Virus record (IMG/VR): IMGVR_UViG_3300030060_003999
Coordinates: 55,560-96,885 of that record
DNA: 41,326 bases
Strand: one strand, 5' to 3'
Source of the DNA: a virus
In this document: piece by piece, positions 1 to 41,326 of the stretch
Numbering within the stretch: the stretch's first letter is position 1
Layout of the letters: the number at the start of each line of letters is the position of its first letter
The notes under the pieces: model-generated
What the model was told of the DNA's origin: nothing
Database searches by the model: none
Seen by the model: the letters and a program-made list of their open reading frames with translations, nothing else
Position numbers and translations under genes: made by a program

Positions 1-87
1 AAAGTTCCTTTTTGTTTTCTTTTCTGCTTCATCAACCTTTTTTGATTGAACATCAAACCATGCATCTAAATAATTACATCTTGTCAT
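1..87 (-). CDS. 5' end of an unknown gene, cut by the window edge
   Basis: Reading leftward, an ATG at 87 opens 29 codons that run off the window without a stop. The peptide begins MTRCNYLDAWFDV and becomes rich in Lys and Glu. A Shine-Dalgarno-like GAGGGATATT lies directly before the ATG, just after the TGA of the neighbouring 433-aa gene, so the two are probably co-transcribed. Too little is present to assign a family. Confidence 0.6.
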   Translation of the reverse strand, partial: MTRCNYLDAWFDVQSKKVDEAEKKTKRNF

Positions 88-95
88 AATATCCC

Positions 96-1397
96 TCAAT
101 AAAACGGTTCAAAGTCTTTAATGTCATATCTTGGATTTCTCTTGACATACTTATCCAAAATCTTTCTTTGCGTTGCTTTATCAGCATTTTTCCAATCATC
201 TCTTTGATAAACTTCTGCGGGAACATCACTCCATTTGTAAGAATCATCTTCACAATACATACAGGTTTTACCTTGAGGGTCTGAACCAGCGAATTTCCTT
301 CTTTCAGGACTTTGTAAGTTTCTAATACAACCAGTCCCGTTATCGTTTTGACAACGACCAAATCGGTAATCTTTGACGAATGGGTGCTTTTTAACAGAAG
401 CCTTTTTATCTTTTTCAAAGGCTTCTCTTTTTGCTTGTATTTGCTCCCTAACTTGTTTATCATACCAAGATTCTTTCTTAAGTAAATTAACCCATGATTT
501 AACCAATTCATCACCTTCTTCATCAGATTCTTCTTGTTCCTTTTCTTTCTTAGATTTCCAATCAGTAAAGTATTGTCTAGCAATTCCGTGAACTCTTTTT
601 AGAACATAACTCATTTGTTCTTCATCTTCGGGATTATAGCCTAATGCACTTAATCCTCCAGCGAACCACTTTCCTGCGCTTCTAAAACCTAAACCGCTTT
701 TTGCATAATCTCCATATGCAGTAGCGTATAAATTGTTTTCTTTTTGCTTAAGTAAAACCTTTCTAACCTTTCTAGTAATATAGTCCTTCATATCATCACT
801 AAGGTCTTTGCTTTGTGCTTTAAGACGCTTTTTCGCTTCTCTAATGCTTTGGCGAGTTTTCTTCTCAATCTCTTGTTCATAACGAGCATCAATTAAAGGA
901 GTAACACGGGCTTCTAATATTTCGTCAATTTCGCCATATCTGAATAAACCGCCCCTGCCAGTTCCCTTTCTAACCCTTCTTCCGCCTCTTGCCCTTCTAT
1001 TTAACATATGATTAGGGAAAGGACTCTTTAGAACTTCAGTCCAACTTTTTTTAACATTATCGTGAAGTCTGTCATTTGGATAGTATTTGTCATCTCTTTC
1101 CATAGTATCTTCATCTGGGTGATAAGCGTGAGTTTCAACATTTCTGTCGTGAAAACCTCTCATTCCTTGATTCCTTAGAACATTGTCGTATTCATTAAAT
1201 AAGTCTTCATGTTCAGGAGTTAATTTCTTTCCTCTCATCTTTCTAGCAGCAAAATACACAATATCAAGAATAAAGTCCATATCGCTAACAGGGATAGATT
1301 TTGCTTTTGCTCTAGGAACAGCAATATCGCTTAAATCTTCGGCTTGCCACCTATTATTCTCTATTGCGTCCATAATGTCTTTTTGCCAATCTTCCAT
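96..1397 (-). CDS. 433-aa basic protein of unknown function with a C-terminal Cys cluster
   Basis: I do not recognise this protein. It is strongly charged. An Arg/Gly-rich stretch around residues 133-150 (RRARGGRRVRKGTGRGG) is followed by a Lys/Arg/Glu-rich region likely to be helical, and then by a cysteine cluster (GRCQNDNGTGC, later CMYC) that could bind a metal. The start follows a good ribosome site, AGGAAAAGGAT, seven bases before the ATG. The next gene on the minus strand begins within 10 bases of its stop, so this is the first gene of an operon leaving the window. A nucleic-acid-binding or virion role would fit its charge, but nothing proves it. Confidence 0.8.
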   Translation of the reverse strand: MEDWQKDIMDAIENNRWQAEDLSDIAVPRAKAKSIPVSDMDFILDIVYFAARKMRGKKLTPEHEDLFNEYDNVLRNQGMRGFHDRNVETHAYHPDEDTMERDDKYYPNDRLHDNVKKSWTEVLKSPFPNHMLNRRARGGRRVRKGTGRGGLFRYGEIDEILEARVTPLIDARYEQEIEKKTRQSIREAKKRLKAQSKDLSDDMKDYITRKVRKVLLKQKENNLYATAYGDYAKSGLGFRSAGKWFAGGLSALGYNPEDEEQMSYVLKRVHGIARQYFTDWKSKKEKEQEESDEEGDELVKSWVNLLKKESWYDKQVREQIQAKREAFEKDKKASVKKHPFVKDYRFGRCQNDNGTGCIRNLQSPERRKFAGSDPQGKTCMYCEDDSYKWSDVPAEVYQRDDWKNADKATQRKILDKYVKRNPRYDIKDFEPFY

Positions 1398-1773
1398 TTT
1401 AATCCTTTTCCTGTTAATTCGTTATAATAAAAAGTTTCTCAAAATTTGGGCTGGAATTTTTTTGCCACTTGCGTTCTCATTTAAATTTATTCATTTGTAT
1501 TCCCAGAATAAAAAGTATATCATTTAATGTTAATAGGCTGTTTGATTGTTATTAATATATTCATTTTAAAAGATACTTCAGTAATGTCCTAACATATGCC
1601 GAGTAGTTGTATCACTTAATGGGTAGAAGTCATAGCATATAATATGACCGCAAACAACCTTAAGCGAAAGTAATTAATGCTTTAAAATAACGAATTAAAT
1701 GCTTTTTGTTTTAAAATTAACAAATTAATGGTTATTCGTTTAAACGAGGGAAATAAAAAAATTTGAAACAAAG

Positions 1774-1781
1774 CCATATGG
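1774..1781 (-). promoter_or_regulatory. CCATATGG element, copy 1
   Basis: Palindrome CCATATGG with CAAAG directly on its left. It is the leftmost of nine copies in the minus-strand arm. Unlike the others it has no obvious TATA box and start codon close by; the nearest downstream gene begins about 375 bases away. Confidence 0.45.
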
Positions 1782-1939
1782 TTGTATATAATCTATTGAG
1801 ATGAATTGCAATATATATAGATTTATTTCATTGAATAGAATTATATGCGCTATTTGAATAGATTTCTATAGAACGCATCACGCAACTGTTAAATGTTATG
1901 TTCCGAGCCATGTATCCCTAAATAATCCATTTAGCCTCT

Positions 1940-1986
1940 ATAATAACACATATATAGTCTATATATACTATACTACTACCATATGG
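1940..1986 (-). promoter_or_regulatory. CCATATGG element, copy 2, with TATA-rich flank
   Basis: The palindrome at 1979-1986 is followed, in the minus direction, by the alternating TA-rich sequence GTATAGTATATATAGAC, which could be a TATA box. GGCTTTG lies on its other side, as in the other copies. A transcript from here would run leftward through the non-coding region toward the 433-aa gene. Confidence 0.5.
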
Positions 1987-2002
1987 TTTGGCTTTGCCAG
2001 TA

Positions 2003-2028
2003 TAAACGAAAACCCCCCTTAAGGGGGC
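2003..2028 (-). terminator. Hairpin terminator after the 168-aa paralogue gene
   Basis: On the minus strand CCCCC-TTAA-GGGGG (2014-2027) forms a compact hairpin followed by GTTTTCGTTT, a T-rich tail. It lies 20 bases past the stop of the gene ending at 2048 and directly before the next CCATATGG element. Confidence 0.7.
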
Positions 2029-2047
2029 GACGCAGGGTAATTCAGCA

Positions 2048-2554
2048 TCATTCTTCTTCTTGACCTCCTTCAGCAGATTTAACCGCAGGTGGGGTCATTG
2101 TCGGGATTTCACCGTTCATAGAACCATCCCAACGACCTTCTTTGTAGCCCTTTACAAGCGCATTATACGCTTGCTTAGAGTAATGCGTGGCCAAAGCCTC
2201 AACATCAGCGTAAGCACCACCAGTTCTACCATGAGGCAAAACAGTAGCCAAAACGACTTCGGAGTTAGTAATACCCGCAAAGGCAGTATAAACCGCATTC
2301 TTCACAGAAAGAGCATTTTGCTCCACTTCGTCGGGTAGAGCCGATTCTCGGCCACGACGGGCTTTTGGGAAGTCATCATAGATGCTCCCAATTGAACGAA
2401 TAGCAGTCCAATAGGTTGAACGCATATCGTCGTCTTTCGTATTATTTCCAAGCATAATAGACAATTCAATAGCCTTGCCATTATCCCCTCTTTCTTCTCG
2501 CTCAAGCCATAGACTGACTTCAGTTGTGTTTTTTATCCAATTCTTCTCATTCAT
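2048..2554 (-). CDS. 168-aa protein, member 1 of a three-copy viral paralogous family
   Basis: Function unknown. It clearly matches the proteins at 3569-4108 (same strand) and 7040-7507 (opposite strand). Shared blocks are RSTYWTAIRSIGS, the basic FPKARRGRESALP, LPHGRTGGAY and a C-terminal KEGRWDGS. The tail is acidic (QEEE). The start is the ATG at 2554: GGAGGTAATTATT stands before it, and an upstream TTG codon lies inside that ribosome site. The gene is a single unit with its own CCATATGG/TATA promoter and a hairpin terminator. The conserved RRGxxSxLP motif could contact nucleic acid; that is a guess. Confidence 0.85.
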   Translation of the reverse strand: MNEKNWIKNTTEVSLWLEREERGDNGKAIELSIMLGNNTKDDDMRSTYWTAIRSIGSIYDDFPKARRGRESALPDEVEQNALSVKNAVYTAFAGITNSEVVLATVLPHGRTGGAYADVEALATHYSKQAYNALVKGYKEGRWDGSMNGEIPTMTPPAVKSAEGGQEEE

Positions 2555-2621
2555 AATAATTACCTCCAATAAAGGAATTACGCTTCAATACCCTGCGAAG
2601 CACTAATACGGACGATGAGCC

Positions 2622-2668
2622 GTATAAGGTTGTAATTAAACAAGCGCAAAGCGATTACAACCATATGG
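2622..2668 (-). promoter_or_regulatory. Promoter with CCATATGG element, copy 3
   Basis: In the minus direction: CAAAG, ACCATATGGTTGT (palindrome 2661-2668), CTTTG, then a TATA box CCTTATAC at 2622-2629. The ATG at 2554 follows after about 70 bases, giving a leader of roughly 40 bases that contains a GCTTC/GAAGC stem and a strong ribosome site. Confidence 0.75.
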
Positions 2669-2697
2669 TAATACTTTGGTTATTGCCCCGAAGGGTC

Positions 2698-3018
2698 TTA
2701 ACTCCACTCTTGCGGTTCATATCCGCCAGTATCACGGTTATAATGCATCATAATGAGCCGAACAGGTGCAAAACTCATTCTCTTTCGCCATGTTAGCAAG
2801 AAAGATGTCAATGCAGGAGTTAATCCAGTAATGTAAAGTTTTACCACATTAACCAATTCCATTCTACTAATAAACTCCCTTGAAGTAGTTTCAAGAGCCT
2901 CAAAGTCCAAAGGATTTTCAATAGGTTCATCAAAGATATAAGCATCAATAATTTCACCATTACTGTTCTTAAGTTCGTGTCGTCCAGCGCAAAGTCCTAC
3001 TTCAAGTGTTGTTAGCAT
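2698..3018 (-). CDS. 106-aa small phage-type protein
   Basis: The start is the ATG at 3018 (MLTTLEVGLCAG). An ATG further upstream falls inside the CCATATGG promoter element and cannot be the start of this transcript. The TATA box CCTTATGT is only about 28 bases before the ATG, so the messenger is probably leaderless, and no ribosome site is visible. The pattern LYITGLTPALTSFLLTW followed by a C-terminal HYNRDTGGYEPQ resembles small uncharacterised proteins I recall from many phage genomes, but I cannot name a function. It is a single-gene unit between two CCATATGG promoters. Confidence 0.75.
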   Translation of the reverse strand: MLTTLEVGLCAGRHELKNSNGEIIDAYIFDEPIENPLDFEALETTSREFISRMELVNVVKLYITGLTPALTSFLLTWRKRMSFAPVRLIMMHYNRDTGGYEPQEWS

Positions 3019-3037
3019 AATAGGCGTTAAATGAGTT

Positions 3038-3073
3038 GTATTACATAAGGTTATCCAAAGAACAACCATATGG
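3038..3073 (-). promoter_or_regulatory. Promoter with CCATATGG element, copy 4
   Basis: Palindrome at 3066-3073 inside CAAAG...CTTTG, followed by CCTTATGT (3043-3050) as TATA box. The ATG at 3018 lies at the distance expected for transcription starting at or next to the start codon. Confidence 0.7.
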
Positions 3074-3165
3074 TGTGGCTTTGGCTTAACCCGAAGGAAA
3101 GCCTTTTTAATTCATGCTTAGGAATGAGCACTTTTACATCAGCAGATGCTCAGGATGGCAGTTTT

Positions 3166-3456
3166 TCATTGAATAAGAACCCAGCCCCCATTCCACTCTT
3201 TACCGTTCAAAAACCATAGGAAATTCTTTTGATGAACGGAAACATTAGGCAAACCGTTTAAGCGTTCCTTTGTTGTCGTTGTTTGCCATCCACCGTCGCT
3301 TATGTATAAAGCACCATCAACCGCATATTCAGCAATCATATTACCATGTAGGTATAAACCACATGAATTATGAAATACCTTAACTTCTGTATTTCCTCGC
3401 TTAAAGGTTTGTCTGTTTCTAAAGGCTCTTATTGCGTCTTCTGTAATCTTTCGCAT
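3166..3456 (-). CDS. 96-aa small viral protein of a widespread phage family
   Basis: It begins MRKITEDAIRAFRNRQTFKRGNTEV and contains LYLHGNMIAEYA, then TKERLNGLPNVSVHQ and a Trp-rich end (FLWFLNGKEWNGGWVL). This order (a short N-terminal helix, a small beta domain with LHGN, then the TKERLNGLP motif) is one I remember from many uncharacterised phage proteins of about 90-100 residues. No catalytic role is known to me. There is no ribosome site, and the TATA box lies about 22-26 bases before the ATG, so translation is probably leaderless. Confidence 0.78.
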   Translation of the reverse strand: MRKITEDAIRAFRNRQTFKRGNTEVKVFHNSCGLYLHGNMIAEYAVDGALYISDGGWQTTTTKERLNGLPNVSVHQKNFLWFLNGKEWNGGWVLIQ

Positions 3457-3473
3457 GATAACCGCATAAATCA

Positions 3474-3512
3474 GTATTATATGTCAGGGTAGACCAAAGC
3501 ACTACCATATGG
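3474..3512 (-). promoter_or_regulatory. Promoter with CCATATGG element, copy 5
   Basis: Palindrome at 3505-3512 with CAAAG and CTTTG flanks, then CATATAATAC (3474-3483) as TATA box, about 22 bases before the ATG at 3456. Confidence 0.7.
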
Positions 3513-3521
3513 TTTGACTTT

Positions 3522-3545
3522 GTGTAAACCCCCCGAAAGGGGCGA
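3522..3545 (-). terminator. Hairpin terminator after the 179-aa paralogue gene
   Basis: Minus-strand CCCC-TTTC-GGGG (3531-3542) followed by GGTTTACAC. It sits between the stop at 3569 and the next CCATATGG promoter, the same order as at 2003-2028. Confidence 0.6.
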
Positions 3546-3568
3546 CAAGGGGCGAATTCCTTGCCGAA

Positions 3569-4108
3569 TCACTCTTCTTCCTGCACCTCCGCAGAATCCT
3601 CGCTCTTTGAAGGGCGAGGCGTGATTTGTAGCATACCTTCCGAATCAAGGTCAAATTCCCCTTCATCAGTCAATGCGATACGACCATCTTTCAATGATTG
3701 CATAATGTAGTTATGTGCTTGTTTCTTGTAGTTGGCAATCATTTCATCCACTGATGAATAAACTCCACCAGTTCGCCCGTGAGGGACAATTACGGATAGA
3801 AGGATTGCGTGGTATTCAGTAGGGATTGAAGCATAGGCATCCGCTACCTTTTGTTCCACAGTCGCCAATACAATCTCTTGTGCGTCTGTAAGTGTTGATT
3901 CTCTCCCACGACGAGCCTTCGGAAAATTAGCCATAGTAGAGCCAATAGACCTAATTGCTGTCCAATAAGTGCTTCTTAGTTCATCAGTCGTTGCATTATC
4001 ACCCAATGTTAGGGATAATAGAACGGCTTGTAGATTATCCGATTCGGGTTGGCTTTCAGCCCATGCACGAACCTTGCTTGTGTTCATATTCCAATTCTTA
4101 ATTTTCAT
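3569..4108 (-). CDS. 179-aa protein, member 2 of the three-copy viral paralogous family
   Basis: It matches the gene at 2048-2554 closely: RSTYWTAIRSIGS is identical, FPKARRGREST(L) nearly so, PHGRTGGVYSSVDE is conserved, and the acidic EEE tail is kept. The start is the ATG at 4108, seven bases after GGAGGTAAA; the longer upstream frame begins inside the leader. The leader carries CTTCAAG...CTTGAAG, a 7-bp stem, and its sister's leader has GCTTC...GAAGC in the same place. This suggests shared post-transcriptional control. Function unknown. Confidence 0.85.
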   Translation of the reverse strand: MKIKNWNMNTSKVRAWAESQPESDNLQAVLLSLTLGDNATTDELRSTYWTAIRSIGSTMANFPKARRGRESTLTDAQEIVLATVEQKVADAYASIPTEYHAILLSVIVPHGRTGGVYSSVDEMIANYKKQAHNYIMQSLKDGRIALTDEGEFDLDSEGMLQITPRPSKSEDSAEVQEEE

Positions 4109-4177
4109 GTTTTTTACCTCCAGTTTGGTGTTCTTCAAGTCTTTCGCCCCTTGAAGCACTATTGACGATTATAGGTA

Positions 4178-4215
4178 GTATAAGGTCTTAATTACAAAGT
4201 AATACAACCATATGG
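4178..4215 (-). promoter_or_regulatory. Promoter with CCATATGG element, copy 6
   Basis: CAAAG, ACCATATGGTTGT (palindrome 4208-4215), CTTTG, then CCTTATAC at 4178-4185. The ATG at 4108 is about 70 bases downstream, so this copy has a leader with a ribosome site, as copy 3 does. Confidence 0.75.
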
Positions 4216-4259
4216 TTTGCTTTGTCTTACCCAATGGGTTTTACCCCAAAGGAGAAGAA

Positions 4260-4535
4260 TCACGCCCATTCTTCTTGAAATACCTCCATAAGTGGACTGG
4301 TTGCGTCAAAGAGAGCATCTATGAGTTTATCCTTAAGTGCGCTCATAACTTCAATATCAACCACATTCTTGAATTCTTCAGCAATCAACTCAAATACGAA
4401 CAAATGGAACATACCTTCCTCATCACGCATTTCAAAGGACATATCACGGATAATAGCCTTTTCAAAACCTTCCCTCATGAAATTGTCCATTCCGTCGCTG
4501 ATTGTTGTTAATGCTTGCACACACTTCTTACACAT
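4260..4535 (-). CDS. 91-aa acidic protein of unknown function
   Basis: The protein begins MCKKC, a possible half zinc site, and continues as a mostly helical, acidic protein (DMSFEMRDEEG, then FELIAEEFKNVVDIEV). There is no ribosome site. The TATA box CCCTATATT lies about 23 bases before the ATG, which fits a leaderless messenger. It is a single-gene unit between two CCATATGG promoters. I do not recognise the family; small acidic viral proteins encoded singly like this are often host-directed, but that is speculation. Confidence 0.7.
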   Translation of the reverse strand: MCKKCVQALTTISDGMDNFMREGFEKAIIRDMSFEMRDEEGMFHLFVFELIAEEFKNVVDIEVMSALKDKLIDALFDATSPLMEVFQEEWA

Positions 4536-4554
4536 GATATACGGCTAAATGAGG

Positions 4555-4596
4555 AATATAGGGTTTGATTCCCCAAAGATTCACCAAACCATATGG
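4555..4596 (-). promoter_or_regulatory. Promoter with CCATATGG element, copy 7
   Basis: Palindrome at 4589-4596 between CAAAG and CTTTG, followed by CCCTATATT (4555-4563). The downstream ATG at 4535 is at leaderless distance. Confidence 0.72.
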
Positions 4597-4619
4597 TGTT
4601 GCTTTGCTATAAACCCGTA

Positions 4620-5016
4620 AAGGGGGCACAGGGAAGTATCTATATTGTAATTGAGATTTTTATACATATGTGCCGTTTTACAGCCTCTATCATCGCTTTC
4701 ACATCGCTTAAGGGCATAAATGGAGTAAAGGGTGGGATAGTGGAATGACTACCACTAAGTATGATGCGATTAGGTCGCACTCATGTAGGACGCTTATATT
4801 TATCATATGAGCCATACTGCCTTGTTTATGAAGATGGTTGGAGCCATCCGCCTTTTGAGCCTTAATCACTTTCATAGAGCCAAAACCGCACCCATACGGG
4901 CATAAGCGTTGGATATGTCGCACCACACGAAAACAAGCACATTACCCCCGTCCAAGAGGGTATTCTGTCAATCCCTGTCGGCTCATGACTTCCGACATAT
5001 ACACGGCTATTAAGCC
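4620..5016 (-). other. Promoter-served segment without a clear intact gene
   Basis: A full CCATATGG promoter faces this 400-base stretch, yet no frame gives a convincing protein. Leaderless translation from the ATG at 4998 would give only 18 codons; an overlapping TAATG then opens 26 codons ending at 4862. Further minus-strand pieces look locally coding: MKVIKAQKADG from 4875 to 4708, and a frame ending at about 4632 with MPLSDVKAMIEAVKRH. They lie in different frames. The segment may be a decayed gene, a chain of tiny overlapping genes, or an untranslated RNA. Confidence 0.4.
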
Positions 5017-5057
5017 GTATAGGGTTTTCGTCCTCAAAGTTCACTACAACCATATGG
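5017..5057 (-). promoter_or_regulatory. Promoter with CCATATGG element, copy 8
   Basis: Palindrome at 5050-5057 inside CAAAG...CTTTG, then CCCTATAC at 5017-5024. The first ATG at leaderless distance is at 4998, but it opens only a very short frame. Confidence 0.7.
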
Positions 5058-5075
5058 TTATGCTTTGCACTAACC

Positions 5076-5092
5076 CTGCCCCTTACGGGGAC
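5076..5092 (-). terminator. Possible hairpin terminator after the three-gene operon
   Basis: CCCC-GTAA-GGGG on the minus strand (5079-5090), ten bases past the stop at 5102 and before the next promoter element. The following tail is not T-rich, so this call is weaker than the others. Confidence 0.4.
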
Positions 5093-5101
5093 TTACGGGT
5101 T

Positions 5102-5350
5102 TTAATCGTCTAAACCTCTCTCTTTCCACTCTTGATACTTTTGGTCTTCATAATCAGCCTTAACCTGTTCATGGTCTACAAAGCCCATTTGGTCAACAAT
5201 AGAATAAACAACATCATAAAGAATGAGTGCGTCAGCATTCAGTAGTTCCCAAAACAAATCCATAATATCGTCTTGACTCAATTTATCTTGAATCAAAGAA
5301 CTTACATCATCATATCCTGCCCAGTTTAGCATTGTTTCTATATCTGCCAT
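5102..5350 (-). CDS. 82-aa acidic helical protein, last gene of a three-gene operon
   Basis: The protein (MADIETMLNWAGYDDV...) is acidic and predicted helical, ending YQEWKERGLDD. Its ATG at 5350 overlaps the TAA of the preceding 42-aa gene by one base, so translation is probably coupled. No family recognised. Confidence 0.75.
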   Translation of the reverse strand: MADIETMLNWAGYDDVSSLIQDKLSQDDIMDLFWELLNADALILYDVVYSIVDQMGFVDHEQVKADYEDQKYQEWKERGLDD

Positions 5351-5478
5351 TATTCTTCACTCTCCAATTCCGATAACCAATCATCAACCACTTGAGCCAC
5401 ATAATCGGGCATATCTGCGCTATTGTAGGTTTCACCATTTTCTAAAGTGATTTCAATACTCCATGCGATAACTTTCAT
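5350..5478 (-). CDS. 42-aa small acidic protein, middle gene of a three-gene operon
   Basis: MKVIAWSIEITLENGETYNS and so on: a short beta-hairpin-like start followed by an acidic helix ending ELESEE. A strong site, GGAGGGG, stands before the ATG, which overlaps the TGA of the upstream gene by one base; its own stop overlaps the next ATG. The tight coupling on both sides is the main evidence that it is real. Confidence 0.7.
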   Translation of the reverse strand: MKVIAWSIEITLENGETYNSADMPDYVAQVVDDWLSELESEE

Positions 5479-6197
5479 CAATTACCCCTCCTTGCTTCTC
5501 TAACTTGCTTAATAATGTCGGGAGTGCATTCCGAGCGTGATTCAGTCTTAGCGTCAAAATGACAGTCAATAGCAACATCTTCAACATCATAGCCAAACTT
5601 TTTGAGTTTAAGTCGGCCTTCAACAAGTTTTTGGATTTTACCCATGTCATTTAGAACGGTTTGAACCATAGCATCTTCAATAGCCTCTTTTCGCTGAACA
5701 TTCGCTTGTTCCCAAACAACTCGGAAACGAAGAACCATTCCGTTGTAATCGTTTTCAAGATAGACAAACATCTTAGCACCATTATCATAAGTAATGTGAT
5801 TCAATCCCCAAGTATTGAAGTTTTTAACTTCTCCATCAAGGTCAAATCCGAAAGTAAGCATTGTTCCTTCGGGTTCAGCCCACTTTTGCGTATTAACGGT
5901 AGTTTTGATTTGATTATAGTGAGCATCTTTGTGAAGGTTGTAAAGACCATCAGTAATGATTTTTGCATCAAATTCATAATCAACAGTAAATTGCACTTGT
6001 TCATTGATAACAATTCCATAAACGGTTGTATTATCTTCAACATGGATATAGCCATAATTATCGGTATCAACAGACCCATAGGTGTCAATTGTATAAACAC
6101 CCTTTTCAGCCAACGCACCATTTAGTTTGTTAAAATCTTGTTCATTCAGTTTATTTCCGTAGTTAATTTTCATTGTTCTTACATATTGTATAGACAT
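5478..6197 (-). CDS. 239-aa protein of unknown function, first gene of a three-gene operon
   Basis: I do not recognise it. The N-terminal two thirds look beta-rich, with many Tyr/Thr/Asp repeats (VYTIDTYGSVDTDNYGYIHV), and the C-terminal third is helical and charged, ending REARRGN. GAGGTAATAAT precedes the ATG at 6197, and the CCATATGG promoter copy 9 lies just upstream. It heads the only clear polycistronic unit among the short minus-strand units. Confidence 0.8.
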   Translation of the reverse strand: MSIQYVRTMKINYGNKLNEQDFNKLNGALAEKGVYTIDTYGSVDTDNYGYIHVEDNTTVYGIVINEQVQFTVDYEFDAKIITDGLYNLHKDAHYNQIKTTVNTQKWAEPEGTMLTFGFDLDGEVKNFNTWGLNHITYDNGAKMFVYLENDYNGMVLRFRVVWEQANVQRKEAIEDAMVQTVLNDMGKIQKLVEGRLKLKKFGYDVEDVAIDCHFDAKTESRSECTPDIIKQVREARRGN

Positions 6198-6228
6198 ATT
6201 ATTACCTCAACATAGGGCTGATTAGAGC

Positions 6229-6269
6229 GTATAAGGTCTTAGATGTGCAAAGCAATCACAACCATATGG
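6229..6269 (-). promoter_or_regulatory. Promoter with CCATATGG element, copy 9
   Basis: Palindrome at 6262-6269 (right flank CCATATGGGCTTG), then CTTTG and CCTTATAC at 6229-6236. The ATG at 6197 follows a short leader with a ribosome site. This is the rightmost copy seen. Confidence 0.75.
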
Positions 6270-6982
6270 GCTTGAATATATCGTAAAGCGTAGGTTTAGC
6301 GTAATTCAAAGTATATCTTTTCCTATTAACAGGGATAATAATTCACCCTCCCGATTACCAGTAACTCCATTGGGTCATTCCCAATTGGGCTTATATTAAT
6401 TCGTATTCATATACTTATACTAATATAGTATTATATTAAAGTAATTTAGGTTTCTCATCGTCTTGAGCAAGTGAGAAAACAAAGTCAAGCAAGAATCTTA
6501 GGGGTTATGTAGACATAAGTATATATTATTTTTACTTTTATCAATATTCTCATTTCTCATTCATTCATTCATTCTTCTACTACTACTTAACCGTCCAATA
6601 ATCCTTTACTTATGCTATCATTTTCTTATGGGTTATGTATCTTAGAGGGAGAGAGGCTTATGAGAATCGTGAGAAATGAGAAAAGTGAGAAACCTCGCAA
6701 ACAAATGGAAGTTTCTAAACAGTTATGCTACATAGACTAGTAGATTCTTAGTTTATCGTATCTTGAGAATCTTCTCAAGGATGATAATTCATATGAAAAA
6801 ATCCCACTTTCAACGGCCTGATGCTAAACTGTAAATCATTTCAATTAATCTTAACAGGGCGAAATGCAAATCAATTAATTAAAATAGAATCGTTTGAAAA
6901 GCCCCTGACCTCTTTCGTAGAGATAAGAAAAAAGTTGTAAATTTCGTAGCAACGAAAAATCGGAGGGTTTGCGAAAGGGTTG
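6270..6982. other. Non-coding divergence region with nested inverted repeats; candidate replication origin
   Basis: About 700 bases without a gene, between the last minus-strand promoter and the first plus-strand promoter. TGAGAAA or its complement recurs near 6451, 6472, 6553, 6671 and 6686. Two nested inverted repeats are visible: AGGTTTCTCA (6448-6457) with TGAGAAACCT (6686-6695), and TTCTCATTTCTCA (6547-6559) with TGAGAAATGAGAA (6670-6682). A separate palindrome, CTTGAGAA-TC-TTCTCAAG, lies at 6762-6779. ATTC is repeated in tandem around 6559-6574. Divergent transcription, AT richness and iterons suggest an origin or a major control region. Confidence 0.5.
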
Positions 6983-6991
6983 TTTATATAC
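6983..6991 (+). promoter_or_regulatory. Archaeal-type TATA box before the 155-aa gene
   Basis: TTTATATAC, part of GGGTTGTTTATATAC. The same 15 bases occur at 14405-14419 before another gene, and TTTATATAC also occurs at 12134. The gene start is 49 bases downstream, leaving a short leader. Confidence 0.7.
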
Positions 6992-7039
6992 CCTATCAAT
7001 AGTGGTAAGTTTGCCCGAAAAGGGCGGAGTTGAAAAAAC

Positions 7040-7507
7040 ATGGATAACACACAATGGGATTCACTTTGTATTGAAGTGAACGAATACCTTGAAGCCGACA
7101 CAACTTTGGATGCTGGATTGCGCCAAGTTGTTGAATTGAACCTGCAAATTGGAACAAATAACCCAAATGAGCGAAATGCTGCTGAAGGCGCATTAAAGGC
7201 TCTATTAAAGGGTAGAGATGGAACACCTTTCCGAAGGGGTCAGAAATCTGCTGTTCCTGCAAGCGTTAGAGTAGCAATTGACCGCATTTGCGGTGTTGTT
7301 GAAGAAGCAAGCGTTCAATACTACAACCACGATGCAATTATTGGGGCTATCTCAATGAAGCACATTAAGTCTGGTGGCGGTCAATATGAGGATGCTGATG
7401 ATTATGCTTCAGCAGTCGTTAAAAGAACCCGTAATAACCTAAGTAAGATGTTTAAGGAAGGAAACTGGGATGGTTCAGTTGAAAGCCTTTTACCATCTTC
7501 CGAGTAA
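7040..7507 (+). CDS. 155-aa protein, member 3 of the three-copy viral paralogous family
   Basis: It is more diverged than its two relatives on the other arm but keeps the order of their blocks: GTNNPNER where they have GNNTKDD-like sequence, TPFRRGQKSAVP for FPKARRGRESALP, GGQYEDADDYA for GGAYADVEALA, and KEGNWDGS for KEGRWDGS. GGAG lies 11 bases before the ATG. It is the first gene to the right of the divergence region and is followed by four tandem RNA hairpins. Function unknown; having copies on both sides of a putative origin hints at a regulatory or replication role. Confidence 0.82.
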   Translation: MDNTQWDSLCIEVNEYLEADTTLDAGLRQVVELNLQIGTNNPNERNAAEGALKALLKGRDGTPFRRGQKSAVPASVRVAIDRICGVVEEASVQYYNHDAIIGAISMKHIKSGGGQYEDADDYASAVVKRTRNNLSKMFKEGNWDGSVESLLPSSE

Positions 7508-7531
7508 GGTAAAAACGGTCTTTACACGCCT

Positions 7532-7695
7532 TTCAGGTCTTTGACCTGAACAACGGGGTTTTAGAGTCTAAGGATTCTTTAACCGTAATTATCAAGATTT
7601 ATCTTGGTAAATGCCGAATCATGGGGGAGTTCGCTCCCCTGTGATTCCCCCCTTTACAACATGAGGGGAGAAACTAGATTGCAGGTTTCTCCCCT
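7532..7695 (+). ncRNA. Four tandem RNA hairpins
   Basis: Four stems follow one another in 165 bases: TTCAGGTC/GACCTGAA (7532-7550, loop TTT); TTATCAAGA/TCTTGGTAA with one G-U pair (7589-7610, loop TTTA); GAATCA/TGATTC enclosing GGGGAG-TTCG-CTCCCC (7616-7647, a UUCG tetraloop); and AGGGGAGAAAC/GTTTCTCCCCT (7664-7695, 11 bp). One or two could simply end the upstream transcript, but four is excessive, and they lie immediately before the ribosome site of the next gene. No known RNA family is recognised. Confidence 0.55.
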
Positions 7696-7712
7696 CGCCT
7701 TGAGGGATAATA

Positions 7713-7961
7713 ATGCGTTTAGTTGAAGAAGTATATGTTAAAGCCGAAAAGGATGAAATCTGCCAAAAGTGCGGAATTGATATTCCTAAAGGTTCAAACC
7801 ATTTATTAGAAACATATGTGCATAAAGGCACTATTTCAACAAGTCATTACTGCCTCAAGAAAAGATGCAATCCCATCAACAATCTACGATTAAGGTTGTT
7901 TTGGGGAAGTATTATCGCAGGACTCACATCGTGGGTCGTTTATCTTCATTGGTTCAATTGA
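7713..7961 (+). CDS. 82-aa zinc-ribbon protein with one C-terminal membrane segment
   Basis: The N-terminal half has CQKCGID and later HYCLKKRC, a likely four-ligand zinc site. The C-terminal half contains FWGSIIAGLTSWVVYLHWF, a single hydrophobic membrane span. The ATG follows GAGGGATAATA. It may be a tail-anchored viral protein with a cytoplasmic metal-binding head; no named family is recognised. Confidence 0.72.
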   Translation: MRLVEEVYVKAEKDEICQKCGIDIPKGSNHLLETYVHKGTISTSHYCLKKRCNPINNLRLRLFWGSIIAGLTSWVVYLHWFN

Positions 7962-7991
7962 GAATCATTACTTCTTATTCAATCAAAGTTT

Positions 7992-8027
7992 GACCCCCTC
8001 CCCCCGCACCTTATACGGCATGGGGTC
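7992..8027 (+). other. Hairpin GACCCC...GGGGTC ahead of the tRNA
   Basis: GACCCC (7992-7997) can pair with GGGGTC (8022-8027). The loop contains a C-rich run and CCTTATACGG, which resembles the TATA boxes of the left arm but has no CCATATGG element here. It may terminate the upstream transcript. The remaining bases up to the tRNA show nothing clear. Confidence 0.35.
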
Positions 8028-8116
8028 GGTCTATATGTTGAACAGTATGCAAAGCGTGAGGTTTTTCATCCACACGAAATTAATTAGCATGGATTTCTTT
8101 TTGTTCAATTTAATAC

Positions 8117-8200
8117 GCTGAGATGGCTGAGTTTGGTTAAAAGCGCAGGGCTTAAACTCCTGTCCGAAATGGTTCGCAGGTTCAAATCCTGCTCTCAGCA
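8117..8200 (+). tRNA. tRNA-Leu (UAA)
   Basis: Acceptor GCTGAGA pairs with TCTCAGC, discriminator A8200. The D-stem is GCT/AGC, and the anticodon stem CAGGG/TCCTG has the loop CTTAAAC, giving anticodon UAA. A long variable arm (about 13 bases) is typical of tRNA-Leu, and the T-stem is GCAGG/CCTGC with loop TTCAAAT. No CCA is encoded and no intron is needed. It reads UUA, a codon used very often by the AT-rich genes here. Confidence 0.93.
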
Positions 8201-8201
8201 C

Positions 8202-8210
8202 TTTATATTC
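8202..8210 (+). promoter_or_regulatory. Possible TATA box for the helicase leader
   Basis: TTTATATTC directly after the tRNA resembles the TTTATATAC boxes at 6983, 12134 and 14411. Transcription from here would give a leader of roughly 185 bases before the helicase ATG. Confidence 0.45.
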
Positions 8211-8218
8211 TAATTAAC

Positions 8219-8413
8219 AACTTTCCTGTTAGGAGGTTCTGTCAAATTTGACAGAAAAAAAGAGGAAAGTTAGCAAAACACACATGGCCGAAGTTGTAGG
8301 AAAAGGGGCGACTTTGGGAAGTATCAGATAATTACAAGCAATTTACCTCCTGCGACATAATTATCTATTTCCTCCTTCGGCCACCTATTCCCAATATTTA
8401 TTGGAGGTAATTA
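8219..8413 (+). promoter_or_regulatory. Structured leader with a possible anti-Shine-Dalgarno switch
   Basis: AACTTTCCT (8219-8227) pairs with AGGAAAGTT (8263-8271) around the palindrome CTGTCAAATTTGACAG (8239-8254). A second domain has three nested helices: TGGCCGAAG/CTTCGGCCA (8285-8293 with 8375-8383), AGGAAA/TTTCCT (8298-8303 with 8368-8373) and AGATAATTA/TAATTATCT (8326-8334 with 8358-8366). The loop of the last holds TTACCTCC (8343-8350), which is fully complementary to the helicase ribosome site GGAGGTAA (8403-8410). AGGAGGT at 8231-8237 could compete for the same loop. This looks like a translational switch; no known riboswitch class is recognised. Confidence 0.5.
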
Positions 8414-8415
8414 AA

Positions 8416-9849
8416 ATGATAACAGGAACACAAGAACAAGAAAACATATGGAATGCAATTGCAGAAACAGATAATCATATATTTGTTAATGCTGGTGCTG
8501 GAACAGGAAAAACATTTACAATTGTTGAAGCAGCAAATAGACTTCCTTTTGGTAATACTGCTGCCTTTCTAGCATTTAACAAATCTATCGCAACAGAATT
8601 AGCAAACAGGCTACCTTCTGATGTAGAAGCAAAAACATTTCATGCTTTCGGATTTGCAGCAATTCGTCAGGCAGGTATTAAAACCCGCATGAGTGGATAT
8701 AAAGTAAATAACATTATTAAAGAACTTCTTGGAAAAGATTTCCATGTTGCACCACTAAAGAAACTAATTGGATTGATTAAAGGTTCTCTTACAGAAGGAA
8801 CTGATAAACATGCAATTATGGATTTGATTAGTGAATACAATATTAACTTTCAATCGGATAGAGAACTAGCAATTGCTTTAGAAGCGATTCCTGCTATCCT
8901 TACCATGTGTAGAACACAAACCCATCATATTGATTTTGATGACATGATTTGGCTACCTTTAGTAAATAACTATCCAATGCCTAATTATGATGTAATGTTT
9001 GTAGATGAAGCACAGGATTTTAATGAAGCCCAAAGAGAATTGATTCGTAAATGCGTCAAAGGTGGCCGATGTATTATTGTTGGCGACAAAAATCAGGCGA
9101 TTTATGGATTTAGAGGGGCTGACTCAAACAGTATTGGTATGTTTTATCAAAGTCTTGAAGGCGGAGAGAGAGAAATAAGCGAATTTCCTTTGAGTATTAC
9201 ATGGAGATGTCCAACATCGGTTGTTAAGGAAGCGAATAGATTCGTAAAAGAGTTTAATGCACATAAAGATGCAATCGCTGGAACTGTTATTGAAAACGCT
9301 CCATTTAACCCTCAAACAAATGACATGGTTCTTTGTCGTTATAATGCTCCATTGATTAGTGCTTTCTATGATTTAATTAGTCAAGGAAAGAATGCATATA
9401 TTCTTGGTCGTGATATGACGCAAGGACTAATTATGGCAGTTGATAAAATAACAAAGAATGATAACATGGGAACTGATGAATTTTGGGAACTATTTACAAC
9501 AGACTTTGAATATAACTTCAATAAACTTATCAAACAAGATAAGAAAGCACAAGCACTTGCTTTAGAAGATAAGAAAGATTGTATTGAAATCTTTGTTCAT
9601 AAGGCAACAACAGTTGGTGGAATTAAATACGAAATTAAGCGAGTATTTGATAATGCAGATGATGGCGAGATTATGCTATCAACAGTTCACAAGGCTAAAG
9701 GTCTTGAGGCTGATAATGTTTATATTCTAGCGACTGAAAGAATGCCACACCCGTTAGGTGGGCAGGAAGAAAACAATATCGCTTATGTTGCTATTACAAG
9801 AGCAAAAAAGAATTTATTCTATGTCGGGCCAAAACCCGAATTAAATTGA
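8416..9849 (+). CDS. UvrD/Rep-like superfamily 1 DNA helicase
   Basis: An ATP-driven DNA-unwinding enzyme for viral replication or repair. Motifs in order: the Q-motif region TQEQENIW at the N-terminus; Walker A GAGTGKT (residues 27-33); AFNKSIATELANR; Walker B FVDEAQD (VDEAQD at 196-201); GDKNQAIYGFRGA; TWRCP; LSTVHKAKGLEADNV; and AYVAITRAKK near the end. At 477 residues it is shorter than cellular UvrD (about 700), with reduced 1B/2B domains, as in many viral helicases. The start is the ATG at 8416, preceded by GGAGGTAATTAAA; an earlier TTG is part of that site. Its leader is strongly structured. Confidence 0.93.
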   Translation: MITGTQEQENIWNAIAETDNHIFVNAGAGTGKTFTIVEAANRLPFGNTAAFLAFNKSIATELANRLPSDVEAKTFHAFGFAAIRQAGIKTRMSGYKVNNIIKELLGKDFHVAPLKKLIGLIKGSLTEGTDKHAIMDLISEYNINFQSDRELAIALEAIPAILTMCRTQTHHIDFDDMIWLPLVNNYPMPNYDVMFVDEAQDFNEAQRELIRKCVKGGRCIIVGDKNQAIYGFRGADSNSIGMFYQSLEGGEREISEFPLSITWRCPTSVVKEANRFVKEFNAHKDAIAGTVIENAPFNPQTNDMVLCRYNAPLISAFYDLISQGKNAYILGRDMTQGLIMAVDKITKNDNMGTDEFWELFTTDFEYNFNKLIKQDKKAQALALEDKKDCIEIFVHKATTVGGIKYEIKRVFDNADDGEIMLSTVHKAKGLEADNVYILATERMPHPLGGQEENNIAYVAITRAKKNLFYVGPKPELN

Positions 9850-9860
9850 GGTGAAGAAGA

Positions 9861-10049
9861 ATGATTTGTAAACACGAAAATATAGAAATGATTGGACATG
9901 ATTATTATTTAGATGACGAACAAAATATGGTTGAAGAAACCAAATTTGTTTGTTTGGACTGCGGAAGTGAAGGTCATCAATTGACTATTCAAAAACCTTT
10001 GAAATGGTTTTATGACCCAGACCAAACTAAATTACCTATTCAACCTTAA
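9861..10049 (+). CDS. 62-aa zinc-finger-like protein
   Basis: Ligand pairs CKHE near the N-terminus (residues 3-5) and CLDCGSEGH (about 31-39) suggest a single zinc site, as in small C/H zinc ribbons. The ATG follows GAGGTGAAGAAGA, 11 bases after the helicase stop, so the gene belongs to the helicase operon. Function unknown. Confidence 0.75.
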   Translation: MICKHENIEMIGHDYYLDDEQNMVEETKFVCLDCGSEGHQLTIQKPLKWFYDPDQTKLPIQP

Positions 10050-10066
10050 CTGGTCATTTTAAGGTT
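10042..10066 (+). terminator. Hairpin across the stop of the 62-aa gene
   Basis: AACCTTAA (10042-10049) pairs with TTAAGGTT (10059-10066) around a 9-base loop, starting in the last codons of the gene. It probably ends the helicase operon. The tail is not strongly T-rich. Confidence 0.45.
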
Positions 10067-10076
10067 AAGTTGAAAC

Positions 10077-10168
10077 GCAGGTTTATGGAATAAAAGTAAA
10101 GAAAATCCGTCATACGGTATTCCTTGGGGTCGCTCTCAAACATGGACATTACCGCTTTACTTTCCTGC
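10077..10168 (+). ncRNA. Candidate structured RNA between two small genes
   Basis: GCAGG (10077-10081) pairs with CCTGC (10164-10168), and AAAGTAAAG (10093-10101) pairs with CTTTACTTT (10155-10163). The two right-hand strands are adjacent, so the helices stack with an 11-base bulge on the left. Inside is a 53-base loop in which ACGGTA and TACCG can pair further around TTGGGGTCGC. Together 14 base pairs close a region without any reading frame. A G-rich tail, AGGGGGTTTTT, follows. No family is recognised. Confidence 0.45.
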
Positions 10169-10267
10169 ACAGGGGGTTTTTCTATTAAAAACAATAATCT
10201 TTCTTGAATTAGAATAGTAGCACTGTTGTCTTATGAATTGTTTTCCTCCGCCTTTTAGGTGATTAGT

Positions 10268-10495
10268 ATGTTTGAATGGATAAAAAAAATAATAGGTAAA
10301 ATTCCTTTTACTACGGAAGAAGTAATCCGTTGTAAAGTTTGCTTTTTAAAAGCAACACACGAAATAACAATAAATACCGTTAATTTAGATACGGAAGAAA
10401 TAGAAGAAATACATATGGAAATATGCCATAATTGTATTAGAGATATAAAAATAACAATGAATGTGATGAAAGATGAAGATGAGAGAAATAGTTAA
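10268..10495 (+). CDS. 75-aa zinc-ribbon protein
   Basis: Two CxxC pairs, CKVC (about residues 22-25) and CHNC (about 53-56), are separated by a beta-rich, Thr/Ile-rich segment, giving a typical small zinc ribbon. The chosen start, ATG 10268, follows AGGTGATT; a GTG nine bases upstream lies inside that site. It overlaps the next small gene by 17 bases. Function unknown. Confidence 0.72.
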   Translation: MFEWIKKIIGKIPFTTEEVIRCKVCFLKATHEITINTVNLDTEEIEEIHMEICHNCIRDIKITMNVMKDEDERNS

Positions 10496-10640
10496 AGAAA
10501 CAAGAATATGGAAAGAAGAATATCTTAACCTTGATGTTAAGGTAGCCGAACAAAGGCGAGAATATTGTAAGATTCAAAACATTAGTGGTCGTAAAGACCA
10601 TTACAAAATTTACGAAGAAGCAAAGAGGTTATTCAAATGA
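10479..10640 (+). CDS. 53-aa basic helical protein
   Basis: It begins MREIVKETRIWKEEYL and ends EEAKRLFK: highly charged and probably helical. The start overlaps the end of the zinc-ribbon gene, and the stop overlaps the next ATG as ATGA, so translation is likely coupled on both sides. No family recognised. Confidence 0.65.
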   Translation: MREIVKETRIWKEEYLNLDVKVAEQRREYCKIQNISGRKDHYKIYEEAKRLFK

Positions 10641-11329
10641 ATATATTCGCACTATCAAAATGTCCTGAAGAATCAGCACAACAAATGATTGACAAGCATA
10701 TTGTCAAGATGCCGACAGAAACCTGTCAAATGTTGCATACTAACATTCTTTTTATGAAGTATGTTCAAAAATACGGCAAAGAACCATCTTTGCGTGAACT
10801 TAAGGCTTTTAATGACAAGTGGGGTGGAGGTTTTATGAAGCCAGCCATGCTAAACCACCCCTCAACCATTTGGGCGAGGCAATCTTTGGCTAATTTTGAT
10901 TGGCTTTATCAACATGGTTTGGCTCTTTGTGAAGAATACGCTTATCGTTATGGCAAAGTGCATGGTTCACATAAACGAATCCTTGATTGTAAGTTATCCC
11001 GTAAAGTAGTTGCTAATCATCAATTTCCTACAAACAAATTGACACCAGTATCTATCGCTATGGATGATTCATATAGATTAGACCGTGATGTATTCTATAA
11101 TACTGCTAGAGTTCAATATGGAATTGAATATGATGAATGGGATTTTGTAATAGAATCCTATCGTCATTATTACCGTGAAGGCAAATGGGAATTTGCTGAA
11201 TGGAGAAAAAACAGACAGCCTTTTGATTGGTTTCCGAGTAATTGGTTTGCAATCAAATGGAATAGACGAGCAACGGCATATAATAATGCTCAGCCTAGAA
11301 AATATCCTATGCCACTAATGGAGGAATAA
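10637..11329 (+). CDS. Conserved marine-phage protein, pyrimidine-dimer-glycosylase-like
   Basis: The protein has the pattern I associate with an uncharacterised marine phage family distantly related to T4 endonuclease V: an N-terminal CPEESAQQMIDKHIVKMPTE, then QMLHT, NHPSTIWARQSLANFDWLYQ, ALCEEYAYRYGKVH and a C-terminal YRHYYREGKWEFAEWRKNR. If that link holds, it could act on damaged DNA bases. The catalytic role is not proven by the sequence, and a structural or other DNA-related role is possible. The ATG overlaps the previous stop (ATGA). At 230 residues it is full length for such proteins. Confidence 0.72.
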   Translation: MNIFALSKCPEESAQQMIDKHIVKMPTETCQMLHTNILFMKYVQKYGKEPSLRELKAFNDKWGGGFMKPAMLNHPSTIWARQSLANFDWLYQHGLALCEEYAYRYGKVHGSHKRILDCKLSRKVVANHQFPTNKLTPVSIAMDDSYRLDRDVFYNTARVQYGIEYDEWDFVIESYRHYYREGKWEFAEWRKNRQPFDWFPSNWFAIKWNRRATAYNNAQPRKYPMPLMEE

Positions 11330-11331
11330 AA

Positions 11332-11448
11332 ATGAAAATAAGACTACCACACCGATGTATTGCCTGTAATAAAGTTGTCAGTAAGAAAAACCCTTATTGT
11401 TTTTCTTGCTTAACTGAATTAACACAAAAAGCGGAGGAATCACAATGA
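11332..11448 (+). CDS. 38-aa mini zinc ribbon
   Basis: Two CxxC pairs (CIAC at 9-12 and CFSC at 23-26) in a 38-residue protein: a minimal zinc ribbon. GGAGGAATAAAA precedes the ATG and its stop overlaps the next ATG (ATGA). Function unknown. Confidence 0.68.
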   Translation: MKIRLPHRCIACNKVVSKKNPYCFSCLTELTQKAEESQ

Positions 11449-11708
11449 ATAAATATGGACATAGCGAAACAGAAGAACTAATCTTTAATGCACTAAAACA
11501 GGAGTATGGTAAGATTTGGGAAGCACTAGATGAAGATTTGGTGCAAACTAAAATTGATAGTTCTAAGAAACTCTATGAATTAGCAGTTGATGAATACCGT
11601 GTAAATCAATCAGCATATAATTACAATATCCTGATTACTGCCATGATTTCTCTTCAATATTGGAATCAAAAGAAAACAAAGTTGTTTACTATTACGGAGG
11701 ACTTTTGA
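11445..11708 (+). CDS. 87-aa helical protein of unknown function
   Basis: The sequence (MNKYGHSETEELIFNALKQEYG...) is mostly helical and charged, with no recognised motif. GGAGGAATCACA stands before the ATG, and its TGA overlaps the next ATG as TGATG. Member of a run of coupled small genes. Confidence 0.72.
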   Translation: MNKYGHSETEELIFNALKQEYGKIWEALDEDLVQTKIDSSKKLYELAVDEYRVNQSAYNYNILITAMISLQYWNQKKTKLFTITEDF

Positions 11709-12022
11709 TGCCCAATTCTGAATGTGAAAAGTGTAATGGTGATGGGCACTATTTAGTCCCTAATTATCAACATGATATAATGGAAAGAATTGAATGTATG
11801 GATTGTTATGCAGAAGACCATTATAAATGGCATCTTAGTGAAGAACTAACTAAGGTATTGATTAACAGTAGTCCACAAAAACTAGCGCAGATTGTTGCTA
11901 CATTAGTAGTTAATGGCGTAGATACAAACCCTAAAGATGATTTATCTAGGATTGAAGTTATTATTCAAACAAAGAATGCTATGGAAGCACTTGTTTTAGG
12001 AGAGTTTTACAATAAACTGTGA
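11708..12022 (+). CDS. 104-aa protein with an N-terminal DnaJ-type zinc motif
   Basis: The start is the ATG at 11708 after GGAGGACTTTTG. The N-terminus carries CEKCNGDGHY and then CMDCYAEDHY, reminiscent of the CxxCxGxG repeats of DnaJ. The remainder is helical (KLAQIVATLVVNGV). There is no J domain, so it is not a DnaJ protein. A role as a small adaptor is possible but unproven. Confidence 0.75.
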   Translation: MPNSECEKCNGDGHYLVPNYQHDIMERIECMDCYAEDHYKWHLSEELTKVLINSSPQKLAQIVATLVVNGVDTNPKDDLSRIEVIIQTKNAMEALVLGEFYNKL

Positions 12023-12036
12023 ATAAGAACACAACT

Positions 12037-12109
12037 GGGCGTATGGTGTAATAGGATAGCATTTTGGCCTTCTAAGCCGAAGATTCGGGTTCAAATCCTG
12101 ATACGCCCG
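12037..12109 (+). tRNA. tRNA-Arg (UCU)
   Basis: Acceptor GGGCGTA pairs with TACGCCC, discriminator G12109. The anticodon stem TTGGC/GCCGA has the loop CTTCTAA, giving anticodon UCU; the T-arm is TCGGG-TTCAAAT-CCTGA. Length 73, no encoded CCA. It reads AGA, the dominant arginine codon of the surrounding AT-rich genes. Confidence 0.93.
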
Positions 12110-12133
12110 CTTGTGTCCTTATTTTTTGCTTCC

Positions 12134-12142
12134 TTTATATAC
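12134..12142 (+). promoter_or_regulatory. Archaeal-type TATA box before the 123-aa gene
   Basis: TTTATATAC, identical to the boxes at 6983 and 14411, lies just after tRNA-Arg. The next ATG is 55 bases downstream, which leaves about 30 bases of leader containing a ribosome site. Confidence 0.65.
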
Positions 12143-12196
12143 TGTCGTGGTCTGCCACTTTCAAGTCAGCAAACAACGGCAAAAGAGGTGATTAAT

Positions 12197-12568
12197 ATGC
12201 ATACAAAACAAGAAACAAGAGAAACAGTATTACTTAATCTATTGATAAACAATGATGGAGTAACAACTGAGGAATTAAAGAATGGAATGATTTTTGCAGG
12301 GGTTCTTGAACCAACTGATGAAAGTATGATTAACTTCATTAGAGCAAATTTGATTTCATTAGCGAGGCGTTTTAAGAAATGGAAGATTACGCTTTTTACT
12401 GGGCTTGACCCACAAATACACAAAAGGACTTATACTGCAACAGAAGAAGCAAAGAACTTCTGTTTGTATAATCTATTAGAAAAAATGTATGATGAAGAAG
12501 GAGAAGAAATAGGTTTTGTTTATCAACACCCTATTTCACTAAATAAAGAAAGGTTGGAATTAGTATGA
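12197..12568 (+). CDS. 123-aa protein, possibly a winged-helix DNA-binding protein
   Basis: The start is the ATG at 12197 after GAGGTGATTAAT. The first 70 residues read like a winged helix: ETVLLNLLINNDGVTTEELKNGMI, then NFIRANLISLARRFKKWKITLF. The C-terminal part is acidic. It heads a transcription unit behind a clear TATA box, so a transcription regulator is a reasonable guess. No specific family is recognised. Confidence 0.7.
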   Translation: MHTKQETRETVLLNLLINNDGVTTEELKNGMIFAGVLEPTDESMINFIRANLISLARRFKKWKITLFTGLDPQIHKRTYTATEEAKNFCLYNLLEKMYDEEGEEIGFVYQHPISLNKERLELV

Positions 12569-12819
12569 AAAGAGAAAATAATGTTGAATTTAGAATAATT
12601 AATGCAAGTGATATGCCACCATTGGTTATATCACAGAATGAAAATGATGAGCCGAAGGTTGTTTTGAATACCTACCACCGCATATGGATTAGTTTAAATA
12701 GGCGGTTGATTGCAGGTATTATTGAGAACCTACAAGAAAAGATGGACACAATCCTCACATCTTATCTAATGGAACAAAGACAGTTTGAAAAAGAGGATTA
12801 TGAATTTAATGGTGAATAA
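12565..12819 (+). CDS. 84-aa protein of unknown function
   Basis: MKRENNVEFRIINASD... is a short protein with a beta-like N-terminus and a helical C-terminus (RRLIAGIIENLQEKM). Its ATG overlaps the previous stop as ATGA. Nothing diagnostic is visible. Confidence 0.7.
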   Translation: MKRENNVEFRIINASDMPPLVISQNENDEPKVVLNTYHRIWISLNRRLIAGIIENLQEKMDTILTSYLMEQRQFEKEDYEFNGE

Positions 12820-12821
12820 CA

Positions 12822-14126
12822 ATGGTAGAAACAATTGTAGCAAAAAGAGAACTCGGTAATGGCCGATGGGATAGAGCATTAAAAAGAAAAATGGTAGAAC
12901 TATCGGTTGCTGATAATTATGACGATGCAAAAGAAGAATGGATTGCTACTGGAGAAGTCTGGTGGAATGGTAATGCTGAAATGCCTGATTGGGTTGAAAA
13001 TTCTCAAATGGGTGTTGGTAAGTGTCTATGTGGGCATATTGTAGTTTATCATTTTGAAATTATTAATACCGAAAATGGTGTCCGAGAATGTGTCGGTAGC
13101 GACCATATCAATACCTATCTAATTATGCGAGCAATTGCAGAAGATATGCAAATACCTATTGATGCAATTACTGATGAACAAGTCCAAGAATGGATTAATG
13201 TTCGTGTTAAGTCAATGAAGGCAGAAGCATGGTGGAAAGAGAATGGAACTTCTTTTGAATTGATGTTTAATACTGTTAAAGAAATGGATTTGCATTACAA
13301 TACTCGTATTGAAGGAACTGTTTGGAATAATGAATTATCAAGAAATGACCCTATTCGTAAAATCATTAAGCGTGGTAGTGGTCAATTTGGTAGTGAATTC
13401 TATCAAATGGCTTCTATTGTTTGGAGATGGAATCACCCAGATAATCCAAAAGCACAGATTAATACAACAGGATTCCCTAATGATAATCTAATGAAAGACT
13501 TAGCATTATTTTATGTTAAGTCTTTAGAACTATCAAAAGACTTTGCTGAATATCAAATTGAGCGACAGAATCGTAAAGATGAAATTGCTGAAGAAAGAAG
13601 GCTTTCTCGCCTAAGAAGAGAAGAAAGAGAAAGAATTCAAGCAGAAGCAGAAGCAGAAAGAGTTCGCATTTACAATCTTCCTGAAAATGTAGAAAAGCGA
13701 CGAATTGAAGCAGAATTGGCTGAACAACGACGACAAGAACAAATTCGTATTAATGAAGAACGAAGGCAACAAAGAGAGCGTCAAAGACAAATTGAACTTC
13801 AAAGAAAGCAAGAAAAGGCTGATAAAATCTTAAAGGAACAAAGTAAGGAATTTACCAATGGTTGTAGGAATTACGGTATTCCTGAGTTTGATGCGTCTTA
13901 TGCAGCAAATGATTGGGAAGTAGATTTTCTTGTATCTGTTAAAGAACAAATGATGAAAAAGAAAACTTTATCAGCAAGTCAAAGGCAAACCTTAGTAAGA
14001 ATTGTTAAGGCTAATTTGCCGACTGAAAAACAACTCCAATATCTAAAAGACTTGGGATATACAGGAGTGGTGAAAACCAAAAAAGAAGCAAGCAAAAAAA
14101 TAAAAGAAATAAAAGGAGATGAATAA
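12822..14126 (+). CDS. 434-aa protein: N-terminal zinc-like domain, coiled coil, C-terminal KQLxYL domain
   Basis: Three parts are visible. The N-terminal 120 residues contain CLCGHIVVYHFEI and CVGSDHI, a possible metal site. Residues about 240-345 form a long Arg/Glu/Gln-rich coiled coil (EERRLSRLRREERERIQ). The last 40 residues, TEKQLQYLKDLGYTG followed by KKEASKKI, form a small domain also seen in the 367-aa protein at 20457-21560 (TRKQLRYLASLM). Overall function unknown; the coiled coil suggests oligomerisation or a scaffold. Confidence 0.82.
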   Translation: MVETIVAKRELGNGRWDRALKRKMVELSVADNYDDAKEEWIATGEVWWNGNAEMPDWVENSQMGVGKCLCGHIVVYHFEIINTENGVRECVGSDHINTYLIMRAIAEDMQIPIDAITDEQVQEWINVRVKSMKAEAWWKENGTSFELMFNTVKEMDLHYNTRIEGTVWNNELSRNDPIRKIIKRGSGQFGSEFYQMASIVWRWNHPDNPKAQINTTGFPNDNLMKDLALFYVKSLELSKDFAEYQIERQNRKDEIAEERRLSRLRREERERIQAEAEAERVRIYNLPENVEKRRIEAELAEQRRQEQIRINEERRQQRERQRQIELQRKQEKADKILKEQSKEFTNGCRNYGIPEFDASYAANDWEVDFLVSVKEQMMKKKTLSASQRQTLVRIVKANLPTEKQLQYLKDLGYTGVVKTKKEASKKIKEIKGDE

Positions 14127-14127
14127 G

Positions 14128-14295
14128 ATGAATTGGAAAAAAATTGGATTGGGTGCTAGTTTAGCATCCATTATTGGAAGTATTGCGATATACGCAACAT
14201 ACGACACAGATTTGGGTATCTTTGTCGGTCTATGGGCTTCGGCTCTTTTGTTGCTTACTGAGCGAATTGAAGAAGTAAAGGAGATGAATGAATGA
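14128..14295 (+). CDS. 55-aa membrane protein
   Basis: Two hydrophobic stretches, IGLGASLASIIGSIAIYA and GIFVGLWASALLLL, suggest two membrane spans with a short acidic tail. GGAGATGAATAAG precedes the ATG. Its TGA overlaps the next ATG, so it is probably made together with the following 37-aa membrane protein. A holin-like role is conceivable but not shown. Confidence 0.68.
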   Translation: MNWKKIGLGASLASIIGSIAIYATYDTDLGIFVGLWASALLLLTERIEEVKEMNE

Positions 14296-14405
14296 TTGGA
14301 AAACTAATTAAAGGAATAGCATATACCGCAGGTTTTGTAGCACTTGGCACAGTTGGTGTGTCAATTATTGCTTACTTAGAGAATGCCGATTACGACTTAG
14401 AATAG
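14292..14405 (+). CDS. 37-aa single-span membrane protein
   Basis: After MIGKLIKGIAY a hydrophobic segment, TAGFVALGTVGVSIIAYL, spans the membrane once, followed by an acidic end (ENADYDLE). Start and stop overlap with the upstream gene as ATGA. Paired with the 55-aa membrane protein. Confidence 0.62.
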   Translation: MIGKLIKGIAYTAGFVALGTVGVSIIAYLENADYDLE

Positions 14406-14410
14406 GGTTG

Positions 14411-14419
14411 TTTATATAC
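14411..14419 (+). promoter_or_regulatory. TATA box before the ubiquitin-like candidate
   Basis: TTTATATAC within GGGTTGTTTATATAC, the same 15 bases as at 6977-6991. The ATG at 14457 is 38 bases beyond the box. Confidence 0.68.
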
Positions 14420-14456
14420 TTGAGAGAACTAGAGAGAATGAACGGAAGTGAAAATT

Positions 14457-14663
14457 ATGATTAAACTAAGAATTTTAAATGAAACAGGACATACAGACTT
14501 AATGCTTGATGCTTCAGGCATTATTGAGCAAATTGACAACCACCCGACCCATTGGGCTTTTATTGATGGTGAAATGGTTGCTAGAGAAGAAATCGCTAAC
14601 ATTAACTGGGACACGGTGCAATCCGTAGATTTAACCCCTGCAATTGTTGGAGGAAACCTTTGA
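14457..14663 (+). CDS. 68-aa ubiquitin-like (beta-grasp) candidate with a GG-NL tail
   Basis: The predicted layout is beta-beta-alpha-beta-beta: KLRILNETG, HTDLMLDA, helix GIIEQIDNH, AFIDGEMVA, and a last strand VQSVDLTPAIVGG. The PAIVGG ending is like MoaD, ThiS and other ubiquitin-like modifiers, in which the C-terminal GG is adenylated by an E1 enzyme. Here GG is at residues 65-66 with two extra residues (NL), so a protease would have to trim it. The window also encodes an E1-like protein (19869) and a JAMM peptidase (21562). The start is the ATG after GGAAGTGAAAATT. The fold is inferred by eye; chance resemblance is possible. Confidence 0.6.
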   Translation: MIKLRILNETGHTDLMLDASGIIEQIDNHPTHWAFIDGEMVAREEIANINWDTVQSVDLTPAIVGGNL

Positions 14664-14749
14664 GGATAAATAATTCTTAAAGTTCTCTTTTGCCCAAATT
14701 GGGGGAGTCGTTGGTATTTATTTACTGATGGCTTCCCCTTTTTTGGGTG

Positions 14750-15136
14750 ATGCAACCTGATTTACTCAATTTTATTCACGAAAATGCCCTCCAAATCATG
14801 TTAGATTTGAAGGGTTGGAATTACACAAAGAATGCTGTAATTCTAAATGACCTTGCGGTAGTAAAACCCGATTTCTACCCCGACAATTTTATCCTTGCTA
14901 CTGGTCGCAAGGGGTATATTTATGCGCTCGGTGAGAGTCGCATAGAATACGCAGGGAAGACCTATTCATCTACGGATGAATTGCTATCATCCTGCGGAAA
15001 TGAAGCGTTAAAGGACTTCATAAACTGGAAGTTTCTAATGGAAAAAGAGTGGGTGATTACTGATGGTAATAGAAAGTTTATTTGCTCTTTTACTACATTA
15101 GACCAACTTCCCAAAAGAACCAAACATAGGTGTTAA
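14750..15136 (+). CDS. 128-aa protein of unknown function
   Basis: The protein (MQPDLLNFIHENALQIMLDLKGWNY...) mixes helix and strand, with two cysteines in the middle and end (SSCGNE, FICSF). It lies between the Ubl candidate and ribonucleotide reductase, with only a weak GGGTG ribosome site before the ATG and a TATA-like GGTATTTATTTAC at about 14714. No family recognised. Confidence 0.7.
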   Translation: MQPDLLNFIHENALQIMLDLKGWNYTKNAVILNDLAVVKPDFYPDNFILATGRKGYIYALGESRIEYAGKTYSSTDELLSSCGNEALKDFINWKFLMEKEWVITDGNRKFICSFTTLDQLPKRTKHRC

Positions 15137-15138
15137 TT

Positions 15139-17004
15139 ATGGAACAAGCCCCAAATAAAAAAATATTATCCGATATTACTGTGCATATGAAATACGCAAA
15201 GTATAAGCCTGAATTAGAAAGAAGAGAAACATGGGAGGAAATCTGCCAAAGAAATATGGATATGCACATTAAAACATATCCTCAACTTGAATCAGATATT
15301 AAAGATGTTTACAAGCATTTTGTCTTGCCAAAGAAAGTATTGCCGTCTATGCGTTCAATGCAGTTTGGTGGTAAGCCAGTAGAAATTTCTCCTAATAGAG
15401 TTTATAATTGTGCTTATATGCCAATAGATTCACACATAGCATTTAGTGAGGCTATGTTCTTATTACTCGGTGGAACAGGAGTTGGATATTCTGTTCAAAG
15501 ACACCATGTTGAATTAATGAAAGAAATTCAAAAACCAAACCTAAACCGTCAAAGAAGATATTTAGTTAATGATTCTATTGAGGGTTGGGCTGATGCAGTA
15601 AAGGTTCTAATGGAATGTTATACTGGTATTAGAACATCAAGCCCTATATTTGATTATTCAGATATTAGACCTAAAGGAAGTTTATTAAAAACTTCTGGAG
15701 GAAAAGCACCTGGAAGTCAGCCATTAAGAAAGTGTTTAGTTTTAATTGAAAACTTACTACAAAACATTCCTAATGGAACTAAGTTAAGTCCTATTCAAGC
15801 ACATGATATTATGTGCCATATTGCTGATGCAGTATTAAGTGGTGGAATTAGGAGAGCAGCGATGATTAGTTTGTTTTCTGCTGATGACCATGAAATGATT
15901 GCTTGTAAATCTGGTAGTTGGTGGGAAACAAATCCACAAAGAGGTAGAGCAAACAATTCAGCAGTATTACTACGACATAGAGTAACTAAAGAATTCTTTA
16001 TGGATTTGTGGAATAGAATTAAAGCGTCAGGAAGCGGAGAACCTGGAATTTATTTTAATAATGATAAAGACTGGGGAACTAATCCTTGTTGTGAGATTGC
16101 GCTACGACCATATCAATTCTGTAATTTAACAGAAGTTAATGCCTCAGATGTTGTAGACCAAGCAGATTTAGAATCAAGAGTTTCAGCCGCAGCGTTTTTA
16201 GGAACATTACAGGCTGGATATACTGATTTTCATTATTTAAGAGAAGTATGGCGCAAAGCAACAGAAAAAGATGCTTTATTGGGAGTATCTATGACTGGTA
16301 TTGCTTCTAATGTTGTTGAGCATTTAGATTTAGAAATGGCCGCTTATGAAGTAAAGAAAGAAAATGAAAAGGTTGCTAAGATAATTGGTATTAATCCTGC
16401 TCAAAGAACAACCTGCGTTAAACCTGCTGGAACTACAAGTCTTGTTTTAGGAACAAGTAGTGGTATTCATGCTTGGCATAATGATTATTATATTCGTAGG
16501 CTTAGAGTTGGAAAGAATGAAGCGATTTATGGCTACCTTTCAAGAGAACACCCTGAATTAGTTGAAGATGAATTCTTTAACCCAACAGAACAAGCAGTTA
16601 TTAGTATTCCTCAACAAGCACCTAAAGATGCAATTACCCGACACGAATCAGTATTTGATTTATTAGAGCGTGTAAAGAACTTTAGTATTCGTTGGGTAAG
16701 AGCAGGACATAATGATGGATTAAATACCCACAATGTTTCAGCAACTATTTCTATTAAAGACAATGAATGGGAAAGAGTAGCCGATTGGATGTGGTTAAAC
16801 CGACATTATTACAATGGTTTGTCTGTTTTGCCGTATGATGGCGGAACATATACTCAAGCACCATTTGAAGACTGTAATGCTGAAATTTACCATAACTTAA
16901 GTAAATCATTAACAGAAGTTGATTTAACTAAAGTAATTGAAACTCAAGATAATACAGACCTGTCAGGCGAAATAGCCTGTGCAGGAGGACAATGCGAAAT
17001 ATAA
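15139..17004 (+). CDS. nrdJ: Class II (adenosylcobalamin-dependent) ribonucleoside-triphosphate reductase
   Basis: It reduces ribonucleotides to deoxyribonucleotides using coenzyme B12. The sequence follows the monomeric Lactobacillus leichmannii-type enzyme. Active-site cysteines are C91 (VYNCAYMP), the probable thiyl radical C317 (NPCCEI, with E319) and C328 (QFCNLTEVN); the spacing of 11 between the last two equals that of C408 and C419 in the Lactobacillus enzyme. The C-terminal redox pair is C614/C619 (CAGGQC). Other hallmarks are LLGGTGVGYSVQ, GGIRRAAMISLF, GEPGIYFNND and CVKPAGTTSLVLG. The length of 621 is shorter than the bacterial form (about 740). The start is ATG 15139, two bases after the upstream stop. 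It supplies dNTPs for viral DNA. Confidence 0.95.
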   Translation: MEQAPNKKILSDITVHMKYAKYKPELERRETWEEICQRNMDMHIKTYPQLESDIKDVYKHFVLPKKVLPSMRSMQFGGKPVEISPNRVYNCAYMPIDSHIAFSEAMFLLLGGTGVGYSVQRHHVELMKEIQKPNLNRQRRYLVNDSIEGWADAVKVLMECYTGIRTSSPIFDYSDIRPKGSLLKTSGGKAPGSQPLRKCLVLIENLLQNIPNGTKLSPIQAHDIMCHIADAVLSGGIRRAAMISLFSADDHEMIACKSGSWWETNPQRGRANNSAVLLRHRVTKEFFMDLWNRIKASGSGEPGIYFNNDKDWGTNPCCEIALRPYQFCNLTEVNASDVVDQADLESRVSAAAFLGTLQAGYTDFHYLREVWRKATEKDALLGVSMTGIASNVVEHLDLEMAAYEVKKENEKVAKIIGINPAQRTTCVKPAGTTSLVLGTSSGIHAWHNDYYIRRLRVGKNEAIYGYLSREHPELVEDEFFNPTEQAVISIPQQAPKDAITRHESVFDLLERVKNFSIRWVRAGHNDGLNTHNVSATISIKDNEWERVADWMWLNRHYYNGLSVLPYDGGTYTQAPFEDCNAEIYHNLSKSLTEVDLTKVIETQDNTDLSGEIACAGGQCEI

Positions 17005-17016
17005 GGAAGTGAACAA

Positions 17017-17391
17017 ATGAGAAACCTCTTCAAAAGTTATGAAGAGTGTGAATCAGTAATAATAAAAATGTGTAAGGGACTCTCCGATGAGTCTATAAAT
17101 AAGATAAGATTAGCAATAAATGTCTGCGAGTCATTAATGTATGACAAGGACAAAATATTTAGATTAACACAAACATACATACAACAATTATGGGATATAC
17201 CTGAAGCCGTTAATACTGGCTTTCATAAATATTTTAGACAGGAAGCAATCAAACAAAAGAAACTATTGCAGTATCATAAGAAACATTGTCCAAAAACATA
17301 CGAATGTAAGGTCTGTGAAACAATGAATATAAATATAAATAAATTGAGGAATGCCAATGAAAGAAAAAGACCCAAATTATGTATCAAATAA
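17017..17391 (+). CDS. 124-aa helical protein with a C-terminal Cys/His cluster
   Basis: The N-terminal two thirds are helical and Lys-rich. Near the C-terminus HCPKTYECKVC could bind zinc. GGAAGTGAACAA precedes the ATG, 12 bases after the RNR stop. Its end overlaps the next small gene by 35 bases. Function unknown. Confidence 0.72.
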   Translation: MRNLFKSYEECESVIIKMCKGLSDESINKIRLAINVCESLMYDKDKIFRLTQTYIQQLWDIPEAVNTGFHKYFRQEAIKQKKLLQYHKKHCPKTYECKVCETMNININKLRNANERKRPKLCIK

Positions 17392-17518
17392 AAGAAAAAA
17401 CTCAAAAATCGCTACTCGTTGTAGAGTATGCGGTGAACCTCTCTTGATTGCTCAAGAGATTAAGCGTGAGATTCACGAATCTTGCGATAAAGATAATAGC
17501 AATATGTATATGATGTGA
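17357..17518 (+). CDS. 53-aa zinc-motif protein
   Basis: RCRVCGEPLL (C22, C25) followed by H40 and C43 gives a CxxC...HxxC arrangement. TTGAGGAATGCC stands before the ATG, which lies inside the end of the previous gene in another frame. The next gene starts five bases after its stop. Confidence 0.65.
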   Translation: MKEKDPNYVSNKRKNSKIATRCRVCGEPLLIAQEIKREIHESCDKDNSNMYMM

Positions 17519-17522
17519 TATT

Positions 17523-18698
17523 ATGGCAACAATAAGAATATCAAAACCCGATGATAGTAATGAAACCTATCAAACAGAAATTACCTGTGAAACATTTAGA
17601 TTCATGGATAATCATGTTTCTTATGATAGAAGCGCACTTGACCCGCTACAATCAGGATTAGAAAAATATTGGAGAAGTATTCTTTCTCCTAAGAATCGTA
17701 GGTATCACACAAGAAACTTTGGCTTTGGAAGAACTTTTAGTCATTTAGTTATGATTAATGGTTGTCCTGTTCTATTGGCGAGGGAAGGCATTAGATACGA
17801 AGTAAATGGTAAATCATACAATTTAGCGAATGTTGCATCTGCTTTAGCAAGATTAACTTTTAAATCTTGTTTTGAAAATGAACCTTCTAAGTTATTGTCT
17901 GCTCTTTACTCAACTTTGTCTTTACCAGAAAATGTAAAGTATTGTTTAGAGAATAAAGCCCCTTATCATTGGTATGAACTAATGGAGAGCGACGACCCAA
18001 TTAAAGTTCGTCTTAATTGTCAGCAAATTGGCGACAATGAAATCGCTATGGAAGTAAGTGATGGCGTTTGGGGAACAATTACAGTAAAACAATTAGATGT
18101 ATTCTGTAATTATTATAAGAACGATAAAAATAGAGGAAGTTGGGTTGATACTTCTCCCGAACAATTATACGAAAGAACGGTTGGAAAAGAACCAACAGAA
18201 TCACAAGTAGAAGTAATGAAAGCATTTCTAAAACAGAACAGAACATCTGATTTAGTTGAGCGTAGGGCTATTCAATTAGTTAATGAGTTGCTTGAACAAT
18301 ATCCCGACAGACTAAGTGCTGAATGGGATGGAGAAGTATTAGATAACATCATAGTCAAAGGAAAAGATTATGATTGGAAACTATCTAATAATAAATACAA
18401 GTCCGATATTCAAATGGTTTCAACTTATGTTTGGCAACCAACTAAAGAAAAGAAAGCAGTTGGTGTAGATGAAGAAGATAATACTATTTATGAAACTATT
18501 TTCTCAGAACCAACTTGGCAAGGGCCGATTTGTATAGATAATATGGCTAAAGGTTCTTCTTTGGGCGACCAATTCGCAGCAAGAGCATTAGCCTTGTTAA
18601 ATGACAGATTTACTATTACTATTGTTAATACAATTAAGCGATATTTACTCGCTAATCCTAATGAATATAGAGTTGATGAAAATGAAAATATGCGATGA
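17523..18698 (+). CDS. 391-aa protein of unknown function in the Ubl/E1/JAMM neighbourhood
   Basis: I do not recognise this protein. It is a globular mixture with notable stretches HTRNFGFGRTFSHLVMINGCPVLLAREG, IRYEVNGKSYNLANVASALARL and, near the C-terminus, GPICIDNMAKGSSLGDQFAARALALL. It lacks P-loop, zinc or membrane signatures. Its C-terminal codons overlap the start of the TFB gene. It lies between RNR and TFB, within the region that also carries the E1-like and JAMM genes, so it might be a partner of that system or an unrelated replication-region gene. Confidence 0.82.
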   Translation: MATIRISKPDDSNETYQTEITCETFRFMDNHVSYDRSALDPLQSGLEKYWRSILSPKNRRYHTRNFGFGRTFSHLVMINGCPVLLAREGIRYEVNGKSYNLANVASALARLTFKSCFENEPSKLLSALYSTLSLPENVKYCLENKAPYHWYELMESDDPIKVRLNCQQIGDNEIAMEVSDGVWGTITVKQLDVFCNYYKNDKNRGSWVDTSPEQLYERTVGKEPTESQVEVMKAFLKQNRTSDLVERRAIQLVNELLEQYPDRLSAEWDGEVLDNIIVKGKDYDWKLSNNKYKSDIQMVSTYVWQPTKEKKAVGVDEEDNTIYETIFSEPTWQGPICIDNMAKGSSLGDQFAARALALLNDRFTITIVNTIKRYLLANPNEYRVDENENMR

Positions 18699-19527
18699 AT
18701 GCGGAAGCACAGAAACAGAATATAATGAACAATTGGGCGAAACCTGTTGCGTTGTATGTGGCTTAGTTATAGTCACGGAAATGTTTGAGGAAACAGTTCG
18801 TATTGTTGAAAATGGAGTAAATGTTGCTTCATCAGATAATGGGCGTTTAGGTTCAGTTATTACTGGACAAGGCTCATATAAATTCAATCGTTGGGGAAAA
18901 GATAGTGTCTTTCCTAAGAAAGTAATTGAAGGTTTTTATCATTGTAATATGGTATTAAGTAATGTTGCTCCTCAAATGAAACTAAAAGCAAGAGTAGAAG
19001 AATTGTATCTTCTTTTCTTAAACAAAGGTTTGTTTGGAAGAACAACTTACGAAGCAAGAGGAACTGCTGTTGTTTATTACGCATTACTTGAAAATGGAAC
19101 TCAACACTCAATTAAAGAAGTGAGTGAAGAATTTCCTGATTCAATGAAAAGTGCTAAGAAACTAATTAGAAAGATTAAACAATTTTCGGGAACAAAGAAA
19201 CTTCCTTACAATCCAAGATATAGATTGTTAAGAACAGTTGCTAAAGTTTCTCCTGATGATTTAGCCTTTAGAAGAGAAGCAGAAAATACTCTTGAGTATT
19301 TTGAATCAGTCATTAATAAGACTGGTGATTTTACAAAGTCGCCCAGTTATTATGAAGCAATTTGTTGGATTACTGTAAATAAAATGGTTCATCCAACTCT
19401 TCAAAGACAAATTATATCTGAAAAGACAGGTGTAAGCGAAAAGACAATTTACTTAGAAACTAAGAAACTATTAGGTTTAATTGGTTATAAAGTAGCCCAA
19501 GATGTAAAGGGCAAACAATTATGGTGA
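18682..19527 (+). CDS. tfb: Transcription initiation factor B (TFB)
   Basis: The archaeal counterpart of TFIIB, which joins TBP at the TATA box and recruits RNA polymerase. The N-terminal zinc ribbon is CDEC-x15-CVVC (C4, C7, C23, C26). Two cyclin-like repeats follow, with YEARGTAVVYYALLENG in the first and YYEAICWITVNKM and ISEKTGVSEKTIY in the second; the last resembles the BRE-recognition helix region. At 281 residues it is near the usual 300. The start (ATG 18682; ATG 18676 is possible) overlaps the upstream gene. A viral TFB could redirect the host polymerase to viral promoters. The B-finger is poorly conserved. Confidence 0.9.
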   Translation: MKICDECGSTETEYNEQLGETCCVVCGLVIVTEMFEETVRIVENGVNVASSDNGRLGSVITGQGSYKFNRWGKDSVFPKKVIEGFYHCNMVLSNVAPQMKLKARVEELYLLFLNKGLFGRTTYEARGTAVVYYALLENGTQHSIKEVSEEFPDSMKSAKKLIRKIKQFSGTKKLPYNPRYRLLRTVAKVSPDDLAFRREAENTLEYFESVINKTGDFTKSPSYYEAICWITVNKMVHPTLQRQIISEKTGVSEKTIYLETKKLLGLIGYKVAQDVKGKQLW

Positions 19528-19531
19528 TAAT

Positions 19532-19855
19532 ATGTTTGAAAAAGAATGGAATAAAATAGCAAAAGAAGTATATAAGAATGCAGTTAATCATGGATTCTGG
19601 AAAGAAGAAGTAAATGATGGAGAAAGAATGGCTTTAATTCATGCCGAGATTAGCGAAGCATTAGAAGCATTAAGAGAGGGTAATCCCTCATCAAATAAGA
19701 TTATGGAATTTACTAATCTTGAAGAAGAATTAGCAGATGCGGTAATTCGTATAATGGATTACGCATTTGGTAAGGATTTAGATATAGCGGGTGCGATTCT
19801 CGCTAAGTTAGAATATAACAAAAGCCGTGAGTTTATGCATGGTAAATCGTTTTAA
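19532..19855 (+). CDS. MazG-like nucleotide pyrophosphohydrolase
   Basis: MazG-type proteins hydrolyse (d)NTPs to monophosphates and pyrophosphate. The fold's metal-binding signatures are visible: HAEISEALEALREG, and after a loop LEEELADAVIRIMDYA (the ExxD pair). The length of 107 is typical for single-domain MazG relatives of viruses. The gene starts four bases after TFB. A role in nucleotide-pool control or in lowering alarmone-like signals fits viral examples. Confidence 0.82.
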   Translation: MFEKEWNKIAKEVYKNAVNHGFWKEEVNDGERMALIHAEISEALEALREGNPSSNKIMEFTNLEEELADAVIRIMDYAFGKDLDIAGAILAKLEYNKSREFMHGKSF

Positions 19856-19868
19856 GGAGAGAATAAAT

Positions 19869-20426
19869 ATGAGAAAAATATTAATTATTGGAGCAGGTGG
19901 AATTGGGTCATTTTTGATTCAGTTCTTAAATAAAGTTGAATTATATGATATTACGGTGGCTGACCCTGATACGGTAGAAACAAAGAATCTACCCTATCAA
20001 AACTTCAAGAGTGGAGATGTTTCTATAAATAAAGCAGTAGTTATGTTTGGGCGTTTTGATTCTGTCAAAAAATGCTCGGAATATCCTATTCTAACTGAAA
20101 AACAAATGAAAGGATATGATTTGATTATCTGTTGTGTGGATAACCTTTCAGTAAGGAGAACCTTATACAACACAAGTCTTAAATGGCTTGACCTAAGAGC
20201 GCAAGGTAGAAACTGTGCGCTTGTGAGTCATAAAGCCGACCCTAAAATGTATGATATGCTTTTAGCAGGTGAAGAAGGCTCATTTAGTTGTCAAGGAGAT
20301 TCATGGGATGGAACAAATACAGGTGTTCAATTCATGCAAATAGCAATTGCAGGAATAGGCGCACAATGGATTCAAAGATATTTCAATGATGAACAAGTAA
20401 AAGAATATATGGTGCTAAATGCATGA
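19869..20426 (+). CDS. E1/ThiF/MoeB-like activating enzyme
   Basis: A Rossmann-type adenylating domain that activates the C-terminus of a ubiquitin-like or sulfur-carrier protein. Visible features: GAGGIGS (residues 8-14), D32 in VADPDTVE, NLPYQNF (40-46), K55, and CCVDN with D91. The usual NLxRQ arginine is replaced by Tyr43. C141 in SFSCQGD is a candidate catalytic cysteine; no paired CxxC zinc motif is seen. The length of 185 is short for ThiF (about 250). The start is the ATG after AAGGAGAGAATAAAT. With the JAMM gene (21562) and the GG-tailed candidate (14457) it suggests a conjugation or thiolation system. Confidence 0.85.
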   Translation: MRKILIIGAGGIGSFLIQFLNKVELYDITVADPDTVETKNLPYQNFKSGDVSINKAVVMFGRFDSVKKCSEYPILTEKQMKGYDLIICCVDNLSVRRTLYNTSLKWLDLRAQGRNCALVSHKADPKMYDMLLAGEEGSFSCQGDSWDGTNTGVQFMQIAIAGIGAQWIQRYFNDEQVKEYMVLNA

Positions 20427-20456
20427 AAACAAAAAAAAACAATGGAAGTGAAAATT

Positions 20457-21560
20457 ATGAATAATAGATGGACAAAAGAACAAGAAGCATACCTCTTAAT
20501 TAAAAGGGAAGAAAGGATTCCCTATCAAACAATTAGTGAGTTAATGGAAACAAAGTTTGGTATTAAGCGTAGTGCTAACACTATTGCTGCTAAATACGGA
20601 AGCCTTACAAAAGGAGATAAGAAACAAACACGAAAGCCTATCAGTTGGAATGAACGGAAGGTTGATTTCGTTTATAGTTGTCTTTGGAATGGTTTGACTT
20701 TGGATAGAATCAAAGAGGCTTTTGAGGCCGAATTTGATTATAAGTTGAGCAACACACAATTGAAGAATTGTTTGGCAAAGAAGAAGCCTTCGGGTAAAAT
20801 TCAAGCATTGGCTGAAAAGATGCTAAATCCTGAAAAGCCAACCTTTAATCCTCTAAAGGAAGCAAAGAAGGTTGAAGAAGTTGAAGAAGAGAATTGGCGC
20901 ATTGAGCCAGCAACTCGCAAACAACTTCGTTATCTTGCTTCATTGATGAATCCTGATACATACGGAAAAGATTTGTCAAAAATGGCTAAAGGAATGCAGG
21001 GTAATTTTACTAAGGGTGAAGCCTGTGATAAAATTGATGAATTGCTTTCAATCAACGATACAATCATTGAAGAAGAAATTGCTGAAGAAAGACCACGAAA
21101 CATTAGGCCGTTGGTATCTGAGCAACCAACAGATATTGAAGTATTTGTTGAGAAGCATGGTAATCCAAAAACCCGTCATCTTTCAAAGAACGAAAAGAAA
21201 ATGCTACTTGAGTTGAATGAACAAATTAAGAGTCTTGATGAACAAATTCAACCAATTGAATTTACAAGAGAACAAGATATGTATTTGCTTATTAACTGGC
21301 ATACAATGTCAATTGATGAAGCAAGAGAATACTTTGAAATGCCTTATTATCTACTCGCAAAGCGTTTAGAATTGGTGATTGATAGCACAGAACCTTATCA
21401 TATTGACTTACTTATGGAGGCCGCTAAAGCGATTTCAGCCCGTAAGGAACAAGAGGATGCAATCAAGAATATGGGCTACTGGAAGCGCAGGAAACTGCGA
21501 AAACAGGAGAAGAAAGTGGCTAAGTTGGAGAAGAAACTCAAGCGAATGAGAGGTGAATAA
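20457..21560 (+). CDS. 367-aa protein with SANT/Myb-like helix-turn-helix regions
   Basis: The N-terminus, RWTKEQEAYLLIKREERI followed by MIET-type helices and SANTIAAKYGSL, resembles a SANT/Myb-like or sigma-type HTH. A related pattern recurs at FTREQDMYLLINWHTMSIDEA. In the middle, TRKQLRYLASLMNPDTYG matches the C-terminal domain of the 434-aa coiled-coil protein. The C-terminus is Lys/Arg-rich. A DNA-binding role is likely; the target is unknown. The ATG follows GGAAGTGAAAATT, the same leader string as at 14444-14456. It separates the E1-like and JAMM genes. Confidence 0.75.
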   Translation: MNNRWTKEQEAYLLIKREERIPYQTISELMETKFGIKRSANTIAAKYGSLTKGDKKQTRKPISWNERKVDFVYSCLWNGLTLDRIKEAFEAEFDYKLSNTQLKNCLAKKKPSGKIQALAEKMLNPEKPTFNPLKEAKKVEEVEEENWRIEPATRKQLRYLASLMNPDTYGKDLSKMAKGMQGNFTKGEACDKIDELLSINDTIIEEEIAEERPRNIRPLVSEQPTDIEVFVEKHGNPKTRHLSKNEKKMLLELNEQIKSLDEQIQPIEFTREQDMYLLINWHTMSIDEAREYFEMPYYLLAKRLELVIDSTEPYHIDLLMEAAKAISARKEQEDAIKNMGYWKRRKLRKQEKKVAKLEKKLKRMRGE

Positions 21561-21561
21561 A

Positions 21562-22191
21562 ATGGGTAAAAATTGGTCGGCTGATGAATGCACTAAATGT
21601 GGTAATTTGATTTATTATGGAGGAAAAAATCCTTGTTGTGATGAACCTTCTGAAGAAGAAATGCTCCATCATCTTGAAGAATTAGACCGAAAGCGGGAAA
21701 GGGCTGAATTGTATATATTAAATGCATACAATGAAATATTGGAACAACAACTTTCTTCTTGTGCAGGTTCAAAAGAAAATTTAATTGATGTGGCTATGCA
21801 TGATTTAGATTTTCATGCTGCTATTTGGGAGGCTTCAACAGAAATACTACCTGCTTTAGAAGTTCAAGTCGTTATTGATGGTAAGAACAATTGTTTCGTA
21901 ACAACTGGTTCTTCAGGTTATGTTGAATTTGGAATGAAACCTCCTGTTGGTATGACTTTACCGATTAGATGCTGGATTCATACTCATCCATTTGGTTCTG
22001 CCTATTTTAGCGGAACAGACATTAGAACTGTTTCTATTTGGGAAACAAATATGGAATGTGCTTATGTTCTTGGTGGAGAAGGTCATTACGGTTATTGGAA
22101 TCAAACAAATCCAAAACAACTTGAAATTTACAGAAACAAAGATGATGTTGAAAGAATTCAAACTTGGAAAAAGGGAGATGAAGAAGAATGA
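21562..22191 (+). CDS. JAB/MPN+ (JAMM) metallopeptidase
   Basis: The JAMM zinc-protease motif H-x-H-x7-S-x2-D is complete: H140, H142, S150 and D153 in WIHTHPFGSAYFSGTD. Such enzymes cleave after the C-terminal GG of ubiquitin-like proteins or remove them from targets; in tailed phages a JAB domain also occurs in tail-assembly proteins. The N-terminal 30 residues carry a separate Cys cluster (ECTKCGN, NPCC) that may be a zinc ribbon. The start is ATG 21562, two bases after the upstream stop. The E1-like gene lies one gene upstream, which favours a ubiquitin-like pathway over tail assembly. Confidence 0.9.
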   Translation: MGKNWSADECTKCGNLIYYGGKNPCCDEPSEEEMLHHLEELDRKRERAELYILNAYNEILEQQLSSCAGSKENLIDVAMHDLDFHAAIWEASTEILPALEVQVVIDGKNNCFVTTGSSGYVEFGMKPPVGMTLPIRCWIHTHPFGSAYFSGTDIRTVSIWETNMECAYVLGGEGHYGYWNQTNPKQLEIYRNKDDVERIQTWKKGDEEE

Positions 22192-22463
22192 GAAATAAAA
22201 GAAAATACGGAGAAACAGATTTTGCACAGGAGATTAAGCCACGAATGACTTTGTTAGAAAGAACAAAGGCTCATCAATTGCGTCATCCTAATGATAAAAA
22301 CGAAAAGAGAACAGACAAGGGAATTACTTGGTCTAAAAAGACTGAAAAGGATAAAGTCCTTGATGAGTTTCATAAGACCCATATTTACACTTATGTAGAT
22401 GTAAATATGAATAAAGGTTGGGTTCGTGTAGCAACAAATGATGAAGTAGGTGAAGAAGAATGA
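22188..22463 (+). CDS. 91-aa basic protein of unknown function
   Basis: MRNKRKYGETDFAQEIKPRM... is basic at the N-terminus and ends acidic (GEEE). Its start overlaps the JAMM stop (ATGA). The codons for its GEEE end double as the ribosome site of the next gene. No family recognised. Confidence 0.72.
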   Translation: MRNKRKYGETDFAQEIKPRMTLLERTKAHQLRHPNDKNEKRTDKGITWSKKTEKDKVLDEFHKTHIYTYVDVNMNKGWVRVATNDEVGEEE

Positions 22464-22822
22464 GTTGGGAATACCGAGAAATTATTAATTGGTTGAAAGA
22501 ATTTCACCCTGATATTTATGAGAAGTGGTATATTCATACTAAGCCTAAAAGAGATAGAGAAGAAGCAAAATTGAATGCAAAGATTAGTGAAGTTCAAAAT
22601 TGGCTTGATGATTTAAAAGACCATCCTCGCTGGAAAACACAGGAAGAATGGCGAAAAGCGATTCAACTTTGCATTGATGAAATTAATAGTAATGATGATT
22701 ATGATACAAGACAAAATTACTGGAATGGTATTAAGGCTTTAGCGGGTCGTCATCCTGAATTCCCCACAAGAAGGGCTGTATTCAATAATACTCATTGGCA
22801 AGAAAGGAGTGAAGAAGAATGA
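22460..22822 (+). CDS. 120-aa Trp-rich protein of unknown function
   Basis: Eight or so tryptophans (MSWEYREIINWLKEF, QNWLDDLKDHPRWKTQEEW) and a helical layout. Overlaps both neighbours by four bases and ends in EEE. No motif identifies a function. Confidence 0.72.
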   Translation: MSWEYREIINWLKEFHPDIYEKWYIHTKPKRDREEAKLNAKISEVQNWLDDLKDHPRWKTQEEWRKAIQLCIDEINSNDDYDTRQNYWNGIKALAGRHPEFPTRRAVFNNTHWQERSEEE

Positions 22823-22968
22823 ATGCAGAATATGACAAAATAGTTGCAGAATATGACAAAATAGTAGCATTACTTATTGAAAACCATTTTGTTGAGACTA
22901 GTCCTTATGAGACTATCAAGCACTTGATTGAAACACATCAAGATTACAAAGAAGGTGAAGAAGAATGA
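22819..22968 (+). CDS. 49-aa small protein with an internal repeat
   Basis: AEYDKIV is repeated twice in tandem at the N-terminus, followed by an acidic helix and the GEEE tail. ATGA overlaps occur at both ends, and the GGTGAAGAAGA that encodes its tail is also the ribosome site of the GroES-like gene. Confidence 0.62.
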   Translation: MNAEYDKIVAEYDKIVALLIENHFVETSPYETIKHLIETHQDYKEGEEE

Positions 22969-23183
22969 AAGCAGTTGGTGAATATGCAATTGTTGTAATT
23001 GAGAATACAACGAATAGTTCTGGTATTCAAATTAAAAACGATGGAGAAGGCACTTGTATTTCTTGTCCTAAATATCCTGAGATAGAAGGAAAGTCAATTG
23101 TTTTTGATACAAACCAAACTTATGCAGAAGTATCTGGATATATGATTATGCATAGTAGTTTTATTATGGCGGTGATTGAATGA
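22965..23183 (+). CDS. Short GroES-like co-chaperonin
   Basis: At 72 residues it is shorter than GroES (about 97), but it has the same order of beta strands: GEYAIVVIEN, a short SGIQI segment where the mobile loop usually lies, GEGTCISCP, EIEGKSIVFDT, and the end SFIMAVIE, comparable to the ILAIVEA of GroES. It overlaps the downstream group I chaperonin gene by four bases, the arrangement of groES-groEL. It would form the lid of the viral chaperonin chamber. The reduced roof region recalls phage co-chaperonins such as T4 gp31 in principle only. Confidence 0.7.
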   Translation: MKAVGEYAIVVIENTTNSSGIQIKNDGEGTCISCPKYPEIEGKSIVFDTNQTYAEVSGYMIMHSSFIMAVIE

Positions 23184-24691
23184 TTATACAAGGAAAAGAA
23201 GTTAAGCAAAAACTATTACAGGGAATTGATTTAGTTGCTAATACAGTTAAACCAACTTTAGGGCCACAAGCAAAAACAGTTATTTTGCAGAATAACCCTC
23301 CAGTAATTATTAATGACGGAGTAACTATTACAAAGTATATTTCTCATGAAGACCCTTATATTCAAATGGGAATTCAAATGGTTCAAAACTTAGCAAGCCA
23401 AGCACAAGATAAATCGGGAGATGGAACTACTACTGCTTGTATTCTTGCACAGGCTATTTGTCGTGCATTAATAACATTTGATAATGAATCAACCCACACT
23501 ATGAATCAAACTCTTAATGGTCTAAAAGAAATGGTTCTTAATAATTTAGAAAAAAGAACAATTGAAATTGAAGATGGAGATATTCTTAATGTGGCTACTG
23601 TTGCTGCAAATAATGATGCTGAATTAGGAATGCTAATTCAAAAAGCATTAGATGTAGTTGGTAGAGATGGAATTGTAACTGTTGAGGAATCTAATAACTA
23701 TAATACTGAAATGATTCATAGAGAAGGAATGGAAATCCCTGAAGGATATATCAGTCATTTGATGTGTAATAAAGAAGGAGGAACAGTTGAGTTTGATAAT
23801 CCACTTATCTTTATGTCTAATATTCCTTTCAGGGCATTTAAGGATATACTACCCATGCTTGAGTATTCTTCTTCACAGGGAAGACCTCTATTGATTCTTT
23901 GTAAAGGTATGGAGTCTAATGCTCTAAATAATCTTGTAATGAATCTAATTAACAAGACTGTTGAATGTGCGGTAATTCTTGCACCAAACTTCGGTGATGC
24001 TCAAATTGATGAATTAGGCGACCTTCAATCTTTGTTAGGTGGTAAAGTATTTAATCACGAAAGTAAAGATGATGCTACAAGTATTGTGGCAGGAGATTTT
24101 GGAACTTGTTCAAAAGTTGTAATTACAAAGGAAAAAACAACATTTGTTGGCGGTGAAGGAAATACTGATGCTAGAATTAAAACTCTTAAAGAAGTGGCTG
24201 AAACCATGAAAGGATATGATTTGGGAAGAATAAAGTCCCGTATTTCAAGACTTAAAGGCGGAGTAGCGACAATTAAGGTTGGTGCTTCTTCTTCTATGGA
24301 AATGAGAGAAACTAAAGAAAGACTTGATGATGCTTTAAATGCTACAAAAGCAGCATTAGAATCAGGTATTGTTCTTGGTGGTGGAATGACTTTATTTGAT
24401 ATTGCTAATGATGAAAACATACCTGCATGGTTTGGTAATGCTTTAATCAAACCCTTTGAGGTATTGAAAGAAAATGGAGGCTTTAAGCAAGATTCTTTGA
24501 ACAAAAAGATTAAGTCCTTGAGAAAGGATAATCCAAACATGGGGTATAATGCATTGACTAATCATTATGGTGATTTAAGCGAAGCAGGAGTATATGACCC
24601 AGTTAAAGTAACTGCAAATAGTTTCTTAGCCGCTATGTCTATTTCTCAGTTGTTTTATTCAACAGAAGTTGCAGTATTAGTGGAGGAATGA
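23180..24691 (+). CDS. groL: Group I (GroEL-type) chaperonin
   Basis: An ATP-dependent protein-folding chamber subunit. It follows bacterial GroEL rather than the archaeal thermosome: LVANTVKPTLGPQAK, NDGVTITKYI, SGDGTTTACILAQAI, VGRDGIVTVEES, the apical PLLILCKGMESNALNNLV and APNFGDAQIDELGDLQ, then RLKGGVATIKVGA and VLGGGMTLF. The length of 503 compares with about 548 for GroEL; there is no Gly/Met tail. It overlaps the GroES-like gene upstream. Group I chaperonins are bacterial, but some archaea have acquired them. The viral version may fold capsid or replication proteins. Confidence 0.93.
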   Translation: MIIQGKEVKQKLLQGIDLVANTVKPTLGPQAKTVILQNNPPVIINDGVTITKYISHEDPYIQMGIQMVQNLASQAQDKSGDGTTTACILAQAICRALITFDNESTHTMNQTLNGLKEMVLNNLEKRTIEIEDGDILNVATVAANNDAELGMLIQKALDVVGRDGIVTVEESNNYNTEMIHREGMEIPEGYISHLMCNKEGGTVEFDNPLIFMSNIPFRAFKDILPMLEYSSSQGRPLLILCKGMESNALNNLVMNLINKTVECAVILAPNFGDAQIDELGDLQSLLGGKVFNHESKDDATSIVAGDFGTCSKVVITKEKTTFVGGEGNTDARIKTLKEVAETMKGYDLGRIKSRISRLKGGVATIKVGASSSMEMRETKERLDDALNATKAALESGIVLGGGMTLFDIANDENIPAWFGNALIKPFEVLKENGGFKQDSLNKKIKSLRKDNPNMGYNALTNHYGDLSEAGVYDPVKVTANSFLAAMSISQLFYSTEVAVLVEE

Positions 24692-24693
24692 AT

Positions 24694-24897
24694 ATGAAAG
24701 AAATAACATTTACGAAGAAAGACATAACATCAATATCATTTAGCAGGGGATATATGTTTCATACAATTACTTTTTTGTTAAACGATGGTAAAAAACTTAG
24801 AGTTAGCACAGGAGATTTAATGACGCTATTTATGGCTAGTAGTGCTAAGAAGTTTAATGCTGTTTTGAAAAGAAAGTATTATCATATGGAGGATTAA
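24694..24897 (+). CDS. 67-aa protein of unknown function
   Basis: MKEITFTKKDITSISFSRGY... is a small mixed protein with a beta-like start. GGAGG lies seven bases before the ATG at 24694; another ATG six bases earlier overlaps the chaperonin stop but sits too close to the ribosome site. Confidence 0.68.
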   Translation: MKEITFTKKDITSISFSRGYMFHTITFLLNDGKKLRVSTGDLMTLFMASSAKKFNAVLKRKYYHMED

Positions 24898-24899
24898 AA

Positions 24900-25301
24900 A
24901 TGGTAAAGAAAGGAAACTATACTTGTAGGTATTGTAGTAAGAATTACAAGCGTGGAAAATATACCACTTGTTGTAATCAATGCGCTCAAACTAAAGACTA
25001 TTGTTTAACCGATGGTTGTAATAACAATTCAATTTTATTAGATGGCTATACTATGAAAGGCTATCCTAAATTTGCAGGAAAAACAGTTTTATTAGGAGAT
25101 GTTAAGGACAAAGCATTTAATTTTTGTAGGGATAATAACAAAGAAGGTGAATGGTTGTTCAATCATTGTCCTTCTTGTTTTGAAAAGGTAATTGGTGTTG
25201 AAGAACAAGACCATGAACTTGCGATTAAAATGTTAGATATGAGTCTTGAAGAACAAATGAAGGCTGATAGTGAAAATCAATGGAGGAATAGAAATGCTTG
25301 A
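24900..25301 (+). CDS. 133-aa Cys-rich protein with several zinc motifs
   Basis: YTCRYCSKNYKRGKYTTCCNQC gives an N-terminal CxxC...CxxC zinc finger, and CLTDGC and HCPSC follow. It is probably a multi-zinc nucleic-acid- or protein-binding protein. The start is preceded by GGAGGATTAAAA. Confidence 0.75.
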   Translation: MVKKGNYTCRYCSKNYKRGKYTTCCNQCAQTKDYCLTDGCNNNSILLDGYTMKGYPKFAGKTVLLGDVKDKAFNFCRDNNKEGEWLFNHCPSCFEKVIGVEEQDHELAIKMLDMSLEEQMKADSENQWRNRNA

Positions 25302-25404
25302 TGATAAAGACATTGTAAGAATGACTATTGTTTACAAAGACGGCTCAATGACTATTCTCGTAAGAGATGGTAATGTAATGAGAATTGAACGGAGGCAAAA
25401 GTAA
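25294..25404 (+). CDS. 36-aa small protein
   Basis: MLDDKDIVRMTIVYKDG...: a short beta-rich peptide ending in RRQK. It is preceded by GGAGGAATAGAA, overlaps the previous gene by eight bases and the next ATG by one (TAATG). Coupling and the ribosome site are the evidence. Confidence 0.6.
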   Translation: MLDDKDIVRMTIVYKDGSMTILVRDGNVMRIERRQK

Positions 25405-25511
25405 TGGATTGTAAAAGATGTAAAAGGAGAATCAAGCCAACAGATGAGTATTATCTTAGAAGATACGGTGTTTGTGAGAAATGTGTTAGGATTATGGGGA
25501 GTAAGAGATGA
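25404..25511 (+). CDS. 35-aa mini zinc ribbon
   Basis: CKRC (3-6) and CEKC (24-27) in 35 residues with a basic linker: a minimal zinc ribbon like the one at 11332-11448. CGGAGG lies about eight bases before the ATG, and the stop overlaps the next start (ATGA). Confidence 0.65.
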   Translation: MDCKRCKRRIKPTDEYYLRRYGVCEKCVRIMGSKR

Positions 25512-25909
25512 AGACTAAGAAAGCAATAACTGTAACTTTACCAGCCCCACATAAGGCTAAGATTCAATGTCCTATTTGTAAAGGAAATAAATGTGTTGTC
25601 TGTAATATGACAGGTAGTTTAGCAATTGATGTTGCACCAAAGATTCCTATTCAAAGAGCGCATATTATCAAATATGTTGTTGATAATATACACGAAGTTG
25701 CGAGAGAAATAACTCGTAAGTATGGATTAACACCAGAAATCAATACTTCTGAAGTATTAGAAGTCAATGGTTCTCAATATGAAATAGTTCAAGTATCTTC
25801 TTTAGGTGGAGTATGTTGGGTTGTTAATTGTTTAACTGAACTAGATACACCGAGATACTTTACATCAAGGCAAGATTTAGATAAGTTTAAGCAGGGGTGG
25901 ATGAATTGA
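25508..25909 (+). CDS. 133-aa protein with an N-terminal zinc knuckle
   Basis: IQCPICKGNKCVVCNMTG gives three CxxC-like ligand pairs near residues 20-32. The rest is mixed alpha/beta (VDNIHEVAREITRKYGLT, YEIVQVSSLGGVCWVV). Unknown role. Confidence 0.74.
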   Translation: MKTKKAITVTLPAPHKAKIQCPICKGNKCVVCNMTGSLAIDVAPKIPIQRAHIIKYVVDNIHEVAREITRKYGLTPEINTSEVLEVNGSQYEIVQVSSLGGVCWVVNCLTELDTPRYFTSRQDLDKFKQGWMN

Positions 25910-26118
25910 CAGATGAATTAGAAGTTATTGGAACTATTATCCGTGATGCCACTATGGAAGTAAAAGTAAAAAGAGGCAAGTATTGGAATATTGAAGTCTT
26001 GGATATTCGTTGGTTTAGAAGTAATAAACCAACAAACAAAGGTATTCGTTTGAATATGGAAGAAGCAAAAACATTATTAGATATATTAAGGAGAGATTTA
26101 GATGAAAAGAGTGAGTGA
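25906..26118 (+). CDS. PC4/Sub1-like ssDNA-binding protein
   Basis: The C-terminal 50 residues follow the PC4 pattern: KRGKYWNIEVLDIRWF, a short loop NKPTNKGIRLN, and a terminal helix EEAKTLLDILRRDL. PC4-type proteins form dimers that bind single-stranded DNA and influence transcription or replication. The start is probably the TTG at 25906, overlapping the previous stop (TTGA) with GGGGTGG upstream; a GTG at 25897 would add three residues. The 70-residue size suits a minimal PC4 domain. The assignment is by pattern only. Confidence 0.72.
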   Translation: MTDELEVIGTIIRDATMEVKVKRGKYWNIEVLDIRWFRSNKPTNKGIRLNMEEAKTLLDILRRDLDEKSE

Positions 26119-26494
26119 AGTTCAGGCTAAGATTAGTTTGAGAAAAGCAAATGAAGAAAGACAATACGGGAATAATGCTGTTCCTCGTTTTGGAACTTGT
26201 GCAGGTAAAATTATTGATTTGTTTGCACAATTTGTTGAAGATGAAATGACTGTTCCGCCTAAAGGTGGTAGAGGTTGTAGAGTTCAAAAAGAACATATTG
26301 ACCTTTGTTTTGGTAAGTTTTATCAGGCTATGAGAGAATTTATGGATTCTGAACAAAAGGTTCAGACTGTTGTTAAAGAAGTAGTTGTAGAAGAAAGAAT
26401 TAAACATATTGTATCAGAAGATGATGTCTCTCTATATCAAGACATGATTAGTAGAATCAATGAATTAGAAGAAAGGCTAGGTGAAAAAGAATGA
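26102..26494 (+). CDS. 130-aa protein, possible helical oligomer
   Basis: MKRVSEVQAKISLRKANEERQYG... has a middle region with two cysteines and GGRGCRVQKEHIDL, and a C-terminal coiled-coil-like helix (SRINELEERLGEKE). The start lies inside the end of the PC4-like gene after AAGGAGAGATTTAG. Unknown function. Confidence 0.72.
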   Translation: MKRVSEVQAKISLRKANEERQYGNNAVPRFGTCAGKIIDLFAQFVEDEMTVPPKGGRGCRVQKEHIDLCFGKFYQAMREFMDSEQKVQTVVKEVVVEERIKHIVSEDDVSLYQDMISRINELEERLGEKE

Positions 26495-26697
26495 GAAAAG
26501 AACTAGCAGAAGAAATACAAAAAATGCTAGAAGATGTTAGACAACAATTAATTAGTAGTCAAAAACTAATGATAAAATCAATTATAGGTTTATGTTCAAT
26601 TGCATTAGCACATCTTCATAATCAAGATATAGATAAAGCAAAAGACAGTTTAGTATCTTTAATGACTCAATTAGAATCAAGGAGTGAGGACGCATGA
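26491..26697 (+). CDS. 68-aa helical protein
   Basis: Two amphipathic helices (EEIQKMLEDVRQQLISSQ and KDSLVSLMTQLES) flank a more hydrophobic segment, IKSIIGLCSIALAHL. It overlaps both neighbours by four bases. It may be an oligomerising or weakly membrane-associated protein. Confidence 0.68.
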   Translation: MRKELAEEIQKMLEDVRQQLISSQKLMIKSIIGLCSIALAHLHNQDIDKAKDSLVSLMTQLESRSEDA

Positions 26698-27059
26698 GTA
26701 ATAAGTTATATTTGATTACAACAAACAATAAGAAGTTTGAAGAATGGTCTAAACAGAATAAGAAGCGTTTGAAGGGTCTTGCATTAGAACATTTTAATGC
26801 AGGTTATAATGATGTTTCTAATGGTAATTATTTAGCGAGAGCATCATTTGTTTGTTATTGGGAAATATACAATAACAACTCTTTAGCAAAGATAGCACCT
26901 GCTATGACTCAAGCATCATTAATTCACATGATGCACAGATTTATGGAAAGAGGACAACAAGAAGAAGTAATTGTTGTTCAACAATTAATGTCTAACTTCT
27001 TACGACTTCTTCAATCTTTGAATACACCTTTAGAGGCTGAATCAGATGAAGAAGAGTGA
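26694..27059 (+). CDS. 121-aa helical protein of unknown function
   Basis: Mostly helical (KRLKGLALEHFNAGYNDV, MTQASLIHMMHRFMERG) with an acidic ESDEEE tail that overlaps the next gene. A strong ribosome site (AAGGAGTGAGGACGC) precedes it. No family recognised. Confidence 0.72.
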   Translation: MSNKLYLITTNNKKFEEWSKQNKKRLKGLALEHFNAGYNDVSNGNYLARASFVCYWEIYNNNSLAKIAPAMTQASLIHMMHRFMERGQQEEVIVVQQLMSNFLRLLQSLNTPLEAESDEEE

Positions 27060-27264
27060 GTGGATATATTTAGCGAATGCTATGTGGACATATGCTGAAA
27101 AGCATGACGGGAAAATCAGTAGCCTGTTAAAAGAACTGGTAATAATTGGAAATAAAAATATGGAGATGATTTTAAATGAATTGGCAGACAATGGCGAGAA
27201 TGTTAGAAGCGACAGACCAACTGATACCAACGCAACAAATAGCGATGATTTCACGGAGTCTTGA
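27046..27264 (+). CDS. 72-aa protein overlapping the ligase gene
   Basis: MKKSEWIYLANAMWTYAEKHDG... is helical at first and ends in a low-complexity Asp/Asn/Thr/Ser tail. The tail is encoded in the 89 bases that overlap the start of the ligase gene in another frame, so the tail may exist only because of that overlap. Confidence 0.62.
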   Translation: MKKSEWIYLANAMWTYAEKHDGKISSLLKELVIIGNKNMEMILNELADNGENVRSDRPTDTNATNSDDFTES

Positions 27265-28705
27265 TAACTTTGAAGATAAAGGACTAGTATTATCTATTTT
27301 AGATAAAGATGCACTACAAGCAAATAATCTAGGATTAGCAAAGGCTAAGAAATGGATGGCTAAAATCTTTGATGTTTTTGATGATGAAATTGATGGATTA
27401 ATGGCGGCTCATAATGATTTAGGAGAAGCAATTTATCATATAGATGTTTCAGCAGAAACAGATATTAATGCTGGTATTCTTTCAGTTAAGAGAGCCTTAG
27501 AATCCGACTGTGGTAAAATTGATTCTGATTCATTTAGAATGGTTGAAACTCTTATTGAAAATATGTCAGCCAATGAACGAAGATGGTTTGTTCGGTATTT
27601 GCTTAGAACTCCGAGAAACGGTATTAATCAAGGAACAGTTGCTAAGATTATGGCTAAACATTATGGAAAGAAGCAAGCAATTGTCAAGAAACATTTGAAT
27701 TTTAATTCTATTGAAGTAGTTTGTTCTCATTATGATAATAGAACAGACCCTCCATGTAATTTAACCTATGGAAAATTCATCAAGCCAATGCTTGCTAAGG
27801 AAGTTCCGATGAATAAATGGCCGACTAATTTTGTAGTGGACTATAAATACGATGGAAACAGGTATCAAATTCATATTGATGGCGATAAAACAATGATTTT
27901 TAATCGTAAAGGTAAAATTGTAACCCATCAATTCCCTGATATTGTTGAGATTGTTCAAGAGTATGAGATTAATAATGCTATTTTAGATGGTGAAATCTAT
28001 CCTATCTTAGAAAATGGCGCACCTGCACCTCATAAACAAATGGGAACACGGGTTCATTCAAAGAATATTCAAGAGGCTATGGAACGAGTCAAAGTTAAGT
28101 GGGTTATTTTTGATTGTTTAATGCTTAATAATGAAACAGTTATGGATTTGTCTTACACTCAGCGACTTGACCGTATGAAAAACCTACCGAATCAAGCACA
28201 TAGAATTACAGAAGGCGACATTATGGCCTTTTACCATGAAGCAATCAACGAAGGATTTGAAGGAATCATCGTTAAAGATGCAAGCCAATCTTATCAATCA
28301 GGAAAACGCTCCGTTTTCTGGGCTAAATACAAACCTCCGCAGATAAATCTTGATGTTATTATCCTTTCAGCAAAATATGGAGAAGGGAAACGCTCAAGTG
28401 TTTTCGGCACTTATGAACTAGGGGTGAAGGCTAATAATGGTTATCATTCGGTTGGTTGGTGTGGAACTGGGTTTAGTGATGCCGATTTAATCAGTTTAAC
28501 TAATACACTACGAAGAAATGTTGAATCATTTAAGGATGGTCAGTTCTTTGTTTCTCCAAAGATTGTTTTGGAAGTAAAGGCTGATTTAGTTTCAAGAGAT
28601 GCAGAAGGTAATTTAGGATTAAGATTTCCTAGATGTGTCCGTATTCGTGATGATAAGTTTGTTGCAGATATTAATACCTTAGAAGATGTGGAGAGATTAG
28701 AATGA
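27176..28705 (+). CDS. lig: ATP-dependent DNA ligase
   Basis: It seals nicks by an enzyme-adenylate intermediate. The nucleotidyltransferase motif I is KYDGNR with the reactive K224. Later motifs include FNRKGKIVTHQF, AILDGEI, EGFEGIIVKD, VFWAKYKP and a C-terminal OB domain (LEVKADLVSRDA, LRFPRCVRIRDDK). The N-terminal 180 residues match the alpha-helical DNA-binding domain of archaeal and eukaryotic ligases. The length of 509 is slightly under the 550-600 of archaeal Lig. Its ATG after GGAGATGATTTTAA starts inside the preceding gene. Confidence 0.94.
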   Translation: MNWQTMARMLEATDQLIPTQQIAMISRSLDNFEDKGLVLSILDKDALQANNLGLAKAKKWMAKIFDVFDDEIDGLMAAHNDLGEAIYHIDVSAETDINAGILSVKRALESDCGKIDSDSFRMVETLIENMSANERRWFVRYLLRTPRNGINQGTVAKIMAKHYGKKQAIVKKHLNFNSIEVVCSHYDNRTDPPCNLTYGKFIKPMLAKEVPMNKWPTNFVVDYKYDGNRYQIHIDGDKTMIFNRKGKIVTHQFPDIVEIVQEYEINNAILDGEIYPILENGAPAPHKQMGTRVHSKNIQEAMERVKVKWVIFDCLMLNNETVMDLSYTQRLDRMKNLPNQAHRITEGDIMAFYHEAINEGFEGIIVKDASQSYQSGKRSVFWAKYKPPQINLDVIILSAKYGEGKRSSVFGTYELGVKANNGYHSVGWCGTGFSDADLISLTNTLRRNVESFKDGQFFVSPKIVLEVKADLVSRDAEGNLGLRFPRCVRIRDDKFVADINTLEDVERLE

Positions 28706-29088
28706 GTAAAGAAGGCGCAAATTGGAATGCAAAGTATGTAATGAACCCTAGTGGTAGAGCCTATAAAATTAAGGATTTAAGTTTGAAACAAACTAATTCA
28801 TTTATTGGTGGCGCACATGGAAGAATGAAAACAGATAAGATTGTTTTAGAAGGTCTTTATCAAAGAAGGGCACAATTGCTTGGAGAACCAATGGAAGAAG
28901 GAAAAGTCCGAAGAAAGGTTTTTGAGAACCTTCAATTCAAAGAAAAGAAAATGAATTGGGAAATTCGTAATGCAGATGAAGGGGCTAGAATTAAGGCTAT
29001 TGTTTTGATGGCTCTAAAGCATTTAGAGAATGGTGCTGATGTTTCCTTAATTAAGGCAATTCTAATACAAGCGAGGGATGAAGAATGA
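28702..29088 (+). CDS. 128-aa basic protein of unknown function
   Basis: A basic middle section (GGAHGRMKTDKIVLEGLYQRRAQLLG, KVRRKVFENLQFKEKK) and a helical C-terminus (KAIVLMALKHLENGADVSLIKAIL). It overlaps the ligase stop and the next start, so it belongs to a tightly coupled operon. It may bind nucleic acid. Confidence 0.72.
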   Translation: MSKEGANWNAKYVMNPSGRAYKIKDLSLKQTNSFIGGAHGRMKTDKIVLEGLYQRRAQLLGEPMEEGKVRRKVFENLQFKEKKMNWEIRNADEGARIKAIVLMALKHLENGADVSLIKAILIQARDEE

Positions 29089-29528
29089 TTCAACAGGGAG
29101 AAATGACTATTATTGATACTACAACATATCGTTGTATTAAAATTGATAAAGAAGGTAATGCCCATTTAAAGAATATCTTGCATGAACAAGGCAGACCTAA
29201 AATTGTAAAACAAAAATACTGTCCTTATATTGTAGATGGTCAATTAATTGTTCCAGACAAACCTAAACCAAAACCAATTCCACGAACAACTAAGATTAAT
29301 GTTACACAATTAATTAAAGAAAATACAGAACTAACTATTTCAAATAGCGCAAAGTATTTTATTAGTGAATGGGTTGAAACCGCAATTGCTAATCTCATAG
29401 CCAATGCCGAGCAAAATGCTATAAATCGGGGCGACAAGCGCATTACCGCAGGTCATTTCTTTTGGCTGGAAACGAACACCGCACCTAATGGTTATTGGAA
29501 AGAACACGAAGAATATATGCAGGATTGA
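29085..29528 (+). CDS. 147-aa protein with a C-terminal histone-fold candidate
   Basis: Residues about 71-128 have the helix lengths and pattern of a histone fold: short helix INVTQLIKEN, long helix ISNSAKYFISEWVETAIANL continuing to NAI, loop RGDKRIT and a short last helix beginning TAGHFFWL. The RGDKRITAGH stretch mirrors the loop-2 and helix-3 start of archaeal histones (typically GRKTVxAED). The first 60 residues form a separate small domain ending in a Lys/Pro linker (KPKPKPIPRTT). It could package viral DNA or form a transcription-factor-like heterodimer. Assigned by pattern; a helical protein unrelated to histones cannot be ruled out. Confidence 0.62.
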   Translation: MIQQGEMTIIDTTTYRCIKIDKEGNAHLKNILHEQGRPKIVKQKYCPYIVDGQLIVPDKPKPKPIPRTTKINVTQLIKENTELTISNSAKYFISEWVETAIANLIANAEQNAINRGDKRITAGHFFWLETNTAPNGYWKEHEEYMQD

Positions 29529-29534
29529 GGATTG

Positions 29535-29888
29535 ATGTTTAATGATGAACAAATACAACATTGGATTGAAACTCACGGTCTTGCCACTAGTTTTACATTT
29601 GTAATCTATGGAGAGTTAAAACAACATGAAGTTGATTTACTAATTAAAGGATTAGTATTATGTCTTGATGAAATAGAAAATGGAAAGATTGCTATATTCT
29701 TTGATACAATAAATGAAGAACAAGCAGTTGCTTTTAATGTATATCAAGGAACTAGCCTATCGTTTGTTTTTGCAGGAGATTTTAGCGCATTTGAAGAAGA
29801 AATCAAAGTAGTGATATTAGATGGCTTAGAGTATCTAAGATACAAAGTAGATTATTTAGGAACATACAGGAGTAATTCATATGTATAG
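29535..29888 (+). CDS. 117-aa protein of unknown function
   Basis: MFNDEQIQHWIETHGLATSF... is a mixed alpha/beta protein with several hydrophobic strands (FTFVIYGEL, IAIFFDTINEEQ, LSFVFAGDF). GAGGATTG precedes the ATG at 29535. It overlaps the next gene by eight bases. Unknown role. Confidence 0.7.
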   Translation: MFNDEQIQHWIETHGLATSFTFVIYGELKQHEVDLLIKGLVLCLDEIENGKIAIFFDTINEEQAVAFNVYQGTSLSFVFAGDFSAFEEEIKVVILDGLEYLRYKVDYLGTYRSNSYV

Positions 29889-30276
29889 TAAAGATATGTT
29901 GGCAGGTATTCTCTTAGGAGCATCTAAAGTTGATTTCAATATTGAAAGAGCAAATGATTCTCAAATAGGTTATAGGGTTAAACTCAAACTAATTATTAGG
30001 GCTGACCTTTCTTTCCTTGTAGGAATACAACGCTCACTTGAACAACATCAGATTTCTTCTAATCTAAAAGAAAAAGAAAGCAAAACAAGACCAAAGCCTA
30101 TTCTTAAAATAGGAGGCATCAAAAACCTTTACAAAATAACTCAACTAGTTCCTATATTACCTGATGCAAAAGGTGAATGGGGAGTATTTAGAGAAGTAGT
30201 AAAATTACTTGATGAAAATAAACATAGAACTGCCGAAGGGCTAGATAGAATACTACAATTGAAAGGGGTAATTTAA
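29881..30276 (+). CDS. LAGLIDADG-related protein, probably catalytically inactive
   Basis: The layout is that of a single-domain LAGLIDADG homing endonuclease: DMLAGILLGASKVDFNI at the LAGLIDADG helix, the beta hairpin GYRVKLKLIIRADLSFLVGIQ, KIGGIKNLYKITQLVP, then EWGVFREVVKLL and HRTAEGLDRILQLK. However, the acidic residue normally ending LAGLIDADG is missing: LAGILLGAS has Ala or Ser there. It therefore probably binds DNA without cutting it. The start overlaps the previous gene, and its stop overlaps the next ATG by one base. It sits just before the clamp-loader genes rather than inside an intron or intein. Confidence 0.68.
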   Translation: MYSKDMLAGILLGASKVDFNIERANDSQIGYRVKLKLIIRADLSFLVGIQRSLEQHQISSNLKEKESKTRPKPILKIGGIKNLYKITQLVPILPDAKGEWGVFREVVKLLDENKHRTAEGLDRILQLKGVI

Positions 30277-31121
30277 TGGGATTAACCACAATGAATAACG
30301 ATAGAACAATACTAATAACTGGAAAACAAGGAACGGGCAAATCAACTAAAGCAAAAACATTTGTAAATAATCCTGTTGTTTTATACGCAAATGATATTGA
30401 TTTTGATGTAGGTTCGTTTCCTGTGGAGCAGGGAATTATCATTGAAGATGTTCACTATAAACCAGACAAAAGCGCAATACTTGATATTATTAGAAGATAT
30501 AGAGGACAAGTGGTTCTTACTTCTATTAATCAAAAAAGTGTTCCTAAAGAAATATTTGATATGTGTAAAGTAAAAAGAGCAGGTAGTAAAAACTATTTGT
30601 TGGATGAGATTAAATCACTAGCACCTAATTCAGTAGCCCCTCTTTCATGGGAAAGAGATACATATAAATTAGTATATGAGTATCTTAAACAGTCTGATAG
30701 AGAAGTAATTCGTAAATTATTACTTTATAACAAGCCGTCTGATACTCAAATAATTACTTGGTTGAATGAAAATATGCATCCACATAGATTACTCTTTGTT
30801 GATGGAGTAGTTAAAAGAAGATGGAGTCAAAGGTATTTTTACGAAATGCTTGCATATGCACATGATGGCGGTTTTAGAGGTAGATTAGAAATGCCTACAA
30901 GAAGGAAGTATTCTAAAGTTCCTTCTTTATCAAGAAGATTAGGAGTCAAAAACCCTAATGTATTGAAACAATTATTCAGCGACCCTGAATTCAAAGAATG
31001 GTCTAAAAAGAAACTAAACAACGCTGAGTGTCGTATTCTAAAAATAGGAGAAAAACGACGAAGAAAGAAAACAACACCAGTAGTTGTTGAACAAACTTCA
31101 TTGGAGGATTTTATATGGTAA
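30276..31121 (+). CDS. P-loop ATPase with a PIP box; putative clamp-loader large subunit
   Basis: Walker A GKQGTGKS occupies residues 16-23; a Walker B-like IIIEDVH follows. The middle and C-terminal parts are helical and basic (RRKYSKVPSLSRRLG, GEKRRRKKTTP). The protein ends Q-T-S-L-E-D-F-I-W (Q273, L276, F279), a PCNA-interacting-peptide motif, just as archaeal RFC large subunits end in a PIP box. It is encoded directly upstream of the RFC small subunit. The rest is too diverged to prove RFC-L; the length of 281 is far below the usual 450-500. GGGGTAATTTA precedes the ATG. Confidence 0.7.
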   Translation: MGLTTMNNDRTILITGKQGTGKSTKAKTFVNNPVVLYANDIDFDVGSFPVEQGIIIEDVHYKPDKSAILDIIRRYRGQVVLTSINQKSVPKEIFDMCKVKRAGSKNYLLDEIKSLAPNSVAPLSWERDTYKLVYEYLKQSDREVIRKLLLYNKPSDTQIITWLNENMHPHRLLFVDGVVKRRWSQRYFYEMLAYAHDGGFRGRLEMPTRRKYSKVPSLSRRLGVKNPNVLKQLFSDPEFKEWSKKKLNNAECRILKIGEKRRRKKTTPVVVEQTSLEDFIW

Positions 31122-31375
31122 GTAAATCCCTTGTTCCCAAAATACAAAAGATATTAGATGGCAAAGAACTATCCGTTAGAGAAATAATGGAAGAACTTAA
31201 AAAACAAAACAATGAGAAAAAAGGCTCTAGTAAAAGAGTATCTTCTTTTACAAGCAATCAAGTGGCTCAAATTATGAGATTTAAGCATTTTGAAAAAGCA
31301 GGATGGAGCAAAAAAACAAATTCAAATTTATGGAGGAATAAAAATGTTATGGACAGAAAAATACAGACCGAATAA
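31115..31375 (+). CDS. 86-aa winged-helix-like protein
   Basis: VPKIQKILDGKELSVREIMEELKKQ...SFTSNQVAQIMRF resembles a winged helix-turn-helix: helix 1, a turn with a SVREI helix, and a recognition-like helix SNQVAQIM. It overlaps the clamp-loader gene before it and the RFC gene after it (32 bases). Its function may be regulatory. Confidence 0.65.
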   Translation: MVSKSLVPKIQKILDGKELSVREIMEELKKQNNEKKGSSKRVSSFTSNQVAQIMRFKHFEKAGWSKKTNSNLWRNKNVMDRKIQTE

Positions 31376-32255
31376 ACTAAACGAGATTATAGGACAACCA
31401 CACTTTACTATGGATGCAAAAACATGGATTGAAGAAAAAAACATGCCTAATCTTTTATTATACGGAAATCCAGGAAATGGGAAGACAGGAGCAGGTTTAG
31501 TTATTGGAAAAGAAATACTAGGTGATTCGTTTAGAGATAACTTTGTAGAAGTAAATGCTTCCGATGATAGACGATTAGAAAATGTGCGAACAACTATTAA
31601 GAATATCGCACAAAGCGGAACAATTGGTGATGCTCCATTTAGAATAGTATTACTTGATGAAATGGATGGTATGACTAATGATGCTCAAAATGCACTAAAG
31701 CGTATTATGGAAAGATACGCAAGTAATGTAAGGTTTATTATTACTTGTAATGATAGAAATAAGATTATCTTTGCACTTCAAAGTAGGTGTGCAAACTATC
31801 ATTTTAAACCACTTTCTAATGAAGCCATGTTAGAAGTATTGACTTCAATTCTTAAGGGTGAAGAAATAACTCGTTTCTCCCAAGATGAATTAGGGTCATT
31901 TATATACTCAATGAACGGTGATATGCGTAGGGCGATTACTGAATTACAGGCTGCTAAAGCCACTAATTCAACGCTCTCAAAGCAAATAGCGATTGGTTTA
32001 ACTGACTATAATAAATTACTAATTTCAATAATCAATAAAAATCACAATTCACTAAGCAGTATTCATAACCTTTTGCACGATGGTAGGACTATTAGAGAGA
32101 TATGCGTAGGCTTGCACGATGCGGTTATTAATGCAGAAGATGTAGAAAATAACATTAAATTCAAAATACTAAGAACATTAGGAGAAAGCGAATGGCGTTC
32201 CAATACAATGACACCCAAATTATTAGCCTCTTGGTTAATTGGGCAGTTAATGTAG
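31344..32255 (+). CDS. rfcS: Replication factor C small subunit (clamp loader)
   Basis: An AAA+ ATPase that opens and loads the PCNA ring. It begins LWTEKYRPNKLNEIIGQ, the RFC box typical of archaeal RFC-S. Walker A is GNPGNGKT (41-48), Walker B LLDEMDG (D105, E106), sensor 1 FIITCND, and the SRC motif is ALQSRC. The length of 303 is close to the usual 320. The start is the ATG at 31344 after TGGAGGAATAAA; the frame is open further upstream but inside the preceding gene. Confidence 0.95.
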   Translation: MLWTEKYRPNKLNEIIGQPHFTMDAKTWIEEKNMPNLLLYGNPGNGKTGAGLVIGKEILGDSFRDNFVEVNASDDRRLENVRTTIKNIAQSGTIGDAPFRIVLLDEMDGMTNDAQNALKRIMERYASNVRFIITCNDRNKIIFALQSRCANYHFKPLSNEAMLEVLTSILKGEEITRFSQDELGSFIYSMNGDMRRAITELQAAKATNSTLSKQIAIGLTDYNKLLISIINKNHNSLSSIHNLLHDGRTIREICVGLHDAVINAEDVENNIKFKILRTLGESEWRSNTMTPKLLASWLIGQLM

Positions 32256-32297
32256 GAAAAACAAAAAAAACAAAAAAATAAATAATGAGGTGAAAAT

Positions 32298-33515
32298 ATG
32301 GATGAAAACATGAAGAACGAAATAATTAAAGGTGCTGAAGTTATCGGACTGACGGCTGAAGAAGGAATGGCGAAGTTTGAAGAGATTTGCTCGGAAAACA
32401 ACATAGAAACAACAAACCCTATTGCTAAGGGTCTTTGGAGAAACTATGTCGCTAATACACGAAGAACACAAACGAATGACAATAATACAGAAGGAAACAG
32501 CGATGATTCTTTTTACAAGTCTGCATTTGGATTCTTTGTATCTTTGGATGCTCCAAGAGATATGATGGCATATAACAGAATGAAGGCAAAAGAAGAGTTT
32601 ATGCGTGATGAAGACAATGCCCTTGAAAAAGGAATTGTTGCAGTTGCTACACAAAACGCTTTAGGAAAGTGGGTTGTTTCTCGTTATCATAACGGTGAAT
32701 ACAATGAAAAGACCTTAACCACTCTTCCATCAGGAACAGAAGAAACAGAAGATGGTCGTTTCTATATTCCTTTGGATAACACACCCGTTTATATGAACGG
32801 TGGTAAGAACAATAACTACGGAAAACCTCTCCCTGCTGAACAAATGCGAAGAAGTGGTATTTTCTATGGTTCATTGGGAACTGGTGAAATGAAGCCTTAT
32901 TTCTTTTCTTATAAGAATCAAGGCGGAGTAGATTTTGCACCAAACACTTTTGAATGGTGTCATTTCCTATGTGTTCTGGGTTCAAATGGAACAGATATTT
33001 ACGGTGCTAAACAATTAACTGTTGATAGTCTTACTATGAATGTTGATATGGATAAAGAGAATGACCTCTATCGTGAAATGTCAAACTTTGACTTTGAAGA
33101 TTGTCTAAGAAACAACTTTGGTAGTCATTTGATTCCTTTGGTTGAAATGGAAAAGGCTCACATTAATAGACAGGCTTTGCCTTCTAAAGAGCGTTATATC
33201 GTTACAGACGGAACAGTTTGTAATATGAACATGACACCGACTAAGAATGGTAATCGTATTATCAATCTTACTGATTTAAATGCTGAAATGAACTATGATA
33301 ACGACGGTATTACTACTTGTTGGATTCCTAATCATTTGAGTCTTGACTTCGGTATTGGTTCTACTGTTATTGTTGTTGGACGAACAAGCCAAAGAATTAC
33401 TGATGAAGGTGCTGAACCCGTAACTATTAATGTTACTGGGCTTTATTGCACAGTTAAGCATGGTTCGGCAGTTGTTGTTGAACAAGCAGTTGAGGAAGAC
33501 TTTGACTGGTTTTGA
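32298..33515 (+). CDS. Putative viral single-stranded DNA-binding protein
   Basis: A 405-residue protein with helical ends and a beta-rich centre that could hold OB folds (LGKWVVSRYHNGEYN, GRFYIPLD, NGTDIYGAKQLTVDSLTMNV, GSTVIVVGRTSQR, TINVTGLYCTV). It ends in an acidic tail with aromatic tip, EEDFDWF, as SSB proteins do to contact partners; Q396 makes it loosely PIP-like. Its place between the clamp loader and Sak4/PCNA genes supports a replication role. GAGGTGAAAAT precedes the ATG. No sequence motif proves ssDNA binding. Confidence 0.62.
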   Translation: MDENMKNEIIKGAEVIGLTAEEGMAKFEEICSENNIETTNPIAKGLWRNYVANTRRTQTNDNNTEGNSDDSFYKSAFGFFVSLDAPRDMMAYNRMKAKEEFMRDEDNALEKGIVAVATQNALGKWVVSRYHNGEYNEKTLTTLPSGTEETEDGRFYIPLDNTPVYMNGGKNNNYGKPLPAEQMRRSGIFYGSLGTGEMKPYFFSYKNQGGVDFAPNTFEWCHFLCVLGSNGTDIYGAKQLTVDSLTMNVDMDKENDLYREMSNFDFEDCLRNNFGSHLIPLVEMEKAHINRQALPSKERYIVTDGTVCNMNMTPTKNGNRIINLTDLNAEMNYDNDGITTCWIPNHLSLDFGIGSTVIVVGRTSQRITDEGAEPVTINVTGLYCTVKHGSAVVVEQAVEEDFDWF

Positions 33516-33592
33516 TTGAGTAATCAATCAATGTGTAGCCGTTGGCGTTAATGACGGTCATATAGGTGCGAAGCCTATATCCCTTATGGGGG
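33514..33592 (+). promoter_or_regulatory. Structured leader before the 85-aa gene
   Basis: Three small hairpins precede the ATG at 33600: GATTG/CAATC (33514-33529), ATATAGG/CCTATAT (33560-33580, loop TGCGAAG) and CCC-TTAT-GGG (33581-33590), which covers part of the GGGGGTGAAAAT ribosome site. They could terminate the SSB-candidate transcript or restrict translation of the next gene. Confidence 0.42.
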
Positions 33593-33599
33593 TGAAAAT

Positions 33600-33857
33600 A
33601 TGAATGATTTAAAAGGAAATAAATACTTACTAAAAAAGAATAGTTATTTAATTGACTTAGAAAAAGTTGATTTTATAACATGGAAAGAGAATGATAATGA
33701 AGAAGGAACATACTGGACTAAACTCCATATTGGCTCTAAAGAAGCCCGTTATGTATGTGAAAACTTATCACAACTAAGAGAATTAGTCATGGCTTGGTGT
33801 GAAATTAGAGGACAATATTTGTCCGTAGAAGAAAGTGACTTAATACAGGAATGGTGA
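33600..33857 (+). CDS. 85-aa protein of unknown function
   Basis: A small acidic alpha/beta protein (YLIDLEKVDFITWKENDNEEG, LHIGSKEARYVCENL). Strong ribosome site GGGGGTGAAAAT. It lies between the SSB candidate and Sak4, so a replication accessory role is possible. Confidence 0.7.
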   Translation: MNDLKGNKYLLKKNSYLIDLEKVDFITWKENDNEEGTYWTKLHIGSKEARYVCENLSQLRELVMAWCEIRGQYLSVEESDLIQEW

Positions 33858-33863
33858 ATAACA

Positions 33864-34685
33864 ATGGGATTAACTAGCAATACAGGAAATAAAGCCGTAG
33901 CGAATGAAACGACAAACAATCAAAGAGTTTTGTTGTTTCAAGATAAATTAAAGAAACAAACAAGCGAGAGATTGGCAAGAAATAACCGTCTTATCTGTGG
34001 TATTTGGGGAGAACCTAAAACAGTTAAGAGTGGATTAGCACTTGATTTCCCTGATAAAAAGATTTATGTTTTAGACTGGGATGATGGTTGCGAACCAACA
34101 TGGCGACAAAACCATGAAATGACAGATAGAATTACTCTATGGAATCCAGAAGTTAGAAATGATAATGGAGAATTAGATATTCAAAAGTCCGAAGCAAACT
34201 CCGAAGATTTTGTTTTGTTTGTAAAAGAAAGAATTGCACAAGGAGAAGATATTCTCTTTGTATTTGATGGAATAGATAAATGGTTGGATTGTTGCACACT
34301 TCATGTGACTGGCAGTTCAAAGATTGGTAAACCTCAAAAGATGAAGTTTGAGTGGGGTAAAAGAAATGCTCCATTCTATTCTCTTTTGATGATGTGTAAG
34401 AATTTAAACTGCGACCAAATCTATATTACACATTCAAAGGCTGATTATGGAGCAACTGGTGAAGTAATTGGTTCTAAACCTAACTGGCATAATTGGGGAG
34501 ATTATCTCCATCAAATTATTACAACCCGAAGAACACGCAAGAAGAACGATGTTGTGTATAAAGCAGAACTGTTAAGCAGTAAAACTAATACAGAACTTGT
34601 TGGAAAGTCTTGGGAATCTTTAACTGTTGGTGCAGGTAAAGTTTCTTGGACTGGTATTCCTGAATTGCGTGAGGGATTGATTTGA
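33864..34685 (+). CDS. Sak4/RecA-like ATPase (AAA_24 type)
   Basis: Members of this family are single-domain RecA-like ATPases used by phages in recombination with SSB. Visible motifs: CGIWGEPKTVKSGLALDFP as Walker A, ILFVFDGID as Walker B, and QIYITHSKADY near the sensor region. In Walker A the glycine before lysine is replaced by valine (GEPKTVKS rather than GEPxTGKS). The length of 273 is typical for Sak4. It follows the putative SSB and precedes PCNA, matching the usual partnership. Confidence 0.8.
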   Translation: MGLTSNTGNKAVANETTNNQRVLLFQDKLKKQTSERLARNNRLICGIWGEPKTVKSGLALDFPDKKIYVLDWDDGCEPTWRQNHEMTDRITLWNPEVRNDNGELDIQKSEANSEDFVLFVKERIAQGEDILFVFDGIDKWLDCCTLHVTGSSKIGKPQKMKFEWGKRNAPFYSLLMMCKNLNCDQIYITHSKADYGATGEVIGSKPNWHNWGDYLHQIITTRRTRKKNDVVYKAELLSSKTNTELVGKSWESLTVGAGKVSWTGIPELREGLI

Positions 34686-34921
34686 GTATTGATTCTCAAA
34701 TAGATAATATACCTCCACATTCGGGATTAGGGGAACTTGTATTGTCTTCAATGGATAAAGAAGGCTATATTAAAATATATAGACCTTGTTTATACCGTTG
34801 GACACAAGAACAAATTGAAGAGTATGAACTTCTTAATGATAAGAGTTGGTTTGGATGGTGCGTATATGGGGAAAATCCCATATATGGAGTAATGACTTTA
34901 ATTAAAGGTGAAAGTAAATGA
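34682..34921 (+). CDS. 79-aa protein of unknown function, TTG start
   Basis: A TTG overlapping the Sak4 stop (TTGA) is the best start, preceded by GAGGGATTGAT. The protein contains ELVLSSMDKEGYIKIYRPCLYRW and a Trp-rich segment, SWFGWCVYGENPIYG. The next gene (PCNA) overlaps by four bases. Confidence 0.62.
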   Translation: MSIDSQIDNIPPHSGLGELVLSSMDKEGYIKIYRPCLYRWTQEQIEEYELLNDKSWFGWCVYGENPIYGVMTLIKGESK

Positions 34922-35685
34922 TATTTACAGTTGAAAGCGACAAACTAAGCAAAGCATTAACAAGTATTCAAGTTAAGGGTAAAGGAAGCACAAGCGGTGG
35001 TTTTGGAAACACTTCTCTTGGTTCTTATGTAATGCTTATTGTTAAAGAAAATACATTAAGTATTTGGAATGGAAACAATACTTTCTTTGTCAAACTTGAT
35101 ATTACCTTAACAGGTGAAACAAGTGAAGGAAGTTGTGTTGTTGATACCACGACTTTACTACCGTATTTGAAAACCTTTGGTGATGAAATAACTCTTAAAG
35201 TTGGGGATTTTATTTCACTTAACGGTGAAAACAAGAAAGCCTCAATACCAATAGTTGTTAATCATCCGAGTAATGATGCGTTAGTAAGGATTAAGAATAT
35301 GCTAAACCATGTTAGGTATGAAATACAACCACAAACATTATTTAATTTTGGTAAATCACAATTTGAAGGAGCATTTACTTTAACACAACCCCAACTGCAA
35401 TCAGCGATTAAAAGTTGTGAGTTGGTTAAAAACGGTGTATATAAGTTTGATTACAATGAAAATCTCTTGACAGTATCTTCAAGAGAAAATGTGACCAATA
35501 AATACGAGGAAGTAATTACTCCTGTATTTCCTATGGGAGAACCTGCGACTGTTGAGTTCAGCAGTCCTGTTTATGCTTTCTTTGAGAAAGACCAAATGAT
35601 TAATGTATATATGAAAGATGAATTCCCGCTTTTGCTAGTTTCTAATGATAGAATGCTATTGAAAGCCCCAACAGTCAATGGGTGA
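34918..35685 (+). CDS. pcn: PCNA-like DNA sliding clamp
   Basis: It would form a ring around DNA that tethers the polymerase. The 255 residues match the normal clamp length (about 245-250). The two-fold pattern is seen in repeated SxxLxxALxxI-like helices: SDKLSKALTSIQV and LTQPQLQSAIKSC. The C-terminal EFPLLLVSNDRMLLKAPTV corresponds to the last strands, where PCNA has PLKIEF-type sequence. It is encoded between Sak4 and polymerase, six bases upstream of polB. PIP-like tails elsewhere in the window provide likely partners. Confidence 0.85.
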   Translation: MIFTVESDKLSKALTSIQVKGKGSTSGGFGNTSLGSYVMLIVKENTLSIWNGNNTFFVKLDITLTGETSEGSCVVDTTTLLPYLKTFGDEITLKVGDFISLNGENKKASIPIVVNHPSNDALVRIKNMLNHVRYEIQPQTLFNFGKSQFEGAFTLTQPQLQSAIKSCELVKNGVYKFDYNENLLTVSSRENVTNKYEEVITPVFPMGEPATVEFSSPVYAFFEKDQMINVYMKDEFPLLLVSNDRMLLKAPTVNG

Positions 35686-35691
35686 ATAAAA

Positions 35692-37320
35692 ATGATAATT
35701 AACAAGATGAAAGATGGTAAAACTATTTACAAATCATGGAGAGAAAACAATGAAAAGAAATTTGAATTGGTTGAGTTTCAACCGTATTTCTATGTGGATG
35801 AAGAATCCCATGAACCGCCAGCGTATAATGCTTCTAAATATATTACTAGAGAGTTTAGTTATGTTCGTGGTGATTGGGTTAATCTTATTAAAAATCCTCT
35901 AAAGAAGGTTCTTGTTGATTCAGCAAATGATATTAGAGAAGCAAAGAAGATATTCGGCAAAACCTATGAAGCAGATGTTCCTTTACACTTTAGATACTGT
36001 GTAGATGAATTAGATGAAATGCCTGAATATAATATGCGTAAATGGTATTGGGATATGGAATGGCAACAAGGCGGAGAATATCACGACCAATTGACTACAA
36101 TTGTTGTTTATGATAACTATGATAAAGAATACTATCAATGGGCGTGGTTTCCTGATTATGAAGGAGATGAAGAATATCGTTTTGATAATGAAAAAGATAT
36201 GATAGAGTCTTTTATGACTACAATGATTGTAAAAGACCCAGATATGTTAATTGCTTGGTTTGGTAATTTTGCTGATATTCCTAAACTTTTAGAAAGAGCG
36301 TGTGCAGTAGGTTTGAATCCCTGCGTTATGTCACCTATTGGTTATGTTAAAGGTATTAAAAAGACAAAGGAAGGATTTTCTTTTGCTTATGCGGAGAATG
36401 GATTTAATCCTATTGAACAACCTATTGGTGGGCGAATTACTCTTTCTTTAGACCTTGCATTTGAAAGACAATGGAATGACTCTCAAAGAGGAACATTACC
36501 ATCAATGGCTTTAGATTACATAGGTGAAATGGTTCTCGGTAAAAAGAAATTAGTGTCGGAAAAGTTTCCTGATACAAATGAATTTTATCGTCGTGCTTGG
36601 TTAGAAGATACAGAAACTTATCTTGAGTATGCTCTAAAAGATGTTGAATTGATTGTTGAAATAGATGAAACAAACTTTTGTAGTGAGGCTATTCTTTCTT
36701 TACAAAGATTACTAAAAGCACCATTTGATGCTTGTTTTTATGCAAGTCATATGGGTTCTATTTACTTTATGCGTAATGCTGAGTGGAAAGCACCAACAGG
36801 AAGTAAAGTAGATAAAAGAGAAGAATATGAAGGTGCTATGATTTATGACCCATTAAGTGAAGGAACAAATGGATTACATCTTAATGTTGCTGCTTTTGAT
36901 TTTGCAGGTCTATATCCTAGTATGATGATTGCTCGTAATATCAGTTGGGAAACAATTAGTGAAGAACCAACAGAATTTGCGGTAAATATTCTAACACCGA
37001 GAGATTTCAGCGAAACTACTAGACAACATATGTTATATTTTAAAACGGATGAACTGGGTTTATTGCCAAGAGCAGTATTGGAACTCAAGGAGTTGCGAAA
37101 CGAATATAAGCGACTTATGAGAGATGCAAGAGGAACGGGCGAATATGCAAAGTGGTATAACAATCAAATGGCAGTAAAGCGATTAATGGCTTCTTTTTAT
37201 GGTATTGTTGCTTTTCAAGGATTTGGTTGGGCTAATGTCAATTTAGCCGCATCAATTACTGCAAGTGCAAGAGAAGCAATTAGATTAGCAGCATTTAAGG
37301 CAAAGGAGATGGAAGTATGA
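35692..37320 (+). CDS. polB: Family B DNA polymerase, N-terminal part (exonuclease, motifs A and B)
   Basis: It carries the 3'-5' exonuclease and most of the polymerase domain. Exo I is WDME (D121, E123), Exo II resembles AWFGNFADIP, Exo III YALKDVEL. Polymerase motif A is FDFAGLYPSMM (D403) and motif B KRLMASFYG (K496 to G504), with Ala where Asn is usual. The frame then ends after EAIRLAAFKAKEMEV. Motif C is absent and is found instead at the start of a separate gene at 38144. The two pieces together (542 + 297 residues) make a normal-sized enzyme, and no intein sequence is present. Confidence 0.93.
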   Translation: MIINKMKDGKTIYKSWRENNEKKFELVEFQPYFYVDEESHEPPAYNASKYITREFSYVRGDWVNLIKNPLKKVLVDSANDIREAKKIFGKTYEADVPLHFRYCVDELDEMPEYNMRKWYWDMEWQQGGEYHDQLTTIVVYDNYDKEYYQWAWFPDYEGDEEYRFDNEKDMIESFMTTMIVKDPDMLIAWFGNFADIPKLLERACAVGLNPCVMSPIGYVKGIKKTKEGFSFAYAENGFNPIEQPIGGRITLSLDLAFERQWNDSQRGTLPSMALDYIGEMVLGKKKLVSEKFPDTNEFYRRAWLEDTETYLEYALKDVELIVEIDETNFCSEAILSLQRLLKAPFDACFYASHMGSIYFMRNAEWKAPTGSKVDKREEYEGAMIYDPLSEGTNGLHLNVAAFDFAGLYPSMMIARNISWETISEEPTEFAVNILTPRDFSETTRQHMLYFKTDELGLLPRAVLELKELRNEYKRLMRDARGTGEYAKWYNNQMAVKRLMASFYGIVAFQGFGWANVNLAASITASAREAIRLAAFKAKEMEV

Positions 37321-37448
37321 AATGTATAGTCTGTAAAACAGAATTAGTTTGTAAGTATTACAAACCGAGAGGATATGGTTATAGTTCTGCAAAAGAAAAA
37401 GCAGTATATGAATGTCCTAAATGTGGACACAAGGAGAGATTTCTATGA
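37317..37448 (+). CDS. 43-aa zinc ribbon between the polymerase halves
   Basis: CIVC (3-6) and CPKCGHKE (about 34-41) form a short zinc ribbon. It starts within the polymerase stop (ATGA) and ends overlapping the next ATG. First of five small genes between the two polymerase parts. Confidence 0.66.
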   Translation: MKCIVCKTELVCKYYKPRGYGYSSAKEKAVYECPKCGHKERFL

Positions 37449-37660
37449 ATAGTCATGTTAAAAGATGGATTGATTCAATTGTTTCTGAATATCCAGTAGG
37501 GCATGAATTTCTTGCTACTACTGTTAGAGAACAGTTAGTTTTTGAAAGAGGAACTACTTTTGTAGCAGATAATAGCGCAATAGGATGGTATTTGAATCGT
37601 AAAGATAATATCATATCTAAAGATATGAATAGAGGAAGAAGAACATATGTGAGGATTTAA
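37445..37660 (+). CDS. 71-aa HTH-like protein between the polymerase halves
   Basis: MNSHVKRWIDSIVSEYPVGHEFLATTVREQLVFERG... ends with a basic, Arg-rich tail (RGRRTYVRI). The helix pattern could be a winged helix. The start is the ATG at 37445 after AAGGAGAGATTTC. Confidence 0.66.
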   Translation: MNSHVKRWIDSIVSEYPVGHEFLATTVREQLVFERGTTFVADNSAIGWYLNRKDNIISKDMNRGRRTYVRI

Positions 37661-37661
37661 A

Positions 37662-37832
37662 ATGAGAACAAAAATAGTAACAGTCAAAGTATCGTATGAT
37701 ACAGAAGAAACATGGGATATAACCATGCAAGAAATAAAAGAAATATTTCAAATGATGAATAACTTAAAGCGTCATGCTATCATTTTAGAAGTTGAACAAG
37801 GTGTTAATCGTGATGATGGACAGAACGAATGA
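37662..37832 (+). CDS. 56-aa protein between the polymerase halves
   Basis: A short ferredoxin-like alternation of strand and helix: KIVTVKVSYDTEE, ITMQEIKEIFQMMNNL, HAIILEVEQG. GTGAGGATTTAAA precedes the ATG. It overlaps the next gene by 17 bases. Confidence 0.62.
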   Translation: MRTKIVTVKVSYDTEETWDITMQEIKEIFQMMNNLKRHAIILEVEQGVNRDDGQNE

Positions 37833-37941
37833 GTTATTAGAAGAATTGCTGGCTATGATAGCAAGAAGTAATAAGATATTGATGATGGTAAATATCGTGA
37901 ACATAGCAACCATTATAACAATAATTACGGTGGTAATATGA
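37816..37941 (+). CDS. 41-aa single-span membrane peptide between the polymerase halves
   Basis: The N-terminal half is polar and acidic (MDRTNELLEELLAMIARSN). The C-terminal half, MVNIVNIATIITIITVVI, is fully hydrophobic and would span the membrane. Its stop overlaps the next ATG (ATGA). Confidence 0.55.
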   Translation: MDRTNELLEELLAMIARSNKILMMVNIVNIATIITIITVVI

Positions 37942-38138
37942 AAGAAGAAATTAAAGAATTAAAAAGAGAAATTAAAGCACTTAAGCAAAGAATTAGCGGT
38001 TTGGAAAAAGACTTAGATTATCAAGTTGAGCAGAATAGCACCAATGGTAAAATGTCAAATGATATAAGAGATTTACAACAAGCAGTTGCCGATTTAGCAA
38101 AAGAACCAGTTGGAATGATGTTTGATTACCGAGCGTGA
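37938..38138 (+). CDS. 66-aa coiled-coil protein between the polymerase halves
   Basis: IKELKREIKALKQRISGLEKDL is a clear heptad coiled coil, followed by a second helix, IRDLQQAVADLAKE. It ends five bases before the ATG of the polymerase C-terminal part. It may be an oligomerisation module; whether it bridges the two polymerase parts is unknown. Confidence 0.68.
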   Translation: MKEEIKELKREIKALKQRISGLEKDLDYQVEQNSTNGKMSNDIRDLQQAVADLAKEPVGMMFDYRA

Positions 38139-38143
38139 ATAAT

Positions 38144-39037
38144 ATGAAAGTAGTTTATGGACATACCGATTCTATCTATGTGCAAATTGATTCCGTAGAA
38201 ACTGCTCAAAAAGCGATTAAAGAAATTGAAGCATCAGTAAGGGAACACTTTCCTAATGTAATGGGATTAGATGAACACCCAGTAGTATTAGAATTTGAAA
38301 AGTATTTTTCAGCATTAGGTGTAGGAACAACCAAAAACAGAAATGCAGGGTTAGTATCTTGGGATGATGGAGAATGGTTAAAAGAACCAAAGTTCACTAT
38401 GACTGGTTTTACTGCTAAAAGAGTGAGCGAAACTAAACTAGCCAAAGAAGTTCAAACTAATACTCTTCAAATGTGGGTTCAACAGAAAACTCAAGCAGAA
38501 ATAAACAAGTATCTTTTTGACACATATCAAAAGGTCTTAACTGGACAAATAGATTTAAAATCAATCATTAAAAGAAGCCGACTACGCCCTGCTAGATTCA
38601 CAGTAAAATGCCCAGAATGTAAAACTAAATATCATCTTAGAGAATGTTTAGAGTTGAAACATTCTGTTTGTAAAAAATGTTCAACAGAAACAAAGCATTT
38701 TACTACTATGGAAGGAAAAAGACCGTCAATTGGTTCAGGAATTGCTGGTGTTTTATATGCTTGGCAGGAAAATGACACTAATTTTGATGATTCTTATTTA
38801 TTTATTAAAGTAATGGGCTTTTGTAATTCATTTATTCATCCTTTGACTCAAGAAAAGAAAGATGTTGAATACATATCGGGCATAACCAATGAAGATTTCA
38901 AAGGTTATACTCCCGATTGGAAGCACTACGCTGAACAAGTAGTAAAGAAAGCCGAACCTATTTACAAGGCTATGGGTTGGGATATATCGTCTATCCGCAC
39001 AGGATATACACAACAAAGCCTTGATGAATGGTGGTAA
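38144..39037 (+). CDS. polB: Family B DNA polymerase, C-terminal part (motif C, thumb, PIP box)
   Basis: It begins with polymerase motif C, VVYGHTDSIYV (canonical YGDTDS; the catalytic second Asp is D9, the first is His7). The join with the N-terminal part is seamless: no conserved residues are missing. FTMTGFTAKRVSETKLAKEVQ corresponds to the palm/thumb border. An insertion with C156, C159, C176 and C179 forms a zinc ribbon not usual at this place. The C-terminus QQSLDEWW matches a PIP box (Q290, L293, W296, W297). The start is probably ATG 38144; the ribosome site is weak, so expression may depend on coupling. Confidence 0.9.
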   Translation: MKVVYGHTDSIYVQIDSVETAQKAIKEIEASVREHFPNVMGLDEHPVVLEFEKYFSALGVGTTKNRNAGLVSWDDGEWLKEPKFTMTGFTAKRVSETKLAKEVQTNTLQMWVQQKTQAEINKYLFDTYQKVLTGQIDLKSIIKRSRLRPARFTVKCPECKTKYHLRECLELKHSVCKKCSTETKHFTTMEGKRPSIGSGIAGVLYAWQENDTNFDDSYLFIKVMGFCNSFIHPLTQEKKDVEYISGITNEDFKGYTPDWKHYAEQVVKKAEPIYKAMGWDISSIRTGYTQQSLDEWW

Positions 39038-39039
39038 AT

Positions 39040-39249
39040 ATGAATAGAGAAGAATTAGAAAAAAGAAAAGAAGAATTATGGAAAGACTATCAATCAGCAC
39101 AAGTTGAAGGATATTTTGAAGATTACGATTTTGTGGAATATATGATTTATATGCATGATTTTGTTTCTGATGAATTAAGGTCGGCATCTAAAGAACTTAG
39201 AGAATGGGAAATGCGAAATCACCCGCAGTATAGGGGGAATAAAAGATGA
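39040..39249 (+). CDS. 69-aa charged helical protein
   Basis: MNREELEKRKEELWKDYQSAQVEGYF... is highly charged and helical. The ATG at 39040, three codons past the polymerase stop, follows GGTGGTAAAT. It overlaps the Cas4-like gene by four bases. Confidence 0.68.
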   Translation: MNREELEKRKEELWKDYQSAQVEGYFEDYDFVEYMIYMHDFVSDELRSASKELREWEMRNHPQYRGNKR

Positions 39250-40157
39250 ATACCGAAGATAGATATAATGCAAGAATAGCGTCAATGAGAGAGTTTACTT
39301 ATGATTGGTCGCCTGAAAATGCAGAAGACCCCTCTAAACCGATTCTAAAGATGAGTAAATCTTCTTTAGTCAATTCATTTGGTTGGTGTCCTAAAAAATA
39401 TGAGTTTGCTTATATTCAAAGATTACCACAAGACCAAACAGAAGCGATGAGAAAGGGAACTATCCTGCATAATGCGAGAGAAGATTTCTTTAATGAGTTT
39501 GATGTCAAGAAAGCCGAATCAATGAACAACTCAGAAGTTCTTGAATATTGCACTTCACTTCTGCCAGTTGATGAGTATTTTGATATTTCATTAACTGTTG
39601 CTGCATTTGAAGCACAACGCTTTATTGAAGCAAGAAGTGAAGAAAGAGTTGATGAATATTTACCAGTAATTAATGAAAAGATGTTTGACTGTGAAATTAC
39701 TATTCCTAAGAACGGTAGTAAAAAATATCCACTACAAAGAGATTATGTAGTAAGGCTTCAAGGAATCATTGACCGAGTATTTATTGAGAACGGCAAACTT
39801 ATTCCGTTTGAATACAAAACAGGAGGTTGGAAAGATTCAAAGGTATCTTCTATGCGACAAGAAATGGCTTTCTATCAATTGATGATTGAAAATGCTCCTG
39901 ATGAAGTTCTTGAAATGCATGGATTAACCCGTGATATGGAAGTATCTCATTGGGGTTGGTATTATCCAGCCGCTAATCATATTACGGTTGAACCAGTAAA
40001 GAAACGGTCAATGACCGCACTTATGGATAACATGGCTAAATTGATTTATACATATGAACAGAATCATTTCCCTGAAAAGTTTTGGAATGATTCCTGTTCT
40101 AATTGGTGTTCTTATTATGGCATTTGCCCTGCCGCACAAGAGGATTCGTGGTTATAA
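39246..40157 (+). CDS. Cas4/RecB-type PD-(D/E)XK nuclease with four Cys (Fe-S) ligands
   Basis: The active site is visible as H76 (GTILHNARE), D176 (QGIIDRVF) and E189-x-K191 (PFEYKTG), followed by the QxxxY-like RQEMAFYQ helix. C48 (GWCPKKYEFAY) together with C284, C288 and C294 (CSNWCSYYGIC) matches the four cysteines that hold an iron-sulfur cluster in Cas4 and AddB-type nucleases. At 303 residues it is longer than Cas4 (about 200). There are no CRISPR repeats or other cas genes, so a role in DNA end processing during replication or recombination is likelier. Confidence 0.9.
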   Translation: MNTEDRYNARIASMREFTYDWSPENAEDPSKPILKMSKSSLVNSFGWCPKKYEFAYIQRLPQDQTEAMRKGTILHNAREDFFNEFDVKKAESMNNSEVLEYCTSLLPVDEYFDISLTVAAFEAQRFIEARSEERVDEYLPVINEKMFDCEITIPKNGSKKYPLQRDYVVRLQGIIDRVFIENGKLIPFEYKTGGWKDSKVSSMRQEMAFYQLMIENAPDEVLEMHGLTRDMEVSHWGWYYPAANHITVEPVKKRSMTALMDNMAKLIYTYEQNHFPEKFWNDSCSNWCSYYGICPAAQEDSWL

Positions 40158-40528
40158 TGAATGATTTAATTAAAAAGAAAGTATTAGCAAGAAACTGGAC
40201 ATTCAATGAAATATCTAATCTAAAAGAAACAATAGGTTCTCTTTCTCAAGAGATTTACCTTGAGTTGTCTTTAGCGGAAAGATATGAGTTGATTAGAGAT
40301 ATTAGAATAAATGAAGGTTGGGTTGGTCTTGTTTATGAAGATGCTATGAGAGAAGCAATTATGACTACATTACAAGGTGATGTAGCAGGAATTATTAGAA
40401 ATATGCTAAATACGGCAACAGTAAATTTTGGAGGGAATATCAATGAAATATCCGAGAATGGTATGGGCGGGGAGTCAAATAAGAAACGCTCCACAAATGC
40501 GAAGAAAAAAGATGACGACAAGGAATGA
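40157..40528 (+). CDS. 123-aa protein of unknown function overlapping primase
   Basis: The start is the ATG at 40157, overlapping the nuclease stop (TAATG). The protein is helical (ARNWTFNEISNLKETIGSLSQ, YELIRDIRINEGWVGLVYEDAMREA), with a Lys/Asp-rich low-complexity tail. The tail lies in the 86 bases shared with the primase gene in another frame. Confidence 0.72.
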   Translation: MNDLIKKKVLARNWTFNEISNLKETIGSLSQEIYLELSLAERYELIRDIRINEGWVGLVYEDAMREAIMTTLQGDVAGIIRNMLNTATVNFGGNINEISENGMGGESNKKRSTNAKKKDDDKE

Positions 40529-41326
40529 TTATATTGATTTCGTTCAATCACATAACAACAGAACAAATGTATATACTACTGTTTATGATTTTGAATATTT
40601 CACGGAGAAAATGCCAGTTGAAGCAAGTGTAATTATTGATAGAATATTTTTAGATTTTGATGCTCACGAAGATGAATTAGATAAAGCATGGCGTGATGTA
40701 AAACAGGTGATGGAATTGGTTATTACAAATAATTATCAACATACTTTGTTTTTCTCAGGTCGTGGATTTCATTTATTTTTGTTCGGTAAAAGAACTAAAA
40801 ACATGAGAGATGTTCAAACATTCTTTAAAGAAATCAAAGAGTATTTAGTTATGAAAGTCGGAAAAGACAATACTCTTGATGAAAGAGTTGGGCAGACTAC
40901 AAGATTAAGAAGAGTGCCAAATACAGTTAATATGTCTTCTTCTGATGGAGAAGGAAATGCTCGTTATTGCATACCTTTGACTATTAATGATTTATCTTTA
41001 AGTATTGAAGAAATACTTACAATGGCTCTTAAGCCTCGCCATTTACCCTTCCAAAAGGGAGGCAAAAATGAGGTTGTGTTTCCCAAAGCACCCCCTATTG
41101 AGGCTATGGAGGGGTCTGTTTCTGTGCCTTCAAGCATAGGTAAATTGCCTATCTTGCCCTGTTTGCATAATGCGGTTATGGTAGAGAATCCCACGCATTT
41201 AGCAAGAGCATACCTTGTTTCTTGGTATCGGGATTTATTGTCGGGATATACAGATTTGTCTAATAACGCAGATAAACAAAAAGTTCATCAACTAATAATT
41301 GAAGAATTAGAAAGAGTCTTTGCTGA
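40443..41326 (+). CDS. priS: Archaeo-eukaryotic primase, catalytic subunit, 3' end outside the window
   Basis: The start follows GGAGGGAATATCA; 294 codons are present before the window ends. The catalytic acidic pair is in FLDFDAHED (D71, D73), and the primase signature FFSGRGFHLFLF (S105 to H110) and RLRRVPNTVN follow. This is the order of the AEP fold that makes primers for replication. The region after about residue 175 (PFQKGGKNEVVFPKAPPIEA and onward) is less typical and may be a linker to a second domain. Association with the nearby polymerase, clamp and nuclease genes supports the role. Confidence 0.88.
   Translation, partial: MKYPRMVWAGSQIRNAPQMRRKKMTTRNDYIDFVQSHNNRTNVYTTVYDFEYFTEKMPVEASVIIDRIFLDFDAHEDELDKAWRDVKQVMELVITNNYQHTLFFSGRGFHLFLFGKRTKNMRDVQTFFKEIKEYLVMKVGKDNTLDERVGQTTRLRRVPNTVNMSSSDGEGNARYCIPLTINDLSLSIEEILTMALKPRHLPFQKGGKNEVVFPKAPPIEAMEGSVSVPSSIGKLPILPCLHNAVMVENPTHLARAYLVSWYRDLLSGYTDLSNNADKQKVHQLIIEELERVFA

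Follow-up and report, generated by a model that had tools for sequence, protein, structure and literature searches.

A viral gene cluster for a ubiquitin-like protein, an E1-like enzyme and a JAMM protease, with a candidate transfer enzyme and homologues in Poseidoniales

The gene cluster and its setting

The window, that is the whole stretch of DNA analysed here with its 41,326 nt, corresponds to bases 55,560–96,885 of the 96,885-base virus record IMGVR_UViG_3300030060_003999. It encodes a split family-B DNA polymerase, an RFC small subunit, an ATP-dependent ligase, a UvrD-type helicase, GroEL and a TFB-like protein with a zinc ribbon. A PCNA-like reading frame was recognised in the window by sequence inspection only and has no Pfam match. 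The gene set of the record matches the one given in the ICTV profile for the Aoguangviridae of the order Magrovirales (PMC10768690). With TFB, RFC-S, PCNA, split PolB, GroEL and a size of about 90–110 kb, the requirements for Magrovirales are met, and the record would be placed there by gene content, without a marker-gene phylogeny. Magrovirales have been linked to marine archaea, and their nearest kin are viruses of Poseidoniales (PMC10768690). From this literature on the virus group the host is presumed to belong to Poseidoniales.

The features of the cluster are listed in Table 1. In relatives the order of the genes is kept, i.e., ubiquitin-like protein (Ubl), 55-aa CxxC..HxxC protein, 391-aa protein, TFB, E1, JAMM and GroEL, with RNR, MazG and others variably present. 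The 55-aa protein occurs in nearly all homologous clusters, and a search against the PADLOC models yielded no credible family for it. GroEL was identified by its Cpn60 match (3.8e-44); the GroES-like reading frame next to it is named from size and position only and has no Pfam match. The genes around the cluster serve replication and transcription; it does not lie among tail genes.

Table 1. Genes of the cluster, with positions counted from the first letter of the window
Feature	Position	Strand	Remarks
Ubl, 68 aa, beta-grasp, C-terminus ..VDLTPAIVGG-NL	14457..14663	+	GG at 14649-14654; two-residue variable tail at 14655-14660
Small Zn-knuckle-like protein, 55 aa	17357..17518	+	Invariant CxxC...HxxC; adaptor role possible
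391-aa ICI-domain protein	17523..18698	+	Invariant Cys337 (18531-18533) in W-x-GPICIDN; candidate E2-like, fold unproven
TFB-like protein	18682..19527	+	Zn ribbon of TFIIB type at the N-terminus; conserved in the viral cluster
E1/ThiF-like adenylating enzyme, 185 aa	19869..20426	+	Candidate catalytic Cys141 (20289-20291) in invariant SCQ; Tyr43 (19995-19997)
JAMM metalloprotease, 209 aa	21562..22191	+	Glu100 (21859-21861) and H140xH142..S150xxD153 (21979-22020) invariant
Small GroES-like ORF and GroEL	22965..24691	+	Adjoin JAMM, conserved; not claimed for the pathway

The proposed modifier, its activating enzyme and its protease

An earlier note, made from the letters of this DNA alone, had proposed that the virus carries the parts of a ubiquitin-like pathway, namely a beta-grasp-like protein of 68 residues ending in PAIVGG followed by NL, an E1/ThiF-like enzyme and a JAMM protease. 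All three genes are present as described, and this core claim is supported by the following data. For the 68-residue protein the beta-grasp assignment was borne out by an AlphaFold2 model (pLDDT 90.7), which has the order strand-strand-helix-strand-strand-helix-strand with a disordered tail, and by its best Foldseek matches in the PDB, which were ubiquitin, SUMO, ISG15, MoaD and ThiS (probability up to 0.97, E about 1e-2, TM about 0.5). A combined profile of virus and host Ubls searched against PDB sequences found mostly ubiquitin and polyubiquitin, with ubiquitin in the first place and a best E of 0.013. No credible family was obtained for the Ubl from Pfam, NCBIfam, PHROGs or PADLOC.

Met1 is conserved across the family, and the Ubls of all distinct relatives (66/66) carry VGG at the C-terminus, either bare or with one or two further residues. 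Both glycines are invariant in 64 aligned distinct Ubls, 13 of which terminate with them, and the tails found behind the GG include SL, NL, NY, SC, HY, QE, Y and Q; the tail columns are among the most variable of the alignment (entropy 3.0 and 2.4 bits). As the search peptides contained VDLTPAIV and not the GG, the invariance of the glycines was not selected for by the search. What is demanded of a modifier, a C-terminal GG that is free as it stands or once its tail is trimmed, is thus present, with tails of 0–2 residues.

The E1-like enzyme matches ThiF (PF00899, E=1.6e-15, above the cut-off), and its matches in the PDB are UBA5, Cap2, Uba1 and MoeB. The missing arginine of the NLxRQ motif, replaced by Tyr43, had been pointed out in the earlier note; it is real and a property of the family, with tyrosine in 90/90 distinct virus and phage E1s, and host homologues mostly have NLxHQ at this site. 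The ATP-site motifs (GxGGI, DxD, KN, Q44, K55, DN) are invariant or nearly so in the 90 distinct E1s. Cys141 in SCQ is the sole cysteine invariant across virus and phage E1s, including those of distant phage relatives, and is also present in the host E1 sequences inspected. It is a candidate for the catalytic cysteine of the enzyme, a role inferred from conservation only.

The active-site motif described for the JAMM protease could be located as H140-x-H142-x7-S150-x2-D153, and these four residues together with E100 are invariant in 88/88 distinct JAMMs. The match of the viral protein to Prok-JAB (E=2.7e-4) remains below the family cut-off.

Scans of IMG/VR found the E1 at 79 loci, the JAMM at 14 and the Ubl at 80, often on the same contigs and hence not all independent. 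Distinct loci in which 9 kb or more of sequence follow the Ubl were scored with the patterns KN-x2-YQ..SCQ for E1 and HxHP..S..D for JAMM, and the three genes were found together in 75/75 of them. The case which would have refuted the proposal, relatives with E1 and JAMM but without a GG-ended gene, was not encountered. Among the 51 E1 loci that have 7 kb or more of upstream sequence, a tblastn match to the Ubl was absent only in four distant phage-type loci, and these carry a divergent Ubl. Judged from the invariant GG, the variable tail and the 75/75 loci, all of them sequence data, the set of three genes is not a product of chance.

It had been suggested that the NL tail requires trimming and that this is the task of the JAMM protease. 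Trimming may well apply, but not as the only task, since 18 of the 75 loci have a tail-less Ubl and all 18 keep the JAMM gene. This retention rules out a function solely as tail trimmer and argues that deconjugation is under selection as well. The protease therefore probably also removes the tag from conjugates, an activity which is inferred.

A fourth core gene and the homologous sets of phages and Poseidoniales

No E2 or E3 had been recognised in the earlier note. For E3 this still holds, as none was identified and a RING was not found. The reading frame of the ICI-domain protein, which had been overlooked, is in contrast a fourth core gene linked to Ubl, E1 and JAMM and provides an E2-like candidate. 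In the alignment of this protein 25 columns are invariant, among them that of Cys337, which lies in the motif W-x-GPICIDN...GDQ...R..AL.ND. The cysteine is invariant in 42 sequences and kept in aligned host, phage and methanogen sequences, a set which was, however, selected by the ICI motif itself. The structural model (pLDDT 85, pTM 0.48) had Ubc13 as the first-ranked Foldseek match in the PDB, which is not significant (E 0.34). Searches of the protein against Pfam gave no match and against NCBIfam, PHROGs and PADLOC no credible family, and UQ_con was sought in the virus without result. The ICI profile yielded only spurious PDB matches (N-acetylneuraminate lyase), so that E2 identity could not be established via sequence and the status of a candidate stays. 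With the viral profile one host ICI reading frame is found at 3.9e-6 and further ones at 1.5e-3 to 3e-2, all ranking above those of phages; the hhalign comparison of the viral protein with the big protein of the phages described below is colinear but weak (prob 1.7, E 0.03). The ICI-domain protein is regarded as a candidate transfer enzyme, E2-like by an inferred role and with an unproven fold, and possibly represents a new kind of Ubl-transfer enzyme.

Homologous sets are not confined to this virus group. Three phages of bacterial type, with sigma factor and PolA, carry an independent, compact operon of big ICI protein, Ubl, JAMM and E1, in which the 700-aa protein ends with YPSGRYICIVDK..ND and the Ubl with ALVGG. 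In a further, divergent phage the big protein and the E1 occur with a Ubl ending in LGG but without a JAMM nearby, which counts against the proposed pathway. Viral and phage Ubls align in hhalign through the GG (prob 96%, E 2.9e-9), and viral and host Ubls over 66/68 columns (prob 99.0%, E 2.7e-18).

Genomes scanned with the alignment of E1s gave matches on about 20 contigs, nearly all from MAGs of Poseidoniales or marine Euryarchaeota, with a homologous JAMM mostly directly after the E1. Profiles of E1, Ubl and ICI each match 68/146 Poseidoniales genomes, all three together are found in 56 of these 146 and none in 71. The pairwise Fisher tests (p <=6.4e-25) overstate the significance of this co-occurrence, because the genomes share descent and MAG completeness was not given. 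Two host clusters also hold one or more Ubls, two or three ICI proteins and TFB, one of them with an additional AAA+ ATPase. In the 30 host Ubl loci sampled, about half of the Ubl reading frames consist of two, three or four units head to tail. Each unit ends in GG and a short linker, and behind the last one there are only a few residues, for instance RAC or NHC. Fusions were found in the same sample, three of the form Ubl-Ubl-E1 and one Ubl-ICI, and E1-JAMM fusions also occur in host relatives, which ties the four components together independently of viral synteny. Precursors of two to four units and Ubl-E1 fusions resemble the polyubiquitin genes of eukaryotes.

The host precursors bear on the question whether the Ubl is a modifier at all. 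Like MoaD, ThiS, TtuB or CysO it could be a sulfur carrier, bearing a C-terminal thiocarboxylate for tRNA thiolation or cofactor synthesis, with JAMM trimming the precursor. The E1 is of the ThiF/MoeB type, MoaD and ThiS are within the Foldseek matches of the Ubl, and JAMM-processed sulfur carriers are known. The virus record, however, contained no rhodanese and no ATP_bind_3 gene (TtuA/TilS-type) when these were sought, although such genes could be missing from an incomplete record or be provided by the host. Since, in addition, the host poly-Ubls resemble modifier precursors, a sulfur carrier is less likely; the retention of JAMM where there is no tail and a cysteine-bearing ICI protein as the constant partner also speak against it. 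It is thus considered an unlikely, though not negligible, explanation.

A weak match of host poly-Ubl to Lambda_tail_I in Pfam recalls the lambdoid tail clusters, which contain Ubl and JAB genes (PMC1779556). Ubl and JAMM might serve the building of tail or capsid, as proposed for lambda TAPI/TAPK, and the viral cluster does lie near GroEL. Lambda likewise combines a phage Ubl with a JAB protease, but in tail operons and without an E1, while the viral cluster sits by replication and transcription genes and the same set is found on host chromosomes. A role in virion assembly is regarded as improbable but possible.

From a reading of the reading frames, a 168-kb host contig has ordinary metabolic genes as neighbours of the set, and two others have a TYW1-like radical-SAM gene nearby. 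Metabolic and tRNA-modification neighbours instead of defence genes on the inspected contigs do not favour the idea that the host system is antiviral and that viral Ubl, E1 and JAMM are decoys or deconjugating antagonists and not a complete writer. That the host encodes a homologous system would fit such counter-defence, and CBASS Cap2, from a bacterial Ubl-like system, acts against phage (PMC10097602). A full viral set with residues of catalytic type intact in E1, ICI protein and JAMM nevertheless exceeds what a decoy needs, and we hold little expectation that this explanation is correct, though it remains possible.

The tree of E1 sequences separates those of magroviruses, those of hosts, and those of phages plus methanogens into three groups, all distinct from MoeB-type and crAss-like E1s. 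How these three branch from one another is uncertain (host with phage plus methanogen 91/58). Viral and host E1s are thus separate groups of one family, and a recent capture of the viral copy from the host is not supported.

Comparison with known systems and possible function

Bil, CBASS and the SAMP modifiers had been named as related systems, but the closest relatives are instead found in the Ubl system of the presumed host order. Bil and CBASS Cap2/Cap3 share with the viral set an E1-type adenylation domain and a JAMM-type protease acting on the C-terminal glycine. In a PADLOC search for these systems viral Ubl, ICI protein and JAMM matched no model, and the E1 alone matched the E1 half of E1-E2 fusions; unlike there, it is a short stand-alone adenylation domain, and the set is carried by a virus and is not a defence locus. 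The Haloferax SAMP/UbaA/HvJAMM1 system (PMC4443979) likewise consists of an archaeal beta-grasp modifier, an E1-like enzyme and a JAMM, but the viral E1 is not a UbaA equivalog (29.5 bits, cut-off 450), the ICI protein is an extra partner and a sulfurtransferase was not found. PRTRC cassettes and a JAMM-ThiF cassette of crAss-like phages also have ThiF with JAMM on mobile elements. The viral enzyme remains below the cut-off of the PRTRC_ThiF model (42.4 vs 144.75 bits), and no GG-ended Ubl was found in annotated neighbour proteins of two translated crAss-like loci. As cut-offs or models were not met, membership in PRTRC, SAMP, Bil or CBASS was rejected.

Bacterial operons of Ubl, E1, E2 and JAB are known, including PolyUbl operons (PMC1779556; reviewed in PMC11354881). 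With Ubl, E1, JAMM and an E2-like candidate the viral set is like them, and tandem Ubls and JAB-E1 fusions are common to these operons and the Poseidoniales relatives. It differs in that viral Ubl and ICI protein have no Pfam match and that the carriers are archaeal viruses and archaea; furthermore, the ICI cysteine is conserved, whereas the E2-like domain of PolyUbl has been described as inactive. The operon of Caldiarchaeum subterraneum (CsUb, E1, E2, E3, Rpn11; PMC6043591) also has residues past the GG, an E1 and a JAMM which cleaves after the GG and deconjugates. Its tail has nine residues and it includes an E2 and a RING E3, as opposed to 0–2 residues, an ICI protein and no RING found in the virus.

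The data directly support the genes, their co-conservation, the predicted fold, the residues of active-site type and the homology to host genes. With good though not full confidence we propose that the virus encodes a reversible Ubl protein-modification system, in which the catalytic steps, the E2 role and the targets are inferred. JAMM would trim the 0–2 residues past the GG where they are present. The E1 would adenylate the exposed Gly66 and then hold the Ubl as a thioester on Cys141, from where it would move on to Cys337 of the ICI-domain protein. During infection the Ubl would then be attached to amino groups on proteins of the virus or the host, and JAMM would take it off again.

Because a divergent form of the system is encoded by Poseidoniales, the virus probably uses its own copy to compete with the tag of the host, to bypass it or to re-direct it, or else to mark its own proteins. 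A wider and more tentative idea, to which we would give somewhat less than even chances, is that Poseidoniales possess complete Ubl signalling, with polyubiquitin-style precursors and new cysteine-dependent ICI conjugating enzymes, and that their lytic viruses control host or viral proteins with a near-universal mono-Ubl module. No description of the system in magroviruses or Poseidoniales was found in the literature consulted, including a magrovirus survey and two ICTV profiles, with incomplete coverage of magroviruses.

The system is unusual in that it is carried by a virus, in that nearly every sampled member of the virus group has it and in that its relatives in the host are polyubiquitin-like. 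What is known of Ubl tagging in prokaryotes comes for the most part from sulfur carriers, from a small number of archaea and from bacterial defence against phages. Poseidoniales are among the most abundant archaea of the surface ocean. With its counterparts in the presumed host, the conserved set of this large group of abundant marine archaeal viruses would open virus-directed tagging in archaea to testing. If the wider idea holds, this would be a virus-borne ubiquitin system in the prokaryotic world.

Variable and other genes of the viral window

The B12-type RNR and the MazG-like gene were found to be absent from, or placed elsewhere in, other contigs. The two-gene Family-B DNA polymerase of the window matches the PolB-NTD/CTD split which is also described for Aoguangviridae in the ICTV profile. 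Several paralogous small proteins (window 2048-2569, 3569-4159 and 7040-7507) share a common motif like STYWTAIRSIGS..FPKARRGRES, and window 22460-22822 perhaps encodes a further paralogue. Two magrovirus-type contigs (L184, L185) were assigned to a bacterial MAG (Maricaulis), which is probably bin contamination.

Features of the window and of other loci
Feature	Position	Remark
B12-type RNR	window 15130-17004	within the cluster
MazG-like gene	window 19532-19855	within the cluster
Family-B DNA polymerase, two-gene split	window 35692-37320 + 38135-39037	halves ~0.8 kb apart
crAss-like phage cassette	L175:1976-5654; L176:2358-5654	~434-aa protein of unknown function, JAMM-type (HSH..FSGTD) protein, ThiF-like E1
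ICI-type protein (YCCIVD), 741 aa, + E1	L199:5764-8582	Methanosarcinales contig
AAA+ ATPase gene	L206:3339-4820	flanked by host TFB and ICI genes of Ubl cluster

Fusions and related cassettes in other genomes

Poseidoniales genomes contain poly-Ubl precursors of two to four head-to-tail units, each ending in GG (L311, L312, L318-L322, L324 and others), together with Ubl-Ubl-E1 (L299, L301, L313), Ubl-ICI (L309) and E1-JAMM fusions (L282, L289, L300). On the Methanosarcinales contig the ICI-type protein is located immediately upstream of an E1 from the same family as the viral E1, and no JAMM was seen near this pair. The AAA+ ATPase of the host cluster could serve as an unfoldase for tagged proteins.

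Follow-up and report, generated by a model that had tools for sequence, protein, structure and literature searches.

Chaperonins are encoded by 38 of 58 genomes of MGII viruses; those of clade 1 are thermosomes, and in clades 2–4 a group I GroEL is present in 20 genomes and groups with MGII chaperonins (Nishimura et al. 2017, PMC5332604). The ICTV profile of the Aoguangviridae (2023) names both GroEL and GroES (PMC10768690). Given these two accounts, the finding of a viral GroEL/GroES is already known. Among bacteriophages, T4 supplies the co-chaperonin gp31, through which GroEL is brought to fold the major capsid protein (PMC6318259), and Pseudomonas phage EL encodes a GroEL relative of its own (gp146), which prevents aggregation without GroES and shows no interaction with the GroES of E. 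coli (PMC7185714). The EL protein is far more divergent than the magrovirus GroEL. The locus described here adds a short GroES conserved beside GroEL, homology of this protein to host GroES over its full length, and a GroEL clade shared with the host class. Least documented are the lid's length and its fold, and we found no discussion of either in the magrovirus accounts or in a wider literature search.

The DNA analyzed (the window, 41,326 nucleotides) spans bases 55,560–96,885 of a 96,885-base (96.9 kb) virus genome from IMG/VR (IMGVR_UViG_3300030060_003999). It encodes an ATP-dependent ligase, an RFC small subunit, a class II ribonucleotide reductase and a DNA polymerase B (PolB) divided into N-terminal and C-terminal ORFs (35692–37320 and 38135–39037) with small ORFs between them. 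A TFIIB zinc ribbon match scores under the model's cut-off. The large terminase, portal, head maturation protease and tape-measure protein are encoded elsewhere in the source record. The preliminary description, made from the letters of the window, had spoken of a virus with archaeal replication genes, and the archaeal-type ligase, RFC and split PolB agree with this. A split PolB has been published for magroviruses, as has the same gene plan of tailed-virus structural genes, archaeal-type replisome and split PolB (PMC10768690). Judged by its gene content, the virus belongs to the magroviruses (Aoguangviridae; MGII-virus clades 2–4), which are of the same kind (90–100 kb, split PolB, archaeal-type replisome) and carry the same gene pair; we found no difference of principle between the published magrovirus GroEL/GroES and the pair in the window. 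Marine Poseidoniia (Marine Group II) are the presumed hosts, with any assignment at the species level made by inference. A search of the whole source record returned no second chaperonin. The window also contains a ThiF (E1-like) gene (19827–20426) close to a JAB protease-like gene (21553–22191), the latter immediately preceding the chaperonin region in many relatives, and a pyrimidine dimer DNA glycosylase-like gene (10637–11329; Pfam Pyr_excise, 5.2e-9).

The larger gene of the pair (23180–24691, + strand) encodes a GroEL of 503 amino acids, as judged from NCBIfam, PHROG and Pfam matches, sequence and fold matches in the PDB, the tree and dN/dS. The NCBIfam GroEL subfamily model NF009487 matches residues 5–500 at 1.7e-122, above its cut-off, and GroEL models overall reach 1e-116 to 1e-122 across this span. 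The protein scores above the curated cut-offs of two subfamilies (NF009487 and NF000592) and below that of the equivalog TIGR02348 (400 of 582 bits). PHROG 5725 (GroEL) matches at 1.7e-110, and among solved structures the best sequence matches are group I without exception. The thermosome alpha model covers only residues 4–142 at 3e-13, well short of its cut-off, which led us to reject the protein as a thermosome (∼1e-13 over partial length versus 1.7e-122 for GroEL over the full length). In an AlphaFold2 model of the protein (pLDDT 79.5), all 50 Foldseek matches listed are GroEL/Hsp60, with TM scores of up to 0.87. These comparisons confirm, at the level of sequence, a full-length group I chaperonin, which follows GroEL and not the thermosome end to end, as had been proposed.

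The ATPase motifs align with those of bacterial GroEL (NDGVTIT, containing D46; GDGTTTA, containing D81; and DDALNATKAALESGIVLGGG, containing D384), and the three aspartates correspond to acidic positions that are invariant in the bacterial GroEL alignment. The apical region (residues 182–365) aligns to positions 4–192 of isolated GroEL apical domains and lacks a large insert, so the viral protein has no helical protrusion of the kind that serves as a built-in lid; a lid gene lies directly upstream. Most hydrophobic positions of the apical face are kept. Across the aligned span, the viral GroEL lacks ∼20–25 residues relative to bacterial and archaeal GroEL, and part of this shortening is a stretch of the equatorial domain following the GGGM motif. 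A dN/dS of about 0.13 (NG86, compared with close viral relatives) indicates that the gene is under purifying selection.

The smaller gene (22965–23183, + strand) encodes 72 amino acids, and we assign it as a short GroES, the co-chaperonin lid, from a family alignment, Cpn10 matches, hhalign, an AlphaFold2 fold and its conservation. Taken alone, the protein has no Cpn10 match, and single-sequence searches of Pfam, PHROGs, the PDB and phages gave nothing useful; weak matches to CDtoxinA (0.082) and PsbO (0.43) were taken as chance. In the alignment of the viral family, 3 of 13 members match Pfam Cpn10 (best E 0.0037). When compared by hhalign with GroES from host-lineage archaea and phages, the viral GroES aligns over its full length (75 columns) with a probability of 95% and an E value of 2.4e-8, and a second comparison of the family alignment with a GroES alignment gave 94% and 1.4e-7. 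As a control for the profile comparison, reversed sequences yielded 1 value below 1e-3 versus 28 of 68 for the real sequences. The AlphaFold2 model (pLDDT 85.6) has the fold of GroES rather than an unrelated one: the best 24 Foldseek matches are all GroES, Hsp10 or gp31 (probability 1.00 to GroES), and VIA-align superimposes 70 residues on the GroES fold at 1.9 Å with a Z-score of 8.9, GroES-like oxidoreductase domains beginning at Z 6.0. Profile and fold evidence together suggest a divergent relative of GroES, not a curated Cpn10 member, which upholds the earlier view of a shortened GroES-like partner.

Comparison with GroES from the host lineage (88–90 amino acids) places the residues missing from the viral protein in the mobile loop and in small turns, with a further loss in the roof region; host and some phage GroES proteins already lack ∼9 roof residues of the 98-residue form. 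At the place expected for the hydrophobic tripeptide of the mobile loop stands an SGIQIK or SGI motif; compared with host GroES, the loop has lost ∼7 residues, and residues 11–30 are modeled with low pLDDT. T4 gp31 is likewise a viral co-chaperonin with the GroES fold, and its roof loop is absent (PMC6318259), whereas that of the magrovirus protein is shortened; gp31 is however longer (12 kDa, with a longer mobile loop) and uses the GroEL of its host, whereas the magrovirus encodes its own. The viral GroES has a dN/dS of 0.42–0.70 (NG86, from only 216 bases) versus 0.13 for GroEL, pointing to weaker constraint.

The two ORFs share four bases (ATGA, 23180–23183, + strand) in which the GroES stop overlaps the GroEL start, as had been noted before, an arrangement from which translational coupling may be inferred. 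A four-base overlap recurs in related loci (L002, L003, L004, L008, L013, L016 and L019), reading TTGA in L002 and L003. Of 103 related viral loci, 96 have a GroES of 68–82 amino acids, its exact start codon uncertain in a few cases, next to GroEL or in its vicinity; because the same pair recurs so often, the pairing is not due to chance. Most of the 7 loci that lack GroES are on contigs beginning near, or within, GroEL. In some relatives (L010, L011, L017 and L020), small ORFs, most of them cysteine-rich and zinc-finger-like, separate groES from groEL.

We located GroEL in 24 of 389 Thermoplasmatota genomes drawn across the phylum; in one marine Thermoplasmatota class, 42 of 194 genomes have it. 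The 22 GroEL-positive genomes tested (21 of this class and G001) all contain GroES as well, near GroEL by their listed coordinates. We interpret the class as Poseidoniia on account of its phylum, its small genomes, the rhodopsins encoded by 12 of 21 of them, and the report of both chaperonin groups in MGII genomes (Nishimura et al. 2017, PMC5332604). The occurrence of GroEL/GroES in the host class, taken with the MGII report, means that a group I pairing is not foreign to the host lineage. These archaea share with the virus the group I pair, the groES-groEL order and the nearest GroEL clade; their GroEL is ∼40% identical and measures ∼525 amino acids over the aligned span, and both viral proteins are shorter than their host-lineage counterparts. 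Similarity of a tRNA-Leu was discarded as a host link, being unspecific (173 of 194 genomes match, the best listed at ∼74–93% identity). The Thermoplasmatota metagenome-assembled genome G001, initially taken as a host proxy, has a GroEL (L196) that groups with that of a Sumerlaeota bacterium and would represent contamination or a separate transfer; G001 was used solely to gain entry to the phylum.

In a tree of 53 proteins, the viral GroELs form one clade (support 100/100), and together with the host-class GroELs they are split from all others (100/99), other archaeal group I GroELs coming next. The viral clade adjoins group I GroEL, and no placement within group II chaperonins was seen. Outside the viruses, identity is highest to the host class (37–41%), compared with 34–37% for the closest bacteria and 24–36% for phages. 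The viral branch is long (1.2–1.9 changes per column), so the exact position of the root is unsure, and the host-class group itself has a support of only 71/65. The tree suggests that the host-class GroELs are the nearest cellular relatives, with the viral clade inside or beside their group, and transfer may have run in either direction. Group I chaperonins are ultimately bacterial, and GroEL is encoded by many marine phages, some of which also carry GroES; the pair could on these grounds have come straight from a bacterium or bacteriophage, without involvement of the archaeal host. We consider this highly improbable: the viral and host-class GroELs share one side of a branch supported at 100/99, identity to the host class exceeds that to bacteria and phages, and an AU test rejects a clade of viral and bacteriophage GroEL (p = 0.0004). 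Among the origins offered in the preliminary description, a host with a group I chaperonin therefore fits best and a grouping with bacteriophages does not stand; as the viral GroEL groups with the host class instead, no direct acquisition from bacteria or phages need be assumed.

Taken together, the magrovirus groES-groEL unit, a relative of the host lineage's group I chaperonin, is probably the virus's own folding chamber. By analogy with GroEL/GroES and gp31, we expect the viral GroEL to assemble into a seven-fold ring that is driven by ATP and has a hydrophobic apical face, with the 72-residue protein binding it as a heptameric lid. The pair would act as a viral Anfinsen cage during infection, its substrates most likely being abundant virion or replication proteins, and a chamber of its own would free the virus from the amount and specificity of the host chaperonin. 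It may also answer the need, raised in the preliminary description, to fold viral proteins independently of the thermosome. The very small size of the viral GroES and its higher rate of evolution compared with GroEL would also suit a GroEL working mainly lid-free, in the manner of the phage EL chaperonin, with the 72-residue protein having drifted to another role. This appears quite unlikely to us, since nearly all loci (96/103) retain the lid gene close to GroEL, its product retains the predicted GroES fold and the hydrophobic positions of the GroEL apical face are largely conserved. Some members of the host class have a GroEL, and gp31 redirects the host protein in T4 (PMC6318259), so that the short GroES might be an adaptor also redirecting host GroEL and not specific to the viral one; we regard this as unlikely, given that the virus has its own GroEL and that only 42 of the 194 host-class genomes contain the gene. 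A dedicated chamber for viral protein folding, comparable in purpose to T4 gp31, is the most likely role. It is conceivable, and we suggest it tentatively, that no working GroES known is smaller than the magroviral one (68–82 amino acids): open, with most of the roof missing and a reduced mobile loop, this lid would be specific to the co-encoded GroEL, providing a private chamber alongside the host thermosome and, where present, host GroEL.

Our analysis confirms a bacterial-type folding machine in a large group of archaeal viruses and places the closest cellular relatives of this machine in the presumed host lineage rather than among bacteriophages. Its consistently short lid offers a clear, testable case of how small a GroES can become.
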